DNA of 64,000 nucleotides from assembly GCF_007995245.1 (NCBI RefSeq), contig NZ_VCBA01000006.1, positions 62,001 through 126,000 on the forward strand, in the 5' to 3' direction. Position 1 is the stretch's first letter; the number at the start of each line of letters is the position of its first letter. Under the pieces are notes generated by a model that searched no databases, was not told the origin of the DNA, and worked only from the letters and a program-made list of their open reading frames with translations. The stretch is from Tateyamaria sp. syn59. Lineage in GTDB: Bacteria; Pseudomonadota; Alphaproteobacteria; Rhodobacterales; Rhodobacteraceae. Positions 1 to 64,000 of the stretch are shown here, in pieces. Position numbers and translations under genes: made by a program.

Positions 1-1
1 C

Positions 2-139
2 ACGACGGTCGAGACGCCCACCCGCCGTTCCGGCCTTGGCACCCAGATCACTGACGCGGTCGCGCAGGCGCTTGACGGCACGCTGACGGCAGATGCCAAT
101 GCCTTCGGCACCCGCCACCGGCTGCTTTTCGCCGTCTGA
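2..139 (+). CDS. C-terminal end of a probable sensor histidine kinase (partial)
   Basis: Only the last 45 codons lie in the window; the frame is open from base 2 to a TGA. The residues Gly-Leu-Gly-Thr-Gln near the start of the fragment, followed by a helix and a Gly-Thr-Arg-His-Arg-Leu-Leu-Phe strand, resemble the last part (G2 box and final beta strand) of the HATPase_c fold in HWE/HisKA_2-type kinases. That fold binds ATP and phosphorylates a histidine in two-component signalling. The resemblance is short, so other ATPase-fold proteins remain possible. It ends 119 bases before the next gene and is probably a separate transcript. Confidence 0.4.
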   Translation, partial: TTVETPTRRSGLGTQITDAVAQALDGTLTADANAFGTRHRLLFAV

Positions 140-209
140 CCACCTTTCCTTGTCGCAACCTTTTTGCAACTATTCCCTCGAATATCGGCCTGTGCCGATG
201 TAAATGCGT

Positions 210-230
210 GTTACATTGCCTATATGTAAC
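210..230. promoter_or_regulatory. 7-7-7 palindrome upstream of the AAA+ cluster, possible operator
   Basis: GTTACAT and ATGTAAC form a perfect 7-base inverted repeat around a 7-base spacer, ending 28 bases before the ATG of the first cluster gene. Its size and place suit a dimeric repressor or activator site controlling the whole 259-8984 operon. No particular regulator family is recognised. Confidence 0.35.
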
Positions 231-258
231 GCAACACATTGAACGTAGGGGACATTTT

Positions 259-1335
259 ATGGCCGATTTCGCAAGCCAGGTGGCAGAATCTCAATCCCAG
301 GTGGCCGAGGCGCAACAAAAAATCTCGGAACTCACCAGCCGGATCGAGGCGGCGCGGTCCAAGATGAAGTCGGGCGATGACATCTCGATGGACATCGAAA
401 ACGCGACGCTCGAAGACGTCCATGCCCACACCGACGTGATGAACGCCAACATCGCCGAGCTGATCATGGGTCTGGATGATGTCACCGCCGCATTCTCGAA
501 GGATTTTGAAGAGATGCGGTCCAAGACGGGCTGGGAAAGCTTCGTCGGCATCTTTGCCAAGGCCAAGTCGGAGAGCATGCGGCAGGAACGTGTGCGATCC
601 GCGTCGATTGACGACAAGCTGCAGGACCTGATCTCGAAATCTGACGTGATCGTGCAGTTGCTGCAGGGTCAGCTGACCATGCTGGAAGACCAGAAATCCA
701 AGGTCGAAGCCAACCTGACCGAAACGCTGGACGAACGCGAATTCACGGTGCAGGAACTGTCAGCCCTGCAAGCCGACATTCAGGCGATGGACCCGCAGAT
801 CATCACCCTGGAAAACAAGATCGCGTCCGAAACCGACGCCGCCAAGCGCACGGCGCTCGAGACGGAACTGGCCGACCTCAACTCGAAATACAACGAGATG
901 GTGCAGGAAGAGCAGGTCAAGGTGGCCAAGTCCCAGACGCTTGAGCGCTATATCGAGAAGGGCAAGACCTGGGTGGACAGCCTGCAAAACCAGGCTGCGA
1001 CCCAGATGGTGCTGATCAACAAGCTGCAAACGGACACCAAGCAGCGGGTTGTGCTGTATGATGCGCTGACAAAGTCGTTGAAGACAGCCCAGCAACAAGA
1101 CGTCGCGCACCGCATCAACGAGATCGGCGTGAAGACGGACCAGGAGGCGCAAACCGCCATGGCCGGTATCGGTGCGGCAACGAATGCCCGCATGGCCGAC
1201 ATGCTGGAAGCGCACGAAGACCAGATGGTCTTTGCCCGCGACGTGCTGGAGCAGAAGGCCAAGGCGGATGAGCGGTTTGCACGTCGGTTCGCGCAGATCG
1301 TGGAGAAGCACGACAGCAATGCGTATGGTGGGTGA
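259..1335 (+). CDS. Coiled-coil protein, first gene of the AAA+ cluster (TelA-like architecture)
   Basis: 358 residues, start at the ATG preceded by GTAGGGGA rather than the in-frame ATG 17 codons upstream. The protein is almost wholly helical and charged: heptad-rich stretches cover about residues 1-50, 130-240 and 290-350. There is no signal peptide or membrane segment. The alternating long helices recall toxic-anion-resistance (TelA/KlaA) proteins, but I see no diagnostic motif, so this is only a resemblance. It begins a same-strand series that ends with the DUF1523 gene. A cytoplasmic scaffold or partner of the downstream AAA+ ATPase is an inference from position. Confidence 0.8.
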   Translation: MADFASQVAESQSQVAEAQQKISELTSRIEAARSKMKSGDDISMDIENATLEDVHAHTDVMNANIAELIMGLDDVTAAFSKDFEEMRSKTGWESFVGIFAKAKSESMRQERVRSASIDDKLQDLISKSDVIVQLLQGQLTMLEDQKSKVEANLTETLDEREFTVQELSALQADIQAMDPQIITLENKIASETDAAKRTALETELADLNSKYNEMVQEEQVKVAKSQTLERYIEKGKTWVDSLQNQAATQMVLINKLQTDTKQRVVLYDALTKSLKTAQQQDVAHRINEIGVKTDQEAQTAMAGIGAATNARMADMLEAHEDQMVFARDVLEQKAKADERFARRFAQIVEKHDSNAYGG

Positions 1336-1338
1336 GGT

Positions 1339-1578
1339 TTGAATAACCGCTCCAATACAGAGCCGTTTTCAGTGCGTCGTCATCGGTTCTTCAAATCAGG
1401 TCGCTTCAAGTTTTCTCTTCTTGGTATAGGTCTGATTTGGTTGTTGGCTGCAAACTGGATTGATCTCACATGGTGGTGGTATCTGCCGGGTTTTGTAATG
1501 CTGTCTGTCGGTTTGTTACTGCTGGGAGCATTTAATATGGATGCCGATAGATCCGGCTTTGGGGCTGACGGTAGATGA
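1339..1578 (+). CDS. Small two-helix membrane protein
   Basis: 79 residues from a TTG start three bases after the previous stop; GTGAGG just upstream can serve as ribosome-binding site. A basic N-terminus (Arg-Arg-His-Arg, Lys-Ser-Gly-Arg) is followed by two hydrophobic segments, about residues 26-42 and 47-64, the first rich in Trp. The tail is acidic and short. Base composition is visibly more AT-rich than its GC-rich neighbours. The gene ends in an ATGA overlap with the 42-codon gene at 1575. No family recognised; expression is supported by the tight spacing and the overlap. Confidence 0.6.
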   Translation: MNNRSNTEPFSVRRHRFFKSGRFKFSLLGIGLIWLLAANWIDLTWWWYLPGFVMLSVGLLLLGAFNMDADRSGFGADGR

Positions 1579-1703
1579 TACAAAAGCGCCTCTACTTGTT
1601 TCGGCGGGGTGGCGTCGCTCCGCAGACAGTTACCACCGTTCCCGGCGAGGAGACCACGACCCTTGGTGTGCTGGGCTACGCGCTTGAGGGCACATCTCAA
1701 TGA
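1575..1703 (+). CDS. 42-residue ORF coupled at both ends by ATGA overlaps
   Basis: The frame opens with an ATG that overlaps the stop of the upstream membrane protein (ATGA at 1575-1578) and closes with a TGA that overlaps the ATG of the next gene (ATGA at 1700-1703). The product starts Met-Ile-Gln-Lys-Arg-Leu-Tyr and has a basic N-terminus, a Thr/Val-rich middle and no membrane segment. Overlap of the same type at both ends, in a cluster where this is the usual junction, is the evidence that it is translated. It is too short to classify. It could instead be only a coupling device that passes ribosomes to the next gene. Confidence 0.5.
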   Translation: MIQKRLYLFRRGGVAPQTVTTVPGEETTTLGVLGYALEGTSQ

Positions 1704-2059
1704 CTCCGGGGACTATGTTAGTCTTTTTAAAGTTTGGATGCCTGTTGGCGCTTCTGACTTTGATGAACCAATGCAGCGCTGTCTTTCAGACGGAAGCGTT
1801 TTCAAGTTTAGCGAAGGATGAAGCGTTCAAGTCTCACATTTTAACACCAACAGCCATGGCGTTTTTTGCTGGGGGCGTCTTTGGCCTTGTATCTCGGCTT
1901 TGCGTGAGCGTAGTCCTTCCAGCAATCGTTGCGGTTCGACGCCGGGCAGGCATCAAAACAGATGTAAACGCGTTTGCTTTGAAACACATTTTCGAACTGG
2001 ACGAGCACGCCAAGCCGATCAAGCGGGGCCCGCTTGGCGTTTGGAGATCGGGGCGATGA
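1700..2059 (+). CDS. Small membrane protein of the AAA+ cluster
   Basis: 119 residues. A hydrophobic N-terminal segment (about 6-25, containing a cysteine) and a second one (about 50-75) bracket a short polar loop; the C-terminal 40 residues are basic and probably cytoplasmic. The start overlaps the stop of the 42-codon gene and the stop overlaps the start of the next gene, both as ATGA. The coding sequence is AT-richer than the flanking conserved-looking genes. Unknown function; probably a membrane partner of the cluster. Confidence 0.6.
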   Translation: MTPGTMLVFLKFGCLLALLTLMNQCSAVFQTEAFSSLAKDEAFKSHILTPTAMAFFAGGVFGLVSRLCVSVVLPAIVAVRRRAGIKTDVNAFALKHIFELDEHAKPIKRGPLGVWRSGR

Positions 2060-3171
2060 CCAAACCCGAAACCTCCGGCCTCACCGACCTATTCGCCTCG
2101 CGCCGCTATTTCAAGAAATTCGAGACGATCACCGGGCACCTCGCCCGTGTCGCAGGCGTGATGGAGGCCGAGGGCGATCTGAACCGGGATGAGGTGAAGA
2201 TCCTCACCCGCTACATCGCCGAGTTGACCTTCACCTTCCGCGCGCTCTCCCAGAAATACCTGCTGGTGGGCCGCGACACCGGGCGCGTCTTCGGCTCGCT
2301 TGCCATCGACAAGCGCTACAGCGGCTTCCCCGCGGCCGAAGAACTGCTCACCATGGCCTCGGACGCGATCCAGGCGGGTGTCCATCTCGACCGGATCGAC
2401 CCGGCGGATGAGCTGAAAAAGCAGATGGTCGAGGTCATCATCGGCGACCGCCAGGTGCCCACGAAACTGCAATTCGCGCTGTCACAGCGGCTCTACTACC
2501 AAGACCTGCAACGCGGCCAACTCTTCTGGCCCCGCAACGACCCGCAGATCGTTTGGACCGGCAACCTGAGCGATGACCGCCGCAGCTTCCGCATCCACTG
2601 GGCGGTCTGCGATACCGAACTGAACCTGCCCGTCATCTACATGATGGAGGTCGAGGACACGGGCCGCACCGCTCTGCCCAAGGACCCACGCCGCTGGCCC
2701 GAAGCCCAAGCGCACCTGATGGCGCAATCGCTCGGCAAGCTGAAGCTCGTCACCATCGCCAAGGGCTTCGACGAGGATTTCGACAACATCCACCCCAAAC
2801 GCCTGCGCCGCTTCTACGCGGGCCCCATGTACTCCTCAGCCTTCACCGCGCAATCGGGCCCCATCCTCGACGTCCTCAAAGCCGCCCGCGCGCCCGAAGG
2901 GCAGGACTGGGCGCTGGTTTGGACCGAAGAAGACCTGCGCTCAGAACGGGTGATCGAGGAACGCTCGGGCTGGTTCTCGTCCGTCGAACGCGAAGTCTTC
3001 GCCCTCGACCCCTTCTCAGGACGCGGCGCGGACCTTGGGGCCACGCGGATGGAACGCAGCATCGTCCTGCCCCAACGCGCCTTCCAGGCGCTCGAAGAAA
3101 TGAACCCGCCCGGTTTTGGCTCTGTCCGCAAATTTGTGGTCAGCCCGTCGGGGCGCGTCCTGAGGTACTGA
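2056..3171 (+). CDS. Unknown soluble protein of the AAA+ cluster
   Basis: 371 residues from the ATG in the ATGA overlap with the preceding gene; an in-frame ATG 52 codons further upstream lies inside that gene and was not used. The first 110 residues are helical and charged. The middle (about 130-260) has alternating Trp/Leu/Ile strands, with polar and acidic loops. The C-terminus ends in short strands and Arg-Tyr. No signal peptide, membrane helix or catalytic motif is visible. The GC-rich coding style matches the ATPase and DUF6638 genes, so I group it with the core of the cluster. Confidence 0.8.
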   Translation: MTKPETSGLTDLFASRRYFKKFETITGHLARVAGVMEAEGDLNRDEVKILTRYIAELTFTFRALSQKYLLVGRDTGRVFGSLAIDKRYSGFPAAEELLTMASDAIQAGVHLDRIDPADELKKQMVEVIIGDRQVPTKLQFALSQRLYYQDLQRGQLFWPRNDPQIVWTGNLSDDRRSFRIHWAVCDTELNLPVIYMMEVEDTGRTALPKDPRRWPEAQAHLMAQSLGKLKLVTIAKGFDEDFDNIHPKRLRRFYAGPMYSSAFTAQSGPILDVLKAARAPEGQDWALVWTEEDLRSERVIEERSGWFSSVEREVFALDPFSGRGADLGATRMERSIVLPQRAFQALEEMNPPGFGSVRKFVVSPSGRVLRY

Positions 3172-3181
3172 GAGGAAGCGG

Positions 3182-3481
3182 ATGTCAATTTGGTCCTCCA
3201 GGTGGAACCTTTTGGAAGCAGACAAGGGGGACGGTCGTCTCTCGTTTGTGCAATGGATCGTCAAGCACCGCAGAAATCACTTCGTCGCGCTAACCGCCTT
3301 GTGGTTGTTCGGGATGTACTTTTGCTTCGTTTCTCCAGGCTGGGAAAACACTAACTCAGGTGAAAGAACTCTTGGTGTGACGCTCGCCTGTCCAATCCTA
3401 TTTTTTTTGGAGCTGAGGGTCAGATATCGTGCCTTTAAGCTCCATAACCCTGTTGGTAAGGCTAAGGAGCCGACGACATGA
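3182..3481 (+). CDS. Small membrane protein of the AAA+ cluster
   Basis: 99 residues. Two hydrophobic segments (about 34-50 and 65-78) are separated by a polar loop, with Arg-rich flanks that would place both ends in the cytoplasm. It starts 10 bases after the previous stop behind GAGAGGAAG and its TGA overlaps the ATG of the ATPase gene (ATGA). Like the other small membrane genes in this cluster it is AT-rich compared with its neighbours. No family recognised. Confidence 0.6.
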   Translation: MSIWSSRWNLLEADKGDGRLSFVQWIVKHRRNHFVALTALWLFGMYFCFVSPGWENTNSGERTLGVTLACPILFFLELRVRYRAFKLHNPVGKAKEPTT

Positions 3482-5406
3482 CCCAAACCGCCGACCAAAT
3501 GGAACTGCGCGAGGCCGAGATTACGGCGCATTACCCCATGGCGCTGTCTATGTTGCAGGGCTTCGACCACGCCCCCCGCATCGGTAAGGGCAAGGAGGCG
3601 CCGCAGCAGGAACGCTCAAGCGGTGTGGGCACCCGCCGCCGCTTCCGCACCACCACGCCGGGCCTTGTCACCCGCCGCACCGTGCCCACCGGGGCTGTGC
3701 AACTGATGGCGACCATCGAAGGGGCCGATGACGATGATGCGCTGATGTCGCCCGTGCAGGCCACCACGCTCAACGCCCTGCGCCGCGCCATCTCCATCGC
3801 GCTGGCTGTGGCGGAGAACTACGCCTCTGTCTCGGGTCTCGGCGATCTGAAGCGCACCAACCTCGAAGGGGCGCTGCCCGCCGCGCGCAAGACCGAGTTT
3901 GCCGAACTGCTATCGGCCGAAGCGCTCATCACCCTCTACGTCTTCGGCAACGCCACCGCCTACCTGCTCTCGGCGCACCAGACGGAAGTCACGGCAGAGG
4001 TGGGCGAGGTTGAGGAAATTCTGACCGACAATGGCCAGACCTCCCTGCACGGCTGCCTATGGGAACTCGATCAGGACATCGCCACCCACGCCCCCGACGA
4101 CGCCCACCTTGTCGCCACCATCACCGCCTTTGCCGAGGCGCTGATGGAAAAGGTCTCCTTGCGCGCCCAGAACGCCCCGCGCCTTGCACCCTTCACCGGG
4201 GCCAGCTGGCATGTGGAGGCCGACGATTTCACCGTGCAGGGCTTCACCCCCGCGACCAAGGCCAAGACCCAGACCCTCACCATGACCTTCAAGAAACCGC
4301 ACGAGGTCGTGGGCAACCATATCGCCAAATACCAGGCCATGAAGCTCGCCAAGATGCTGATGGCCTACGACTTCGACCGGAGGCTCAACCCCTTTGCCGA
4401 ACTGGGAGGCTTCATCTTCACCTTCATGGGCGACGGCAAGCCGGGGACGGGCAAGACGACCCTGATCCAGATGATGGCCGGGCTGATCAATGACTATTGC
4501 CAGGTCGCCGGATATGCCTTCCGCTACCAGAACCTGAGCACCGACAACATCGACAGCTACCAGGGCAAATCCGGTCAGAATGCCAAGGCGTTCATCTCCA
4601 ACGTGCTCGATCCGGGCGTGATCGGCTTCGGCACCATCGACGACATCGACCAGCTCGCTGGCAAGCGCGGCGACCGCCAATCCTCTGCCGGGCAGCTTGA
4701 AATCACCGCCGTGCTGATGGAGAGTTTTGCTGGCGCCAACACCGTCGTGCGCGGGAACTGCACCTTCGGAATGTTTTCGAACTACCCCGAGAACGTGGAC
4801 GACGCCCTGCGCCAGCGGGCCGGCGCGCGGTTCCTCGTGGACGGACCGCAAACGCGCGAGGATTACATCGACATCCTCGCCCTGCTGATGGGCAAGAACC
4901 ACGACATCCCCATGGGCGCACACGAGTTGTTCTCGGCGCAAGAGATCAAGAAGGCGGTGGCGGCGTCCTTCGACAGCCACAATCGCCCGCATGAGGCGGG
5001 GCTGATGGAGGTGTTCGACCGGGTGCATTCCGACGTGGGCGAGTTGGATACGATTGCCAAGCTGGGCACGTATCTGAAGGCGATCCAGCAGGCCGATGAA
5101 CGCTTCACCGGCCGCGCGATCAAGAACATCACGGACGCGGTCAAGGTCCGCGCCATGGATTTCGAACTGCCCGACGAGTGGATGGAAAACCCCGAACTGT
5201 TCCTGTTCAAAACCTACGACGAGAAGAAGGCGATGATCGAAGACCTGCGCGTGCCGATCACGGTCGACATGGTGGTGCAGGAGATCAACCGGTACGCCGA
5301 CAGCGAGTTCCGTTACGCGGACAAGTCGGATGAAGTGGCGATCGAGGCGATGGTGCGGGACTTCGGGCGGCAGGAAGAGGCGAAGAAGCGGTATTTGGGA
5401 GGGTAA
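3478..5406 (+). CDS. AAA+ ATPase, core of the cluster
   Basis: 642 residues. The N-terminal 300 residues are a unique helical domain. A P-loop, Gly-Lys-Pro-Gly-Thr-Gly-Lys-Thr, lies at 320-327, and a Walker B-like strand ends in Asp388-Asp389-Ile-Asp391. A sensor-1-like Ser-Asn-Tyr follows, and then an Arg-rich segment (Leu-Arg-Gln-Arg-Ala-Gly-Ala-Arg-Phe) that could supply the arginine finger. These are AAA+ hallmarks of ring-forming, ATP-driven remodelling machines. The helical C-terminus extends another 170 residues. There are no membrane helices and no protease or VWA domain. The start overlaps the stop of a small membrane protein, suggesting coupled translation and possible membrane recruitment. 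Substrate unknown. Confidence 0.9.
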   Translation: MTQTADQMELREAEITAHYPMALSMLQGFDHAPRIGKGKEAPQQERSSGVGTRRRFRTTTPGLVTRRTVPTGAVQLMATIEGADDDDALMSPVQATTLNALRRAISIALAVAENYASVSGLGDLKRTNLEGALPAARKTEFAELLSAEALITLYVFGNATAYLLSAHQTEVTAEVGEVEEILTDNGQTSLHGCLWELDQDIATHAPDDAHLVATITAFAEALMEKVSLRAQNAPRLAPFTGASWHVEADDFTVQGFTPATKAKTQTLTMTFKKPHEVVGNHIAKYQAMKLAKMLMAYDFDRRLNPFAELGGFIFTFMGDGKPGTGKTTLIQMMAGLINDYCQVAGYAFRYQNLSTDNIDSYQGKSGQNAKAFISNVLDPGVIGFGTIDDIDQLAGKRGDRQSSAGQLEITAVLMESFAGANTVVRGNCTFGMFSNYPENVDDALRQRAGARFLVDGPQTREDYIDILALLMGKNHDIPMGAHELFSAQEIKKAVAASFDSHNRPHEAGLMEVFDRVHSDVGELDTIAKLGTYLKAIQQADERFTGRAIKNITDAVKVRAMDFELPDEWMENPELFLFKTYDEKKAMIEDLRVPITVDMVVQEINRYADSEFRYADKSDEVAIEAMVRDFGRQEEAKKRYLGG

Positions 5407-5416
5407 TGACTAATAC

Positions 5417-6037
5417 ATGCAGGAGATCGACAATTGGCTTTTTCTTATTCTAGGCCTGCTAGGCGGACTAGTTACGTCTTATGTCTTCTGGTGGGTGCTA
5501 AACCATCGGTACGTACCAAACATCGTGTTTTCGCCAGAAGTGGCAAGGTCGGAGGTGGAATTTCACCCGTCTGGGTTCCGCTACCAAGTAGCCGTTAAAA
5601 ACATAGGAAAACGAGAAGCCTTTAATGTCAGGTTTCGTCTAAGAATGAGAATAAAGGATGTGCGCCATACTGGAGGTACAATCTTTGATTACATAAATCT
5701 TGAGCTTGTAAATAACGAGTTCTTTATGTTTGCTGCCGGCTCAATGTTTCGTATTACGCCGCTACCCCACAAAACTGCGCGATTTTCAACAGATGTATTT
5801 CCGGAAGGAATTCAAAAAAAGTACCGCGATGGAGTTCTAGGTATGGATGACTTGTTTAACGAATGGGCAGGTGCAGAAATGTTTCTAGAAGTGATTGCCA
5901 CAGATAGATTTTCTGGCGGTATGAAGTTCTTTCGATCGCCGTTGTACACCAAGAAGGACATTCGCCGAGGCGTTTTTAAAGGCAAGATACACGATTGTAT
6001 CCACAAGCAAACCAGAACTATCGGAACTAAGCCGTGA
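5417..6037 (+). CDS. Membrane-anchored protein with a beta-rich domain
   Basis: 206 residues. One N-terminal membrane segment (about 7-28) is followed by a strand-rich domain containing the run Val-Ala-Val-Lys-Asn-Ile-Gly-Lys-Arg, typical of an immunoglobulin-like or adhesin-type fold. The C-terminus is basic. AGGAG inside its own early codons is not a site for it, and the upstream signal is weak. The sequence is markedly AT-richer than the ATPase gene 10 bases before it, so it may be a later insertion. No family recognised. Confidence 0.6.
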   Translation: MQEIDNWLFLILGLLGGLVTSYVFWWVLNHRYVPNIVFSPEVARSEVEFHPSGFRYQVAVKNIGKREAFNVRFRLRMRIKDVRHTGGTIFDYINLELVNNEFFMFAAGSMFRITPLPHKTARFSTDVFPEGIQKKYRDGVLGMDDLFNEWAGAEMFLEVIATDRFSGGMKFFRSPLYTKKDIRRGVFKGKIHDCIHKQTRTIGTKP

Positions 6038-6066
6038 TAGGCGTACTCTATTATACGCAGACATTT

Positions 6067-6087
6067 GGGAATCTACTCAGGATTCCC
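6067..6087. promoter_or_regulatory. 7-base inverted repeat in the 108-base gap inside the cluster
   Basis: GGGAATC and GATTCCC face each other across a 7-base loop. There is no T-run, so it is not a typical terminator. It lies in the only substantial gap of the cluster and could be an mRNA hairpin or a second operator. Confidence 0.25.
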
Positions 6088-6145
6088 CATTTGTGTGACA
6101 TTTTCAAACGCCGTTGGGATCAGTGAAAAGGTAATTGAAAAGTCG

Positions 6146-6436
6146 ATGCTTCTGATCATCATAACCCTCACCGCCCTCATCCTCGGCACCCTTCTCCCCC
6201 TCCGCTGGGGCGTCTTCGGCTTCCTCGCCGCCACAGCCTTCCTGTTCCTCACCCAAGCCGCCATCCACACCGCCATGGGCTTCGAAGGCACGCCGCTCTC
6301 TGAAACCATGCTGCTCTTCAACAACTCCTGGCCCGCCTATATCGGCTACAACCTCCAGATCACCTTCCGCAGCTTCGCCCTGCCGCTCCTTGTCCTCGCC
6401 ACCCCGCTGATCTTCCGTTTGGGGAGGCGCACATGA
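6146..6436 (+). CDS. Small membrane protein of the AAA+ cluster
   Basis: 96 residues from the ATG at 6146; an upstream in-frame ATG would add 27 polar, AT-rich residues that do not look part of the protein. Three hydrophobic segments are visible (about 1-16, 20-40 and 68-88). The GC-rich codon style matches the conserved core of the cluster. Its TGA overlaps the ATG of the next membrane gene (ATGA). Unknown function. Confidence 0.7.
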   Translation: MLLIIITLTALILGTLLPLRWGVFGFLAATAFLFLTQAAIHTAMGFEGTPLSETMLLFNNSWPAYIGYNLQITFRSFALPLLVLATPLIFRLGRRT

Positions 6437-6729
6437 TCCTGACCGGTATCATCGCCATGGGCCTGATCGTGGTCGCCGCTTGGCTTCTGCCGCCCTACAT
6501 AAAAAGCGCGCTGCCATTGCCGGAATTCCTGTTCGGCATGGTCTGCACCAGCTCCATCATCGGGATCGCTGCAGTGACGGTCCTCCTCATCCAAGCCATG
6601 GGGTTACCGCTGCCAATCATTGGCCCCAGCGGGGACGCAGGCTTTGGCAACGCGCTCCTGTCACTCTCCATGCCCAGCGTCGGCGTGCTGGTCATCCGGC
6701 TCGCGCAACTCAGGGGGACGCGCCCATGA
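6433..6729 (+). CDS. Small membrane protein of the AAA+ cluster
   Basis: 98 residues, hydrophobic almost throughout, with probable membrane helices at about 1-18, 32-52 and 70-90. It is linked to both neighbours by ATGA overlaps (6433-6436 and 6726-6729), so it is probably made in a fixed ratio with the preceding membrane protein and the following DUF6638-type protein. The two adjacent small membrane proteins may form one membrane unit. No family recognised. Confidence 0.7.
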   Translation: MILTGIIAMGLIVVAAWLLPPYIKSALPLPEFLFGMVCTSSIIGIAAVTVLLIQAMGLPLPIIGPSGDAGFGNALLSLSMPSVGVLVIRLAQLRGTRP

Positions 6730-8057
6730 TCCGCCTCATCCAACGCGGCCTGATGTTCGGCAACCTCTTCCACGTGGCCTCGCCCGCGCTGGTGGAACGC
6801 TACAACCGCGCGCTCGAACACCTTACGGGCAAGCGCACCGCCCTCACCGATTTCTACATCGACATCTCCGGCTACTCGCCCGAGGTGGGCAACGAATTGA
6901 GCGACCCGCTCTACCTCAACCACAACGGGGTCAACCGGCAGTTCATCCTGCTCTCGACCGAGCAACGCAAATGCCCGCTGCTCGATGCGGAATTCTCCAC
7001 GTCCCAAGGCATCCTCAAACGGTTCATCGCCGAAAACGAGGCGGCACTCTTCGCCCTCACCGCCCGCGACGCGGTGGCGGGGGAGCTTGTGAACTCCGTC
7101 TACGACATCTCCAGCCCCGCGCGGCTGTTCGATCTGCGCGCCATCACGGTCGAGGCGGACACGACCCGCGGCACGGTCCGCAACGCGGCCAGGCTGGCGG
7201 AGAAGGTGGACACGTTCCTGCAAGAAGACGACGCCTGGTTCGACGATGTCCTGATCGGCGAGATGATCCAGCTTGCGGGCCAGACCGGCGATGTCTCCCG
7301 CAACCCGGTGAACCTCAAGCCCATGCGCGTGGAAAAGGGCAACTTCTGGACGTCGCATTTCGGCGGGCTCTACATCTTCCAGACGCTCGACCACCCGGCC
7401 ACGATTGCCGCGACGGAGAAGCCCGAGGATGTGCCGACCAAATACACCTTCGACCTGACCCAACGAAACCGCATCGCTAAGTTCCTCGAGTACAACGACC
7501 TTGTCGAACCCATCGTCAAGGCACGCGGCATCGACGGCGCGGCGATCCTTAAGCAGAAGATGGACTTCATCCTCGTCTCCGCTGTGACCGAAGCAGGCGT
7601 AGACCTCGCCGGCACCACCCGGCGCGACATGCGCAGGCTGGCCCGCGACCACGGACACCTGCTGCCCGAGGAATTCCACGGCCTCGCCCAACTGGTCGAC
7701 TGGGCCGAACATGGGGGCAAATGGCCCCGCATCAGTTCCGAACACCCGGCCTATTTCTACACCCTTCGCGCCGCCGATACGCTGGACGCGGACCTCGTCA
7801 ACATGCTGCTGTCCGAACTCAGCCCGCGCGACGTGCGGCAACTCTTTATCTGCCACAAACAGGCGTTCTATGCGGCCTACGCCACTTGGGCGGACGCGAA
7901 AAAGGAATATGTCGCACAGTATCTGGAAGATGAGTACAAGGCCGACAAGGCGGGCGCGCGCGAGGCGCTCTTTGGGCACGACGCCCCCATGGAACCCGAC
8001 CCGAAGCCCCGCGATATGATCGCGCGAGTGGGGCCCTGGGGCGCAGTGAGGAGGTAA
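6726..8057 (+). CDS. DUF6638-type protein
   Basis: 443 residues from the ATG in the overlap with the previous gene; the 82 upstream in-frame codons are the shadow of that gene. I associate the N-terminus (Arg-Gly-Leu-Met-Phe-Gly, then a Leu-Thr-Gly-Lys-Arg block) with the uncharacterised family DUF6638 from memory. It is a soluble, mixed alpha/beta protein with no membrane helix. The C-terminal third is helical and charged, ending in an acidic, Pro-rich tail. A long antisense frame over this gene is a codon-bias shadow. Its role is unknown; position suggests that it works with the AAA+ ATPase. Confidence 0.8.
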   Translation: MIRLIQRGLMFGNLFHVASPALVERYNRALEHLTGKRTALTDFYIDISGYSPEVGNELSDPLYLNHNGVNRQFILLSTEQRKCPLLDAEFSTSQGILKRFIAENEAALFALTARDAVAGELVNSVYDISSPARLFDLRAITVEADTTRGTVRNAARLAEKVDTFLQEDDAWFDDVLIGEMIQLAGQTGDVSRNPVNLKPMRVEKGNFWTSHFGGLYIFQTLDHPATIAATEKPEDVPTKYTFDLTQRNRIAKFLEYNDLVEPIVKARGIDGAAILKQKMDFILVSAVTEAGVDLAGTTRRDMRRLARDHGHLLPEEFHGLAQLVDWAEHGGKWPRISSEHPAYFYTLRAADTLDADLVNMLLSELSPRDVRQLFICHKQAFYAAYATWADAKKEYVAQYLEDEYKADKAGAREALFGHDAPMEPDPKPRDMIARVGPWGAVRR

Positions 8058-8061
8058 GGAC

Positions 8062-8325
8062 ATGGCCGTAGCAAGACTGTTTCTGATCGCCTTCGTGGTG
8101 CTGACGGTGATCTACATCTCGCTGTCTTTCTATTCGCGCGCACGGGCGCGCGACAGGCTTGAGGCAGAATGGGACGAGGGCGACAAACCTGGCCCGCGCG
8201 AGGCTTACATCAAGCACGGGCTTGCTGACTATGACGGATCACTGCGGCGCAAGCTGATCCTGGGGGTCTACATCGTGCCCATGGCGCTCATCTGCCTTAT
8301 CATCTATCTCGTGAACTTCGCCTAA
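8062..8325 (+). CDS. Small two-helix membrane protein
   Basis: 87 residues, preceded by GAGGTAAGGA. Helices at about 4-24 and 65-86 enclose a charged loop that includes Glu-Trp-Asp-Glu-Gly-Asp and Tyr-Ile-Lys-His-Gly. The gene sits 4 bases after the DUF6638 gene and 11 bases before the DUF1523 gene. I recognise it only as a companion of these two. Confidence 0.7.
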   Translation: MAVARLFLIAFVVLTVIYISLSFYSRARARDRLEAEWDEGDKPGPREAYIKHGLADYDGSLRRKLILGVYIVPMALICLIIYLVNFA

Positions 8326-8336
8326 AGGACCCCTCA

Positions 8337-8984
8337 ATGCGTTACATCGGCTGGACCCTTCTGATCACCTTCTGGGTCGCGATTGGCGCGGCGCTGCACT
8401 ACACCCTGCCGCAACGCGACGTGGTGCGGATCGTGCGGGTGTTCGAGGAACGGCAGGACCTGAATGACTGGACGCGTGTGTTCTGGTCACGGCCGGACGA
8501 ACAATCCGAAACCTTCGTCAGCCGCGACGTGCAGTTCATCCAGACGGTGCGGGCCAACGGACGGCCCATGGTTTATCGGAACGAGGACACCGGCTGGAGC
8601 TGGCCGCCATATTTCAAGTTCGACACATCGAACCTGTTTACCGAAGCCGCCGACGCGACATCGACCCGCGCGGCGCCCGAATGGTACGTGATCACGCATT
8701 ACGGTTGGCGGAACGAGTTCCTGACGATCTTCCCCAACGCCATCTCGATCCGCCAGGTTGATGGCCCGAATGCGTCAAAGGGCATCCCGTGGGTAAACAT
8801 TCTTATCCTGACGACGATTGCCGCGATCTTTTACGCCATCTGGGTCCGCTGGCGGCGTTTCCGCCGGGCGCGGATCGACCCTAAGCTCGAGGAAATGCAG
8901 GACAGTTGGGAAGCCGCTGGCGACGCCGTGTCGGAAAAGCGGGGCCGCTTCCGCCGCTGGATCAATACATGGAAAGCGAAATAG
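8337..8984 (+). CDS. DUF1523 family membrane protein
   Basis: 215 residues. An N-terminal membrane helix is followed by the DUF1523-like block Leu-Pro-Gln-Arg-Asp-Val-Val-Arg-Ile, a periplasmic-looking domain rich in Trp and aromatic residues, a second helix (about 145-167) and a basic cytoplasmic tail. The family is known from alphaproteobacteria but has no assigned function. This is the last gene of the cluster; a hairpin repeat begins at its stop codon and may end the transcript. Confidence 0.8.
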   Translation: MRYIGWTLLITFWVAIGAALHYTLPQRDVVRIVRVFEERQDLNDWTRVFWSRPDEQSETFVSRDVQFIQTVRANGRPMVYRNEDTGWSWPPYFKFDTSNLFTEAADATSTRAAPEWYVITHYGWRNEFLTIFPNAISIRQVDGPNASKGIPWVNILILTTIAAIFYAIWVRWRRFRRARIDPKLEEMQDSWEAAGDAVSEKRGRFRRWINTWKAK

Positions 8985-9044
8985 GGCGGAGGACACTCCC
9001 GCCTTACGATTGGGTCCGGTCGTAAAGCGGATCTCGATCCGCCT
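8984..9044. repeat. Bipartite hairpin repeat, copy 1
   Basis: Two GC-rich palindromes lie in series. The first reads GGGCGGAGG-ACAC-TCCCGCC and the second GCGGATCTCGATCCGC, with a 12-base insert between them. The block aligns with 42348-42396, where the same two palindromes are adjacent. This is REP-like. It lies between convergent genes and may also act as a terminator. Confidence 0.55.
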
Positions 9045-9052
9045 CAGCCACG

Positions 9053-10171
9053 TCAGGGCAGGGGATCCGTGCGCCACAACTTCACGCGCAAACCACCATG
9101 GGCGATGCTTGGACCTTCGGGCAGAAACGGCAGTCCCGTGGCCTTGGCCAGTGACGCCTCGCTGGTGACGATGCCCACACGCCAGCCCGTAAACCGCTCG
9201 GCAAGGACCTGTCCCAACCGGCCATAAACCGGATAAAGCGCCTTCTTGTTCCCGATCCGCGCGCCATAGGGCGGGTTCACGATCACCAGGCCCGGTGGCC
9301 CGTCAGGCGGCGCGATCTCCCCGACATTTCCGGTTTCAAATGACACAAGGTCCGCGACTCCAGCCCGCTCCGCATTGGCCCTTGCCATGGCGATCACGCC
9401 CTGATCCCGGTCTGATCCCGTAAGGTGCACTCGTGGTGCGCCCCGCCGGTCAAACGTCCGCAACGCAGCGACCGCATCGGCGTCGAACCCGGCAAACTGC
9501 TCAAAGGCAAAGCCGCGCGCGCGTCCCGCTTGTAACCCGGCCGCCATCTCGGCCGCTTCGATGACAAAGGTGCCGGACCCGCACATCGGGTCAAATACCG
9601 GCTGCGACCCGTCAAACCCGCACTGACGCAGAAACAGCGCGGCGAGCGTCTCGCGCATCGGCGCCTTGCCCACGGCCTCCTTGTGCCCGCGCTTGTGCAA
9701 CGGCTCGCCAGAGGTATCGACACTGATCGTCACGCGGTTGTCGTCAATGCGCACCTTAAGCGTGACAGGCGCATCTTCGGCCACGCTCATCTCGGCACTC
9801 TCGACCAAAGCCTTCTCAATCCGCTTGGTGGCCGCACCCGCGTGGTAGATCTTGGATTTGCGCGAGGTCGCAACCTCCACCCGCACCGGCACGTCCGACC
9901 GCAGCACATCGGCCCACGGAAACTTCCGCGCCCGCTTGTCGAGCTGCGCCAGATGAAAGGCCATAAAGGATCCCATGCGCCACAGCACACGTGTGGCCCC
10001 GCGCAACTCCAGATTGGCGCGCCAGACCTCCGGCCAACCGCCGCGCAGGCTGACCCCGCCCGGCACCACATCGGCCACGTCAAAGCCATGTTCCCGCGCC
10101 TCATCGGCGAGGGTCTGTTCCATCCCCGGCAGGGTGATGGCAAAGATCGGGGCAGGTGTTTCGTCGGACAT
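9053..10171 (-). CDS. THUMP-domain class I RNA methyltransferase (RlmL/YpsC-like)
   Basis: 372 residues, starting at Met-Ser-Asp-Glu-Thr; a longer frame adds 12 codons. The N-terminal 150 residues fit a ferredoxin-like plus THUMP RNA-binding module. The methyltransferase core shows Asp-Pro-Met-Cys-Gly-Ser-Gly-Thr at 194-201 (SAM loop) and Asn-Pro-Pro-Tyr-Gly at 299-303, the motif of N-methyltransferases. Related enzymes methylate guanosine N2 in 23S rRNA or tRNA; the exact target cannot be told from sequence. It acts alone, tail-to-tail with the DUF1523 gene. Confidence 0.88.
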   Translation of the reverse strand: MSDETPAPIFAITLPGMEQTLADEAREHGFDVADVVPGGVSLRGGWPEVWRANLELRGATRVLWRMGSFMAFHLAQLDKRARKFPWADVLRSDVPVRVEVATSRKSKIYHAGAATKRIEKALVESAEMSVAEDAPVTLKVRIDDNRVTISVDTSGEPLHKRGHKEAVGKAPMRETLAALFLRQCGFDGSQPVFDPMCGSGTFVIEAAEMAAGLQAGRARGFAFEQFAGFDADAVAALRTFDRRGAPRVHLTGSDRDQGVIAMARANAERAGVADLVSFETGNVGEIAPPDGPPGLVIVNPPYGARIGNKKALYPVYGRLGQVLAERFTGWRVGIVTSEASLAKATGLPFLPEGPSIAHGGLRVKLWRTDPLP

Positions 10172-10216
10172 GAGGCCGTCTATATGGGCCCGCGCTGCGA
10201 TCCGCAAAGGTGCGGA

Positions 10217-11794
10217 TCAGTCGGCAAACAGATAGTCCACCGCTGCAATCTCGCGCGCCTTTTCCGGCGCCACGCTCAGGAAGCCGGACAGGGCGTCGGC
10301 GTTGTCGTCAAGGTCAGCGGTCTCATCCATCCGGTACAGATGCTCAAACTCGGCATCCCGTATGCCGTCGGATTCGTACATCATATCGTGGCGGATGGTC
10401 GGCAGCAGCCTGTCCAGCGTGTCGGTGCTGGTCTGTTCTCCGGCCAAACCGACGCGCATCGCGTGCCCGATCAGGTACTCATCGGAAAACGTGCACTGGA
10501 TCTCAAGAATCCGCGTGATCGACCGGTCGCCCGCAAAATCCTGCAAAAGATCAAGATTGCCGGGGTCCATGCACACGATCAGCCGGTCGGTTTCGAAATA
10601 GTCAAACAGCATTCGCATGAGGGCCCGGCGATGGCGGGTCCGCTTCTCAAGCGTCTTCTGGATACCGCCCAAGTCGGGCAGGGGCGTGTGCTCTTCGTTG
10701 AACAGGTATTCGATGGCGGGCACGTTGGTCATGACCCGGACACGCTCAAGCAAGCGCTTGGCGACGTGCCATTTCTTGCACACGATGATCAGCAGTTCGC
10801 GGTTGCGGCCCAGCGTACTTTCGGTTTCCCAGAACCGCATGGCAAAGCGGCGCCCGATCCGGCCCCGGCCTGTGAGGAACTTGAACAGGCTGGCCCCCTC
10901 GTTCGAGATCTGGAACTGCACGTTCTCAGCCGCATACAGCAGACCAAGGCGGCGCTTGAGATCCTTGGCCTCGGGGCTGATCTTGCGGGCAAACAGAAAG
11001 TCCTGGCTCAGCAGCAGATCATAGTGATCATCGTAGAATGTCACCGGTATGCCGTAATCGGTAAACATCAGGAAGGTCAGAGTACGGCTTCTGATCTCTT
11101 CTTCGGGGACGACGTGGCGCACAATGGTCTGAAAGAACGTCTCGTCCGGGATCCAGGTCGTGCGAAAAAAGCGCATCACGTCGCGGCGGGACCTGGTGAA
11201 TTCCAGCACCCATTCGATGGTGCGGCGGCGCAGGCACCACCATTGGCTGCCGATCTGTACCTGGATGTCGGCGGGAATGTCCCGCTTGAGCCCAAAGCGT
11301 TGCTGCAGGTGATAACTGGTGTAGAAACGCCACTTCTGCGTCCGCTCGTTAAAGAAGTGGCGGTAGATCAACCGCTCTTCCTTCATGCCGGTCTTGATCC
11401 AGTCGCTCTCGAAATAATCGAAGCTTTCGATAAAATCCGCGTCGTTGTCGTCCAGAAACTGGTGCGTGTACTGCGCTGACTTGATCGCCATGCAGTCGCC
11501 CGACAACATGTAGAAGTGGGTTGCACGCGGGAACGCCTCGACCGCGCTTTCCACGGCATACAGCGTGGCCTGCACCAGGCTCCACTCGCCCCAGCCGCAT
11601 CGGATGCGGCGATGGGCAAAGGCGACATTGCTGTTGTCTGCCAGCGCCTTGCGAATCTTTGCAAAATGCGCGGGATTGGCGCGCGCGTCGAAATGGATGG
11701 ACATGTAGTCGCCAGCCGCAGTCAAACGCTCCGCCTGCTTGATGATGGCATCCGGATCCTTGTGACACAGCAGAATGTAGGCAATTTTTGCCAT
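10217..11794 (-). CDS. GT14-type beta-1,6-N-acetylglucosaminyltransferase with DUF5928 domain
   Basis: 525 residues. The first 250 match the core-2/I-branching (Branch, GT14) family. They open with Ala-Tyr-Ile-Leu-Leu-Cys-His-Lys-Asp and contain the pattern Phe-Tyr-Met-Leu-Ser-Gly-Asp-Cys near 95-102, then Gly-Ser-Gln-Trp-Trp near 183. The remainder resembles DUF5928, which I know as a partner of this fold in Rhodobacterales. The enzyme would add N-acetylglucosamine or a similar sugar to a cell-surface glycan. It is divergent from a sulfotransferase gene across 139 bases, suggesting a joint role in decorating surface polysaccharide. Confidence 0.85.
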   Translation of the reverse strand: MAKIAYILLCHKDPDAIIKQAERLTAAGDYMSIHFDARANPAHFAKIRKALADNSNVAFAHRRIRCGWGEWSLVQATLYAVESAVEAFPRATHFYMLSGDCMAIKSAQYTHQFLDDNDADFIESFDYFESDWIKTGMKEERLIYRHFFNERTQKWRFYTSYHLQQRFGLKRDIPADIQVQIGSQWWCLRRRTIEWVLEFTRSRRDVMRFFRTTWIPDETFFQTIVRHVVPEEEIRSRTLTFLMFTDYGIPVTFYDDHYDLLLSQDFLFARKISPEAKDLKRRLGLLYAAENVQFQISNEGASLFKFLTGRGRIGRRFAMRFWETESTLGRNRELLIIVCKKWHVAKRLLERVRVMTNVPAIEYLFNEEHTPLPDLGGIQKTLEKRTRHRRALMRMLFDYFETDRLIVCMDPGNLDLLQDFAGDRSITRILEIQCTFSDEYLIGHAMRVGLAGEQTSTDTLDRLLPTIRHDMMYESDGIRDAEFEHLYRMDETADLDDNADALSGFLSVAPEKAREIAAVDYLFAD

Positions 11795-11933
11795 TCAGGA
11801 AACTTTACCACCGAGTAACATGCGATTGTTTAAGGTGATAAAGCTAAGCAGAGATTGAATAAACAGGATTTCTTTGCTTTTTTACGCGACAAGCCAGTGG
11901 CGTGTAACACTGCAAGTAAAAAGGGCGAGTGGT

Positions 11934-12752
11934 ATGGGGTTCCCGGGGACATGGATGACCGAAAGCGAAAGCGTGGTGTACCGCGTCGTCCCAAAATGTG
12001 CGTGCTCCACCATCGGCCAGATCATGTTCTACTCGGACCATGGCGAGTTCTTTGACGGTGATATCCACGACGCTCAGGGTGGCATGCACAAGTGGGCGAT
12101 CGACGCCAGTCAGCCGATCATCACCGACAATGTCCAGTCTCACGGCTCCTACGCGTTCACCTGCGTGCGCAACCCCTACACCCGCATCCTGTCGTCCTTC
12201 TTTGACAAGATCTGCGGTATCCAGCGCAACGGCAAACGCTACCGCGGCAACCTTGTCCCACTCCTGATCCAGAAATACGGCATCGAAGTGGGTGGCGATG
12301 ACGGCAAACAGGAGTTCGACCAGATCAAGTCGTTCCGCCGCTTCCTGCTCTTTGCGCGCGACACCATCCGCTGGCGCCGCCCGATGGAGCCGGACATTCA
12401 CTGGTCCGCCATGTCAGGGCACGTGTCCACCTTCATCGTGAACGGTGGCCGCTATGATAAGATCATATGGACCGAAAAGTTCAACGACGGCATGGAAGAG
12501 GTGATGCAGGCGATTGAGACGCCCCACGCCGTCAACATCGCCGACATCCCCCGCTTCAACGAAAGCGAGGGGCACGGGCCCAAACGCGCCCACCCGGTCG
12601 AGGATTACTTCGACGACCTGTCCATGCACCTCGTCTACGAGATCTACAAACGCGACTTCGACCTATTCAAATACGATTTCGAGGATCCCTCGAACAAGAT
12701 GCCCGTGGGCGAGATTGACCTCGACGAGGTGCACAAGAAATTGGGCGACTGA
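11934..12752 (+). CDS. Sulfotransferase, family 2 (carbohydrate type)
   Basis: 272 residues from the ATG after AAGGGCGAG; a longer frame adds 20 unconvincing residues. Pro-Lys-Cys-Ala-Cys-Ser-Thr at 20-26 is the 5'-phosphosulfate-binding loop and Val-Arg-Asn-Pro-Tyr-x-Arg, followed by Ser-Ser-Phe-Phe, is the 3'-phosphate-binding motif of PAPS-dependent enzymes. It should transfer sulfate from PAPS to a sugar hydroxyl. It lies head-to-head with the GT14 gene, so the acceptor may be the glycan that the GT14 enzyme builds. No signal peptide or membrane helix, so it is probably cytoplasmic. Confidence 0.85.
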   Translation: MGFPGTWMTESESVVYRVVPKCACSTIGQIMFYSDHGEFFDGDIHDAQGGMHKWAIDASQPIITDNVQSHGSYAFTCVRNPYTRILSSFFDKICGIQRNGKRYRGNLVPLLIQKYGIEVGGDDGKQEFDQIKSFRRFLLFARDTIRWRRPMEPDIHWSAMSGHVSTFIVNGGRYDKIIWTEKFNDGMEEVMQAIETPHAVNIADIPRFNESEGHGPKRAHPVEDYFDDLSMHLVYEIYKRDFDLFKYDFEDPSNKMPVGEIDLDEVHKKLGD

Positions 12753-12755
12753 CCC

Positions 12756-13493
12756 CTAGTTCAACAGCACAGGCTCTGTCCGGCCCATGCGGCACAGGTC
12801 GCAGACGCGCACGGCCTCCGTGATCCCCATCTTGGCCAGATCGCGGAACTCCGGCAGGTCAAACGGGTCCGCCGCCGCGTAGTCTACGGCATAGCCAAGG
12901 TCCTCGAACGACCCCAGCGTCAGACGGCTCAGCGGGCGCACCTCGCCCGACAGAAACCCGGTCATCAGCTCATTGCCAAACACCAGCTCGCGCCAATGCC
13001 CCTCGCGTGTGCCGGGGCCACCGGTGTTTGCCACCGGCACGGCCTGTCCGCCATCGGGGTCCAGATCGGCAAACTCGCGCGTCGCAGACGGCCCGACAAA
13101 GCGCGGGTCCATCGTGCCTGTCCCCGCAATCAGCCCCTTGCGCGCCCACAGCGTGCCAAAGCCCAGCACATGCGCCATCTCGTGCAGCACCACGTCCTCG
13201 AACCGGTTCTCGGCCTCCAGCGTTTCCACATCGGCCTGGTCAAACTCCATGATGCCCACGACCGGCAGTTCGGTGTCGGGGCGCAACACGGTGGGGCCAG
13301 CCTGCCCCAAAACCCCGTTCGCCCCGTCGAGGGGGCGGACCGACACGTCGATGCGGACGCCGCTCAGGGTCTCTCCCTCAAAGGTGATGGGCTCAAACTC
13401 CGTCTGCATCACCGCGTCCCAGCGTTCGGCGGCGCGGTCAAACACGGCGCGGCGGGCGGTGGATAAATCTCCATCAAATCTCAGCGTGATCAT
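12756..13493 (-). CDS. Leishmanolysin-like (M8) zinc metalloprotease
   Basis: 245 residues. His-Glu-Met-Ala-His at 104-108 followed by Gly-Phe-Gly-Thr-Leu-Trp is the zinc site of the M8/leishmanolysin group; His166 (Gly-His-Trp-Arg-Glu) is the likely third ligand and Asn-Glu-Leu-Met-Thr-Gly at 174-179 the Met-turn. There is no signal peptide and no pro-domain, so secretion, if any, needs a non-Sec route. A Cys-x2-Cys pair (Cys-Asp-Leu-Cys) lies near the C-terminus. It is tail-to-tail with the sulfotransferase gene, 3 bases apart. Confidence 0.8.
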   Translation of the reverse strand: MITLRFDGDLSTARRAVFDRAAERWDAVMQTEFEPITFEGETLSGVRIDVSVRPLDGANGVLGQAGPTVLRPDTELPVVGIMEFDQADVETLEAENRFEDVVLHEMAHVLGFGTLWARKGLIAGTGTMDPRFVGPSATREFADLDPDGGQAVPVANTGGPGTREGHWRELVFGNELMTGFLSGEVRPLSRLTLGSFEDLGYAVDYAAADPFDLPEFRDLAKMGITEAVRVCDLCRMGRTEPVLLN

Positions 13494-13639
13494 GATCCTG
13501 CTCCGATTTTGTCAGTGGTCCGTCCAATGTTGGAACCGATGGGCCGTGCGCCAATGGCAGGCGGTAAACCGGCACCCCGCAGCCGAAATGCGGGCGCAGC
13601 ACTGGCCAAATCCTGCCGGAGGTCAGGAAATTGAACCGC

Positions 13640-14191
13640 TTAGGCGTCCTCTTCCTCCGCGTCTTCGTCCCAGTATTCCCACGCCACCACCCACGTGACA
13701 GCAAAGAACAGGGCGAACCAGGCAAAGTCGGAAAACCCGTTGTAAAGCACCCACACCCGGTCGGTCGCGTTGCGCCACACCAGTTCATTGGCACCGGCAC
13801 GCAGCAGCGTGATGCCGATCCAGGCGTAATTCAGCAGCAGCCACCCTTCATCGATCAGCTTGATCTTGTAGCCCAACGTCCGTTCCACCAGGCTGGGCTT
13901 GAAAAACAGCCCCACGCCCAGGATCACGGCAAAGACCAGCGACCCCACAGTCGCGCTGATCTTGACGAAGGTGGTGTCGTTGAAAAAGAACCCCGCCGTG
14001 ACCATGACCGCCGTGAGGAAAAAAATCGAGATGGCGAGCCATGGCAGACTCTGATCCCACCGCCAGCGTAGGACAATAGCGATCAGTGTTGCGACAGCGG
14101 CAAAGGCCGACCCGACCCAGATGCCCCCCAGCGTGTCTCCAAGGACAAAGGCGATGCCTGGCGCAAATTCGACGATCAGACGTTTGTCCAT
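13640..14191 (-). CDS. yciB: YciB/IspZ inner-membrane protein (septation protein A family)
   Basis: 183 residues with five hydrophobic segments. The N-terminal Glu-Phe-Ala-Pro-Gly block, the Phe-Phe-Asn-Asp-Thr-x-Phe-Val-Lys motif near 70-78 and the Phe-Lys-Pro-Ser block near 98 are typical of YciB. The family is linked to cell-envelope synthesis and septation in enterobacteria. The C-terminal tail is strongly acidic. The 146 bases downstream towards the M8 gene and 187 bases upstream hold no gene that I can support. Confidence 0.88.
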   Translation of the reverse strand: MDKRLIVEFAPGIAFVLGDTLGGIWVGSAFAAVATLIAIVLRWRWDQSLPWLAISIFFLTAVMVTAGFFFNDTTFVKISATVGSLVFAVILGVGLFFKPSLVERTLGYKIKLIDEGWLLLNYAWIGITLLRAGANELVWRNATDRVWVLYNGFSDFAWFALFFAVTWVVAWEYWDEDAEEEDA

Positions 14192-14378
14192 AAATTCCTG
14201 CTCTCAAATCGCTCAAAGATAGTGACACCGGCCAGTGACGCGCCTGATGACGACACAGGCGGCCAGTGAAAGACCGAAATTCGTTGTGTTATCTAAGAAC
14301 GCACCGCCTGCATGGAACACGCACCCGTCCAAAATTTCCGGATGCTGGAGTGTGAACCACGGGCAGCGTACAGCACGA

Positions 14379-15050
14379 CTACCTGATGATGGCAGCAATC
14401 CGCGCGGCTATCGCCGCGCTGCCTTTGGCTGAGGGATGAATGCGGTCGATGTCGTGAAAACTCAAATCGCCATGCGGCACCAGATCAGCCACCGACACGA
14501 ACGTTACCCCGGCATCGCGCGCCGCCATCCGTGCCAGCCGCGTCTCGAACCTGTCACCCCATGTGCGGCAGTGATCAATGATCGAACCGCGCCCCGGCGT
14601 GCGCAGATACCCGACATAGGCCACCCGCGCGCCATCGGCCCGCGCCCGCTTCACCGCAGTGACAACCGTTCCGGATGATCCATCTTCGGCGATCAGCCGG
14701 TTAAGCTGCGCCTCGCATTTGCTGCACCCGCAGCCCAGCCACAGATCGTTGCCGCCCCCGTTCATGACAACCCAGTCCCAGGGACCAGACCTATACTGGC
14801 TGCCAATGCGCAGACCCAGACTGCCGCTGACCGGCAAAACGTAATGATACCTGGCACCGACCACGGACCGGTCGATCACCTGCGTGCCCAGTCGCCGCTC
14901 TAACTCCGACGCCACCGATTTCTTGGATGCGGCATTCCAGGCCAGCATGCTGTCGCCCGTCGCGATGATCCGCGCGGCACCCGATGACGGCACCGGCTCG
15001 CCGCACGCCAACAGCATGACACAGGCCATCAAGGCCACCCAAAGCCGCAT
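14379..15050 (-). CDS. SGNH/GDSL-hydrolase lipoprotein
   Basis: 223 residues. A lipoprotein signal ends at Leu-Leu-Ala-Cys (Cys16). Gly-Asp-Ser-Met at 32-35 carries the nucleophile Ser34; Gly-Gly-Gly-Asn-Asp near 100 is the block III Asn, and Asp-Arg-Ile-His-Pro-Ser near 205 supplies the catalytic Asp/His. SGNH hydrolases cleave or move acyl groups on lipids or sugars. A Cys-rich loop (Cys-Gly-Cys-Ser-Lys-Cys) after the Asn block is unusual. Probably anchored to the outer membrane or exported to the periplasm. Divergent from smpB. Confidence 0.82.
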
Positions 15051-15161
15051 GTCGTTCGCTCCAATCCGTCCCGTATGGGCACCCTACACATGCGAATCCC
15101 AACATTCCATGAATGTCGCCCCCCTTGCTTGCATGCGCCCGACCGCCTACATGCGCATGCC

Positions 15162-15638
15162 ATGGCGCAAGGAAAATCAGACCCAAACTACAAGGTGGCC
15201 GCCGAAAACCGGCGCGCGCGCTTTGACTACGCGATCGAGGATGACCTCGAATGCGGCATCGTGCTCGAAGGGTCCGAGGTCAAATCCCTGCGTGCAGGCG
15301 GCGCCAACATTGCCGAAAGCTATGCCCATGTGGACAATGGCGAGCTGTGGTTGGTGAACAGTTACATTGCCCCCTACGATCAGGCGAAATCCTTCAAACA
15401 CGAGGAACGGCGGCCGCGCAAACTGCTGGTCTCGCGCAAGGAATTGTCAAACCTCTGGAACGCCACCCAGCGCAAGGGCATGACGCTGGTGCCCATCGTG
15501 CTCTATTTCAACCACAAGGGCATGGCTAAGCTGAAGATCGGCATCGCCAAGGGCAAGAAGCTGCACGACAAGCGCGACACCTCCGCAAAACGCGACTGGA
15601 ACCGCCAGAAACAGCGGCTTCTCAAGGAACGCGGCTGA
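15162..15638 (+). CDS. smpB: SmpB, tmRNA-binding protein
   Basis: 158 residues from Met-Ala-Gln-Gly-Lys-Ser; upstream codons in frame are not conserved in type. The Asn-Arg-Arg-Ala-Arg-Phe start, Glu-Gly-Ser-Glu-Val-Lys-Ser block, Gly-Lys-Lys-Leu-His-Asp-Lys-Arg and basic C-terminal tail are classical SmpB. It delivers tmRNA to stalled ribosomes for trans-translation. The ssrA gene is not seen in the window. A GC-rich hairpin repeat follows the stop. Confidence 0.96.
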
Positions 15639-15645
15639 CGTCCCC

Positions 15646-15703
15646 TTCCCTGTTTCTAAAAAATCCCGGGGTGAGCGCGCAGCGCGAGGGGCAGAGCCCC
15701 TTG
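15646..15703. repeat. Interspersed intergenic element, copy 1
   Basis: CCTTCCCTGTTTCT, an A-run, CCCGGGG and the hairpin AGGGGC-AGA-GCCCCT (15687-15701) follow one another. The same order (GAAG-type end, A/T tract, C/G run, hairpin) recurs, in opposite orientation, at 48921-48985 and in part at 18252-18287. It lies in the gap between smpB and sseA. Confidence 0.4.
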
Positions 15704-15762
15704 AACGGCGGCCGCCACAGCGGTACGCAAGGGCGTTTTTTGTCGCCCGAAAGGACTCACCC

Positions 15763-16617
15763 ATGTCCGATGATCCACGCACCTTGGTGTCCACGGATTG
15801 GCTCGCCGCGCATCTGAAAGATCCAGACCTGCGCGTGCTCGACGCCTCGTGGTATCTGCCCGACGCGGGCCGCGATGCCCGCGCAGAATACGAAGCGGCC
15901 CATATCCCAGGCGCGCGGTTCTTCGACATTGACGAAATCAGCGACGCCCGCTCGGACCTGCCTCACATGGCACCTCCGCCCGAAAAGTTCATGTCCCGCA
16001 TGCGCGCCATGGGCGTCGGCGACGGGCATCAGGTCGTTGTCTACGACGGCGCCGGTCTGCTCTCGGCCGCCCGCGTCTGGTGGCTCTTCCGCCTGATGGG
16101 CCACCGCGACGTCGCCGTGCTCGACGGTGGCTTACCCAAATGGCAGGCGGAAGGGCGCGCCATCGAAGACATGGCTCCGGTGATCAAGGACCGGCACCTG
16201 ACCGCGCGCTTCCAAAACCACCTCGTCCGCGACGTCACCCAAGTCAGCCAGGCGGCGAAACTCGGCTCGACGCAAGTGATCGATGCCCGCGCCGCCGCCC
16301 GCTTCAAGGGCGAAGCACCCGAGCCGCGCGAAGGCATGCGCCCCGGCCACATCCCCGGCTCGCGCAACGTGCCCTACGATACGCTCCTGAACGACGACAA
16401 AACGATGAAATCCCCCGCCGACACGCGCGCCATTTTCGAAGCGGCCGGCGTCGATCTGCAAAAACCCATCATCACCAGCTGCGGCTCGGGTATCACCGCC
16501 GCAATTCTCGCCCTCGCGCTCGAACGCATGGGGCATGACAGCTGGTCGCTATATGACGGCAGTTGGGCCGAATGGGGCATGTCGCCCATGGTCCCCGTCG
16601 CAACCGGAGAGGCCTGA
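15763..16617 (+). CDS. sseA: 3-mercaptopyruvate sulfurtransferase
   Basis: 284 residues, two rhodanese domains. The C-terminal domain carries the active-site loop Cys-Gly-Ser-Gly-Ile-Thr (240-245), the mercaptopyruvate-specific form rather than the thiosulfate form. The N-terminal domain lacks the active cysteine, as usual. It moves sulfur from 3-mercaptopyruvate to an acceptor such as cyanide or thioredoxin. Its TGA shares one base with the ATG of the aminotransferase (TGATG), suggesting coupled expression and a joint cysteine-degrading route. Confidence 0.92.
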   Translation: MSDDPRTLVSTDWLAAHLKDPDLRVLDASWYLPDAGRDARAEYEAAHIPGARFFDIDEISDARSDLPHMAPPPEKFMSRMRAMGVGDGHQVVVYDGAGLLSAARVWWLFRLMGHRDVAVLDGGLPKWQAEGRAIEDMAPVIKDRHLTARFQNHLVRDVTQVSQAAKLGSTQVIDARAAARFKGEAPEPREGMRPGHIPGSRNVPYDTLLNDDKTMKSPADTRAIFEAAGVDLQKPIITSCGSGITAAILALALERMGHDSWSLYDGSWAEWGMSPMVPVATGEA

Positions 16618-17798
16618 TGTTCGAAGATCTCAAAGCCCAGAAACCCGACGGCATCCTGATGCTGATGCAAATGTACCGCGAGGACTCGCGCGAGGCGAAA
16701 GTGGACCTCGGCGTGGGCGTCTACAAGGACGCCTCGGGCAACACGCCGGTCATGCGCGCGATCAAGGCGGCAGAGCAAAAGGTCTGGGAAACGCAAGATA
16801 GCAAAAGCTACGTGGGCCTCGCAGGCGCGCCAGATTTTAACGACGCCATGGTCAAGCTGGTGCTGGGCGACGCGCTGCCCCGCGACGCCGTGAACTCGGT
16901 CGCAACACCGGGCGGCACGGGTGCGGTGCGGCAGGCGTTCGAACTCTTCAAGATGGCCAGCCCCGGCGGTCGCGTCTTCGTGTCGAACCCCACATGGCCC
17001 AACCACCTGTCGATCCTCGACTATCTTGGCCTCGAAACCGTGCTCTACCGCTATTTCGACGACGACACGCGCGGCGTCGATTTCGATGGCCTGATCGAAG
17101 ATCTGAAAAAGGCGAAGAAGGGCGATCTGATCCTCCTGCACGGCTGCTGCCACAACCCCACAGGCGCCAACCTGACCGGCCCGCAATGGGACGAGGTGAT
17201 CAAGGTTCTGCACGACACCGGCGCCACGCCCATGATCGACATCGCCTACCAGGGCTTCGGCGATAGCCTCGAAGAGGACGCAGCAGGCACGCGCAAGGTG
17301 GCGTCAGCCGTGCCCGAATGCCTGATCGCGGCCAGCTGCTCGAAAAACTTCGGCATCTACCGCGAACGGACCGGCATCCTTATGCTGGTTGCGAACGGCA
17401 CGGAAAAGGGCATCGCCCAGGGCACGCTCAACTTCCTCAACCGCCAGAACTACTCCTTCCCGCCCGACCACGGCGCGCGGCTAGTGACGACGATCCTGAA
17501 CGATGACGTCCTGCGCGCCGACTGGATGGCCGAACTGGAAGAGATGCGCACCGGCATGCTGGGCTTGCGTGAACAACTGGCAAAGGAGCTGGAAACCCGC
17601 TCCGGCTCCAACCGCTTCGGCTTCATCGCGGAACATCGCGGCATGTTCTCACGCCTCGGTGCATCGCCCGAACTGGTGGTCAAGATGCGGGAAGAAAGCG
17701 GCATCTACATGGTCGGCGACAGCCGCCTCAACATCGCAGGGCTCAACGCACAAACAGTGCCGGTGCTCGCCGAAGCCATTGTCAAGGCTGGCGTCTGA
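16617..17798 (+). CDS. Aspartate/aromatic aminotransferase (class I, PLP)
   Basis: 393 residues from the ATG that overlaps the sseA stop. Family marks: Cys-His-Asn-Pro-Thr-Gly at 178-183, Asp208 and Tyr211 for the pyridine ring, and Ser-Lys-Asn-Phe-Gly with Lys243 as the Schiff-base lysine, plus Arg-Glu-Arg-Thr-Gly. This is the TyrB/AspC type that handles aspartate, aromatic amino acids and often cysteine. Beside sseA it could make 3-mercaptopyruvate from cysteine for the sulfurtransferase; that pairing is inference. The next gene starts 3 bases after the stop. Confidence 0.92.
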   Translation: MFEDLKAQKPDGILMLMQMYREDSREAKVDLGVGVYKDASGNTPVMRAIKAAEQKVWETQDSKSYVGLAGAPDFNDAMVKLVLGDALPRDAVNSVATPGGTGAVRQAFELFKMASPGGRVFVSNPTWPNHLSILDYLGLETVLYRYFDDDTRGVDFDGLIEDLKKAKKGDLILLHGCCHNPTGANLTGPQWDEVIKVLHDTGATPMIDIAYQGFGDSLEEDAAGTRKVASAVPECLIAASCSKNFGIYRERTGILMLVANGTEKGIAQGTLNFLNRQNYSFPPDHGARLVTTILNDDVLRADWMAELEEMRTGMLGLREQLAKELETRSGSNRFGFIAEHRGMFSRLGASPELVVKMREESGIYMVGDSRLNIAGLNAQTVPVLAEAIVKAGV

Positions 17799-17801
17799 TC
17801 C

Positions 17802-18242
17802 ATGGCCCGGATCGTTCTATCCAGCGACCACGCGGCGATTGATCTGCGTCAGGCCGTGGCATCTTATGCCACCGCCAAGGGGCATGATGTGATCGACATC
17901 GGCCCCACCACGCCCGAAAGCACGCATTACCCGGTTCATGGCAAAGCGGCAGCAGACAAGGTTGCGTCGGGTGATTGCGATCTGGGCATTGTTCTCTGCG
18001 GCACCGGTCAGGGCATCATGATGGCCGCAAACAAGGTGCCGGGCATTCGCTGCGGCGTGTGTACCGATACGTTTTCAGCGGCCATGATCCGGGCCCACAA
18101 CGATGCCAACATGCTGGCCATCGGCGCCCGCGTGGTGGGCGAGGGTCTGGCGCTTGAGATCGTCGACGCGTTCCTTGGCGCCGAGTTTGAAGGCGGCCGC
18201 CACGCCACCCGCGTCGCCATGATCGAGGGTGAGACGGCTTAA
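17802..18242 (+). CDS. rpiB: Ribose-5-phosphate isomerase B
   Basis: 146 residues. Ser-Asp-His near the N-terminus (Asp9, His10), Cys-Gly-Thr-Gly-Gln-Gly with Cys66 as catalytic base, and His99 in Arg-Ala-His-Asn match the RpiB (LacA/RpiB) active site. It interconverts ribose 5-phosphate and ribulose 5-phosphate in the pentose phosphate pathway. It may share a transcript with sseA and the aminotransferase because it starts 3 bases after the latter. Confidence 0.93.
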   Translation: MARIVLSSDHAAIDLRQAVASYATAKGHDVIDIGPTTPESTHYPVHGKAAADKVASGDCDLGIVLCGTGQGIMMAANKVPGIRCGVCTDTFSAAMIRAHNDANMLAIGARVVGEGLALEIVDAFLGAEFEGGRHATRVAMIEGETA

Positions 18243-18251
18243 GCGCCCCCA

Positions 18252-18287
18252 ATCGTCTTCGCTTTGCCAGAAAAATTCCCCCCGGAA
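18252..18287. repeat. Interspersed intergenic element, partial copy 2
   Basis: CGTCTTCGCTTTGCC, an A-run and then a run of six C bases and GG resemble the A/T-tract and C/G-run part of the elements at 15646 and 48921. No full hairpin follows. Confidence 0.3.
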
Positions 18288-18333
18288 GGCCGGTCTGCCA
18301 CTCCTCTGTCCGTTTCCTTTCGCTCGCAGACAC

Positions 18334-18362
18334 AAAAAAAGACCGGGCGCGAACGCCCGGTC
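18334..18362 (-). terminator. Rho-independent terminator after amtB
   Basis: GACCGGGCG and CGCCCGGTC form a perfect 9-base stem with a CGAA loop (18341-18362); on the minus strand seven T bases follow (18334-18340). It lies 30 bases past the amtB stop. Confidence 0.9.
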
Positions 18363-18392
18363 AGTCGGTTCTCCAGCTGAGAGGAAGGAGCC

Positions 18393-19700
18393 TCAGCCTT
18401 TTGAGAATTCCGGATAGGCTTCCATGCCCATTTCAGACATGTCGAGCCCTGCGATCTCTTCCTCTTCGCCGACACGGATGCCCATGACCGCCTTGAGGAT
18501 GAACCACACGACCAGTGATGCGACGAAGGTGAACACACCGTAGGCGATGATGCCCGTGATCTGTGTGCCCAGCGACGCGTCGCCGTTGTAGAATACAACC
18601 GCGATGGTGCCCCAGATGCCCGCAAACAGGTGAACCGGGATAGCACCAACCACGTCGTCGATCTTCAGCTTGTCGAGCAGCGGCACAGCAAACACCACGA
18701 TCACACCGCCGATGGCACCGATCCACAGCGCACCGAACAGAGTGGGCGCCAGAGGCTCAGCCGTGATCGAAACGAGGCCGGCCAGCGCGCCGTTCAGCAC
18801 CATCGTCAGGTCAGGCTTCTTGTAGAGAACCTGCGTCAGGATCAGCGCTGTGACAGCACCTGCAGCCGCCGCCATGTTGGTGTTGGCAAAGATGCGCGAC
18901 ACGTCGGACACGTCGCCCACGGTGCCCATCGCCAACTGCGAACCACCGTTGAAGCCGAACCAACCCAACCAAAGGATGAACGTACCCAGAGTGGCGAGGG
19001 CGAGGTTCGAGCCGGGCATCGGGTTGACCTTACCGTCCTTGTACTTGCCCAGACGCGGACCTAGCACGATGGCACCGGCCAGAGCGGCCCAGCCACCCAC
19101 AGAGTGCACAACGGTTGAACCAGCAAAGTCGGAGAAGCCTGCTTCGGACAGCCAGCCGCCGCCCCACTGCCAGGAACCCGAGATCGGGTACATAAAGCCA
19201 GTCAGGACAACCACGAAGATCAGGAAGGGCCACAGCTTGATCCGCTCAGCCAAAGCACCCGATACGATGGACGCGGTTGCAGCCACAAACACCAGCTGGA
19301 AGAAGAAGTCGGACCCGACAGACGCATAGTCCAGCGCCGCGTCAGCGGCAGCAACGCCAACCGGATCCAGCACCGTCTGGCCGCCGATGGCAAAGTAGCC
19401 GTTGAAGTCGCCCGGATACATCGTGTTGAAGCCGACCAGCCAGTACATGATCGCCGCGATTGAGAAGAGACCGATGTTCTTGGTCATCTGCATGGTCACG
19501 TTCTTCGAACGCACCAGACCACCTTCGAGCATGGCAAAGCCTGCGGCCATGAAGAACACCAGGAAACCTGCCATACAGAACAGCAGGGTTGTCATGATAT
19601 AGGGGCCGATTTCATCAAAGCCCGGCGCGTCCTGCGCCAGTGCAAAGGTCGGCAAAACGGCCAGGGCCGCGCCAACGAGCAAAGAGTTCTTGAGTTTCAT
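18393..19700 (-). CDS. amtB: Ammonium transporter
   Basis: 435 residues with a cleavable signal peptide (ends Ala-Leu-Ala) and eleven hydrophobic segments. The pore histidines are seen in Val-His-Ser-Val-Gly-Gly-Trp and Pro-Val-His-Leu-Phe-Ala-Gly; the Asp-Phe-Ala-Gly-Ser block precedes the first. It conducts ammonium across the inner membrane and is gated by GlnK, whose gene lies 29 bases upstream on the same strand. A strong terminator follows. Confidence 0.95.
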   Translation of the reverse strand: MKLKNSLLVGAALAVLPTFALAQDAPGFDEIGPYIMTTLLFCMAGFLVFFMAAGFAMLEGGLVRSKNVTMQMTKNIGLFSIAAIMYWLVGFNTMYPGDFNGYFAIGGQTVLDPVGVAAADAALDYASVGSDFFFQLVFVAATASIVSGALAERIKLWPFLIFVVVLTGFMYPISGSWQWGGGWLSEAGFSDFAGSTVVHSVGGWAALAGAIVLGPRLGKYKDGKVNPMPGSNLALATLGTFILWLGWFGFNGGSQLAMGTVGDVSDVSRIFANTNMAAAAGAVTALILTQVLYKKPDLTMVLNGALAGLVSITAEPLAPTLFGALWIGAIGGVIVVFAVPLLDKLKIDDVVGAIPVHLFAGIWGTIAVVFYNGDASLGTQITGIIAYGVFTFVASLVVWFILKAVMGIRVGEEEEIAGLDMSEMGMEAYPEFSKG

Positions 19701-19729
19701 TGTTCCGATTTTCCCTGTGCTTCCGCCGC

Positions 19730-20226
<497 letters not shown>

Positions 20227-20319
20227 TTTGAGAATCGCCACCCACGCATGCACGGGGCGTGGCAAATGCCGCCAAACAGGATAAGCTGTGCCAAACATAA
20301 GGCCGGGCAGGGGTCGTGA

Positions 20320-22479
20320 ATGCGTGATTCAAGAAAGGGCAAACGCCCCTTGGTGGCGGACCGCCGCTATCCAAAAAAGAAGACGGCCAAACCGCCGTCC
20401 CGCAAGGCACCTGCCAAGCGGCGCAAGGCGCCCGCACGGAAGCCGTCCCGCAACATCTTTATCCGCCTTTTCAAATGGGTACTCCGCCTTGTCTGGTGGG
20501 TGACGTGGCGTGTGGGCCTGACCGTAACGGCGGCGATCGCGCTGGCGGTGGGCTACTTCTGGACCACCCTGCCGGATGTGAACGAACTTCTGGATGGCCG
20601 CGCGCGCGGCTCGGTCACGCTGCTTGATCGTGATGGCAATCGCTTTGCCTGGCGCGGCGATCAGTTCGGTGGCGCTGTCATGGCCAGTTCTGTGTCCCCC
20701 GGCCTCAAGAACGCGGTCATCGCGACCGAAGACAAACGCTTCTACCGCCATTTCGGCGTCAGTCCGCGCGGTGTCGCCAGCGCCGTGCGCATCAACCTGC
20801 GCGAAGGACGCGGGCCGCTGCAGGGGCACGGCGGTTCGACCATCACGCAGCAGACCGCGAAGCTTCTGTGCCTTGGTGTCGTGTACGACCCCGCCGAGTG
20901 GGAATCCGAGGCCGCTTATGTGTCGGACTGCCGCCGCGGCTCGATCCAGCGCAAGGCCAAGGAAGCCATCTACGCCATGGCGATGGAGGTGAAGTACTCC
21001 AAGGAAGAGATCCTGTCGATCTACCTCAACCGCGCCTATATGGGCGCCGGCGCTTATGGGGTCGAAGCGGCAGCACAGCGTTACTTCGGCAAACCCGCCG
21101 CCATGGTGACCCCGGCCGAGGGGGCAATGATTGCAGGCCTTCTTACAGCGCCCTCACGCCTTGCACCCACGTCCGATCTGCAACGCTCCCGCGATCGCGC
21201 GGCCACCGTCCTGCGTCTGATGGGCGAGCAAGGGTATCTGTCCGATGCCGAAGTTGCGGAGTGGCAGAACAACCCCGCAAACCTGTCCTCCGCCGCGCGG
21301 CGCAAGGCAGGCGGCTATTTTGCAGACTGGGTGATGTCCACGGGCCCTGAATTCTTCACCCGCAACACGTCTGAAGACGTGATCATACGCACGACGCTCG
21401 ATCAGCGCCTGCAACGCGCGGCAGAGGACGCGTTGAAAGAGATTTTCGACACAAAGGTGCGCGAAGGCTCCAAGGCGCAGGCCGCCATCGTGGTGATGGG
21501 CGCAGATGGCGCCGTGCGCGCCATGGTCGGCGGGCGTGAAACTCGCGTGGCGGGCGTGTTCAATCGCGCCATTCAGGCGCAGCGACAAACCGGCTCGTCC
21601 TTCAAACCGTTTGTCTATGCGGCAGCACTGGAACTTGGCTATTCGCCGCTCGACTTTGTCGATGACGACCCGCTGACCCTCGACATTCCGGGGTCGGGCA
21701 AGTGGTCACCGCGCAACTACACGAACACTTATTCCGGGCGTGTCACGCTGACCAAGGCGCTGGCACAGTCCCTGAATATTCCGGCTGTCAAAGTGTCGGA
21801 AAGCATGGGCCGCGATCTGGTCCGCCGCATCGCCACCGACTTCGGGATCACCGGCGACATGGCCGATGGCCCGGCCCTGGCTCTGGGCGCGTCTGAAAGC
21901 ACGCTGCTAGAGATGACGGGCGCCTATGCAGGGATCCTCAACGGTGGGTCGTCCGTGGCACCTTTTGGCCTGGTTGACCTGCGTCTGCGCGGGGATGACG
22001 CGCCGTTGATGGGTGCGGGCGGCGGGATCGGCGAACGGGTGATTCAGGAAAGCGCTGCGCGTGAACTCATCTGGATGATGGAAAAGGTGGTGAGCGAGGG
22101 CACCGGCCAGCGGGCGCAGTTCGGCGGCTGGCAAATCGCGGGCAAGACCGGGACGACTCAAGCGGCGCGGGATGCGTGGTTCATCGGCTTCACTGCCGAT
22201 TATGTCGCGGGTGTCTGGATGGGCTATGACGACAACACACCGCTCACCGGTGTGACCGGCGGCGGGTTGCCCAGCGAAATCTGGCGCGAAACCATGATCC
22301 GCGTCCACGAAGCGCTGTCGCCGCGGCCCCTGCCGCTGCAAGTTCCGGAACGGGCCGTACGTCAGGTGCAACAACCTGCCCCTGCACCGCAACAGCGCCA
22401 GCCCGAGGTGCCGCGCACCACCGAAGGTATCATTGAGACACTGATCCGCGACATACTGGGCGGCGGTCGCAACCGGTAA
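20320..22479 (+). CDS. Class A penicillin-binding protein (GT51 plus transpeptidase)
   Basis: 719 residues. A basic Pro/Lys/Arg-rich cytoplasmic tail (1-48) precedes one membrane helix (about 60-80). The GT51 domain has Glu137-Asp138 and Gly-Gly-Ser-Thr-Ile-Thr-Gln-Gln at 171-178. The transpeptidase has the nucleophile Ser426 in Ser-Ser-Phe-Lys and Lys-Thr-Gly at 609-611. It polymerises and cross-links peptidoglycan. Two cysteines in an insert after the GT51 Gln-Gln motif (about 184 and 204) could form a disulfide. A Pro/Gln-rich tail ends the protein. Hairpins follow the stop. Confidence 0.92.
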   Translation: MRDSRKGKRPLVADRRYPKKKTAKPPSRKAPAKRRKAPARKPSRNIFIRLFKWVLRLVWWVTWRVGLTVTAAIALAVGYFWTTLPDVNELLDGRARGSVTLLDRDGNRFAWRGDQFGGAVMASSVSPGLKNAVIATEDKRFYRHFGVSPRGVASAVRINLREGRGPLQGHGGSTITQQTAKLLCLGVVYDPAEWESEAAYVSDCRRGSIQRKAKEAIYAMAMEVKYSKEEILSIYLNRAYMGAGAYGVEAAAQRYFGKPAAMVTPAEGAMIAGLLTAPSRLAPTSDLQRSRDRAATVLRLMGEQGYLSDAEVAEWQNNPANLSSAARRKAGGYFADWVMSTGPEFFTRNTSEDVIIRTTLDQRLQRAAEDALKEIFDTKVREGSKAQAAIVVMGADGAVRAMVGGRETRVAGVFNRAIQAQRQTGSSFKPFVYAAALELGYSPLDFVDDDPLTLDIPGSGKWSPRNYTNTYSGRVTLTKALAQSLNIPAVKVSESMGRDLVRRIATDFGITGDMADGPALALGASESTLLEMTGAYAGILNGGSSVAPFGLVDLRLRGDDAPLMGAGGGIGERVIQESAARELIWMMEKVVSEGTGQRAQFGGWQIAGKTGTTQAARDAWFIGFTADYVAGVWMGYDDNTPLTGVTGGGLPSEIWRETMIRVHEALSPRPLPLQVPERAVRQVQQPAPAPQQRQPEVPRTTEGIIETLIRDILGGGRNR

Positions 22480-22542
22480 GGGGCGGTGATGCCGCCCCCT
22501 ATACTTGCGCTGAGTTTAATGGCGGGTGTACGACGCACCCGC
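22480..22542 (+). terminator. Two hairpins after the PBP gene
   Basis: GGGGCGG-TGATG-CCGCCCC (22480-22498) and GCGGGTG-TACGACG-CACCCGC (22522-22542). Neither has a clear T-run, so they may be a REP-like pair or weak bidirectional terminators between convergent genes. Confidence 0.45.
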
Positions 22543-22574
22543 TGGCCTTTGCCAAACCTGATCGGGCCGTCTTC

Positions 22575-23165
22575 TTAGCCCAGGTTGCGCAAGTCGGCGA
22601 TCATGGCGTCGATGTTGCCGCCATTGCGGTCGATCAGGGCGCCGATCTCCGTCCGTTCCGTCAGCAAAAGGTTCACCCCTTCGATGAACATGTTGAAGAA
22701 CAGATCGCGGCCCGACCGGTTCGACACGTGGAAAGTGACCGCAAAAGGCGACTGGCCGCGCAGGAACGCGGTGGTTTCAACCTCGAACCAGTTGTTGACG
22801 GCACGCACGCCTTTTACCTCAAGCTGCCCGCCGATGAATTCGCGGAACCGGCGGCCATATTTCCGGGCGATGTAGCCCTGGAACGCATTCGAAAACGCGC
22901 GCTTCTGGGCGTTGCTGGCGCGGCGTCCATCCACGCCCATGGCGTAGGCAGAGATGTAGGACGTGTCGCTGTAACGGGCGAAGATACGCTCGAAATCGCG
23001 GAACATCGCGCTTTCGCTGCGGCCCGACCCGATGACGCCGTTGATGTCACCCACCAGCGCGTTGATCAATTGCTTGGCCCCGGCCTCGTTCAAGGCAAAG
23101 GCGGGCAGGGCGGGTAAAACCGCGGCAAAGCTGGTGCCGGCGGCCAGGAAATAACGTCTGTTCAT
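22575..23165 (-). CDS. mlaC: MlaC-like periplasmic phospholipid-binding protein
   Basis: 196 residues from Met-Asn-Arg-Arg-Tyr-Phe; a signal peptide ends near Ala-Phe-Ala. The helical and beta body with Tyr-Ile-Ala-Arg-Lys-Tyr-Gly-Arg-Arg and the Asp-Leu-Phe-Phe-Asn block fits MlaC/Ttg2D. It would carry phospholipids between the outer-membrane MlaA and the inner-membrane MlaFEDB. It begins one base after the mlaA stop, so the two are one transcript. The inner-membrane components are not in the window. Confidence 0.88.
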   Translation of the reverse strand: MNRRYFLAAGTSFAAVLPALPAFALNEAGAKQLINALVGDINGVIGSGRSESAMFRDFERIFARYSDTSYISAYAMGVDGRRASNAQKRAFSNAFQGYIARKYGRRFREFIGGQLEVKGVRAVNNWFEVETTAFLRGQSPFAVTFHVSNRSGRDLFFNMFIEGVNLLLTERTEIGALIDRNGGNIDAMIADLRNLG

Positions 23166-23166
23166 A

Positions 23167-23928
23167 TCAAAACCCCTCGGTGTCCAAGGCAAACGGATCA
23201 ATCTCTGCAGCCGCTCCGGCATCACCCAACTCAAAGCGCCGGTTCTGCAACCAGATCAAACGCGCCTGCGCATAGCTGTCAGCGCTTTCATATAGAATGG
23301 AATCAACTGTATCTGAAAACCGTCCGCGCCGGGACAGGCCAGAAGCCGCCGCTGCGACGGTGCCATAGTACTGCTCGGGGCTTTCGACGGTATAGCTCAG
23401 CGGGTTGGTGAACAGATCAACGACCTTGCCCGTGGCGTTGCGGGCCGTCGATGGGCCAAGCACAGGCAGTTCCAGATAGGCACCCTCGCCAACGCCCCAG
23501 ACGTACAGTGTTTCGCCAAAATCGGTGTCATGGGCCGGCAGCTGGAACTCGGATGCAACGTCAAAGAACCCAAAGATACCGAGGACAGAATTGGTCAGAA
23601 ACCGCACCGTCGATATCCCGGCGCCCTCAAAGTCACCCTGAAGCAGGCTGTTCACAACCACCGAAGGCTCACCGAGGTTGCTCGCGAACTGGCTGACGCT
23701 GTCCTCGATCTCGTCCGGCAGGATCGACGAATAGCCGATAGCTGCGGGGCGCACCACGGCCCTGTCGAGGCCGCGGTTAAACGCGTGAACCTTGCGATTC
23801 TGCCGCTCATAGGGATCATTGATCCCATCCGGCTGCGCGGCGCGCTGGTCAGACGCGGCACACGCGGCCAGCAATCCTACAGCAAGTAACAAAATAATAG
23901 CGCGACCCGCGCGACAAATAAGAGACAA
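23167..23928 (-). CDS. mlaA: MlaA (VacJ) outer-membrane lipoprotein
   Basis: 253 residues. Lipoprotein signal with Leu-Leu-Ala-Ala-Cys, then Asp-Pro-Tyr-Glu-x2-Asn-Arg and the Asn-Leu-Gly-Glu-Pro block, both typical of MlaA. It removes misplaced phospholipid from the outer leaflet and passes it to MlaC. Followed directly by mlaC. An acidic, Phe-ending tail of about 20 residues is longer than in enterobacterial MlaA. Confidence 0.92.
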   Translation of the reverse strand: MSLICRAGRAIILLLAVGLLAACAASDQRAAQPDGINDPYERQNRKVHAFNRGLDRAVVRPAAIGYSSILPDEIEDSVSQFASNLGEPSVVVNSLLQGDFEGAGISTVRFLTNSVLGIFGFFDVASEFQLPAHDTDFGETLYVWGVGEGAYLELPVLGPSTARNATGKVVDLFTNPLSYTVESPEQYYGTVAAAASGLSRRGRFSDTVDSILYESADSYAQARLIWLQNRRFELGDAGAAAEIDPFALDTEGF

Positions 23929-24086
23929 TGCAAATCTCCGTTGGATATTTTCTACAGGTAACTAATAGTGTCGGTCTAAATGCCCATACCGCCATTGATG
24001 GAAGATTGTACATGTGGCACTTGCGCGACACGCAGGATAAGTGATCGTGTGAAGAAAACAAATTTGAGCACCACACAAGCGAATTG

Positions 24087-25829
24087 ATGCCGATGCAAAC
24101 CGATGTGACAAATCGTGGACGAGCCGAACTGAGGGCAGCGCGCAGCAAAAGCCGGGGGCTGTACTGGGCCGTGGGTTTGTTCAGCCTGTTCGCCAACCTC
24201 CTGATGCTGACCGGGCCCATGTATATGCTGCAGGTCTATGACCGCGTTCTGGGCAGCCGCAGCGAGGAAACGCTGATCGCCCTGTCGCTGCTGGTCGTCT
24301 TCCTCTACGGCATCATGGGCATTCTGGACTTCACCCGTGGCCGCATCATGGCGCGGGTGGGGGCGCGGTTTCAGAACGATCTGGACAGGCGCGTGTTCGA
24401 CGCGGTTGTCCGCAAATCGGCTGTCGCGCCGGATCAGCGCACGCAAACCGGTCTGGCAGACCTCGAATCGGTACAGCGTTTCATGACATCGCCGGTTCTG
24501 ATGGCGTTCTTCGACCTGCCATGGACACCGATCTTCATCGCGGCGATTTTCATGTTCCATCCCTGGCTCGGCTTTCTCGCGCTGGCCGGTGGCACCCTGC
24601 TGATCGTCATTGCTCTGATCAACCAGCTCTTGTCGCGCCGTCCGCAGCAGAAGGCGGGTCAGGCGGGTCATGCCGCATCCGCAATGTCCGACCAGCTGCG
24701 GATCGAGGCCGAGATGGTGCAAGCCATGGGCATGCGCGACGCGGCGTTTGACCGTTGGCAAAAGGCGCGTGGCCTTGCGCTCGATGAACAGATCAAGGCC
24801 ACAGATGTCGGCGGCGGTTTCACCTCGCTGACCAAAACACTGCGCCTATTCCTGCAAAGCGCGATGCTGGGGCTGGGTGCGTATCTCGTGCTGCGGAACG
24901 AAATGACACCGGGGGCCATGATCGCCGGTTCGATCCTGCTGGGCCGGGCCCTGGCGCCAATCGAGTTGATGCTGACCCAGTGGCCCGTGGTGCAACGCGC
25001 CATCAAGGGCTGGAACGCCATGGCCGAACTCTTGGGCACAGTGTCCAAAGAGCCGACGCGCACCGCCCTGCCCAAGCCCAAGGCCCGGTTGGTCGCCAAA
25101 AGCCTGACCGTCGTGCCGCCGGGTGAACAAAGTGCCGCCTTGCGTGGTCTCAACTTCGACCTGCCGCCGGGCCATGCGATGGGCGTCATCGGCCCGTCGG
25201 GCGCGGGCAAGTCCACGCTGGCGCGCTGTCTGACCGGCGTGTGGCGGCCTGCGGGTGGTTCAATCCGCCTCGATGCGGCTGCGCTGGATCAATATGCGCC
25301 CGAGGTCCTCGGCATGCATATCGGCTACCTGCCTCAACGCGTGCAGCTTTTTGACGGCACTATCGCCGAAAACATCGCGCGCCTTGCCGCGCAACCGGAT
25401 GATCAAAAGGTGGTCGCTGCCGCGCAAAAGGCGGATGCGCACAAGATGATCCTGGAACTGCCCGAAGGCTATGACACGCGGATCAATGCAGGCCAGCAAC
25501 GGCTGTCCGGCGGCCAGATCCAGCGCATCGGCCTGGCCCGCGCGCTCTATGATGACCCGGTGATCCTTGTGCTCGACGAACCGAACTCGAACCTCGACAA
25601 CGAAGGGACGATGGCGCTCAACCAGGCGATCCGGGGTGCAAAGGCCGACGGCCGCTCGGTCATCATCATGGCCCACCGTCCTGCCGCGATCCAGGAATGT
25701 GATCTGCTGCTGGTGATCGACGGCGGTGTCCGCACGGCCTTTGGTCCCAAGGATGAGGTGCTGAAATCCATGGTCAAAAACCACGAACAGATCACGCGCG
25801 CACCTGCCAGCGCGGGGAGCGTCACATGA
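24087..25829 (+). CDS. Type I secretion ABC transporter (PrtD-like, permease-ATPase fusion)
   Basis: 580 residues. The N-terminal half has the membrane domain with the Pro-Met-Tyr-Met-Leu-Gln-Val-Tyr-Asp-Arg-Val signature of PrtD/HlyB exporters without the C39 peptidase domain. The ATPase half has Walker A Gly-Pro-Ser-Gly-Ala-Gly-Lys-Ser at 369-376, signature Leu-Ser-Gly-Gly-Gln at 473-477 and Walker B ending Asp-Glu near 498. It exports unfolded proteins with the adaptor encoded next. Start is uncertain among TTG 24084, ATG 24087 and ATG 24093; no clear ribosome site was seen. No RTX substrate gene is adjacent. Confidence 0.9.
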   Translation: MPMQTDVTNRGRAELRAARSKSRGLYWAVGLFSLFANLLMLTGPMYMLQVYDRVLGSRSEETLIALSLLVVFLYGIMGILDFTRGRIMARVGARFQNDLDRRVFDAVVRKSAVAPDQRTQTGLADLESVQRFMTSPVLMAFFDLPWTPIFIAAIFMFHPWLGFLALAGGTLLIVIALINQLLSRRPQQKAGQAGHAASAMSDQLRIEAEMVQAMGMRDAAFDRWQKARGLALDEQIKATDVGGGFTSLTKTLRLFLQSAMLGLGAYLVLRNEMTPGAMIAGSILLGRALAPIELMLTQWPVVQRAIKGWNAMAELLGTVSKEPTRTALPKPKARLVAKSLTVVPPGEQSAALRGLNFDLPPGHAMGVIGPSGAGKSTLARCLTGVWRPAGGSIRLDAAALDQYAPEVLGMHIGYLPQRVQLFDGTIAENIARLAAQPDDQKVVAAAQKADAHKMILELPEGYDTRINAGQQRLSGGQIQRIGLARALYDDPVILVLDEPNSNLDNEGTMALNQAIRGAKADGRSVIIMAHRPAAIQECDLLLVIDGGVRTAFGPKDEVLKSMVKNHEQITRAPASAGSVT

Positions 25830-27127
25830 GTGAAAAACGCTGGTCGGCGGTCACGCCGCTTGTTGTCGGATTCTTTGGCCTCTTCGGCCTTCTTGGCGGC
25901 CTCGCCGCCTGGGCCACCCTGACCGAAATCGCCGGGGCTGTGATCGCTTCTGGCCGTATCGAAGTCGATCAAAACCGCCAGATCGTGCAGCACTCGACCG
26001 GCGGCATCGTGTCCGAGATCGCGGTGAAGGAAGGCGACAGCGTCGAGGCTGGCGATCTGCTGATCCAGCTTGATGTCAAGCAGATGCAGTCCAGCCTCGC
26101 CATCGTGGAAAGCCAGCTGTACGAATTCATGGCGCGCCGCGGCAGGCTCGAGGCCGAACGGGACGAAGAAGACGCCATCGTGTTCGAAGACGAGCTTTTG
26201 GCCGTTGCCACAACATCCGAGGATGTGCAGGAGCTGATCACCGGGCAGGAAAACCTGTTCAATGCCCGCCGCGAGTCGACCGCCAAACAGACCGAGCAGT
26301 TGTCCGAACGGGCTGCCCAGACCCGCAACCAGATCAAGGGGATCGAGGCGCAGGAAGTGTCGCTGGGCCGCCAGCTTGAACTGATCGAACAGGAACTGGC
26401 AGCACAGGAAAGCCTTCTGGAGCGCGGGCTGACCCAGGCCTCGGGCGTGCTGGCGCTGCAACGGCAACAGGCCTCGCTCGATGGGCAAATCGGTGAGTTG
26501 GCCGCGTCCAAGGCGCAGTCAGAACAGCGCATCACTGAGATTGAGATCGAAGTGCTGCGCCTCAACTCCACCCGCCGCGAGGAAGCGATCAGCCGCTTGC
26601 GTGACCTGCGCGCCCGTGAGCTTGAACTGATCGAACAGCGACAGGCCCTCTTGACCGATATCGAACGGATGGAGATCCGGGCGCCTGTGTCTGGCATCGT
26701 CTACAACATGCGGGTCCAGACCCTGAGGTCTGTTGTGCGCGGCGCGGATCCGGTGCTGTTTCTTATCCCGCAAGACCGACCGCTTGTGATCGCTGCCCGC
26801 GTTGATCCGATCCATATCGACCAGATCGTGACCGGACAGACCGTCAACCTGCGCTTTTCCGCTCTGGATCAGCGCACGACGCCGGAACTGATCGGCGAGG
26901 TCGCCTTGGTGTCCGCCGACGCGTTCGAGGATGAAGCCGTGGGTGTCAGCTATTACCGGGCTGAGATCGTTCTCAATCCGGGTGAGATCGACAGGCTCAA
27001 CGAAAACCAGATCCTCGTGCCGGGCATGCCGGTCGAGGCGTTCATCCGCACTGCGGACCGCACACCGCTGGCCTACCTGATCAAGCCGGTCGCCGACTAC
27101 TTCAACCGCGCGTTTCGCGAATCCTGA
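25826..27127 (+). CDS. HlyD-family type I secretion adaptor
   Basis: 433 residues. It begins in an ATGA overlap with the ABC gene. One N-terminal membrane helix (about 15-36), a biotinyl-lipoyl-like half with Val-Lys-Glu-Gly-Asp-x-Val, a long coiled coil (about 95-270) and a C-terminal beta domain form the usual HlyD/PrtE plan. It bridges the inner-membrane ABC exporter to a TolC-type channel, which is not in the window. Confidence 0.92.
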   Translation: MSEKRWSAVTPLVVGFFGLFGLLGGLAAWATLTEIAGAVIASGRIEVDQNRQIVQHSTGGIVSEIAVKEGDSVEAGDLLIQLDVKQMQSSLAIVESQLYEFMARRGRLEAERDEEDAIVFEDELLAVATTSEDVQELITGQENLFNARRESTAKQTEQLSERAAQTRNQIKGIEAQEVSLGRQLELIEQELAAQESLLERGLTQASGVLALQRQQASLDGQIGELAASKAQSEQRITEIEIEVLRLNSTRREEAISRLRDLRARELELIEQRQALLTDIERMEIRAPVSGIVYNMRVQTLRSVVRGADPVLFLIPQDRPLVIAARVDPIHIDQIVTGQTVNLRFSALDQRTTPELIGEVALVSADAFEDEAVGVSYYRAEIVLNPGEIDRLNENQILVPGMPVEAFIRTADRTPLAYLIKPVADYFNRAFRES

Positions 27128-27194
27128 CATCGGCCCTTTTCAGTCCAGCGCGGGCGGTCTAGCGTCCGCGCAACAGACAAAAAGGAGCCCGCCC

Positions 27195-27653
27195 ATGTCC
27201 ATCGAATCCCGCCTCGCCGAACTGGGCGTGACCCTGCCCGACGCGCCTGCACCGGCCGCCAACTATGTGCCTTTCGTGCAGGTCGGCGACATCGTCTATG
27301 TCTCTGGCCAGATCTCCAACGGCCCGGATGGGCTGATCACCGGCAAGCTCGGCGACGACATGGAAGTCGAGGCAGGTGCCGCCGCGGCCAAAACCTGTGC
27401 CATCAGCTTGCTCGCCCAGGTCAAAGCCGCATGCGGTGGCGACCTCGACCGCCTCGTCCGCGTGGTCAAACTGACCGGCTTCGTCAACTCCACTGCCGAC
27501 TTCACCAACCAGCCGCAGGTCATCAACGGCGCCTCCGACTTCCTGGTCGAAGCGCTGGGCGATGCAGGCCGCCACAGCCGCTCTGCTGTGTCCGCAGCGG
27601 CGCTGCCCTTGGGTGTTGCGGTCGAGATCGAAGGCATCTTCCAGATCAAATGA
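27195..27653 (+). CDS. RidA family protein (YjgF/YER057c/UK114)
   Basis: 152 residues with AAAAGGAG before the ATG. The trimer-fold motif Val-Ser-Gly-Gln-Ile and the C-terminal Ala-Val-Glu-Ile-Glu-Gly block are typical, but the catalytic Arg-x-Ala-Val-x-Val-x-x-Leu-Pro region reads Ala-Leu-Pro-Leu-Gly, as in several subfamilies of uncertain chemistry. True RidA hydrolyses reactive imines and enamines from PLP enzymes. Its TGA overlaps the next ATG. Confidence 0.88.
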   Translation: MSIESRLAELGVTLPDAPAPAANYVPFVQVGDIVYVSGQISNGPDGLITGKLGDDMEVEAGAAAAKTCAISLLAQVKAACGGDLDRLVRVVKLTGFVNSTADFTNQPQVINGASDFLVEALGDAGRHSRSAVSAAALPLGVAVEIEGIFQIK

Positions 27654-28417
27654 CCCCCCGACTGCCCGACGCCTTCCTCGGTGCTCCGCTCGCGCACCGG
27701 GCGCTGCATGATGTCACCGATGGCCGTCCGGAAAACAGCCGCGCCGCCATCCGTGCGGCCATCGCGCATGGCTACGGTATCGAAATCGACCTGCAACTCA
27801 GCGCCGACAATCAGGCGATGGTGTTCCATGACTATGCCCTCGACCGACTGGCCGAGGGCACCGGCCCCATCCGCATTGTCCCCGCGGGGACACTCACGAA
27901 GACGCCGCTGAAAGGCGGCGATGAGGGCATCCCGACCTTGCCGGAAGTGTTGGAACTGGTGGCGGGCCAAGTGCCACTGCTGATCGAGATCAAGGATCAG
28001 GACGGCGCCATGGGCGACGCCATTGGCCCGCTGGAACAGGCCACGGCAAACGCGCTGGCAGGCTACACAGGCCCCGTCGCCCTCATGTCCTTCAACCCGC
28101 ACAGCGTCGCGCGCATGGCGGACCTCTGCCCCGACATCCCCCGCGGCATCGTCACAAGCGCTTATGCAGAAGGGGACTGGCCCCTCAACCAAACCACCCG
28201 CGACCACCTGCGCGCTATCCCGGACTATGACCGCGTGGGAGCCTCTTTCATCAGCCACGAGGTCGCAGACCTTACCCGCCCCCGCGTGGCGGAGTTGAAA
28301 GCCCAAGGCGCAAACATTCTCTGCTGGACGGTCAGATCGCCCGCTCAAGAGGCGCAGGCACGTCAGGTCGCGCAAAATATCACCTTCGAAGGTTACCTCG
28401 CCCCCCATCCCGGTTGA
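27650..28417 (+). CDS. Glycerophosphodiester phosphodiesterase
   Basis: 255 residues from the ATG in the ATGA overlap with the RidA gene. His-Arg-Ala at the N-terminus in place of the more common His-Arg-Gly, then Glu-Asn-Ser, a Glu-Ile-Asp-Leu strand and Phe-His-Asp form the metal site of the GDPD family. It hydrolyses glycerophosphodiesters to glycerol 3-phosphate and an alcohol. No signal peptide, so probably cytoplasmic (UgpQ type). Confidence 0.85.
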   Translation: MTPRLPDAFLGAPLAHRALHDVTDGRPENSRAAIRAAIAHGYGIEIDLQLSADNQAMVFHDYALDRLAEGTGPIRIVPAGTLTKTPLKGGDEGIPTLPEVLELVAGQVPLLIEIKDQDGAMGDAIGPLEQATANALAGYTGPVALMSFNPHSVARMADLCPDIPRGIVTSAYAEGDWPLNQTTRDHLRAIPDYDRVGASFISHEVADLTRPRVAELKAQGANILCWTVRSPAQEAQARQVAQNITFEGYLAPHPG

Positions 28418-28469
28418 AGCGCGGCCCGCGCGGTACACATCTCAACCTGTTGAGCAGGGAAGGCCGTTT

Positions 28470-29657
28470 GTGTCCGAACAAGAAATAGAAATCTGTGTGG
28501 TGCCCAGCCTGTCCGAAATCCCGGAGGCGGAGTGGGACGCGTGCGCCTGCCCCGAGGCGGTAAATGGTGGCAGGCCCAATGACCCCTTCACCACGCACCG
28601 CTTCCTCAAGGCACTGGAAGACAGCAATTCCGTGGGCCCCGGCACCGGTTGGCAGCCGCAATACCTGCAGGCGGTCGTGGACGGGCAGACGGTGGGCTTC
28701 GCGCCCATGTATGCAAAAAACCATAGCCAGGGCGAATACATCTTCGACCACAATTGGGCGCACGCTTACGAGCGAGCAGGCGGGCGCTACTATCCCAAAC
28801 TCCAGATTGCCGTACCGCACACACCGGCCACCGGGCGACGGTTCCTGACGCATCCAGATTTCCCGGAACTTGGGATGCTCGGCCTGATCTCGGGTGCCGT
28901 GCAATTGGGCGAAAACAACAAACTCAGCTCGATGCACGTCACGTTCTGCACGGAAGCCGAACGCGACTTCGGCGCGGACCTGGGCCTCATGCCGCGCACG
29001 ACCCAGCAATTCCACTGGTTGAACGACGGCTACGACACATTCGACGACTTCCTCGCCACGCTCTCCAGCCGCAAGCGCAAGAACATCCGCAAGGAACGCG
29101 CGCGGGCGCAGGACTTTGGCGGCACCATCCACGTGCTGACCGGTGACGACCTGCGACCCGAGCACTGGGATGCCTTCTGGCGCTTCTACCAGGATACGGG
29201 TGCGCGCAAATGGGGCACGCCGTACCTCACCCGGCGCTTCTTTGACATCGCGCACGAGACGCTGGCCGACGATATGGCGCTGGTGCTGGCCGAACGCGAC
29301 GGGCATTTTGTTGCGGGTGCGCTGAACTTTATCGGCGCTCAGACGTTATATGGCCGCTACTGGGGCTGCACGGAACACCATCCCTGCCTACATTTCGAAT
29401 TGTGCTACTACCAAGCCATCGACATCGCGATCCAGCACGGGTTGCAGCGGGTCGAGGCCGGGGCACAGGGCGAACACAAGCTGGCGCGGGGATACCTGCC
29501 GACACAGACCCACAGCCTGCACTGGGTGGGCGATCCCGGCTTTGCCGACGCCATCGCCCGCTACCTCCAAGCCGAACGTGAGGCGGTGGAAGAGGAGATC
29601 GAAATTCTCACGGATTACGGACCTTTCAAGAAGGTCCAGATCGAGGAACAGGAATAA
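28470..29657 (+). CDS. GNAT/FemAB-type acyltransferase of the DUF482 (COG3146) family
   Basis: 395 residues from a GTG with AGGGAAGG upstream. The blocks Asp-Pro-Phe-Thr-Thr-His-Arg-Phe-Leu, Tyr-x-Phe-Asp, [12 protein letters not shown] and His-Phe-Glu-Leu-Cys-Tyr-Tyr are characteristic of this family, whose biochemistry is not well defined. Its stop shares a base with the next start (TAATG), so it is coupled to the pterin dehydratase gene. Confidence 0.85.
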
Positions 29658-29950
29658 TGGAAAAACTCAGCGACGAGACGCGGGCTACCCTGCTGGATCC
29701 GCTGCTGGCCACAGGTTGGGCTTTGACCGACGGACGGGATGCCATCCACAAGACGTTCGAATTCAACGACTTCGTGGATGCCTTCGCCTGGATGACCCGC
29801 GCAGCCATCTGGGCAGAGAAATGGGATCACCACCCCGAGTGGTTCAATGTCTACAAACGTGTCGAGGTGACGCTCACCACCCACGATGTCGGAGGTCTGA
29901 GCACACTTGATGTGAAACTTGCCCGCAAACTGGACAGTCTGGCGGGGTAA
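29657..29950 (+). CDS. Pterin-4-alpha-carbinolamine dehydratase
   Basis: 97 residues. The Trp-Asp-His-His-Pro-Glu-Trp active-site block near 55-61 and a later His-Asp-Val-Gly-Gly block are typical. The enzyme dehydrates 4a-hydroxytetrahydrobiopterin (PhhB role). No phenylalanine hydroxylase gene is near, so it may have another role. Followed by mscS after 4 bases. Confidence 0.93.
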
Positions 29951-29954
29951 GACC

Positions 29955-30809
29955 ATGGACATGATCAATAACCTGCTTGCCACAGAAGTGTGGCAAGGCA
30001 AGACGCTTGGTGACTACCTGTCGCTGGAATTCCTCGCCTCCATTGTCGGTTCTGTGCTGGCCGCGATCACCATCCTCGTCATCGGCTGGATTGTTGCCGC
30101 CTGGTTGGGCCGCCGGATCACGCGCATCGGTACCCGTCACAGGCATCTGGACGACACGCTCTTCAACTTCCTTGGCTCGATCGTCCGCTATATCGTGCTG
30201 GGCTTCACGTTCCTGATCGTGCTGAATACCTTTGGCGTCCAGACAACGTCCGTGGTGGCGGCTGTCGGTGCTGCCGGTCTTGCCATTGGTCTGGCGTTGC
30301 AGGGCACACTGTCAAACGTGGCGGCCGGCGTGATGCTGATCCTCTTCCGACCGCTCAAGATCGGCGACTTCGTCGAGGTGGCGGATAAGATGGGCACGGT
30401 CAAGGACGTGACGCTGAACTTTACCGAACTGGCCAGCCTCGGGAATGTGCAGATCATCATCCCCAACTCTGAAGTTTGGGGCAACGTGATCGAAAACTAC
30501 TCAATCTACCCGACCCGCCGGGCGGAATGGACATTCGGCGTGGGCTATGGCGTGAATCTCAAGCAAGCCGAACGGGTGATCCACGACACGATCATGGCGG
30601 ACGAGCGGTCCAAGACTGACCCAGAGCCGTTCATTCAGGTCAACAACCTCGGCGACAGCTCGGTCGATTTTCTGGTCCGGGTCTGGTGCGACAGCGGCGA
30701 CTACTTCCAGTACCAGGCGGATATGAAACGCAAGGTGAAGGAAGCGCTAGACGACGCAGGTCTCGACATCCCGTTCCCCACCCGCACCATCGTCCAGGCG
30801 GCCGAATAG
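29955..30809 (+). CDS. MscS-type mechanosensitive channel
   Basis: 284 residues. Three N-terminal membrane helices; the pore helix has the Gly/Ala-rich pattern Ala-Gly-Leu-Ala-Ile-Gly-Leu-Ala-Leu-Gln and is followed by Pro-Leu-Lys-Ile-Gly-Asp, the beta-domain start. A Pro-Asn-Ser block lies near 172. It opens under membrane tension to release solutes. A strong hairpin terminator lies 21 bases after the stop. Confidence 0.92.
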   Translation: MDMINNLLATEVWQGKTLGDYLSLEFLASIVGSVLAAITILVIGWIVAAWLGRRITRIGTRHRHLDDTLFNFLGSIVRYIVLGFTFLIVLNTFGVQTTSVVAAVGAAGLAIGLALQGTLSNVAAGVMLILFRPLKIGDFVEVADKMGTVKDVTLNFTELASLGNVQIIIPNSEVWGNVIENYSIYPTRRAEWTFGVGYGVNLKQAERVIHDTIMADERSKTDPEPFIQVNNLGDSSVDFLVRVWCDSGDYFQYQADMKRKVKEALDDAGLDIPFPTRTIVQAAE

Positions 30810-30830
30810 ACCAAAACGTGATCCAAATGA

Positions 30831-30854
30831 AAAAGGCCCCCTCGGGGGCCTTTT
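30831..30854. terminator. Bidirectional terminator between mscS and peroxiredoxin genes
   Basis: AAAAGGCCCC and GGGGCCTTTT form a 10-base stem around CTCG, with A-run and T-run at the ends, so it can serve both convergent genes. Confidence 0.9.
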
Positions 30855-30880
30855 GCGTCATCATGATCTGGCGCGCAGGA

Positions 30881-31369
30881 TCACATCGCCTCAAGCAGCG
30901 CCTCACCGCCTGACACGTCGCACATGCCGGGATTTTCTTCTTCCTGCAGCACGGTCACGGTGCCGTCCTCAACCACCATCGCGTAGCGCTTGGAGCGGTT
31001 GATCAGACCGGCAGGCGGCGCCGTGAAATCGCGCCCCATCGCCTTGGTAAACGCAGCCTCCGCATCGCCAAGGAACGTGATGCCACCGGCCTCTGCGCCC
31101 GTGCTTTCGCCCCAGGCTTTCAGGACAAAGGGATCGTTGACGCTGATACAGATGATCTCGTCCACGCCCTTGGCGTCGAACTGATCCTTGGTGCGGACAA
31201 AACTGGGCACATGGGCCGTGCTGCACACGCCGGTATAGGCGCCGGGCAGGGCAAAGATCACGACCTTGCGGCCCTTGGTCTTCTCGCTCAGTTGCACCTG
31301 CGCGGGGCCTTCATCCCCCAGATAGACAAGCGATGCGTCGGGCAGCGTGTCGCCTACGGAAATTGCCAT
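30881..31369 (-). CDS. Peroxiredoxin, Prx5/glutaredoxin-linked type
   Basis: 162 residues from Met-Ala-Ile-Ser-Val-Gly-Asp; 25 upstream in-frame codons discarded. The catalytic motif Pro-Gly-Ala-Tyr-Thr-Gly-Val-Cys holds the peroxidatic cysteine near 49. The C-terminus carries another cysteine in Pro-Gly-Met-Cys-Asp-Val. It reduces peroxides with a thiol partner. Divergent from the FAD oxidoreductase across 86 bases. Confidence 0.92.
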   Translation of the reverse strand: MAISVGDTLPDASLVYLGDEGPAQVQLSEKTKGRKVVIFALPGAYTGVCSTAHVPSFVRTKDQFDAKGVDEIICISVNDPFVLKAWGESTGAEAGGITFLGDAEAAFTKAMGRDFTAPPAGLINRSKRYAMVVEDGTVTVLQEEENPGMCDVSGGEALLEAM

Positions 31370-31455
31370 GATTTGCCCCTTTCTTGGAATTGCGTCTGGC
31401 TTCCCCTGCGATATAGGCTCCGCCTTGGCAAAGGGCGAGGGCAAAGGTGCAAGAC

Positions 31456-32670
31456 ATGAGCCAAGACAAAAGCCATGTGATCGTGATCGGGGCAGGGCAA
31501 GCGGGGTCGTCCTGCGTGGCTAAGCTGCGCAATGGCGGGTTCGAGGGGGCGATTACGCTCATCGGGTCCGAACCCGCGCTGCCCTACCAGCGCCCGCCGC
31601 TGTCCAAGGCCTATCTGCTGGGCGACATGCCGCTTGAACGGATGTTTCTGCGCCCCGACAGCTTCTATGCCGACCACAACATCACCGTTCGCACGGGTGA
31701 GACGGTTACCGCCATCGACACGGACGCCCAAACCGTCACCGTAGGCGAGGATACGCTAGACTACACCGATCTGGTCCTGACCACCGGCTCCGCCCCCCGC
31801 CGCCTTCCCGCGTCCATCGGCGGTGATCTGGAGGGGGTCTTCACCGTCCGCGACCTCGCAGATGTCGACAAGATGGCACCTTGGTGCCAATCGGGCAAAA
31901 CCGCGCTGATCGTCGGGGGTGGCTACATCGGCCTCGAAGCGGCGGCGGTCTGTTGCAAGCTGGGCCTCAACGTCGTGCTGGTCGAAATGGCTGACCGCAT
32001 CCTGCAACGGGTCGCAGCGTCGGAAACGAGCGATTACTTCCGCGCCCTGCACACATCTCACGGCGTCGATGTGCGCGAAGGCGCCGGGCTGACCCGCCTC
32101 ACCGGCGACGTCACTGTGTCGGGTGCGGAACTCACCGACGGCACCACCCTGGACGTTGACCTCGTGATCGTCGGCGTCGGCATCGCCCCCGAGACCGATC
32201 TTGCCGATGCAGCAGGGATCACACTCGACAACGGGATTGCCACCGACGCACAAGGACAGACCTCGGCGCCTCACGTCTGGGCCGCAGGCGACTGCGCCTC
32301 CTTCCCCTACAAAGGCGACCGCATCCGACTCGAATCCGTGCCCAACGCCATTGATCAGGCCGAATGCGTGGCTGAAAACATCATGGGCGCGGGCAAAGAC
32401 TATATCGTCCGCCCATGGTTCTGGTCCGACCAGTTCGACGTCAAACTCCAAATCGCGGGCCTCAACACCGGCTACGACCGCGTCGTCACCCGCGACGGCG
32501 GGGCCGCCAAATCCTTCTGGTACTACGCGGGCGACACCCTGCTCGCCGTAGACGCCGCCAACGACCCGCGCGCCTACATGATCGGCAAGCGCCTGATCGA
32601 AGCGGGCAAAAGCGCTGACCCAGCTGTTGTAGCCGACCCCGAAGGCGACCTGAAAGCCCTGCTCAAGTGA
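31456..32670 (+). CDS. FAD/NAD(P)H oxidoreductase, ferredoxin/rhodocoxin reductase type
   Basis: 404 residues from Met-Ser-Gln; GTG at 31447 is possible. An FAD motif Gly-Ala-Gly-Gln-Ala-Gly, an NAD(P) motif Gly-Gly-Gly-Tyr-Ile-Gly-Leu-Glu and the Ala-Ala-Gly-Asp-Cys FAD block place it in the ferredoxin reductase group with a C-terminal reductase domain. It would pass electrons from NAD(P)H to a ferredoxin or rubredoxin. The end overlaps the GTGA of rsmD. Confidence 0.9.
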   Translation: MSQDKSHVIVIGAGQAGSSCVAKLRNGGFEGAITLIGSEPALPYQRPPLSKAYLLGDMPLERMFLRPDSFYADHNITVRTGETVTAIDTDAQTVTVGEDTLDYTDLVLTTGSAPRRLPASIGGDLEGVFTVRDLADVDKMAPWCQSGKTALIVGGGYIGLEAAAVCCKLGLNVVLVEMADRILQRVAASETSDYFRALHTSHGVDVREGAGLTRLTGDVTVSGAELTDGTTLDVDLVIVGVGIAPETDLADAAGITLDNGIATDAQGQTSAPHVWAAGDCASFPYKGDRIRLESVPNAIDQAECVAENIMGAGKDYIVRPWFWSDQFDVKLQIAGLNTGYDRVVTRDGGAAKSFWYYAGDTLLAVDAANDPRAYMIGKRLIEAGKSADPAVVADPEGDLKALLK

Positions 32671-33239
32671 GGATCATCGCAGGCCAGTGGCGCGGCGTGC
32701 CCCTTGCCACCGTGGGCAAGGGCGATCCGGGCGCACATCTGCGTCCCACACCCGACCGTGTGCGGGAAAGCCTGTTCTCCATGCTCACCCATCGCGGCGT
32801 GATCGAAGGCGCACATGTGCTCGACCTTTTCGCAGGCACCGGTGCGCTGGGGCTTGAGGCGCTATCGCGCGGAGCCGCAAGCGCGGTGTTCGTTGAAAAC
32901 GGGCGCACGGGCCAAAAGCTGATTGCCGAAAACCTCAAAAAGCTGAAGGCACAGGATCAGGCCAAACTCCTGCGCACCGACGCCACCCGCGCCTTTGCAT
33001 GGGACGGCCCAGCCTTCGACCTCATCTTCTTAGATCCACCCTACGGCAAGGGCATGGGCGACAAGGCCCTGAAGTCCATCCGCAACAACTGCTCTGAGGG
33101 TGCCCTCATCGTCTGGGAAGAAAACGCACCGCAAGTCCCACCCGAAGGCTATGCGTTAATCGATCAGCGCCGCTTCGGCAGTACCCATGTCACGCTTTTG
33201 GAAACCGTCTTAGGCGCATCAGGACACGCCTTACAGTAA
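32667..33239 (+). CDS. rsmD: 16S rRNA (guanine-966-N2) methyltransferase
   Basis: 190 residues from a GTG overlapping the preceding stop (GTGA). The start Met-Arg-Ile-Ile-Ala-Gly-x-Trp-Arg-Gly, Arg-Pro-Thr-x-Asp-Arg-Val-Arg-Glu, Asp-Leu-Phe-Ala-Gly-Thr-Gly-Ala-Leu-Gly and Asp-Pro-Pro-Tyr motifs are diagnostic for RsmD. Confidence 0.95.
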   Translation: MRIIAGQWRGVPLATVGKGDPGAHLRPTPDRVRESLFSMLTHRGVIEGAHVLDLFAGTGALGLEALSRGAASAVFVENGRTGQKLIAENLKKLKAQDQAKLLRTDATRAFAWDGPAFDLIFLDPPYGKGMGDKALKSIRNNCSEGALIVWEENAPQVPPEGYALIDQRRFGSTHVTLLETVLGASGHALQ

Positions 33240-33265
33240 GGCGGATGCGTCATCTGCCCCACCCA

Positions 33266-34087
33266 CTAATATGTCGGATGAAATGTCCCGGTAGGCGACA
33301 GGGTGAAAATCTCGCACCCGTCCTCGGTCACACCCACCGAATGCTCGAACTGCGCCGACAACGACTTGTCGCGGGTGACAGCTGTCCAGTCATCGGCCAG
33401 CGTCTTGGTCTCGGGACGACCCAGGTTCACCATCGGCTCGATGGTAAAGAACATGCCCGGCTCCAGCACGGCGCCCGTGCCAGGTCGGCCATAGTGCAGC
33501 ACATTGGGCGGCGCGTGGAACACGCGGCCCAGACCATGACCACAGAAGTCGCGGACAACAGACATGCGCTGGCTTTCGACAAAACTCTGGATCGCGTGGC
33601 CAATGTCACCAAAGGTGTTGCCGGGCTTCACCGCCTCAATCCCGCGCATCAGGCTGTCATGGGTCACTTCGATCAGCCGTTCCGCCTTGCGCGGCAGCTT
33701 GCCCGCCACGAACATTCGGGACGTGTCGCCAAACCAGCCATCGACGATTACGGTCACGTCGATGTTCAGGATGTCGCCATCCTTCAGCACCTTGTCACCG
33801 GGAATCCCGTGGCAGACCACGTGGTTCACGCTGATACAGCTGGCGTGCTGATAGCCCTTGTAGCCGATGGTGGCCGAGGTTGCCCCTGCCTCCTCGACCA
33901 TGTCCGTGATGATCTTGTCGATGGCACCCGTCGTCTGACCCGGAAAGACATGGGCCGACATCGCGTCCAGGATCTCGGCCGCAAGCCGCCCTGCCGCGTG
34001 CATACCGGCAAAGTCCGAAGGGTCATAGATGCGTATGCCGTCCTTGGTCAGACGGCCACGGGTGTCACGGTCCAAAGCGCGCTCCAT
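33266..34087 (-). CDS. map: Methionine aminopeptidase
   Basis: 273 residues. Metal ligands are visible in order: Asp in Asn-Ile-Asp-Val-Thr, Asp in Phe-Gly-Asp-Thr-Ser, His in Gly-His-Gly-Leu-Gly, Glu in Thr-Ile-Glu-Pro and Glu in Gln-Phe-Glu-His. Type I map. It removes the initiator methionine. On the same strand as sfsA, 50 bases downstream of it. Confidence 0.96.
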   Translation of the reverse strand: MERALDRDTRGRLTKDGIRIYDPSDFAGMHAAGRLAAEILDAMSAHVFPGQTTGAIDKIITDMVEEAGATSATIGYKGYQHASCISVNHVVCHGIPGDKVLKDGDILNIDVTVIVDGWFGDTSRMFVAGKLPRKAERLIEVTHDSLMRGIEAVKPGNTFGDIGHAIQSFVESQRMSVVRDFCGHGLGRVFHAPPNVLHYGRPGTGAVLEPGMFFTIEPMVNLGRPETKTLADDWTAVTRDKSLSAQFEHSVGVTEDGCEIFTLSPTGTFHPTY

Positions 34088-34137
34088 CAGCGTTCACCTG
34101 TCAAACATACTGCACTGCGGCAAAAAGGGCCAGTGGG

Positions 34138-34842
34138 TCATAGGGCCACGGCTATGGGCGCGCCGACGAGCACGCCCTTTGGAGTTATATGGGTGCCCAG
34201 GCACAGCGTTTCTACCCCCGCCGCAGTCGCAACCGCATAGGCGGCGGCGTAGGCCGGGTCGATGTCGGCAGCGAGGGTGAAATGATCACAATCCGTGCGC
34301 TGCACCAGATACAGCATGACCGCCCGGTGCCCCGCCTCTGCCATGCGGGCCAATTCGCTAAGATGCTTAGCGCCGCGGGCTGTTACAGAGTCCGGAAACT
34401 CAGCAAGCCTGGGTTGTCTCGCCAACGTCACCGACTTCACCTCGACATAAGCGTCTGGAACGCCATCCCCCTGCAGCAGGAAATCGATACGGCTGCCTTC
34501 GCCATATTTCTGTTCGGGCCGCACAGTCGCATACCGTTCAAACCCAGGCACCTCACCTGCCTCGAACGCCGCCCGCAGCGCCTTGTTCGGGACCGACGTA
34601 TCCACACCGGTGAAATGCCCGCCCTCATGCTCCACCAGCCGCCAGCCAAACTTCAGCTTCTTCTTCGGATCGTCATTGGGTTCCAACCAGATGCGCATCC
34701 CCGGCTCCGCGAGCCCCATCATCGACCCAGGGTTCGCACAATGGGCCACCACCTCACGCCCATCCTCCAGCGTGCAGTCGGCCAGAAACCGTTTGTAGCG
34801 TCGGATCAGCGTGGCGGGGACAAGTTCGGTTTGAAAGCGCAT
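34138..34842 (-). CDS. sfsA: SfsA family DNA/RNA nuclease
   Basis: 234 residues. Arg-Tyr-Lys-Arg-Phe-Leu-Ala-Asp and Ala-His-Cys-x-Asn-Pro-Gly-Ser-Met near the N-terminus, and the PD-(D/E)xK-like strand Ser-Arg-Ile-Asp-Phe-Leu-Leu with Tyr-Val-Glu-Val-Lys-Ser-Val are the SfsA signature. Once linked to sugar fermentation; now viewed as a nuclease. Divergent from the CinA-like gene. Confidence 0.94.
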   Translation of the reverse strand: MRFQTELVPATLIRRYKRFLADCTLEDGREVVAHCANPGSMMGLAEPGMRIWLEPNDDPKKKLKFGWRLVEHEGGHFTGVDTSVPNKALRAAFEAGEVPGFERYATVRPEQKYGEGSRIDFLLQGDGVPDAYVEVKSVTLARQPRLAEFPDSVTARGAKHLSELARMAEAGHRAVMLYLVQRTDCDHFTLAADIDPAYAAAYAVATAAGVETLCLGTHITPKGVLVGAPIAVAL

Positions 34843-34889
34843 GGGCGCAGCCCTATACCGTCACTGGCCGCAATCGCAAGGAGGCCACA

Positions 34890-35612
34890 ATGCCCAACCC
34901 CACCGCCGCTATGCTGGTGATCGGAGACGAGATCCTCTCGGGCCGCACCCGCGATGCCAACATGCACTATCTGGCGGGCCAATTGACCGACCACGGCATC
35001 GACCTCAAGGAAGTGCGTGTGGTCAGCGACGACAGCGATGCCATCGTGGCAGCGACCCAAGCGCTCAGTTCGACATACGACAGCGTCTTTACGTCCGGCG
35101 GCATCGGCCCCACGCATGATGACATTACGGCGGATTGCATCGCCGCAGCCTTCGATGCCCACATAGACATCCGCGACGATGCCCGCGCGATCCTGGCCGA
35201 ACACTACGCCAAATCCGGCACCGAGCTGAATGCCGCGCGGTTGCGCATGGCCCGCGTCCCAGACGGAGCCGCGCTGATCGAAAACCCGGTCTCCGCCGCC
35301 CCCGGCTTCACAATCAAGAACGTCCACGTCATGGCAGGCGTCCCTTCCGTGTTCCAGGCCATGGTCGCCTCCATCCTGCCCACGCTCACCGGTGGCGCGC
35401 CCCTGATCTCAAAGACGATGCGCATCGAACGGGGCGAGGGGGACATCGCAGGCCCCCTCGGTGACATCGCCACAGCCCACCCAGACCTCAGCATCGGCTC
35501 CTACCCGTTCCAAAAAGACGGGCGCTATGGTGCCAATGTCGTCATCCGTGGCATCGACGGGGCAGAGGTTGACGCCGCCCTCACCAAACTCGCCGAACAC
35601 TTCCCCGCATGA
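34890..35612 (+). CDS. CinA-like molybdopterin-binding protein
   Basis: 240 residues, AAGGAGG before the ATG. Gly-Asp-Glu-Ile-Leu-Ser-Gly-Arg-Thr-x-Asp-x-Asn and Ser-Gly-Gly-Ile-Gly-Pro-Thr-His-Asp-Asp match the MoaB/MogA-like domain of CinA; the C-terminal deamidase domain of full CinA is absent. The short form is common and its substrate uncertain. Coupled to the GNAT gene by ATGA. Confidence 0.9.
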   Translation: MPNPTAAMLVIGDEILSGRTRDANMHYLAGQLTDHGIDLKEVRVVSDDSDAIVAATQALSSTYDSVFTSGGIGPTHDDITADCIAAAFDAHIDIRDDARAILAEHYAKSGTELNAARLRMARVPDGAALIENPVSAAPGFTIKNVHVMAGVPSVFQAMVASILPTLTGGAPLISKTMRIERGEGDIAGPLGDIATAHPDLSIGSYPFQKDGRYGANVVIRGIDGAEVDAALTKLAEHFPA

Positions 35613-36325
35613 TCACACCCGCCGCCTTTTACGCGGCCATCGATGGCACCTGGCCCGCCGCCGCCGTCACCTGCGCAGGCCCCTGGACCATCCGTGACGG
35701 CCAAGGCGGCGGCAAGCGCGTGTCGGCGGCGACTGCGGATGAGCCCACCACCGACTTCGGCCAAGCCGAACAAGCCATGCGCGCTGCGGACCAAACGCCC
35801 CTTTTCATGGTCCGGCAAGGCGAAGACGCCCTCGACCACCTGCTGGACCACGCAGGCTACACCATCGTCGATCCCACAAACGGCTACATCGCGCCAGTCG
35901 ACACACTCACCGACATCCCCATCCCCCGCGTCACCGCTTTCGCCATCTGGGAGCCGCTGGCGATCCAGAACGACATCTGGGCCGCGGGCGGTATCGGCCC
36001 CGCGCGCGTGGCGATCATGCACCGGGCGCAGACGAAAACCAGCATCCTCGCCCGGCACCGCGATAAACCTGCGGGTACCGCCTTTGCCGCCATCCATAAC
36101 GGCATCGCGATGGTCCACGCGGTCGAGGTGCTGCCGCATCAACGCCGCCACGGCGTCGCCCAATGGATCATGCGGCAGGCGGCCTTCTGGGCAGCTGACA
36201 ACGGCGCGACCCATATCGCGGTCCTGACCACTGCGGCCAACGGCCCCGCCAATGCACTCTATCAGGGGTTGGGCTTCCAGCAGGTCTGTGGCTATCATTA
36301 CCGCACCGCGACCCAGACCATGTAA
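35609..36325 (+). CDS. GNAT-family N-acetyltransferase
   Basis: 238 residues, start in the ATGA overlap. The acetyl-CoA loop is Gln-Arg-Arg-His-Gly-Val-Ala near 172-178, and Asn-x2-Ala-Asn-Ala-Leu-Tyr, then Leu-Gly-Phe, fit the C-terminal half of the fold. The N-terminal half is degenerate. Substrate unknown. Followed by the AhpD-like gene 8 bases later. Confidence 0.85.
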   Translation: MITPAAFYAAIDGTWPAAAVTCAGPWTIRDGQGGGKRVSAATADEPTTDFGQAEQAMRAADQTPLFMVRQGEDALDHLLDHAGYTIVDPTNGYIAPVDTLTDIPIPRVTAFAIWEPLAIQNDIWAAGGIGPARVAIMHRAQTKTSILARHRDKPAGTAFAAIHNGIAMVHAVEVLPHQRRHGVAQWIMRQAAFWAADNGATHIAVLTTAANGPANALYQGLGFQQVCGYHYRTATQTM

Positions 36326-36333
36326 GCGACGAC

Positions 36334-36900
36334 ATGACAGATCAGCCCACCGCCCTCGACCTGCCTATGGTCGACCCGCTGCCCGACGCCACGCAGAAAT
36401 ACTTCGACATCTGCGAGGACAAGCTGGGCATGATCCCCAACGTCCTCAAAGCGCACGCCTTCGACATCGATAAACTCAACGCCTTCACTGCGCTCTACAA
36501 CGACCTGATGCTAGGCGACAGCGCCCTGACCAAGCTGGAACGCGAGATGATCGCCGTCGTCGTCTCGGCCACGAACCGCTGCTTCTATTGCCTTACGGCC
36601 CACGGCGCCGCGGTCCGCCAACTCTCCGGCAACCCTGCCCTTGGCGAGCAATTGGTGATGAACTGGCGCGTGGCCGAGGTCACGCCGCGCCAGCGCGCCA
36701 TGCTGGCCTTCGCGGAAAAGGTCACGCTCGCCTCCGCCCAGATCGAGGAGGCTGACCGCCAAACCCTGCGCGACCACGACCTGACAGACCGCGACATCTG
36801 GGACGTAATCAACGTCGCGGCCTTCTTCAACATGTCCAACCGGGTCGCGAGTGGGACGGCGATGCAACCCAACCCCGACTACCACGCACAGGCACGGTGA
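36334..36900 (+). CDS. AhpD-like peroxidase-related protein (carboxymuconolactone decarboxylase fold)
   Basis: 188 residues. Cys-Phe-Tyr-Cys-Leu-Thr-Ala-His near 90-97 is the AhpD-type redox centre Cys-x2-Cys-x3-His. Members support alkylhydroperoxide reduction or related thiol chemistry. Its TGA shares a base with the start of the OmpA gene (TGATG). Confidence 0.9.
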   Translation: MTDQPTALDLPMVDPLPDATQKYFDICEDKLGMIPNVLKAHAFDIDKLNAFTALYNDLMLGDSALTKLEREMIAVVVSATNRCFYCLTAHGAAVRQLSGNPALGEQLVMNWRVAEVTPRQRAMLAFAEKVTLASAQIEEADRQTLRDHDLTDRDIWDVINVAAFFNMSNRVASGTAMQPNPDYHAQAR

Positions 36901-37823
36901 TGCGTCACGGCTGGCTCACTCTTCTGGCCTGCGCGCTGGCAGGGCCAGCACTTGCCCTGCAACTGGAATTGCCCTCGAACGCCCGCCAAACCGCTGCGCG
37001 CGACAGCGCGCTCGACCGGGTCGAGATTGCAACGGCCCCCTTTCAGAACGGCGCCGTGCGCGCGGACACCATGGACGGGCCCGTCCAACGGCGCAGCTAC
37101 CGGATCACCTCGCCAGGCCTGACACCGCTGCAAATCCTCGCGCCCCTGCGCACGCAATTGATCGACGCAGGGTACGAGCCGCTGCTGGATTGCCAGGACA
37201 GGGCCTGCGGCGGTTTCGACTTCCGCTTTGCCATCGACGTGCTGCCTGCACCCAACATGTATGTGAATGTGCGGGCCTTCCATTTTCTCAGCGCCCGGCA
37301 CCCGGACAATGGCAACGCTGTGTGGCTGCTTGCCAGCACGGCGCCGGACGCTGGCTATCTGCAGGTGGTGCAGGTTGGCACGCAAGAGGCGGCGACAGCC
37401 ACCGCCGAACCGGCAGGCACCACGGCGCCAGACGCGCCCACCCGCGATCTCGGCCAGCGTCTGCTCGCCGATGGCTCCGTCATCCTGCGCAGCCTTGATT
37501 TCGCCGTCGGCACCACCCGTCTGGGCGAAGGCCCGGCACCCGAGCTTGAGCAGATCGCCGAGCTGATGGTCAACCGCCCGGGGCTGCGTATCGCCGTGGT
37601 GGGGCATACGGACACCATTGGCGGGCTTGAGGCGAACCTCACCGTCTCCCGCGCGCGTGCCCGCGCCGTGCGTGAGCGGCTGATCAACCGCTACGACGTG
37701 CCCCCGAACCGGATCGAGGCGGAGGGCATGGGCTACCTCGCACCGGTCGCCAGCAACCTGACGGCAGAGGGACGCGAAGCCAACCGCCGGGTCGAAGTGA
37801 TTGTGGTGGGCGAGGAGGGGTAG
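36900..37823 (+). CDS. OmpA-family peptidoglycan-binding protein
   Basis: 307 residues from the ATG overlapping the previous stop. A signal peptide ends near Ala-Leu-Ala. The unique N-terminal 170 residues contain a Cys pair near 98-103. The C-terminal OmpA domain has the Val-Gly-His-Thr-Asp block, then Asn-Leu-x2-Ser-x2-Arg-Ala and Ala-Asn-Arg-Arg-Val-Glu. It would anchor in the periplasm to peptidoglycan. Confidence 0.9.
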   Translation: MRHGWLTLLACALAGPALALQLELPSNARQTAARDSALDRVEIATAPFQNGAVRADTMDGPVQRRSYRITSPGLTPLQILAPLRTQLIDAGYEPLLDCQDRACGGFDFRFAIDVLPAPNMYVNVRAFHFLSARHPDNGNAVWLLASTAPDAGYLQVVQVGTQEAATATAEPAGTTAPDAPTRDLGQRLLADGSVILRSLDFAVGTTRLGEGPAPELEQIAELMVNRPGLRIAVVGHTDTIGGLEANLTVSRARARAVRERLINRYDVPPNRIEAEGMGYLAPVASNLTAEGREANRRVEVIVVGEEG

Positions 37824-37901
37824 GACTGCCTTGCGGGACAAAGCGGCCCTTCGGTCCTCATTCGAGTATTCTTGGTTGAGACAAAATGGTATCGCCGACG
37901 T

Positions 37902-38270
37902 ATGAAGCTCGAAACTCTATACGAACTGGTGCAAAGCCTTTGGCCCAAAAGCATAGCGATTGATGATGCGGTCGTATTCGATGAGAGTTCTGGCCGGTTT
38001 CCCCAACTTGTCAAAGCCTGGGATCAAGCAGAGATACTTGTAGAAGATAGCTATATTTACAATGATTTAAATGTCTTGGCGGTCTGGTCATTCTATCAAG
38101 AGATTCACAATTTAGCTCTGCAGTCACATCGGTTGGGCTGTTCGCGTGTAAGTTCAACGGATGTTACGGTTGCGATGCTTGATGCTCGAATTCGTTCAAA
38201 CTTAGAGATCGAAGGTTGGGAAGAGATGAAAGCGTTGTACAAACGCTCAAACACAACCAACGACATGTAG
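37902..38270 (+). CDS. Small hypothetical protein in an AT-rich patch
   Basis: 122 residues from the ATG; a TTG ten codons upstream is an alternative. The protein is soluble and acidic with mixed helices and strands. No motif recognised. Base composition is clearly AT-richer than the OmpA and LysR genes on either side, and the ribosome-binding site is weak. It may be a recent acquisition. Real coding is supported by the length of frame and plausible residue content only. Confidence 0.5.
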   Translation: MKLETLYELVQSLWPKSIAIDDAVVFDESSGRFPQLVKAWDQAEILVEDSYIYNDLNVLAVWSFYQEIHNLALQSHRLGCSRVSSTDVTVAMLDARIRSNLEIEGWEEMKALYKRSNTTNDM

Positions 38271-38444
38271 TCCCAAGGTGTATTTGGGCCTACAGACGTG
38301 AAATTTTGCGAAAATCTGCAAAGTCCTATTCCTGCACATCGCTGGCATCGGTGCACCGCGCAGCATCAATAACTCTGGGCTCACTGCTGACATTCGCACA
38401 AACCACTGCATCTGCTGCCAAGCGCGTCGTTGCCACGCCATCGA

Positions 38445-38476
38445 CAAAAAGACCCCAGCGCTTGCGCGCCGGGGTC
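38445..38476 (-). terminator. Terminator after the LysR gene
   Basis: GACCCC-A-GCGC and GCGCGCCGGGGTC pair with one mismatch (38451-38476); on the minus strand five T bases follow. It lies 33 bases past the LysR stop. The rest of 38271-38444 holds no supported gene. Confidence 0.8.
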
Positions 38477-38508
38477 AGGTGTTTAACCGAGGGGAGGTTG
38501 GTTAACTC

Positions 38509-39414
38509 TTACCAGTCCGACGGGCCCTTTTCGGCAAAGGCGTGGACCAGGAAATCAATGAAGGCGCGGACCTTGGGCTGCGTGAACCGCCCCGGCGGGT
38601 AGACGGCGTAGATGCCCTGGGTCTCCATCGGCAGATCGGGGATCGCATCCTCGACCAGCCCTTGTTCCAGCGCGTCGGCATAAAGGAAGCTGGGCAGGTA
38701 GGCGATGCCAAGGCCCGAGATGGCGGCATTCAGCAGCGACTGCCCGTCATTCACGCTCAACCAACCTGCCGTGCGCACCTGACGCTTCTCGCCCGAGGGC
38801 GCGGTCAGCTTCCACACGTTGCCAGAGGACTGGTTGGAATAGTGCAGCAGCTTGTGCGCGTTCAGATCGTCAATCTTCTGCGGGCGGCCGTATTCCTCGA
38901 AATATTTCGGGCTCGCGATCATCCGCTTCGTCGTCTCGGTCAGCTTGCGGGCGCGCAGTGTGCTGTCCTCCAGCTCTCCGATGCGCACGGCCATGTCGAA
39001 CCCTTCGGAAATCAGCTCAACATAGCGGTTGTTCAGCACCATGTTCACGGTGATGTCCGGGAAATCGGCCAGAAACTCCGAAAGGCGTGGCGACAGGTGG
39101 TTCACGCCAAAGTCGGTGGCAACAGAGATGCGCAGCAACCCCGAAGGCGCCGACTGCATGGAGGTGACGAGCGAATCCGCCTCGCCCGCGTCGTTCAGCA
39201 CACGGCGGGCGCGGTCGTAGTAGGCCAAGCCGATCTCGGTCGGGCTCACACGGCGGGTGGTGCGGTTGAGCAGGCGGGCGCCCAGACGGGCCTCCAGGGA
39301 CGACACGTGCTTCGAGACGGCGGACTTTGAAATCCCCATCTTCTTGGCCGCGTCGGTAAAGCCACCCTGGTCCACGACCGTGGCGAAGGCTTCCATTTCT
39401 GTAAGGCGATCCAT
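38509..39414 (-). CDS. LysR-type transcription regulator
   Basis: 301 residues. The winged-helix domain at 1-60 has the motif Phe-Thr-Asp-Ala-Ala-Lys-Lys, Ser-Lys-Ser-Ala-Val-Ser-Lys-His and Leu-Glu-x2-Leu-Gly, followed by a periplasmic-binding-protein-like effector domain. It resembles the CrgA/DhcR-type subgroup by its Thr-Thr-Arg-Arg-Val wing. LysR regulators usually act on a divergent gene; upstream lies a 131-base gap and then the anti-sigma gene, whose stop faces it. Confidence 0.92.
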   Translation of the reverse strand: MDRLTEMEAFATVVDQGGFTDAAKKMGISKSAVSKHVSSLEARLGARLLNRTTRRVSPTEIGLAYYDRARRVLNDAGEADSLVTSMQSAPSGLLRISVATDFGVNHLSPRLSEFLADFPDITVNMVLNNRYVELISEGFDMAVRIGELEDSTLRARKLTETTKRMIASPKYFEEYGRPQKIDDLNAHKLLHYSNQSSGNVWKLTAPSGEKRQVRTAGWLSVNDGQSLLNAAISGLGIAYLPSFLYADALEQGLVEDAIPDLPMETQGIYAVYPPGRFTQPKVRAFIDFLVHAFAEKGPSDW

Positions 39415-39545
39415 GCCTGCTACCTCAAATCACTCTGTGTTGAGGGCTGGTATGCGGGTGAATAAGGGCAGGATCTGGGCGCGGATGGGATAATATCTGG
39501 AAGTTTGCCGGGATCGTCCATCGCCCGGAAACGGTGCGCACCGGC

Positions 39546-40325
39546 TCAGATAGCGATATCGGCGCTCCAGGATTGGAAGGTTTCGGCCTCTTCGGCCAGC
39601 GGTGCGGCATCGGTCCCGCCAATCAGCAAAAAGCCGTAGCCGGGCGTGTTCCAGCGCGCCAGATCCAGCCCCTCTGCCGCACCCATGCTGACAGGTGCAG
39701 CGTCCGGCCCTGCAGCAATGATGCACAAGGCAACGGGCGTCCCGTCGTCACGCGCGAACGAAATCTGCACCAACGGCTTGTCATTGAACCCAAGCACCTG
39801 CGCCCGCTTGAAGGTCAGGCCCTGCGCCTCCGGCAGACCCGTCACATCAATCCCTATCGCCTCCGACACGGCGGCCAGCTGCACCGCCGCCTCTTGGGGG
39901 GTGGGGTCGGCGAAGGCCAGCGTCTCGGGGGTATAGAGCAACTGATAGGACGCCACGAAAGACACCCAGCCGCGCGGTGCGGGCTCCGGCGTGCCAAAGC
40001 CGGTGAACATGGCAACGGCCAGACCGGCGGCCAGCCCGGTGGCAAAGGTGCCTGCACCCCACGCCCACCGCCCGCGCGCAGGTGCCACGGCTGGCACGAC
40101 AGTGGTCGGCGCTTCGGGCAAATCCGGCATCGGCGGCGCCTCCCGCAACAGCGCCTCATAGGCCTCGGCGATGGGCGCCATGGGAACATCCAGCGCCGCC
40201 AACTGCTCGACCACCTCTGGATCCGCCTCCAGCGCGGCATCAATCTCGGCGTGCAAGGCGTCGTCCGCCTCCCCATCCAGGTAGGCGGTCAGCTCCTCAT
40301 CTGAAAATGCACGCACGTCTGTCAT
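39546..40325 (-). CDS. Membrane-bound anti-sigma factor
   Basis: 259 residues. The N-terminus (Asp-Glu-Glu-Leu-Thr-Ala-Tyr-Leu-Asp-Gly-Glu) is the acidic anti-sigma start seen in the ChrR/RskA-like group. One membrane helix (about 89-107) leads to a periplasmic-looking C-terminal sensor domain. It starts in an ATGA overlap with the ECF sigma gene and should hold that factor until a signal arrives. No zinc-binding His-x3-Cys-x2-Cys motif is seen. Confidence 0.86.
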   Translation of the reverse strand: MTDVRAFSDEELTAYLDGEADDALHAEIDAALEADPEVVEQLAALDVPMAPIAEAYEALLREAPPMPDLPEAPTTVVPAVAPARGRWAWGAGTFATGLAAGLAVAMFTGFGTPEPAPRGWVSFVASYQLLYTPETLAFADPTPQEAAVQLAAVSEAIGIDVTGLPEAQGLTFKRAQVLGFNDKPLVQISFARDDGTPVALCIIAAGPDAAPVSMGAAEGLDLARWNTPGYGFLLIGGTDAAPLAEEAETFQSWSADIAI

Positions 40326-40813
40326 TGAACCTGTGCCTTGTCCCCGGCCATCTCGGCGTTCAGCCGTTTCCGCGCCGCCGCCAGCCTACTCATCACCGTA
40401 CCAATCGGGATCTCCATGATCTCAGCCGCTTCCTTGTAAGCGTACCCCTCTACATAGACCAGAACCACGGCCTGTCGCTGGGCCTCGGGAAGTCCATTCA
40501 CCCTGTTCAACACGTCACGCGCCAGAATATTCGTTTCCGCGCCAGGAGTTTTGTCGGGCAGGTCAATCTCCTCAACCGGCACCAGCCCGCCGCCCACGCG
40601 CACCTTGCGCGAGCGCAGCTCGTTCAGCCAGATGCGTTGGGCCATCCGGAACATCCAGCGGTCCAGATGCGTGCCGGGCTCGAACTGGTCGGATTTGTCG
40701 AGCGCGCGCAGGCAGGTCGTCTGCACCAGATCGTCGGCCCAGTCGCGGCGCCCGGTCAACGATACGGCATAGCGCCACAGGCGCGGATGCACCTCTGCCA
40801 TGCCATCGCGCAC
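40322..40813 (-). CDS. ECF RNA polymerase sigma factor
   Basis: 163 residues. Region 2 contains Ala-Asp-Asp-Leu-Val-Gln-Thr-Thr and Phe-Arg-Met-Ala-Gln-Arg-Ile; region 4 has Glu-Ala-Ala-Glu-Ile-Met-Glu-Ile-Pro-Ile-Gly-Thr-Val, the helix-turn-helix. No region 3. It should steer RNA polymerase to stress promoters. The anti-sigma gene is coupled behind it. Divergent from a DUF4399 gene whose upstream region has an ECF-like promoter. Confidence 0.92.
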   Translation of the reverse strand: MRDGMAEVHPRLWRYAVSLTGRRDWADDLVQTTCLRALDKSDQFEPGTHLDRWMFRMAQRIWLNELRSRKVRVGGGLVPVEEIDLPDKTPGAETNILARDVLNRVNGLPEAQRQAVVLVYVEGYAYKEAAEIMEIPIGTVMSRLAAARKRLNAEMAGDKAQVQ

Positions 40814-40841
40814 CGCGCGGTAAGAAATTTCTGCAGTGGTT

Positions 40842-40866
40842 GGAATAAAATCTGCCCCTAAGTGTT
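40842..40866 (+). promoter_or_regulatory. Possible ECF-sigma promoter for the DUF4399 gene
   Basis: GGAAT (40842-40846) and GTT (40864-40866) are separated by 17 bases, close to the GGAAC-N16/17-GTT pattern of ECF promoters in alphaproteobacteria. It points to the DUF4399 gene, 42 bases downstream, next to the divergent sigma/anti-sigma genes. Confidence 0.35.
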
Positions 40867-40907
40867 ATCCTTGGATGAACATCAACATGTCCGGGAGGAA
40901 ATGAAAA

Positions 40908-41348
40908 ATGAAAAGCTTTGTCAAAGCCGTGACAATTGCAACAGTGATGGCCATGCCCGCACTGGCGCAGGACACGCCAGCACCCGAAGATGCGCGGGTC
41001 TATTTTGTGAACCTGTCAGATGGGGACACGGTTTCGTCGCCGGTCACCGTGATCTTCGGGCTTGAAGGGATGGGGGTCGCCCCCGCCGGGACCGAGGCGG
41101 ACAACACCGGCCACCACCACATCCTTCTGAACCGCCCGCCACTGGGCGAAGGGCCGGAAGGCGAGGATGAACTTAAGTTCGGCCTGCCCGCCGATGAAAA
41201 CCACATCCACTTCGGCGGCGGTCAGACCCAGGTGACGCTAGATCTGCCTGCGGGCGAGCATACCATGCAGCTTGTGCTCGGCGACCTCAATCACATCCCC
41301 CATGCCGACCCTGTGGTCAGCGACGTGATCACGATCACCGTCGAATAA
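40908..41348 (+). CDS. DUF4399 periplasmic protein
   Basis: 146 residues after GGGAGGA. A signal peptide ends at Ala-Leu-Ala-Gln. The body has a conserved-looking block Gly-His-His-His-Ile-Leu and a C-terminal Leu-Asn-His-Ile-Pro-His, giving several possible metal-binding histidines. The family is uncharacterised. Its place opposite the ECF sigma operon and the candidate promoter suggest that it belongs to that regulon. Confidence 0.85.
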   Translation: MKSFVKAVTIATVMAMPALAQDTPAPEDARVYFVNLSDGDTVSSPVTVIFGLEGMGVAPAGTEADNTGHHHILLNRPPLGEGPEGEDELKFGLPADENHIHFGGGQTQVTLDLPAGEHTMQLVLGDLNHIPHADPVVSDVITITVE

Positions 41349-41366
41349 ATCCCCGCCTGCGCCGGG

Positions 41367-42302
41367 TCAGATCCATTTGAGCCGGCGCAGCACCCACACC
41401 GCGCCCACGGTCATCACGACCAGCGAAACGCACAGTGCGGCAAAGGCCCAGGGCGTCTCGATCCCCGGCATACCAGCCACATTCACTCCAAACAGTCCGG
41501 TCACAAACCCAAGCGGGAGAAACACGGCGGCGACAATGGACAGCACATAGCCATTGTGCCCCTGCATCAACGCCGCCTGCGCGGTGTGGTGGTCCTGCAC
41601 GGCGGTCATCCGGGCGATCAGCCCCTCCAGTTCCTCGACATTCAGCTTGGCGAGGTTTGCCTGTTCGCGCAGCAGGTCACGGGTGCCCTGCGTCATCAAT
41701 GGACTGTCTGTGCCCACCAGTGCCACCAGCGCGTCGCGTTGTGGGGCGAGATACCGGCGCAGGCGGATCGCCATGCGCCGTTCCTCGGCCAGTTCCGTCG
41801 GCAGGGGCTGGTCGTCATCCTGCACGCTGTCCTCCATCGCATCGACCCTGCCCGAAAGATCGAAAACGGTATCCTGCACCCGCCCCATCAGCCGCGTGGC
41901 CAGAGCCGACACAAACTGCATCGGCGTGCCGGGCCCCTGGCCGCTGTCCGCCTCGGCCCGCATGGCGTCCAGAGCAAAGATCTTGCGCACCCGAACCGTC
42001 ACAACCAACTGAGCCGTCACCCACATGCGCACGGCGACCATCTGGTCAGCCGGGCCATCCTCGTTCAGGTTCACGCCCCGCAGGTTCAGGATCAGCCCGT
42101 CACCATAGCGGTCGGCGCGGGGCCGCGTCTCTGGTGCGGTCAGTGCGGCGGCAGGGATGGCAGGGACATTGGCGTGCAGAAAGCCGGGCAGGTCGGCGTC
42201 GGTCAGGTCGAAATGCACCCAGCGGTAGCCTTCATCCGGTGGGGTCGCCCCAGTAGCCGCGGTTGCGCCCTGACGCGTGAAATCAAAAGAACAGATCGTC
42301 AT
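41367..42302 (-). CDS. CorA/ZntB-family divalent metal transporter
   Basis: 311 residues. The cytoplasmic helical funnel covers 1-250. Two C-terminal membrane helices follow, and the pore signature reads Phe-Gly-Val-Asn-Val-Ala-Gly rather than the Gly-Met-Asn of CorA, so a ZntB-like zinc or other metal transporter is likelier. Transport direction cannot be decided here. It lies alone on its strand, tail-to-tail with the DUF4399 gene. Confidence 0.85.
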   Translation of the reverse strand: MTICSFDFTRQGATAATGATPPDEGYRWVHFDLTDADLPGFLHANVPAIPAAALTAPETRPRADRYGDGLILNLRGVNLNEDGPADQMVAVRMWVTAQLVVTVRVRKIFALDAMRAEADSGQGPGTPMQFVSALATRLMGRVQDTVFDLSGRVDAMEDSVQDDDQPLPTELAEERRMAIRLRRYLAPQRDALVALVGTDSPLMTQGTRDLLREQANLAKLNVEELEGLIARMTAVQDHHTAQAALMQGHNGYVLSIVAAVFLPLGFVTGLFGVNVAGMPGIETPWAFAALCVSLVVMTVGAVWVLRRLKWI

Positions 42303-42347
42303 GGCGGCACGCTATATCCACGTCTTGCGTGCGGCAACCGCCGGGCC

Positions 42348-42394
42348 GGGCGGACGACACGTCCGCCTTACGGTAAGGCGGACTCCGATCCGCC

Positions 42395-42396
<2 letters not shown>
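42348..42396. repeat. Bipartite hairpin repeat, copy 2
   Basis: GGCGGAC-GACAC-GTCCGCC followed by GGCGGACTCCGATCCGCC. It matches the block at 8984-9044 in order and sequence without the 12-base insert. It ends in the fadH stop codon. Confidence 0.55.
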
Positions 42397-44491
<2,095 letters not shown>

Positions 44492-44637
44492 TCACCCGGT
44501 GGGGACGGGGTGTCCCCGCGGGGACAGGTTTGTGTGGTTTTTTACGCTTGTCACATGGGGTAGCGGTGGGGCGCAGATGTGGGAACGGTTTTGGTGCCGT
44601 TCCTTACCATGGGCCTAACGGAGCGGACGGCAGAGCG

Positions 44638-45129
44638 ATGGGTGAGGCAACGGAATTGGTGCTGCGCGAGATGATCGCGGGTGAGGCGGATGCGCTGGGC
44701 CGGGTCATGTTTCGGGCCATCCGGGAGGGGCCGAGTGCATATACCGAAGCGCAGCGGGCCGCGTGGTGTGCCGCACCTCATGCCGGGGAGGCTTGGGCGC
44801 GCAAGCTGGCGGCACAGGATGTGGTCGTGGCCGAGGCGCAGGGTGCGCCTGTGGGGTTTGTGACGCGAGTGGGGGCCTATGTCGATCTGGCCTTTGTCCT
44901 GCCGGAGTGGCAGGGGCGGGGCGTGTTTTCGGCGTTGTGTGCGCGGACCGAGCACGACGCGCGGGCGGCGGGGCTGCATCGGTTGCGGGTCCATGCGTCG
45001 CTGATGGCGCAGCCTGCGTTTGCGGCGCGGGGTTTTCGGCTGATCAGGCACGAAACCGTAGAGCGGCACGGGCAAACATCGGACCGGGCCGAGATGGAGA
45101 AGGTTTGGGTTGTGTCTGCTGAGCGGTGA
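44638..45129 (+). CDS. GNAT-family N-acetyltransferase
   Basis: 163 residues from Met-Gly-Glu-Ala-Thr; the 53 upstream in-frame codons overlap the fadH promoter region. Val-Leu-Pro-Glu-Trp-Gln-Gly-Arg-Gly-Val, then Gly-Leu-x-Arg-Leu, is the acetyl-CoA pyrophosphate loop and following helix; Ala-Arg-Gly-Phe near 140 is the final motif. PhnO/YafP-like by length. Substrate unknown. Confidence 0.88.
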   Translation: MGEATELVLREMIAGEADALGRVMFRAIREGPSAYTEAQRAAWCAAPHAGEAWARKLAAQDVVVAEAQGAPVGFVTRVGAYVDLAFVLPEWQGRGVFSALCARTEHDARAAGLHRLRVHASLMAQPAFAARGFRLIRHETVERHGQTSDRAEMEKVWVVSAER

Positions 45130-45466
45130 TCGGGGCCGATCAGTCTCGCAACCGGTCTTGTGGTCTGGGCCCGCTGAGGCGGTGTGTATGGTCGTCGTCG
45201 TGAAGGACGACCGAAACAGGGCATTGCCGATCGCTCAGAGCGCTGATGGGACCGGAATCAAGCCGAAGGCGCCGGCCCAACCCGTGGGCCTTCCAGGCGG
45301 GCTTCTGTTGCATCGGCTCGGATGGCGGGTTTGCGGACCAACCGGACATTGTGCCCTTGTCTTGTTTGGTTTTGGCAATCACCTAAGGGTTGAGGTGCTG
45401 TCATCCGGCGCGCTATTGCTTCAAGCACAAGCACCAACCAGCAATTCGACCGATGCTCAATTCAGC
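45130..45466. other. Gene-free stretch next to the AT-rich islet
   Basis: 337 bases with frames on both strands but no ribosome site, recognisable protein or hairpin. The composition changes from GC-rich to AT-rich towards its end, so it may hold the left border of the islet. Confidence 0.4.
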
Positions 45467-46459
45467 TTAGAGTCTTTTGAACACACTAGGCGTTTCAACG
45501 AGAGCTATTTCACTTAGTTGCAAAAAGCCTTGCTTCATGTTTTCCCAGTCTGTTCCGGAAGGTTCGCTCACTTCAAAGTTCCAACCTAAACACCTCCAGC
45601 AGTCTTGGCTGTGCGCAATTCCACGCTTAACCGCATCGAAACTTCCTATTGGACTACGCGAAGCGAACTTCAGATTTTCGGAAAATGAGGAAGTTAGGGC
45701 GGTGGTTAGAAGCATCCGAAAGACTGAACAGGGATGCGAGTCTCGTGATGGATCCTCACTAAATGCCAGGTTCGAGAGCAAGTATTGTGTTCCGATCCCA
45801 AAACCAGCAAGAAACAGTTGTCGCAAACGAGTTTCATCTGTAGTTACCCGGCAGATCAGGTCGATGAGCTCCAAAATAGCCCATAAATCTGCAGCAAATT
45901 CGAAAGAATGTGGGCTCCGCCTGTATTCGTCATCATCAAAATGACCTGCAATAATGTGCGCGAGCTCATGATTGACGATGAAGGAAATGGTGTAGGTTAT
46001 TATCTGTTCCAAATCAGAATGATGGTTCAGCCACCCACCTACTTGAAACTCCTGCACATCAGAAAAAAAGCTGCGCCAAGCCCCGTCAACCAAGACGTTA
46101 ACGCCCAGTTGCTTCTCAGATCGATAGCTCGGTCGGGCGCTCTCATCTAAAGCTCCTTTGACTAAAGCCATCTTGCCTAAGACGTCAACAAGCTGAGTTA
46201 CAATCAATGCGTCCAGACCCAGAGCGTAGCTAGTTGGGATAACACCTTTCGCAACAGTCGCAGATGCCCTTGCCTGGGGAACAAATCCGACTGAGAACCG
46301 GCTCTTGTAAGGTTCCTTGGGCCAGTGGTTGGGAATTGATGACAATACGCCCTTCTCCAACCTATTCAATAACAAATTGTGGAGAGCAAGTTGCGGCTCT
46401 AAGTTCTTTGGCATCTGAGGCATAGGCGGAAACGGCCAGAAACGCTCGTTATCTTTCAC
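45467..46459 (-). CDS. Zinc-metalloprotease-like protein of the AT-rich islet
   Basis: 330 residues. His-Glu-Leu-Ala-His at 164-168, then Gly-His173, and Glu187-Phe-Ala-Ala-Asp191 fit the HExxH plus ExxAD pattern of M48-like zincins. The N-terminal 140 residues are unlike any family that I recognise, and no signal peptide or clear membrane helix is seen. Cys-rich region (Cys-Trp-Arg-Cys) near 290. It begins in an ATGA overlap with the small gene upstream. AT-rich codon use, unlike both flanks, suggests transfer. Role could be defence, toxin or regulated proteolysis. Confidence 0.7.
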   Translation of the reverse strand: MKDNERFWPFPPMPQMPKNLEPQLALHNLLLNRLEKGVLSSIPNHWPKEPYKSRFSVGFVPQARASATVAKGVIPTSYALGLDALIVTQLVDVLGKMALVKGALDESARPSYRSEKQLGVNVLVDGAWRSFFSDVQEFQVGGWLNHHSDLEQIITYTISFIVNHELAHIIAGHFDDDEYRRSPHSFEFAADLWAILELIDLICRVTTDETRLRQLFLAGFGIGTQYLLSNLAFSEDPSRDSHPCSVFRMLLTTALTSSFSENLKFASRSPIGSFDAVKRGIAHSQDCWRCLGWNFEVSEPSGTDWENMKQGFLQLSEIALVETPSVFKRL

Positions 46460-46833
46460 GCGTCTCTTCCCGTCCAGTATGTTTTGCAGAACGACGTTAA
46501 ACCTTCGCTGACAATCAAAATCGCCAGTTTAACAGCGGTTTTAGGGATTACAAATTCAAGTAGTATCCTTGCAATTTCAGCACAGGTTTTCTTGAAATCT
46601 CCCTTTACAAGCAGGTGAAGACCTTCGTGAGTACAAACAATACCTTGTACTCGCTCTCGGTGCGCTTCCCACCAACTAATCCCCCAATCAAGCATTAATA
46701 AAGTCTGTCCAGGATCAAACTCCTTGAATTTTTCCTCAGAGATCTCTTCGTAGATTGGGTTTAGATTAGAAAAATCAGAAGTTAATCCCTCTAGTCGGTC
46801 AATTTCCTGTTCAATTTCCGTTCTCGTACTCAC
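46456..46833 (-). CDS. Small partner of the zinc-metalloprotease-like protein
   Basis: 125 residues from a GTG with GAGGA six bases upstream; an ATG 6 codons earlier has no such site. The N-terminal half is acidic and helical. A Trp-Gly-Ile-Ser-Trp-Trp block near 55 and a C-terminal hydrophobic stretch (about 95-115) may mark a membrane or hydrophobic contact. Its stop overlaps the start of the metalloprotease-like gene, so they are coupled. No family recognised. Confidence 0.6.
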   Translation of the reverse strand: MSTRTEIEQEIDRLEGLTSDFSNLNPIYEEISEEKFKEFDPGQTLLMLDWGISWWEAHRERVQGIVCTHEGLHLLVKGDFKKTCAEIARILLEFVIPKTAVKLAILIVSEGLTSFCKTYWTGRDA

Positions 46834-47273
46834 TTGAAATCCTCGTGCCATTCATTGGTTGGGAGCCGCTTTCAGTGCGCGGTTCAACCATCAAGCATCG
46901 ACGGTCGCACATTTTTGGTAATATGTGAAGTTCCGCCGACTCACAGACATAACCTTGTTCTTGGGCAATTATGCTGAGCCTCAGGAATTCAATGGTTTAA
47001 CCGGCGCGGAAATCGGGTGTATGAACGGCGGAGCGGTCGTTCGCCGCATCGCATCCGATTGATATAGTGGGCTCAGAGCCGCCATTCATGCGCGCTTTGC
47101 ACGCCCCGTTTCCGGCGCTTCATGCTTTTCATCGAAGCTCAGCATTGCGCTGCCGCCTGTGGCATCTCAACCCACGTTGCCAACCTCATTCTCACCACTC
47201 AAACCAAACACCCTCTTCACACCGCACGAGGAATAGTGTTTTCCGGCTCAAGAACCGCCTGGAGCCACCCAAG
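46834..47273. other. Gene-free stretch between the islet and rppH
   Basis: 440 bases. It should contain the divergent promoters of the islet operon and rppH. The open frame upstream of rppH is rich in His, Pro and Arg and is not convincing coding. No repeat or hairpin stands out. Confidence 0.4.
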
Positions 47274-47756
47274 ATGACACCCGAAGAGATCGAGAAACTG
47301 CCCTATCGCAAGAATGTGGGCGTGATGGTGATGAATGGGGACGGCCTTGTCTGGGTGGGTCAGCGCAAGGACCGGTACCGGGATGCCTGGCAGATGCCGC
47401 AGGGTGGTGTCGACAAGGGGGAGGATGCGCGGACGGCGGCTTTGCGGGAGTTGGAGGAGGAGACCTCTATCTCGCCCGCGTTGGTGGATGTGGTGGCAGA
47501 GACCGCCGATTGGTTGCCCTATGAGCTGCCGCTTGACCTGATTCCGCAGCTTTGGAAGGGCAAGTATCGGGGGCAGAAGCAGAAGTGGTTTCTGTTGCGC
47601 TTCAACGGGTCCGACGACCAGATTGATCTGGAAACGGCGCATCCGGAGTTTTCGGCGTGGAAATGGATGGAACCGGCGGACTTGCCGGAGGCCATCGTGC
47701 CCTTCAAGCGCGACGTCTATGTGCGGGTTCTGGCGGAATTTGCGCCGCATTTTTGA
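47274..47756 (+). CDS. rppH: RNA pyrophosphohydrolase
   Basis: 160 residues from Met-Thr-Pro-Glu-Glu. The Nudix box runs 44-66 (Gly44, Glu50, Arg58-Glu59 and Glu61-Glu63). Tyr-Arg-Lys-Asn-Val-Gly at the N-terminus and the Pro-Gln-Gly-Gly-Val-Asp block are RppH-specific. It removes pyrophosphate from mRNA 5' ends and starts decay. Confidence 0.94.
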
Positions 47757-47824
47757 GCGCTATTGCATAGCGGGGACGTGCGTTCTTAGCTGACGGCCGA
47801 GCGTTTCGACGAAAGGTGTGCCTT

Positions 47825-48313
47825 ATGTTGCGTGTCCTGAGCCTGTTGGCTGTGTTTGCGCCGGTGCAGGCGGTGGCCCTGTCTTGCGTCCCCTATGGAG
47901 TTTCGGACGCCTTTCAAGCGGCCAAGGCCGCCGAGGCCGGATACGTGCCTGTGGTGGGCATGTTGGACTTTGATACCGATCTTTTGCCCGATACGGACCT
48001 GTCCGTGCAGGTCATTCCCGGCGATCCCATCACGCTGATCCCCGCCACCTTTACCGGCGACGCCCTGACGGTGCGGGGTGTGGACCGGCCGTTTGAAACG
48101 GACGTGGTGCTGGAGGTGGAGTGCATTGGTCCCTGGTGTCCGCAGGTGCAGCCGGGCAGGATCCTCGGGTTTTTGCGTCAGACCGGGCACAGCTACGTGC
48201 TGCACACCGATGCGTGTGGCGGGTTTCTGTTCGGTCGTCCCAGTGACGCACAGGTGGAACAGGTGCGTGATTGTCTGGCGGGGCGGGAATGCACGCCGTT
48301 GGGGCTGCGCTAG
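47825..48313 (+). CDS. Secreted hypothetical protein with several cysteines
   Basis: 162 residues after AAAGGTG. A signal peptide (1-18, ending Ala-Val-Ala) precedes a beta-rich body with seven cysteines, including Cys-Ile-Gly-Pro-Trp-Cys, probably disulfide-bonded in the periplasm. I do not recognise the family. It lies 68 bases after rppH and tail-to-tail with the next GNAT gene. Confidence 0.75.
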   Translation: MLRVLSLLAVFAPVQAVALSCVPYGVSDAFQAAKAAEAGYVPVVGMLDFDTDLLPDTDLSVQVIPGDPITLIPATFTGDALTVRGVDRPFETDVVLEVECIGPWCPQVQPGRILGFLRQTGHSYVLHTDACGGFLFGRPSDAQVEQVRDCLAGRECTPLGLR

Positions 48314-48324
48314 CGCGCGTTCTC

Positions 48325-48915
48325 TCAGGGGTCGATGATGGGCACGTGGGGCGCGAGGTCGCGCGGGTAGTCATGGGCGATGCGCGGGTCATCGGCGATC
48401 TCGATCCGCTGGCGGATAGGCGTGAATCCTGACCGCCGGTAGAAGCCAAGCGCCTGCTGGCTGTCGATGGTGCAGGTGTGCAGGTGGAAGCGGGTGATGT
48501 CGCGGGCGAAGGCGAACTCGATGGCCCGGTCCATCAGGTAGGCGCCCGCGCCGGTGCCGATGAGGGCAGGGGTCAGGCCGAAATAGTCCAGCTCGCAGGC
48601 GCCTTCGACGCTGAAATCGAGTTCGAGCAGGGCCTCGGGCCGTCCATCCTTTTCAAGCGTGTAGAGGCCGGTATCGGCGTCGTTGAGGATGTCGGCAAGC
48701 TCTGCCTCCGGCATGATCGTCCGCCCGTACCAGAGCCACGGGCCGCCCACACGGCGGAAGAGCTCGAGGTAGGGCCCTACCTCGAGCGCCATGGGTTTCA
48801 AGGTGATGCCGTCGGGGCAGGACACGCCGCGGTATTGCGGCGTGGTCATTTCGAGGTCGGTGACGACCATCGCCACTTTGCCGGGCGGTATGTCGTGATA
48901 TCCATCGGCGAGCAT
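48325..48915 (-). CDS. GNAT-family N-acetyltransferase
   Basis: 196 residues from Met-Leu-Ala-Asp-Gly after CAGGAG. Leu-Ile-Gly-Thr-Gly-Ala-Gly-Ala-Tyr-Leu near 130 is the acetyl-CoA loop; Gln-Ala-Leu-Gly-Phe-Tyr-x-Arg-x-Gly-Phe near 165-175 is the C-terminal GNAT motif. Substrate unknown. An interspersed repeat lies just upstream. Confidence 0.88.
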   Translation of the reverse strand: MLADGYHDIPPGKVAMVVTDLEMTTPQYRGVSCPDGITLKPMALEVGPYLELFRRVGGPWLWYGRTIMPEAELADILNDADTGLYTLEKDGRPEALLELDFSVEGACELDYFGLTPALIGTGAGAYLMDRAIEFAFARDITRFHLHTCTIDSQQALGFYRRSGFTPIRQRIEIADDPRIAHDYPRDLAPHVPIIDP

Positions 48916-48920
48916 TTTAG

Positions 48921-48985
48921 GCTCCTGTTGGGGGCCAGCCCCCAAACCCCCGCCGTATTTGGAAAGAGAAGAAGCAAGGGGGGGG
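48921..48985. repeat. Interspersed intergenic element, copy 3
   Basis: A GGGGG-CCAG-CCCCC-type hairpin, a C-run, GTATTTGGAAAGAGAAGAAG and a G-run follow one another. It is the same series as at 15646-15703 read on the opposite strand. It fills the gap between the adenosine kinase stop and the GNAT start. Confidence 0.45.
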
Positions 48986-49006
48986 TGGGCGCGAGGACAA
49001 GCGGGG

Positions 49007-49996
49007 TTAGAGCAGGCCCGCGCTGGCGAATTGCTGTTTCATGTCGATCTGGGGCCGGGGGCCGATATGGCTGATCACTTCGGCTGCGCACAGGTTGCCC
49101 ATGCGCCCGCAGGTGGCAAGGTCTGCGCCCGTTGCCAGCCCATAGATGAACCCGGCGGCGAATTGGTCGCCTGCGCCGGTCGCATCCACGGGAGTGACCG
49201 TTTCCACAGGGATGTCGTGGCGTTCGCCGTTTCCGATGATTGTGACGCCGTCGCCGGATTTGGTGCAGACCAGCAAGTCGATCATGTCGGCGGTCTTGTT
49301 TAGCGCCATTTCCAGATCGTCGGTTTCAAAGAGCGACGTGATTTCGTGCTGGTTGCCGATCACGAAGTCCAGCTCGTTGCCGATCATGTCGAGGAAGTCG
49401 GGGCGGTGGCGGTCGACACAAAACGGGTCGGAGATGGCGATGCCCGCCTTGCCACCTGCGCTGCGTGTGAGGCGGGAGGCCTGGCGGAAGGCTTCTTTGC
49501 CCTTGTCCTTGTCGAAGAGGTAGCCTTCTAGGAACATGAATTGCGCGCCGGAGGCCACGTCATCCGGCACGTCGTCGGGACCGAGTTCGGTCGAGATACC
49601 CAAGTATGTGTTCATCGACCGCTCGCCGTCGGGGGAGACGAAGATCATGGATCGGGACGTCGGCAGTTCGCCGTCTGGGATCGGCGCGTTGACGAAATCG
49701 GTGCCGCTGTCGGCCATGGATTGCGCATAAAAGCGCCCGAGCGCGTCGTCGTGGACCCGACCGATGAAGGCGGTGGGCAGACCGAGGGCGCCGACGCCCG
49801 CGATGGTGTTGGCCACGGCCCCACCCGGCGTTTGCAACCGGTCTGTCATGGAGGCGTAAAGCACCTCGCCCCGGTCTTGTTCGATGAGCTGCATGATCCC
49901 CTTTTCGATCCCCATGAGGTCGAGAAAGCTGTCATCGGCATGGGTGATCACATCGACAACGGCGTTGCCGATGCCAGCGAGCGTATATTTGGTCAT
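49007..49996 (-). CDS. PfkB-family adenosine kinase
   Basis: 329 residues. Gly-Gly-Ala-Val-Ala-Asn-Thr near 57-63 and Asp-Ala-Thr-Gly-Ala-Gly-Asp-Gln-Phe near 270-280 are the two PfkB signatures, the second with the catalytic Asp. It phosphorylates adenosine or a similar nucleoside or sugar. Its start overlaps the nth stop by ATGA. Confidence 0.9.
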   Translation of the reverse strand: MTKYTLAGIGNAVVDVITHADDSFLDLMGIEKGIMQLIEQDRGEVLYASMTDRLQTPGGAVANTIAGVGALGLPTAFIGRVHDDALGRFYAQSMADSGTDFVNAPIPDGELPTSRSMIFVSPDGERSMNTYLGISTELGPDDVPDDVASGAQFMFLEGYLFDKDKGKEAFRQASRLTRSAGGKAGIAISDPFCVDRHRPDFLDMIGNELDFVIGNQHEITSLFETDDLEMALNKTADMIDLLVCTKSGDGVTIIGNGERHDIPVETVTPVDATGAGDQFAAGFIYGLATGADLATCGRMGNLCAAEVISHIGPRPQIDMKQQFASAGLL

Positions 49997-50637
49997 TCGG
50001 TTTTGTCCTCAAACGGGCAGAGATCATTGATAATGCAGGTGGGGCAAAGCGGTTTGCGCGCTTTGCAGTGGTAGCGCCCGTGCAGGATCATCCAGTGGTG
50101 GGCGTGCAGCTGGAAATCAGCCGGTATGTTGTCTTCGATGGCGCGTTCGACGGCGTCCACAGTCTTGCCCGGTGCGATGCCTGTGCGGTTGCCGAGGCGG
50201 AAGATGTGGGTGTCGACGGCCTGGGCAGGGTGGCTCCACCACATGTTGAGAACCACGTTGGCCGTCTTGCGCCCGACGCCGGGCAGCGATTGCAGGGCGG
50301 CGCGGCTGTTGGGCACTTCGCCGCCGTACTCGTCCACGAGGATCTGGCTGAGCTTCATCACGTTCTTGGCCTTCTGGCGGTAGAGGCCGATGGTCTTGAT
50401 GTGGTCGGTGAGCCCTTCGAGGCCGAGATCGAGCATTTTCTGGGGCGTGTCGGCGATCTGGAAGAGCGCCCTTGTCGCCTTGTTTACGCCTGCGTCCGTG
50501 GCCTGGGCCGAGAGCGCGACGGCCACGACGAGGGTGTAGACATTCACGTGCTCCAACTCGCCCTCGGGGGCGGGGTCTGCCGCGTGGAAGCGGGTGAAGA
50601 TCTGGCGGATCGTGTGGTAATCGAGCTGCTTGGCCAT
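49993..50637 (-). CDS. nth: Endonuclease III
   Basis: 214 residues. Helix-hairpin-helix Leu-Pro-Gly-Val-Gly-Arg-Lys with catalytic Lys124, catalytic Asp142, and the 4Fe-4S ligands Cys191, Cys198, Cys201, Cys207. It removes oxidised pyrimidines in base-excision repair. Operon with the adenosine kinase gene. Confidence 0.95.
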   Translation of the reverse strand: MAKQLDYHTIRQIFTRFHAADPAPEGELEHVNVYTLVVAVALSAQATDAGVNKATRALFQIADTPQKMLDLGLEGLTDHIKTIGLYRQKAKNVMKLSQILVDEYGGEVPNSRAALQSLPGVGRKTANVVLNMWWSHPAQAVDTHIFRLGNRTGIAPGKTVDAVERAIEDNIPADFQLHAHHWMILHGRYHCKARKPLCPTCIINDLCPFEDKTE

Positions 50638-50767
50638 GGCGCGGGGTTATGGGGGAAGATGGGGCAGCGGGCAAGTGGTCGTCCAATCGGTACCGATAAG
50701 GGTCGTTTCAAGGGGTGGACCGTACTTGACCCTGCGACAACTTGTCCGATTCGTGTCAAAGTTGAGA

Positions 50768-50785
50768 TGTCAACATTGATTGACA
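50768..50785. promoter_or_regulatory. PpsR/CrtJ-like palindrome upstream of the B12-binding gene
   Basis: TGTCAA-CATTGA-TTGACA is a perfect 6-base inverted repeat and fits TGT-N12-ACA exactly, the site of the PpsR/CrtJ repressors of photosynthesis genes. A third TGTCAA lies at 50754-50759. It ends 60 bases before the GTG of a gene encoding an AerR/PpaA-like protein, and TTGACA could double as a -35 box. Confidence 0.5.
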
Positions 50786-50845
50786 GGTTTGTGATGACGA
50801 CCTCGAACAAAAGTGGCGGGTGGCCATTGGTCTGGGAGGGACGAT

Positions 50846-51682
50846 GTGCAGGGCGCAGGACATCACGATACGCAATTTGACATCGATTTATATGCCAGAT
50901 CACAGGTCAATCTAAGGCGCTTGAAATCCCGGTTGCCGACCGGTTCGGTGGAGGATCTGGCGCGCGAGGTTCTGGTGCGCCTGAACCGGCCCGACGCGCA
51001 GAAACTTGCGGAAAAACCCACGCCCGATCAGATCGACGCGTTCTGCCGTGCGCTGTTGTCCGATGACGACCAGGCAGGCGCCATGTTCATTCAAGAGGTG
51101 CGCCGGGCAGGCGCGTCGGTTGAGGTTATTTACCTCAAATACCTCGCCGACGCGGCCTGCCAACTTGGCCGGTGGTGGGATGAGAACCGCGTGAGCTTTG
51201 CAGAGGTGACGCGCGGCACAAGCAGGCTTTATGCCATCATGCATGTCATTCGGCGCCAGGTGCCGATTACGGCACCAGCGACATCCAAGAGCGCGCATTT
51301 CGTGTCCGTGCCCGGAGAGACCCACACCCTGGGCGTACGAATGGCGGCGGACCTGTTCCGGCGCGATGGCTGGGATGTCACGCTGCTGATTGGCAAATCC
51401 CATGAGGAACTGGTGGCGGAGATCGGGCAATCACAGTCGATCATCATCGGCATATCCGCCGGTGGAGGCCATGCGCTGGATGCGCTGTCGCGGTTGGTTG
51501 TTGCCTTGCGGTTGGAAAAGCCGGACGCCGCGTTGTTCGTGAGCGGTCCGATCCTTGAGACGGATGCAGAGACCGTGTCGCTGCTGGATATTGATGGCAT
51601 GGCCCAGGATTTCGAAACGGCGCAGGCCTTGATCGAGTGCCATTGGGACAAGGTGTCGACGCGCCGGAATTCATTGCTGTAG
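50846..51682 (+). CDS. B12-binding regulator of the AerR/PpaA type
   Basis: 278 residues from a GTG after GGGAGGG. A helical cap domain has Leu-Gly-Arg-Trp-Trp-Asp-Glu-Asn near 107-114 and Val-Thr-Arg-Gly; the B12-binding fold has Glu158-Thr-His160-Thr-Leu-Gly163, a Glu variant of the usual Asp-x-His-x2-Gly, and ends with a Gly-Ile-Ser-Ala-Gly-Gly-Gly loop. AerR/PpaA proteins bind cobalamin and act as light-sensing antirepressors of CrtJ/PpsR. No photosynthesis gene is in the window; a role in light or oxygen response is inference. Confidence 0.85.
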   Translation: MQGAGHHDTQFDIDLYARSQVNLRRLKSRLPTGSVEDLAREVLVRLNRPDAQKLAEKPTPDQIDAFCRALLSDDDQAGAMFIQEVRRAGASVEVIYLKYLADAACQLGRWWDENRVSFAEVTRGTSRLYAIMHVIRRQVPITAPATSKSAHFVSVPGETHTLGVRMAADLFRRDGWDVTLLIGKSHEELVAEIGQSQSIIIGISAGGGHALDALSRLVVALRLEKPDAALFVSGPILETDAETVSLLDIDGMAQDFETAQALIECHWDKVSTRRNSLL

Positions 51683-51875
51683 CGGCGGCGTGGACGGTGC
51701 GTGTGCCGCTGGTTTGCGCGGTCGTGCCTGCTTTGGTGTCGGATTGGTTGGTTTTCCGGATGTTCGGTCGACGGGAAACCGCCGAAGGATGCCTGTCGTG
51801 CGATGTGTGCTTGGCGAATCGCGCGCAGGTTGAATTTGATGGGGCAGTGCTGTCCGCTTGGCTTGTGGGGATGCC

Positions 51876-52904
51876 ATGGCTTCGTTCACGTTCAATCTGC
51901 CGATCTACGCCTTTGATCAATGGTCGGAGGATGCGGAGACCGGGTCGTCCACCAGCTACCAGATCGGCACCAGTTTCACCCTCGACCCGGATGCAGAGCT
52001 GACCATCATCGAGATTGAGGATGATGACGGCAATCCGGTCGGGTCGGACGACAACCTGTTCAGCGACGGCTTTATCGACACGCCCGGAGACGGATCGAAC
52101 CCGTCGACCGGCAACAATGATCAGGAACTGACCGAAGAGATCGAGATCAACGACGAGGATTTTGACGAAGGGTCGCAGGTCGAGCTTGAGTTCGCCTTTA
52201 CCACCACCACCGGAGAGACGTTCTGGGTCATCCGTATTGATGGCGAGAATGTCGGCATCAGCGGTCCGACCCTGCCGGTGCCTGGCACGACCTATGAGGT
52301 GGCCAGCAACAGCGACGGGCAGGAAACGCCGGTCAATGACATTCCATGTTTCACAGACGGTGCCATGGTTGAGACACCTACAGGCCCCGTGCCGATTGAA
52401 CACCTTGTGGCGGGCGATCTGGTTATGACGGTGGATCATGGGCCGCAGCCGATCCTGTGGGTGGGCGCGCGGACCGTGAGCGATCTGGAGGTCATGTTTT
52501 TCCCTGAGCTGCGCCCGATTGAATTTGCGGTGGGCGCCTTTGGGCCTGGCAAGCCCGCGCAGCCCCTGACGCTGTCACCCAATCATCGGGTCGTTTTCAA
52601 TGGCGTCGCGGCGCAGCTGTATTTTGGCGAAACGGAGGTGCTGGTGGCGGCAAAGTATCTGCAAAACGGCACCACGATTGTGCCGGTGGAGCAGATGAGG
52701 CCGGTGTGCTATCGGCACATCCTGCTCGAGCGCCACGAGATCCTGATCGTCAACGGCCTGCCCTGTGAAAGCCTGTGCCCGCGCATCGGGACGTCCGATG
52801 TCGAGCAGCGGCTGGATTTCGAATTGTTTGGGAACGCCGGTGTGGATGTCGACACTTTTGCTCGCCCTGTGCTGCGCAAGTTCGAGGCGGCGCTGTTGGG
52901 GTGA
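51876..52904 (+). CDS. Hint-domain protein
   Basis: 342 residues from Met-Ala-Ser-Phe-Thr. The N-terminal 160 residues are acidic, rich in Asp, Gly and Thr, without a signal peptide. The Hint (Hedgehog/intein) fold starts at Pro-Cys-Phe-Thr-Asp-Gly, whose Cys is the expected nucleophile, and includes Leu-Val-Ala-Gly-Asp-Leu-Val and the block-B-like Leu-Ser-Pro-Asn-His-Arg-Val. This Hint_2 form is common on secreted proteins of Rhodobacterales. It may cleave itself. The gene is separate from the B12 gene by 193 bases with no supported feature. Confidence 0.85.
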   Translation: MASFTFNLPIYAFDQWSEDAETGSSTSYQIGTSFTLDPDAELTIIEIEDDDGNPVGSDDNLFSDGFIDTPGDGSNPSTGNNDQELTEEIEINDEDFDEGSQVELEFAFTTTTGETFWVIRIDGENVGISGPTLPVPGTTYEVASNSDGQETPVNDIPCFTDGAMVETPTGPVPIEHLVAGDLVMTVDHGPQPILWVGARTVSDLEVMFFPELRPIEFAVGAFGPGKPAQPLTLSPNHRVVFNGVAAQLYFGETEVLVAAKYLQNGTTIVPVEQMRPVCYRHILLERHEILIVNGLPCESLCPRIGTSDVEQRLDFELFGNAGVDVDTFARPVLRKFEAALLG

Positions 52905-52916
52905 CCTGTGCGCGCC

Positions 52917-53309
52917 TTAGCTGGTGCGCACCGACACGTGCCACCATTTCGGTTTGCCGCCGGTATAGGAGTGGGCTGTCGGCACGAGGTCTGGCGTCGC
53001 GCTATTGTCGAACGTGCCGATAAGAAGTGCGATCACGGGCTCGTCGTCGATGGCTCCCAGCGTACTGCCGCAGGTCGGACAGAAGGCGCGGCTGGACCCG
53101 TCGGACGACCGGTACGTAGCGGGTGCGCCGCCGGGGCCGGTCCAGGCCACGGCGTCCGTGGGAAACTCGACCCACACTGTTGTCAGCGCGCCGCTGTGGC
53201 GTTGGCACATCTTGCAGGAACAGGTGTGGGGTTTCAGCGCGGGGCCGGTCGCCGTGAACCGGATCGCGCCGCAAAGGCAGCCGCCGGTATGGGTGATAGG
53301 GTTTGGCAT
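52917..53309 (-). CDS. GFA-family zinc protein
   Basis: 130 residues. Zinc cysteines at Cys11, Cys13, Cys30, Cys32, Cys35, Cys77 and Cys80 follow the Cys-x-Cys, Cys-x-Cys-x2-Cys and Cys-x2-Cys pattern of the Gfa (formaldehyde-activating) fold; most members are not formaldehyde enzymes. It lies tail-to-tail with the Hint gene. Confidence 0.92.
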   Translation of the reverse strand: MPNPITHTGGCLCGAIRFTATGPALKPHTCSCKMCQRHSGALTTVWVEFPTDAVAWTGPGGAPATYRSSDGSSRAFCPTCGSTLGAIDDEPVIALLIGTFDNSATPDLVPTAHSYTGGKPKWWHVSVRTS

Positions 53310-53447
53310 ACTGTCCCTCGGCTGTGTCGTGCTGATAGGTCCGTGTCATTATGTGGGCAGATGATGTCGTGGCGCCAAGTGGGCCATCCTTGGAAATGCA
53401 CAGGAAACGGGTCGCGTGTGCCGTATGGCTCGCCTAGTTTGACTGTC

Positions 53448-54308
53448 ATGGAACAGAGCACACATACCGCCACTGAGACCGGATACCACTACGGCGTGAT
53501 GCGCCGCGCCATCGACTTGATCGACGGTGCCGAGGCGCCGCTGAGCCTTGATGCGCTGGCCGCCGAGATGGACATGAGCCCCGCGCATTTTCAGCGCATC
53601 TTTTCCCGTTGGGTCGGCGTCTCGCCCAAGCGCTATCAGCAATATCTCGCGCTGGGCCATGCCAAGGCCCTGCTGAACGAACGCTTCACGACGCTTGAGA
53701 CCGCCCATGCCACGGGCCTCAGCGGGTCCGGGCGGCTGCATGACCTGTTCCTGCGCTGGGAGTCGATGAGCCCCGGTGATTACGCCAAGGGCGGTGCCGG
53801 GCTGACCATCTATTGGGGCTGGTTCGACAGTCCTTTTGGCCTCGCACTTGTCATGGGTACGGACAAGGGGATTTGCGGTCTGGGCTTTGCCGCTGAGATG
53901 GGCGAGGACTGCGCGATGGAGGACCTGGTGCGCCGCTGGCCCAAGGCCACGTATGTCGAGGACCCCATGCGGCTGCGCCCCTGGGTGTTGGCGGCCTTTG
54001 GGGCTGAGGATGCGAAGCTGAACAAGGCGCCTCTTTTTCTGATCGGCGCGCCGTTCCAGATCAAGGTGTGGGAGGCGCTGCTGCAGATCCCGTCCGGCCA
54101 CGTGACCACCTATTCCGAGATTGCCGAGAGCATCGGAAACCCGCGTGCGGTGCGCGCGGTGGGCACCGCTGTGGGCCGCAACCCGGTCAGCTGGTTGATC
54201 CCATGCCACCGGGCGCTGCGCAAGTCCGGGGGACTGGGTGGGTATCACTGGGGATTGCCGGTCAAACGGGCGCTTTTGGCCTACGAATCTGCCCGCGCGG
54301 AGGCCTGA
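53448..54308 (+). CDS. AraC-type HTH fused to O6-methylguanine-DNA methyltransferase
   Basis: 286 residues. AraC-type helices occupy about 20-110 (Leu-Ala-Ala-Glu-Met-Asp-Met-Ser and Ser-Pro-Lys-Arg-Tyr-Gln). The methyltransferase domain has the acceptor Cys253 in Ile-Pro-Cys-His-Arg and Gly-x-Pro-Arg-Ala-Val-Arg upstream. Ada has an extra N-terminal zinc methyl-acceptor domain (about 90 residues) that is absent here, so it can repair DNA and perhaps bind DNA but lacks the usual switch. Divergent from the GFA gene. Confidence 0.92.
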   Translation: MEQSTHTATETGYHYGVMRRAIDLIDGAEAPLSLDALAAEMDMSPAHFQRIFSRWVGVSPKRYQQYLALGHAKALLNERFTTLETAHATGLSGSGRLHDLFLRWESMSPGDYAKGGAGLTIYWGWFDSPFGLALVMGTDKGICGLGFAAEMGEDCAMEDLVRRWPKATYVEDPMRLRPWVLAAFGAEDAKLNKAPLFLIGAPFQIKVWEALLQIPSGHVTTYSEIAESIGNPRAVRAVGTAVGRNPVSWLIPCHRALRKSGGLGGYHWGLPVKRALLAYESARAEA

Positions 54309-54451
54309 CACGTGCCTTCACGATACTGCGCGGGATGTTGCTGATCGCATTTTCCCCCTGTTTTCGGGAACTTTTGCTGCCTATCTTGCGTCCACGATAA
54401 GGAGACGTGCCCGAACACGTCCCCGTTTTGGAAGGCAGTAGGATAAGAGAC

Positions 54452-55114
54452 ATGCTTAAATCCCCCGTCGTTTTCGCCATTGGCGCCATTGCCGCGCTGA
54501 GCGCCTGTACAGATCCCAACGCGTTGGGCACCACTGGACCAAGCGGTGAACGCATCAATGAAAATCGCAACCGTGGTGCGGCCATCGGTGCCGCGTCGGG
54601 CGCGGTCATCGGCGCCATTGCGGGCAATCGCAACACCGCCGTAGCGGGCGCCGTCGTGGGCGGCCTTGTCGGTGGCGCCATCGGCTATGACCTCGACCAG
54701 CAGGAAGCCGAGTTGCGCCGCGAGTTGGCCAGCGGCGTGACCATCACCAACACCGGCGACCGTCTGATCGTGTCCTTCCCCGAGGCGATCCTGTTCGACG
54801 TCAACAGCTTTACCGTGCGTCCGGGCCTGACCGCCGATATGGCAGCACTTTCGCGCAGCCTTGATCGCTATCCGGCGTCGACGGTCCAGATCATCGGCCA
54901 TACCGACAGTGATGGCGATGCCGCGTTCAACCAACAACTGTCCGAGCGTCGCGCCAATGCTGTGGCCGATGTGCTGATCGGGCAGGGCGTGCCGTTCAAC
55001 CGGATCCAGGCCTTTGGCCGTGGCGAGAGCCAGCCGATTGCCACCAACGCAACAGCGGCGGGCAAGCAGCAGAACCGCCGGGTCGAGATCGTGATCCTGC
55101 CGAACCCGGCATAA
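54452..55114 (+). CDS. OmpA-family lipoprotein with glycine zipper
   Basis: 220 residues from Met-Leu-Lys-Ser; a GTG 15 codons upstream is less likely. Lipobox Ala-Leu-Ser-Ala-Cys, then a Gly/Ala-rich zipper (about 45-85) and a C-terminal OmpA domain with Ile-Gly-His-Thr-Asp and Gln-Asn-Arg-Arg-Val-Glu. YiaD-like. It should link the outer membrane to peptidoglycan. A strong terminator follows. Confidence 0.92.
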   Translation: MLKSPVVFAIGAIAALSACTDPNALGTTGPSGERINENRNRGAAIGAASGAVIGAIAGNRNTAVAGAVVGGLVGGAIGYDLDQQEAELRRELASGVTITNTGDRLIVSFPEAILFDVNSFTVRPGLTADMAALSRSLDRYPASTVQIIGHTDSDGDAAFNQQLSERRANAVADVLIGQGVPFNRIQAFGRGESQPIATNATAAGKQQNRRVEIVILPNPA

Positions 55115-55140
55115 GGTCAAAAACAGACCAAACGGATATC

Positions 55141-55175
55141 AGAGGCCCCGGTGCATCGCCGGGGCCTCTTGCTTT
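55141..55175 (+). terminator. Terminator after the OmpA lipoprotein gene
   Basis: AGAGGCCCCGG and CCGGGGCCTCT form a perfect 11-base stem with a 7-base loop, followed by TGCTTTG. Confidence 0.85.
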
Positions 55176-55225
55176 GTGGGGGGAACGCGCCATTCTGAGT
55201 GGCGGTTAAGAATGAAGGACGGATT

Positions 55226-55768
55226 ATGGCGACGCCAATTTTGCTGGGGATTTCTGGGTCACTTCGTAAGGACGCGACGAACACCAAACTCATACGCGAG
55301 GCGGCCCGGCTGTTTGGCGACTGCACCTTCAACGAGGCGGATTTGCGGATGCCACTCTACGACGGTGATCTGGAGGCGTCGGATGGTGTGCCGGAGCCTG
55401 CGCAAGTGATGGCCAAGCAAATTGCGGAGGCTGATGCCGTCATTATTTCGACGCCCGAATACAACAAGGCGCCCCCCGGTGTGCTGAAGAACGCGCTGGA
55501 TTGGGTGAGCCGTGTGGAAGGAAAACCGTGGACGGACAAGCCCGTGGCCGTGATGTCGGCAGCGGCTGGTCGCGCCGGTGGTGAGCGGGCGCAGATGATC
55601 CTGCGCGCCTGCATGGTGCCGTTCCGGCCGCGGATATTGCAGGGGCCAGAGATCCATCTGGCCGGGTCCAGCAAGGAATTCGATGCGGACGGGCGGTTGA
55701 CGGGCGAGATCTATGTCCGAGAGTTGACGGCGCTGATGGAAGCGCTGCGGGCTGAGATTGGCCGCTAG
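55226..55768 (+). CDS. NADPH-dependent FMN reductase
   Basis: 180 residues from Met-Ala-Thr-Pro-Ile. Gly-Ser-Leu-Arg-Lys near 11-15 binds the FMN phosphate and Thr-Pro-Glu-Tyr-Asn near 78-82 is the flavodoxin-like signature. ChrR/YieF-type: reduces quinones or metals such as chromate using NAD(P)H. Its stop overlaps the convergent VOC gene by 4 bases. Confidence 0.9.
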   Translation: MATPILLGISGSLRKDATNTKLIREAARLFGDCTFNEADLRMPLYDGDLEASDGVPEPAQVMAKQIAEADAVIISTPEYNKAPPGVLKNALDWVSRVEGKPWTDKPVAVMSAAAGRAGGERAQMILRACMVPFRPRILQGPEIHLAGSSKEFDADGRLTGEIYVRELTALMEALRAEIGR

Positions 55769-56166
55769 GCCCGTGTGCTGATCTCGATCAGGTTGCCGTC
55801 CGGGTCGCGGATGTAGAGCGACAGGATCGAGAACTGCGCGCCTGAGCGTGGCACTGGGCCGTCTTCGATGGGTGTGCCTGTGCTTTTGAAGTGCGCCTGC
55901 CAGTCGGGGATCGGTGTGTCTGTCAGAAAGCAGAGATCGGCGCTGCCCTTGGTCGGTTGTGCGGCTTTGGGGTCGAAGGTGTTGTCGGCATGGTGCAGGT
56001 TGATCTTTTGCGGACCGAAAGCGAGCGCGTGCCGTGTGGAGCCGTCGGCCACCTGGAAGGGCATATGCGTCATGCCAAGGACGGTTGTGTAGAAAGCTAT
56101 CGTCGTTTCGATGTCCTGCACCGTCAGGACGAGGTGATCGAGTGATGTGAGCGTGGGCTGTTCCAA
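55765..56166 (-). CDS. VOC/glyoxalase-fold protein
   Basis: 133 residues from a TTG with AGGAGG upstream, favoured over the longer frame whose first 54 residues look like shadow. His-Leu-Val-Leu-Thr-Val near the N-terminus, a later His-His and Ile-Arg-Asp-Pro-Asp-Gly-Asn-Leu-Ile-Glu are typical of the metal-binding vicinal-oxygen-chelate fold. Possible lyase, dioxygenase or resistance role; undefined. Confidence 0.85.
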   Translation of the reverse strand: MEQPTLTSLDHLVLTVQDIETTIAFYTTVLGMTHMPFQVADGSTRHALAFGPQKINLHHADNTFDPKAAQPTKGSADLCFLTDTPIPDWQAHFKSTGTPIEDGPVPRSGAQFSILSLYIRDPDGNLIEISTRA

Positions 56167-56184
56167 TTTGCATCCTCCTGCCCC

Positions 56185-56994
56185 ATGGTCCGGTGCATGG
56201 ACCATGACCCTGAACTTGAGCTTCGTCAAAGCGATGTGATGGACCCTGCGCGGGCCTGCGCAATACAGGTGGCGCTCGGGGGTGAAGCGACATTGCAGGC
56301 GGGCGATGCGTTGCCGCCATTTTTTCACCAGTTGTATTTCTGGTCACCCGCACCGCCCGAGGGTCTGGGCCGGGACGGGCATCCCAAGGTGGGGGGCGTG
56401 ATCCCGGACATGGGCCTGCCCCGCCGGATGTGGGCCGGGGGGCGGTTGCGCTTTCATGTGCCTTTACGGCTTGGCGCGGAGGCCGAGCGGGTGACTGTGT
56501 GTGAGAACGCCGTGCGCAAGGCGGGGCGGACGGGGCCGCTGGCGTTTGTCACCCTGCGCCATGAGATCTGGCAGGGTGGGACGCTTTGCGTGTCCGAATG
56601 GCAGGATCTGGTTTATCGCGAGGACCCGGATCCGGGTGCGCCGCGTTCGGTGCCGCCGGTGGCGGCAACGGATGAGGAGCAGGCGTTGCAGCTGTCCTTT
56701 GATGCGACGCTGCTCTTTCGGTACTCAGCGCTGACGTTCAATGGGCACCGTATTCACTATGACCAGCCCTATGCCCGCGCGGTTGAGGGCTATGACGGGT
56801 TGGTGGTGCATGGGCCGCTGTTGGCGCAACATTTGATGCTGATGGCAGAGGCGGCTTTGGGGCCCTTGGAGCGCTTCCGGTTTCGGGCGACGTCGCCGTT
56901 GATGCACCATGAGGTGGGCACGTTTTGCCGGAAGGGGCGGAGCCTGTGGGTGCGCGGGCCGGATGGACGGCTGTGCATGGAGGCAGAGGCCTAG
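56185..56994 (+). CDS. MaoC/FAS1-like hydratase (mesaconyl-C4-CoA hydratase type)
   Basis: 269 residues; start could be ATG 56185 or 56197. Two hot-dog halves; the second has Phe-Asn-Gly-His-Arg-Ile-His-Tyr-Asp near 195, the hydratase-2 motif with catalytic Asp/His. It resembles mesaconyl-C4-CoA or 3-methylfumaryl-CoA hydratases, which add water to an unsaturated CoA ester. No other gene of that pathway is next to it. Its stop overlaps the convergent MnmC-like gene by 4 bases. Confidence 0.78.
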   Translation: MVRCMDHDPELELRQSDVMDPARACAIQVALGGEATLQAGDALPPFFHQLYFWSPAPPEGLGRDGHPKVGGVIPDMGLPRRMWAGGRLRFHVPLRLGAEAERVTVCENAVRKAGRTGPLAFVTLRHEIWQGGTLCVSEWQDLVYREDPDPGAPRSVPPVAATDEEQALQLSFDATLLFRYSALTFNGHRIHYDQPYARAVEGYDGLVVHGPLLAQHLMLMAEAALGPLERFRFRATSPLMHHEVGTFCRKGRSLWVRGPDGRLCMEAEA

Positions 56995-58028
56995 AGGGAG
57001 GCGTCCACCTCGAACCCTTGTGGGATTGTGTCGCGACCGTCGAGGATCAGGTCGGCCATTGTGTGCGCGACTTTCGGGGCCATGCCGAAGCCGATCTTGA
57101 ACCCGCCGTTTGCGATGTAGTGACCCGGCCTGTCGGGCCATAGGCCGAGCATGGGTGCGCGGCTGCGGGAGCGGGGGCGGAGGCCCGCCCACCTGGCGAT
57201 GACTTTGGCATCTTTGAGAGCAGGTACGACGGCGCGGGCGCGGGCGATGATGTCGTCCAGTTGCGCGTCTGTGCTGGTGGGGTCGGCATATTCCCGTTCG
57301 GTTGTGGAGCCGATGGCCGTGGTGCCGTCGGTATGCGGGATGATGTGGAGCGTGTCTGCGAAGAGTTGCGGCGCATCGGGGGCGGCAAAGTCAAGCAGGG
57401 CGGCTTGGCCTTTGATCCCCGCACCGACCATGCGGGGGTTTTGGGCGTTGAGCGCGTCGAGGCCGGCGACACCAGTGGCGTGGATGGTGATGTCGGTGTC
57501 CGGGCCTTGGGTCTGGATGTCTACGCCTTGGGTTTTGAGGGCTGCGGCGAGGGCCTGACAGGCTTGGCGCGGGTGGGTGCGGGCGCTGAGTGTGTCGAAG
57601 ATTTCCATGCCGGTGGGGCTGTTTGCGGACCATTGAGGGTCCGCGATGGGGCGGACCGTCCATGTGGCGGCGTCGCCCCATAGTGGCTTGGCCGTCTCGC
57701 TGCGCTGTTGGGCGAGAGCCAATGCCGTGTCGTCGGCGATGGGCTGGCAGCGGCCTGTGCGCGCGTAGCCGGGGGATTTGCCGCCTGTCGCCTCGACCTC
57801 GGCCCAGAAGGGTTCGGCCATGAGCAGGCTTTCCAGTTGGAACTGCTTTTTCGGGTTCCAGTTTTCCGGGACGTGGGGGGCCAGCGCGCCGACAATGCCG
57901 CCTGACGCCCCTGCGCTGAGGCCGTTTGGGTCGATCACCTGCACCTTCGCACCACGGCGCGCGAGCACCCATGCGATGGACAGGCCAAAGATGCCTGCGC
58001 CGCGGACGGTGATGTCTGCCGTTGCCAT
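56991..58028 (-). CDS. FAD oxidoreductase resembling the MnmC oxidase half
   Basis: 345 residues from Met-Ala-Thr-Ala-Asp. The FAD motif is Gly-Ala-Gly-Ile-Phe-Gly near 12-17; Gly-Ala-Ser-Gly-Gly-Ile-Val-Gly-Ala-Leu near 41-50 resembles the Gly-Ala-Ser-Gly-Asn block of E. coli MnmC, and the C-terminus reads Gly-Leu-Arg-Pro. It may demodify the cmnm5 group of tRNA wobble uridine. Divergent from mnmD across 48 bases, which supports this. Glycine oxidase (ThiO) is an alternative. Confidence 0.75.
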   Translation of the reverse strand: MATADITVRGAGIFGLSIAWVLARRGAKVQVIDPNGLSAGASGGIVGALAPHVPENWNPKKQFQLESLLMAEPFWAEVEATGGKSPGYARTGRCQPIADDTALALAQQRSETAKPLWGDAATWTVRPIADPQWSANSPTGMEIFDTLSARTHPRQACQALAAALKTQGVDIQTQGPDTDITIHATGVAGLDALNAQNPRMVGAGIKGQAALLDFAAPDAPQLFADTLHIIPHTDGTTAIGSTTEREYADPTSTDAQLDDIIARARAVVPALKDAKVIARWAGLRPRSRSRAPMLGLWPDRPGHYIANGGFKIGFGMAPKVAHTMADLILDGRDTIPQGFEVDASL

Positions 58029-58076
58029 TCCAGATGCCTTTCGCCAAGGTCGCCGCGACATCCTTTACAGGGGCGG

Positions 58077-58742
58077 ATGATGCAGGACCAGCGGGCAGAG
58101 CTTGAGTGGCGCGAGGGGCGCGTTCCGGTGTCGGTGCGCTTTGACGATCCGTATTTTTCGCTTGAGGACGGGTTGGCCGAGACGCGGCATGTGTTTTTGG
58201 CGGGCAATGACCTGCCTGCGCGGTTTGCGCATGGGTTTCATATTGCGGAGCTGGGGTTTGGGACGGGTTTGAACTTTCTGACCGCTTGGGCGGCGTGGCG
58301 GGATGCTGGGGTGCCGGGGCGGTTCAGGTTCACCAGTTTCGAGGCGTTTCCGATGGAGGTGTCGGAGATGGAGAAGGCCTTGGCGGCGTTTCCCGAGGTG
58401 GCGGAGTTGGCCGGGCATTTGGTCGCTGCGGGCGGTGGGTCGGCGAAGTTCGACGATGCCACGCTGACCGTGATCGAGGGCGACGCGCGGGATACATTGG
58501 CGGCTTGGGACGGCAAGGCGGATGCGTGGTTTCTGGATGGGTTTTCGCCTGCGAAGAACCCCGAATTATGGGGCGCGGACCTGGTGGCGGAGGTTGCCGC
58601 GCATACGAAGCCCGGTGGCACGGCGGCGACCTATACCGCGGCGGGTTTTGTCCGGCGGGGACTTGAAGACGCGGGGTTCACCGTCACCCGCGTGCCCGGC
58701 TTTGGCCGCAAGCGGCACATGACGCGCGCGGTGCTGGGGTGA
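58077..58742 (+). CDS. mnmD: tRNA mnm5s2U methyltransferase MnmD
   Basis: 221 residues. Glu-Leu-Gly-Phe-Gly-Thr-Gly-Leu-Asn near 59-67 is the SAM loop and Phe-Leu-Asp-Gly-Phe-Ser-Pro-Ala-Lys-Asn-Pro-Glu the MnmD-specific block. It adds the last methyl to nm5s2U34 of certain tRNAs. In E. coli this domain is fused to the oxidase in MnmC. The TGA overlaps the GTG of the transporter gene. Confidence 0.93.
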   Translation: MMQDQRAELEWREGRVPVSVRFDDPYFSLEDGLAETRHVFLAGNDLPARFAHGFHIAELGFGTGLNFLTAWAAWRDAGVPGRFRFTSFEAFPMEVSEMEKALAAFPEVAELAGHLVAAGGGSAKFDDATLTVIEGDARDTLAAWDGKADAWFLDGFSPAKNPELWGADLVAEVAAHTKPGGTAATYTAAGFVRRGLEDAGFTVTRVPGFGRKRHMTRAVLG

Positions 58743-59608
58743 GCCAGGGCAACAATACGCGGTTGGGCATTGCGCTGATGGTTGCCGTGTCGGTGGTGTT
58801 TGCGAGCCAGGACGGGATCTCGCGCCATTTGGCGGCGGAATACAACGTCTTCATGGTGGTGATGATCCGGTACTGGTTCTTCGCTGCCTTTGTCATCAGC
58901 GTGGCCGCGCGCAAGGCCGGGGGTCTGCGGGCGGCCGCACGGACGCGGCAACCGGTGGTGCAGGGCCTGCGCGGGCTGCTGTTGGCCGCCGAGATTTGCG
59001 TGATGGTTACCGCCTTTACCATTCTGGGATTGGTAGAGAGTCATGCGGTGTTTGCCGCATATCCGCTGATCGTGGCGGCCCTGTCAGGGCCGATATTGGG
59101 AGAGCGTGTCGGCTGGCGGCGATGGGCCGCGATCGGGGTCGGCTTTGTGGGCGTGCTGATCATTTTGCAGCCCGGTATGGGGGTGTTCGACCCCGCCGTG
59201 GTGATCCCGTTGGCGTCGGCGATCATGTTTGCCATCTACGGCGTGCTGACGCGTTACGTGGCACGCGACGACAGCACGGCGACGAGCTTTTTCTGGACCG
59301 GGACGGTAGGGGCCGTGGGCATGACCTGCGTCGGCGTCTGGTTCTGGGAGCCGATGAGCGCTGCCGATTGGTGCTGGATGGGGGCGCTGTGCCTGACGGG
59401 GGCGTTGGGGCATTGGCTGCTTATTCGCACCTATGAGGTGGCTGAGGCGAGCGCGGTGCAACCTTTTGCTTACTTCCAGATGGTCTTTGCCGCGTTGGTC
59501 GGCATCACCGTCTTTGGTGAGGTGCTGGAAGTGAATGTGATGATCGGTGCGGCCATTATCGTGGCGGCGGGGCTGTTCACGCTATGGCGCGAACGACTGC
59601 AGGGTTGA
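58739..59608 (+). CDS. DMT/EamA-family transporter
   Basis: 289 residues from a GTG overlapping the mnmD stop (GTGA). Ten hydrophobic segments form two EamA repeats. Likely exports or imports a small metabolite; substrate unknown. Its last 27 bases overlap the convergent lytic transglycosylase gene, an unusually long tail overlap for this window. Confidence 0.9.
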   Translation: MSQGNNTRLGIALMVAVSVVFASQDGISRHLAAEYNVFMVVMIRYWFFAAFVISVAARKAGGLRAAARTRQPVVQGLRGLLLAAEICVMVTAFTILGLVESHAVFAAYPLIVAALSGPILGERVGWRRWAAIGVGFVGVLIILQPGMGVFDPAVVIPLASAIMFAIYGVLTRYVARDDSTATSFFWTGTVGAVGMTCVGVWFWEPMSAADWCWMGALCLTGALGHWLLIRTYEVAEASAVQPFAYFQMVFAALVGITVFGEVLEVNVMIGAAIIVAAGLFTLWRERLQG

Positions 59609-61543
59609 GCCGGTCAGCTCTTCGGAAAACGGGATCGGCAGGGGGTCACCGCCGAGGCGTGCGCGATAGATGGGCAGGCTTTCGGTGACGCGCATAACGT
59701 AGTTGCGGGTTTCCCGAAAGGGAATGTGTTCGATCCAGTCGATGACGTCGAAATCCTCGGTCCCACGGCGCGGATCTCCATAGCGCAGCATCCACTGGTC
59801 GGGGCGGGAGGGGCCTGCGTTGTAGCCTGCCGACATCAGGATCACGTTGCCGTCAAAACGACCGGCCAGCTGGCTGAGATATGTGGCGCCGAGGCGCGCG
59901 TTGTAGACCGGGTCGGTGATGAGACGTGCGGTTGTGTGGTCTGCAGACAGGCCCAGATCGGCGGCGACGTCGCGGCCTGTGCCGGGCATGATCTGCATCA
60001 GCCCGCGCGCGCCGACACCCGACTGCACCACGGGATCAAATTCGCTTTCGCGCCGCGCGATGGCGAGGTTCATTTCCGGTGCCATGGGCAGGTCGGCATC
60101 TGCGAGGGGATGCAGAGGGTAGTAGGGCCCATGGATCGTGATGCCCCGCCGTGCCACCTGCTTGCCGATCATCACGGCAAGGTGGGGCTGGCCTGCGGCG
60201 ATGGCCACCTGGCCCAGCCGCCCGGCCGCGTCGCGGTCGAGGGTTTCGGCGAGGTGGGTCCAGAAGCGTTCGGCGAGGGAAAGTTCGCCGGAGGCCTGCA
60301 GGAGCAGGCCTGCCTCGAAGAGGTCGCTGTCTGCGAGGGGATTGTCTGGAGTGCTTGCGAAGGTTTCGGAGCCATCGAAGAGCGGATCGGTGGGGAGGTT
60401 TGCGCGTTCGGCGGCAAGGAGGCCGTAGAAGGAGGTCTGGTATTGCGCGCCTTCGGTGTAGGCGGCGCGCGCCTCTTCTTCGTTGCCCATCGCCTCGTGC
60501 GCGCGTCCGATCCAGTAGCCCGCGCGTCCGCGCGAGATTGGGGAGCGGGTGGCGTTGCGGTGATTCTGGAAGTGACCGAGTGCCACCTCGGGGTCCTGTA
60601 GCTGACGCAGGGCGATGTAGCCTGCGAGCCATTCGAGATCGGCATAGGCCGACCCTTCGGTCAGGAAGTGGCGGGCGGCCAGTTGGTATGCCAGCGCAGC
60701 GTCGCCGTCGCGCATTTCATCGCGGGCGAGTGCGCGGCGGCGGTTGGACCATTCCTCTGGCTGGCCCAGGGCGTCGGCGGAGCGGGACGTGTCCATGAGC
60801 AGCGCCTTGGCGTCATCCCAGCGGCCCTTGCGCACGCGCCATTCAAATCGGGCGTGGGCGAGGCCGGGGTCGTTTTGCTGTGCTTCCGGCACTGCGTCGA
60901 TCAGGGCGTCGACGTTGTTTGCAAGCGCCCCAAGCCCGATGCGCGCCTGGGCGAGGGCCAGTTGCCCCTTGTCCACGAGGTCGAACATGCGGCGCGCGCT
61001 GGGGAGGTCGTTTGACCATAGAAGCGCGTCGAGGCGGGCGGCATGATGGGATTTCAGCAGATCACCATGCGCGTTGAGATAGCGTGCATGTGTTGTGTCC
61101 GACATGGGCAGCGTGCGCCACGCGAGGACGAGGTTTGCCTCGGCCTCTCCATCCCGACCGGCGCGGGTGAGGGCTGCGGCGTGGGCCAGAACACCTTCGG
61201 GTGTTTGCGCGGCCATCTCTTCGAAGAAAGCGAGAATCGCGGCGTCGGAGGCGTCCGCGACTGCCTCTTCGGAGCGTGCGCGCAGCAGTGCTTCGCCGGG
61301 CCAGTCGGGGCGGCGGTCGAGGAAGTCGACCACATCTTGATAGGTGCCGCGACCGGCGCGCAGGCGCTGCCATTCGATGATGTCGGCGGCCACTTCACCG
61401 TCGCGGGCGGCAAGGGCTGCGGCAGTGTCCCAGCTGCCGCCGCGCAGCGCCTCCATCGCCCAGCCGAGGGGGCGGGGCCGTTCTGCTGCTGCGGCCACAA
61501 CGGATGCAAAAAGCAGGGCAAAGGCGAGGGCAATCCGGCTCAT
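59582..61543 (-). CDS. Soluble lytic murein transglycosylase
   Basis: 653 residues from Met-Ser-Arg-Ile-Ala; 82 upstream in-frame codons dropped. A signal peptide ends near Ala-Ala-Ala. A long superhelical U-type domain with many TPR-like helices covers about 30-470, then the SLT domain with catalytic Glu499 in Arg-Arg-Glu-Ser-Glu-Phe, Gly-Leu-Met-Gln-Ile-Met-Pro and Ala-Gly-Tyr-Asn-Ala-Gly. It cleaves peptidoglycan to anhydromuropeptides. Divergent from dapA. Confidence 0.93.
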   Translation of the reverse strand: MSRIALAFALLFASVVAAAAERPRPLGWAMEALRGGSWDTAAALAARDGEVAADIIEWQRLRAGRGTYQDVVDFLDRRPDWPGEALLRARSEEAVADASDAAILAFFEEMAAQTPEGVLAHAAALTRAGRDGEAEANLVLAWRTLPMSDTTHARYLNAHGDLLKSHHAARLDALLWSNDLPSARRMFDLVDKGQLALAQARIGLGALANNVDALIDAVPEAQQNDPGLAHARFEWRVRKGRWDDAKALLMDTSRSADALGQPEEWSNRRRALARDEMRDGDAALAYQLAARHFLTEGSAYADLEWLAGYIALRQLQDPEVALGHFQNHRNATRSPISRGRAGYWIGRAHEAMGNEEEARAAYTEGAQYQTSFYGLLAAERANLPTDPLFDGSETFASTPDNPLADSDLFEAGLLLQASGELSLAERFWTHLAETLDRDAAGRLGQVAIAAGQPHLAVMIGKQVARRGITIHGPYYPLHPLADADLPMAPEMNLAIARRESEFDPVVQSGVGARGLMQIMPGTGRDVAADLGLSADHTTARLITDPVYNARLGATYLSQLAGRFDGNVILMSAGYNAGPSRPDQWMLRYGDPRRGTEDFDVIDWIEHIPFRETRNYVMRVTESLPIYRARLGGDPLPIPFSEELTGSTLQSFAP

Positions 61544-61681
61544 CTCTTGCAATTCCCTGCGTCGCGTGGCTAGAGCCTCTGAGAATATGTGCGGACGGTG
61601 ACAGTTCAACTCACGTTTCCGGGCATATCGCAAATTCACACCAGGCCCTCTGCCTGCCACACGTAAAAAAGGAGCGTGAGA

Positions 61682-62554
61682 ATGTTCAAAGGTTCTATGC
61701 CTGCCCTCGTCACGCCGTTTCGTAACGGCGCTTTGGATCTGGAAACGCTCAAGAAACTTGTTGAGTGGCATGTGGGCGAAGGTTCGCACGGGCTAGTGCC
61801 TGTGGGCACCACTGGCGAAAGCCCGACCCTGACCCATGAGGAGCACGAGACTGTCATCGAAACGGTTGTGAAAGCCGCCGCGGGCCGCATTCCCGTCATT
61901 GCGGGGGCCGGGTCGAACAACACGGTCGAGGCCATTCGGTTCGTCGAGTGCGCTGCGAAGGTGGGTGCGGATGCGGCGTTGGTCGTGACGCCCTACTACA
62001 ACAAGCCGACACAGCGCGGTCTGATCGCGCATTTCACCGCGCTGCATGATTGTGCCGACATTCCGATCATCATTTACAACATCCCCGGCCGGTCGGTGAT
62101 CGACATGACGCCTGACACGATGGCGGAGCTTGCCAAACTGCCGCGTATTGTGGGTGTGAAGGATGCGACCGGTGATCTGGCCCGCGTATGCGATCAGCGC
62201 TTGGCCTGCGGTCCGGATTTCATCCAGTTGTCGGGTGAGGATGCGACGGCGCATGGGTTCAACGCCCAGGGCGGTATGGGTTGTATTTCCGTCACGGCCA
62301 ACGCGGCGCCGAAGCTGCTGAGCCAGATGCAGGAGGCGTGTCTCGCCGGTGACTATGCCAAGGCGCTGGAGATCCAGGACAAGGTGATGCCGCTGCATAA
62401 GGCGATCTTTACCGAGCCGGGGCTTGTTGGTGCGAAATATGCCATGTCGCGGTTGGGGCTGTGTTCGGACGAGGTGCGCTTGCCGCTGACCGGGCTTGCA
62501 GATGAGACCAAGGCCAAGGTTGATGCGGCGTTGGAGTTTGCCGGGCTGATGTAA
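61682..62554 (+). CDS. dapA: 4-hydroxy-tetrahydrodipicolinate synthase
   Basis: 290 residues after AAAAAAGGAG. Gly-Thr-Thr-Gly-Glu at 42-46, catalytic Tyr132 and Schiff-base Lys160 (Val-Lys-Asp-Ala-Thr-Gly-Asp) are diagnostic. It condenses pyruvate with aspartate semialdehyde in lysine and diaminopimelate synthesis. A 17-base inverted repeat follows the stop. Confidence 0.95.
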
Positions 62555-62558
62555 AAGA

Positions 62559-62617
62559 GGTGGGCAGATTGCCCACCCTATATGCCGCGTAACCGCAGGT
62601 TGGGCAATCTGCCCACC
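62559..62617. repeat. 17-base perfect inverted repeat between dapA and dmsC
   Basis: GGTGGGCAGATTGCCCA (62559-62575) and its exact reverse complement (62601-62617) flank 25 bases. Each arm is itself nearly palindromic. It can fold in more than one way. Probably a REP-like pair that also acts as a terminator for convergent genes. Confidence 0.6.
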
Positions 62618-62621
62618 GTTA

Positions 62622-63494
62622 TCACCGTTTGCCGTAGTAGAGGCCGACCACGTGTTCGGCCTCCGCAAAGAACAGCCAGCGCGAGGCCAGAGTGCCTGCG
62701 ACGTAGCTGACCACGGCCACAAGCGCGATCCAGTGCGAGAAGGGCAGCGCCAGCAGCAAGACCGGCAGCACAACCATCAGCACGAATGAGATCGTCCGCA
62801 GCTTCATGCTGTGCTTGCGGCCCACGACGTACGCAAATTCCTTGAGCAGATAGTTGGTGCCTGTATGCGGCGGCTCGAACGCGCGGACGCTGCCGTTTGT
62901 GCCGAGGCCCGTTGCGGTTGCGAGCGTCGTGCCCGAACCTTTGAGCGCGCCATCGCCTTGCATCCATAGCACCACCTGGATGACGCCCGATATGGCGATG
63001 AGGGCCATGGCCCACGTGACCTGGCCAGCGAGCAACGCGCCGCCTGCAAGCGAAAAGCTGAGGAACATGGCGGGGGTGAGGGGTGAGTTCCAGCGCGGGA
63101 TGGTTTTGAGCTGGGCGTAGATCATGGACGTCGTGAAGACGGTCATGAGTGAGAAGAACGACCCGATGACACCAAGAAGACCCCAGCGCTGGCCGAAGAA
63201 CACCAGCCCTGCGCCATAGAGCGCCATGAGGATCAGGGCGACGACCGCACAGATGCCCTCGCGGCTGAGCCAGGACGATTGCCACTGGGTGAACGCTTTG
63301 AATGCGCGTTCCGGGTGGCCCAAGTGGAAGGTGGAGGAGATCAGCCCGCCGACCGCGCAGAGATAGCCGATGACGAAGAACGCGAAGGCAGACCAACCGG
63401 TGACCGCCGGGTAGCCGAGGCCGAGGAAGGTCAGGAGGCCAAAGCCGATGCCGGAAAAGACCGTGAAGAAAATAACGGAGGGTGCGGGATGCAT
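62622..63494 (-). CDS. dmsC: DmsC-like membrane anchor of a DMSO-reductase-type enzyme
   Basis: 290 residues with eight hydrophobic segments. Ser-Thr-Phe-His-Leu-Gly-His-Pro near 55-62 and Tyr-Ala-x-Leu-Lys-Thr are DmsC-type. It anchors the catalytic and iron-sulfur subunits and takes electrons from quinol. Its start shares one base with the stop of the iron-sulfur gene (TGATG), so subunits are coupled. Confidence 0.9.
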   Translation of the reverse strand: MHPAPSVIFFTVFSGIGFGLLTFLGLGYPAVTGWSAFAFFVIGYLCAVGGLISSTFHLGHPERAFKAFTQWQSSWLSREGICAVVALILMALYGAGLVFFGQRWGLLGVIGSFFSLMTVFTTSMIYAQLKTIPRWNSPLTPAMFLSFSLAGGALLAGQVTWAMALIAISGVIQVVLWMQGDGALKGSGTTLATATGLGTNGSVRAFEPPHTGTNYLLKEFAYVVGRKHSMKLRTISFVLMVVLPVLLLALPFSHWIALVAVVSYVAGTLASRWLFFAEAEHVVGLYYGKR

Positions 63495-64000
63495 CAGAGT
63501 TTCTCCAACGTCTTGTCGAGCCAGCCGAGGAAGCCAGTGGCTTCTTGTGCGACGGGTTCGAGGTAGGGGGCAAGGATGTCGATGTCGCCCGCGCCCTCGG
63601 ACAGCGTGTCCTTGGGACGGGGCGGCAGGTACTTGTTCACGGGCTTGGTGCCCTGTTCGGGCATCAGGTCCATGCCGCCGCGTTCGGCGGTGAGTTTCGA
63701 CACATTACTTTCGGGGTCCGCGAAGTCACCGAAGTGGCGCGCACCTGCGGGGCAGGTCCGCACGCAGGCGGGTTCGCGGTCTTCCTCGGGCAGGTTTTCG
63801 TTATAGATGCGGTCCACGCAGAGGGTGCATTTTTTCATCACCTTTTCCACCGCGTCCATTTCCCGCGCGCCATAGGGGCAGGCCCAGGCGCAGAGGCCAC
63901 AGCCGATGCAGTCCGACTCATTCACCAGTACGATGCCGTCTTCGGTGCGCTTGTAGCTGGCGCCCGTCGGGCAGACCGTGACGCAGGGCGCGTCCTCGCA
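63494..64000 (-). CDS. dmsB: Iron-sulfur subunit of a DMSO-reductase-type enzyme (partial)
   Basis: The frame is open from the stop at 63494 to the window edge (168 codons visible), and an internal Met is not the true start. Ferredoxin motifs Cys-x2-Cys-x2-Cys-x3-Cys-Pro (Cys-Ile-Gly-Cys-Gly-Leu-Cys), Cys-Thr-Leu-Cys and Cys-Pro-Thr-Gly show several 4Fe-4S clusters, as in DmsB. It relays electrons from DmsC to the molybdopterin subunit, presumably encoded just past 64000. The family also contains other oxidoreductases, so the substrate is uncertain. Confidence 0.9.
   Translation of the reverse strand, partial: CEDAPCVTVCPTGASYKRTEDGIVLVNESDCIGCGLCAWACPYGAREMDAVEKVMKKCTLCVDRIYNENLPEEDREPACVRTCPAGARHFGDFADPESNVSKLTAERGGMDLMPEQGTKPVNKYLPPRPKDTLSEGAGDIDILAPYLEPVAQEATGFLGWLDKTLEKL

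Follow-up and report, generated by a model that had tools for sequence, protein, structure and literature searches.

The cluster of Tateyamaria sp. syn59 considered here lies at positions 259–8984 of the window (the whole stretch of DNA analysed, 64,000 nt) and consists of 13 ORFs, all on the same strand. The first-pass annotation had counted twelve genes on one strand; place and strand were right, but the number is 13 because a 42-codon ORF (1575–1703) overlaps both of its neighbours by 4 bases. The tight spacing it described, for ten genes, is found at 11 of the 12 junctions, which are 11 bases or shorter (in order 3, −4, −4, −4, 10, −4, 10, 108, −4, −4, 4, and 11 bases). The features are:

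259–1335, + strand: CC, a 358-aa coiled-coil core protein
1336–2055, no strand: slot 1, between CC and U371, with three small ORFs here
1339–1578, + strand: m1, passenger of 79 aa, two predicted TM segments, relatives in close loci only
1575–1703, + strand: s2, the overlapping passenger, 42 aa
1700–2059, + strand: m3, passenger of 119 aa, two predicted TM segments
2056–3171, + strand: U371, a 371-aa core protein with no Pfam family
3172–3477, no strand: slot 2, between U371 and AAA
3182–3481, + strand: m5, passenger of 99 aa, one predicted TM segment
3478–5406, + strand: AAA+ ATPase, 642 aa, an N-terminal part of roughly 270 aa followed by the AAA module
5407–6725, no strand: slot 3, between AAA and DUF6638, the slot most often filled
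5417–6037, + strand: m7, passenger of 206 aa, one predicted TM segment
6146–6436, + strand: m8, passenger of 96 aa (longer from a TTG at 6065), two predicted TM segments, also in close relatives
6433–6729, + strand: m9, passenger of 98 aa, three predicted TM segments, also in close relatives
6726–8057, + strand: DUF6638, a 443-aa core protein
8062–8325, + strand: m12, 87 aa, two predicted TM segments, accompanying DUF1523
8337–8984, + strand: DUF1523 membrane protein, 215 aa, located where the other main clade has DUF2333

Both family names proposed beforehand were confirmed by full-length matches above the cut-off, DUF6638 to PF20343 (758 bits, profile positions 1–439 of 439) and DUF1523 to PF07509 (223 bits, positions 1–176 of 176). 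No paper among those searched contains the term “DUF6638.” The AlphaFold2 models of U371 (a confident one, pLDDT 88.5, pTM 0.88) and DUF6638 (pLDDT 86.6, pTM 0.81) gave no clear fold match among PDB structures; for residues 171–335 of U371, a tunnelling fold (T-fold) was considered as a candidate. That no named system has this composition agrees with searches of Pfam, NCBIfam, PADLOC, and PHROGs, in which the set was unmatched. No RNA elements or tRNAs were found in the window, and promoter and terminator scans gave site numbers no higher than in shuffles.

The cluster is composite. Its core is four genes, CC, U371, the AAA+ ATPase, and DUF6638, which make up a conserved and previously undescribed AAA+ module. 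The complete set, in this order, was found in 72 of the 80 loci with names and in 32 of another 36, the window included; three loci are common to both sets, so that these 104 complete loci represent 101 distinct ones. Of the remaining loci among the 116, seven run into contig ends and five depart from the pattern, one (L111) lacking DUF6638 and four having only CC. The expectation that the genes would occur together in other genomes thus holds for the core. It fails for the cluster as a unit: seven of the 13 ORFs (1339–2059, 3182–3481, and 5417–6729) are local passengers in three slots, outside the system, and the reading of the whole cluster as a single system was rejected because these seven are not conserved. 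The four-gene core extends from Rhodobacterales to Rhizobiaceae and to Vibrio plasmids, and only CC, U371, AAA, and DUF6638 are common to all sampled lineages. CC was also present in 26 of 26 ATPase-positive genomes (398 genomes examined). At the end of the cluster, DUF1523 is found in 51 of the 80 named loci and DUF2333 in 24, never both together; DUF1523 and the 87-aa protein preceding it (m12) are tied to one clade. Bacteria of at least two classes, many of them from sea or soil, have this ATPase module of four proteins, for which searches turned up no function.

The ATPase matches PF00004 at 44 bits (gathering score 21.2) over residues 320–453. Of the AAA+ features noted at the outset, the P-loop (GDGxPGTGKT, residues 318–327) is conserved throughout; a Walker B motif is also present (FGTIDD, residues 384–389), but it ends in Asp-Asp rather than Asp-Glu, in 17 of 17 aligned ATPases. 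Y361-Q362-G363 is invariant in the same 17 and aligns with the Y-V-G of an i-AAA protease; further residues of interest are N435 and the invariant Arg 445, 447, and 451. Y361-Q-G presumably has a pore-loop-1-like role, and the roles of N435 and the three arginines are likewise putative. The protein shares a PF00004-type AAA module and an aligned Tyr-x-Gly with AAA remodellers of the classic kind, namely i-AAA protease, Rpt, and VCP, a group to which Vps4 also belongs. It differs from them in having its own N-terminal part and the Asp-Asp Walker B; it is distant in sequence (best PDB E 1e-4), and no protease domain was found in it. The PADLOC model for TRIP13, the TRIP13/Pch2 protein of HORMA-type CBASS, also matches the AAA module (24.9 bits), as a generic AAA match, but the ten cluster proteins scanned showed no match to HORMA, to a cyclase, or to any other family of CBASS.

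The four CC-only loci, all from one family, adjoin thymidine kinase, as do their intact relatives. Their DUF2333 proteins are 59–64% identical to those of the intact loci L032 and L033, but their CC proteins only 23–32%, and a highly conserved block is missing from them; residues at about 273–290 of the window CC (SLKTAQQQDVAHRINEIG) fall within this block. Since CC has diverged and lost the block where U371, the ATPase, and DUF6638 are missing, it is probably a partner or substrate of the ATPase machine. The earlier suggestion that the ATPase remodels a coiled-coil protein gains indirect backing from this divergence, although absence of any one of the three other partners could account for the missing block, and a single family is involved.

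Taken together, there is about an even chance that these genes encode an AAA+ protein-remodelling module whose operon also carries exchangeable accessory genes. The ATPase would form a ring and pull on or remodel CC by way of the invariant Tyr-x-Gly at the pore loop 1 position, contacting the C-terminal CC block at about residues 273–307. U371 and DUF6638 could be adaptors or regulators of the ring, and DUF1523 or DUF2333 may anchor the complex at the inner membrane. The slot genes would be passengers or effectors, probably co-transcribed with the core, in a setting of stress or conflict. The genome with L072, of another class, has the whole set plus DUF1523, and its ATPase nests among those of Rhodobacterales (98/98), so the module can move as a unit. 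Pairwise distances among the four core proteins correlate (r 0.966–0.985), but this is also expected from plain vertical descent. Also less in keeping with a remodelling module are the locus without DUF6638 and the Walker B Asp-Asp, which could mean weak ATP hydrolysis.

A reading in which CC belongs, as a diverged member, to the TelA family and the module forms a branch of the TelA stress pathway equipped with an ATPase is quite improbable. CC resembles the TelA family (PF05816) in length and in its helical sequence pattern, and a weak but collinear hhalign match (probability 30 percent) begins near a shared aromatic-Glu-x-x-x-Gly motif; its score of 37.3 exceeds those of 25 block shuffles (29.0 or less) and of one reversed control. 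Such matches, however, arise easily among helical proteins. The window CC has no Pfam match to TelA at E up to 1, and for all nine CC members TelA is absent among the 25 of 43 families listed. The same genome has a true TelA at another place, and in the nine gene neighbourhoods inspected around TelA or its weak matches neither the ATPase nor U371 nor DUF6638 occurred. The one thing that points to the anion stress raised in the first-pass annotation is this weak profile resemblance, and the link is not supported.

Time and again the three slots have lost their small genes and gained new, unrelated ones, turning over faster than the core or flanks. Between close loci, DNA coverage is 0.99 in the core, 0.18 in the slots, and 0.74 and 0.87 in the flanks. 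In 57 close pairs from 32 loci, breaks lie no more than 10 bases from the stop codon in 29 of 29 cases for CC, 16 of 16 for U371, and 27 of 43 for AAA, counting non-independent pairs, requiring a match over 200 bases, and omitting pairs with the slot empty on both sides. A break at a core stop codon is directly visible between the window and L161, and slot content varies even between loci with 95% ATPase identity. Several observations fit less well with exchangeable accessory genes in a remodelling operon: the other 16 of the 43 AAA breaks are more than 10 bases away, homology continues through the slot in eight pair-slot cases (four CC, four AAA), and slot families are shared more frequently at 85–95% ATPase identity. 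In 23 of the 104 complete loci, moreover, all three slots are shorter than 150 bases, so the core does not need its passengers. Gene exchange bounded mostly by stop codons inside an otherwise conserved operon is measurable, and it asks whether the core acts or depends on the slot genes. If it does, candidate effectors can be read straight from the slots; if it does not, this is still an unusual, cassette-like evolution within a bacterial operon.

Loci with empty slots favour a different explanation, which may be entertained tentatively: the module would be a housekeeping-type envelope or stress chaperone and the slot genes neutral passengers. A non-essential operon whose junctions take up inserts, provided the tight spacing is kept, would tolerate them. 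The ATPase tree largely follows host groups (it labels L033 “none,” although DUF2333 was found there), and adjoining genes recur within each order, as with an ordinary chromosomal operon. The recurrence of neighbours favours a chaperone over both the remodelling module with exchangeable genes and a defence function. The membrane partner, DUF1523 or DUF2333, also suits a chaperone, as does the weak CC/TelA resemblance (37.3 against 29.0 or less in the 25 block shuffles). On the other side, the flanks of these loci vary much less than the slots, so simple permissiveness of the region does not account for the turnover. Nucleases and toxin-antitoxin parts are found in the slots against mostly housekeeping genes in the flanks, and membrane proteins are commoner in slots (ORFs of at least 70 aa) than in flanks (at least 130 aa).

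Slot turnover and patchy presence (163 of 292) would also be consistent with defence. A defence core whose effectors are exchanged may exist here, though it seems rather unlikely that CC, U371, AAA, and DUF6638 sense phage or plasmid invasion and a slot gene executes, in a modular scheme like abortive infection. Slot genes across loci include DUF559 (12 loci, 11 of them distinct), Mrr, Fic, PIN with DUF433, Phd, DUF2971, and small membrane proteins; some of the slot ORFs counted may be false frames. The PADLOC models matched by slot proteins include type IV restriction, SoFic, and several candidates for phage defence, and 36 flank proteins scanned against Pfam are mostly housekeeping, with one AbiEii-like ATPase domain (25 of 26 families listed). 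PADLOC matches do not tell slots and flanks apart cleanly, however, because flank proteins match as well: 22 families were matched by 36 slot proteins, hand-picked from 73 representatives of at least 90 aa, and 10 by the 36 flank proteins, the first from a random list of 104 in which false frames are possible. This slot set included m7 and two members in slot 2, one of them Fic, and left out apparent antisense and intergenic frames and most slot-1 proteins; a second set comprised 17 slot-1 proteins and m1, m3, m5, m8, m9, and m12 of the window. Single scans of ten slot proteins left seven unmatched, including the two clusters of five loci. Against PADLOC, the core proteins have generic AAA and coiled-coil hits but match no other defence family, and the 23 loci without passengers argue against a defence core as they do against the remodelling module. 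An unrecognised bacterial conflict system, with a fixed AAA+ sensing or remodelling core, a membrane anchor, and effector cassettes exchangeable in the three slots, is likewise considered unlikely; if it did exist, lineages would be keeping the machine and swapping the weapon.

A viral or prophage origin was rejected: no ATPase relative was confirmed among viral contigs, phage records gave the ATPase only clamp-loader genes (~50 bits), and U371 had no match in them. BREX models (PglZ, BrxC, etc.) gave no match at E up to 0.1 to ten of the 13 proteins, the core four included. The arrangement has a likeness in type I BREX, likewise a multi-gene core with an accessory gene between core genes, where the brxU restriction gene is nested between brxC and pglX (PMC8565348). 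Here there are three slots, and the inserts are replaced, with breaks mostly at stop codons.

ORF calling placed thirteen ORFs on the forward strand of the window between 259 and 8984. Eleven of the 12 junctions between them are of 11 bases or fewer, six being 4-base overlaps. The first-pass annotation treated this whole run as one unit, a border that is too wide: the conserved unit comprises a four-protein AAA+ module and its membrane partner, and the other genes are exchangeable cargo. The core genes are:

259–1335, forward strand: coiled-coil protein (CC)
2056–3171, forward strand: 371-residue protein (U371)
3478–5406, forward strand: AAA+ ATPase
6726–8057, forward strand: DUF6638 protein

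Pfam and NCBIfam scans named the AAA module (PF00004), DUF6638, and DUF1523; none of the remaining cluster proteins scanned exceeded a curated cut-off in either library (the 42-residue ORF s2 was left out, and m8, at 6146–6436, and m12, an 87-residue ORF before DUF1523, were run against Pfam alone). PADLOC and PHROGs gave only weak or generic matches to cluster proteins. The system holds up as a real one without a name in the libraries searched, as had been proposed. Beyond it, on the reverse strand, are a Branch-type glycosyltransferase domain fused to DUF5928 (10217–11794) and a predicted protein that matches the leishmanolysin-type M8 peptidase family (12756–13493; PF01457, E 4e-13). Of 104 loci with flanks, 13 have a similar-looking glycosyltransferase family directly after the module.

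The window is on contig 6 of a 4.57 Mb genome. Of 533 confirmed matches in the genome collection, the 80 best form the “named” loci, and the nearest of these is from a Tateyamaria genome, its ATPase 98% identical. The complete core is present in order in 72 of the 80, and in seven a contig ends within 2 kb on the side where a gene is missing. The last, L111 (7986–9920 and downstream), has CC, U371, and the ATPase, with neither DUF6638 nor DUF1523 found in the following 8 kb. In tblastn searches of plasmid records, the ATPase and DUF6638 matched the same ten, all megaplasmids (Sinorhizobium, Shinella, Rhizobium, Vibrio), and the order was unchanged in all five plasmid loci fetched. With the window locus and 30 stretches from other genomes these make a set of 36. 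The full core is collinear in 32 of these, and only its CC gene is present in the other four. The core genes are not mostly apart elsewhere, which would have counted against the original grouping. Within the order, 163 of 292 genomes have the ATPase, all of one family (one only at E 2e-4); in a phylum-wide draw it was found in 26 of 398, all 26 of which also have CC, as do four further genomes. Pairwise distances of the four core proteins correlate at 0.966 to 0.985 over 104 loci (101 distinct, three being common to both sets). A true TelA gene is found elsewhere in the genome that holds the window (G000 contig 1, 6332–7324; loci L186 and L229), with no core genes around it.

The gaps following CC, U371, and the ATPase (slots 1, 2, and 3) exceed 150 bases in 46 of 108, 13 of 110, and 76 of 107 loci, respectively. 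Occupied slots 1 and 3 are a median 96–98% covered by ORFs of at least 70 residues. In 24 of 35 slot 1 cases and 42 of 69 slot 3 cases, the first such ORF starts −10 to +20 bases from the stop codon of the preceding core gene. Among pairs with the slot filled in both loci, those whose ATPases are 95 to 99.5% identical have a slot family in common in 1 of 10 cases for slot 1 and in 4 of 13 for slot 3. The figures for 90–95% are 4 of 13 (slot 1) and 11 of 18 (slot 3), and for 85–90% they are 6 of 22 and 33 of 59; sharing at 85–95% indicates that some families do persist. Between the window and locus L161, homologous DNA covers 1–1338, 2056–3171, 3478–5402, and 6160–11998. In slots 1 and 2 the homology ends at the core stop codon and restarts at the next core start codon; in slot 3 it ends at the ATPase stop and restarts within the shared passenger m8. 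In 57 close pairs (ATPases 90–99.5% identical; 32 loci in broken pairs), the break is within 10 bases of the stop codon for CC in 29 of 29 cases, U371 in 16 of 16, and the ATPase in 27 of 43, and homology continues through the slot in four, zero, and four cases. Mean DNA coverage is 0.99 in the core and 0.18 in the slots (41 pairs with a value); in control flanks of the same pairs it is 0.74 upstream and 0.87 downstream.

Membrane segments are predicted in 29 of 38 slot 1 ORFs, 43 of 92 in slot 3, and 143 of 595 in the flanks, where ORFs are longer. A hand-picked set of 36 slot proteins yielded 13 Pfam families. Among them are Mrr, Fic, PIN, DUF433, Phd, DUF2971, DUF3825, thioredoxins, an inactive-nuclease family, and DUF559, whose cluster covers 12 loci (11 distinct). 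A random sample of 36 flank proteins gave 26 families; most of the 25 listed have housekeeping roles, and they also include WYL and one AbiEii-like ATPase domain. By PADLOC the contrast between these two sets fails: slot proteins matched 22 families, but flank proteins also matched 10, with WYL, mad, AriA, and AbiLi models among them. Three of ten slot proteins scanned singly had a PADLOC match. No Pfam family was matched by 23 mostly membrane proteins, 17 from slot 1 and six from the window (m1, m3, m5, m8, m9, m12). The cargo genes may be effectors or passengers. Slot 3 of Sinorhizobium meliloti pSymB (L032, 13762–15890) carries an endonuclease-domain gene together with an IS4-like ISRm16 element.

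The last gene encodes DUF1523 in 51 of the 80 named loci and DUF2333 in 24, never both; the five with neither are four at contig ends and L111. On a tree of 34 ATPases one change suffices for each label, L033 being entered as “none” though DUF2333 is present there. The DUF1523 form is also found in Roseibium (Hyphomicrobiales) and Hellea (Maricaulales). The ATPases of both, and of L072, from a genome of another class, are nested among those of Rhodobacterales; the module thus seems to have passed from lineage to lineage together with its membrane partner.

In four loci of one family (L079–L082), CC and DUF2333 adjoin thymidine kinase, as in intact relatives, without U371, the ATPase, or DUF6638. 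Their CC proteins are 23–32% identical to those of intact L032 and L033 (92% to each other), and their DUF2333 proteins 59–64% (70%). Three lack 22 CC residues covering SLKTAxQQDVAHxIN; in the fourth a different deletion falls on this block, and there is a second one besides. Five intact sequences, ranging from that of the window to one from Vibrio, share 12 of the 18 residues at CC positions 273–290; the stretch just before is at least equally conserved and is retained in the shortened proteins. Loss of the block where U371, the ATPase, and DUF6638 are also lost suggests that it serves these partners, most simply the ATPase. This lends some support to the earlier proposal that the ATPase may act on a coiled-coil, and remodeling of CC is the best-supported mechanism.
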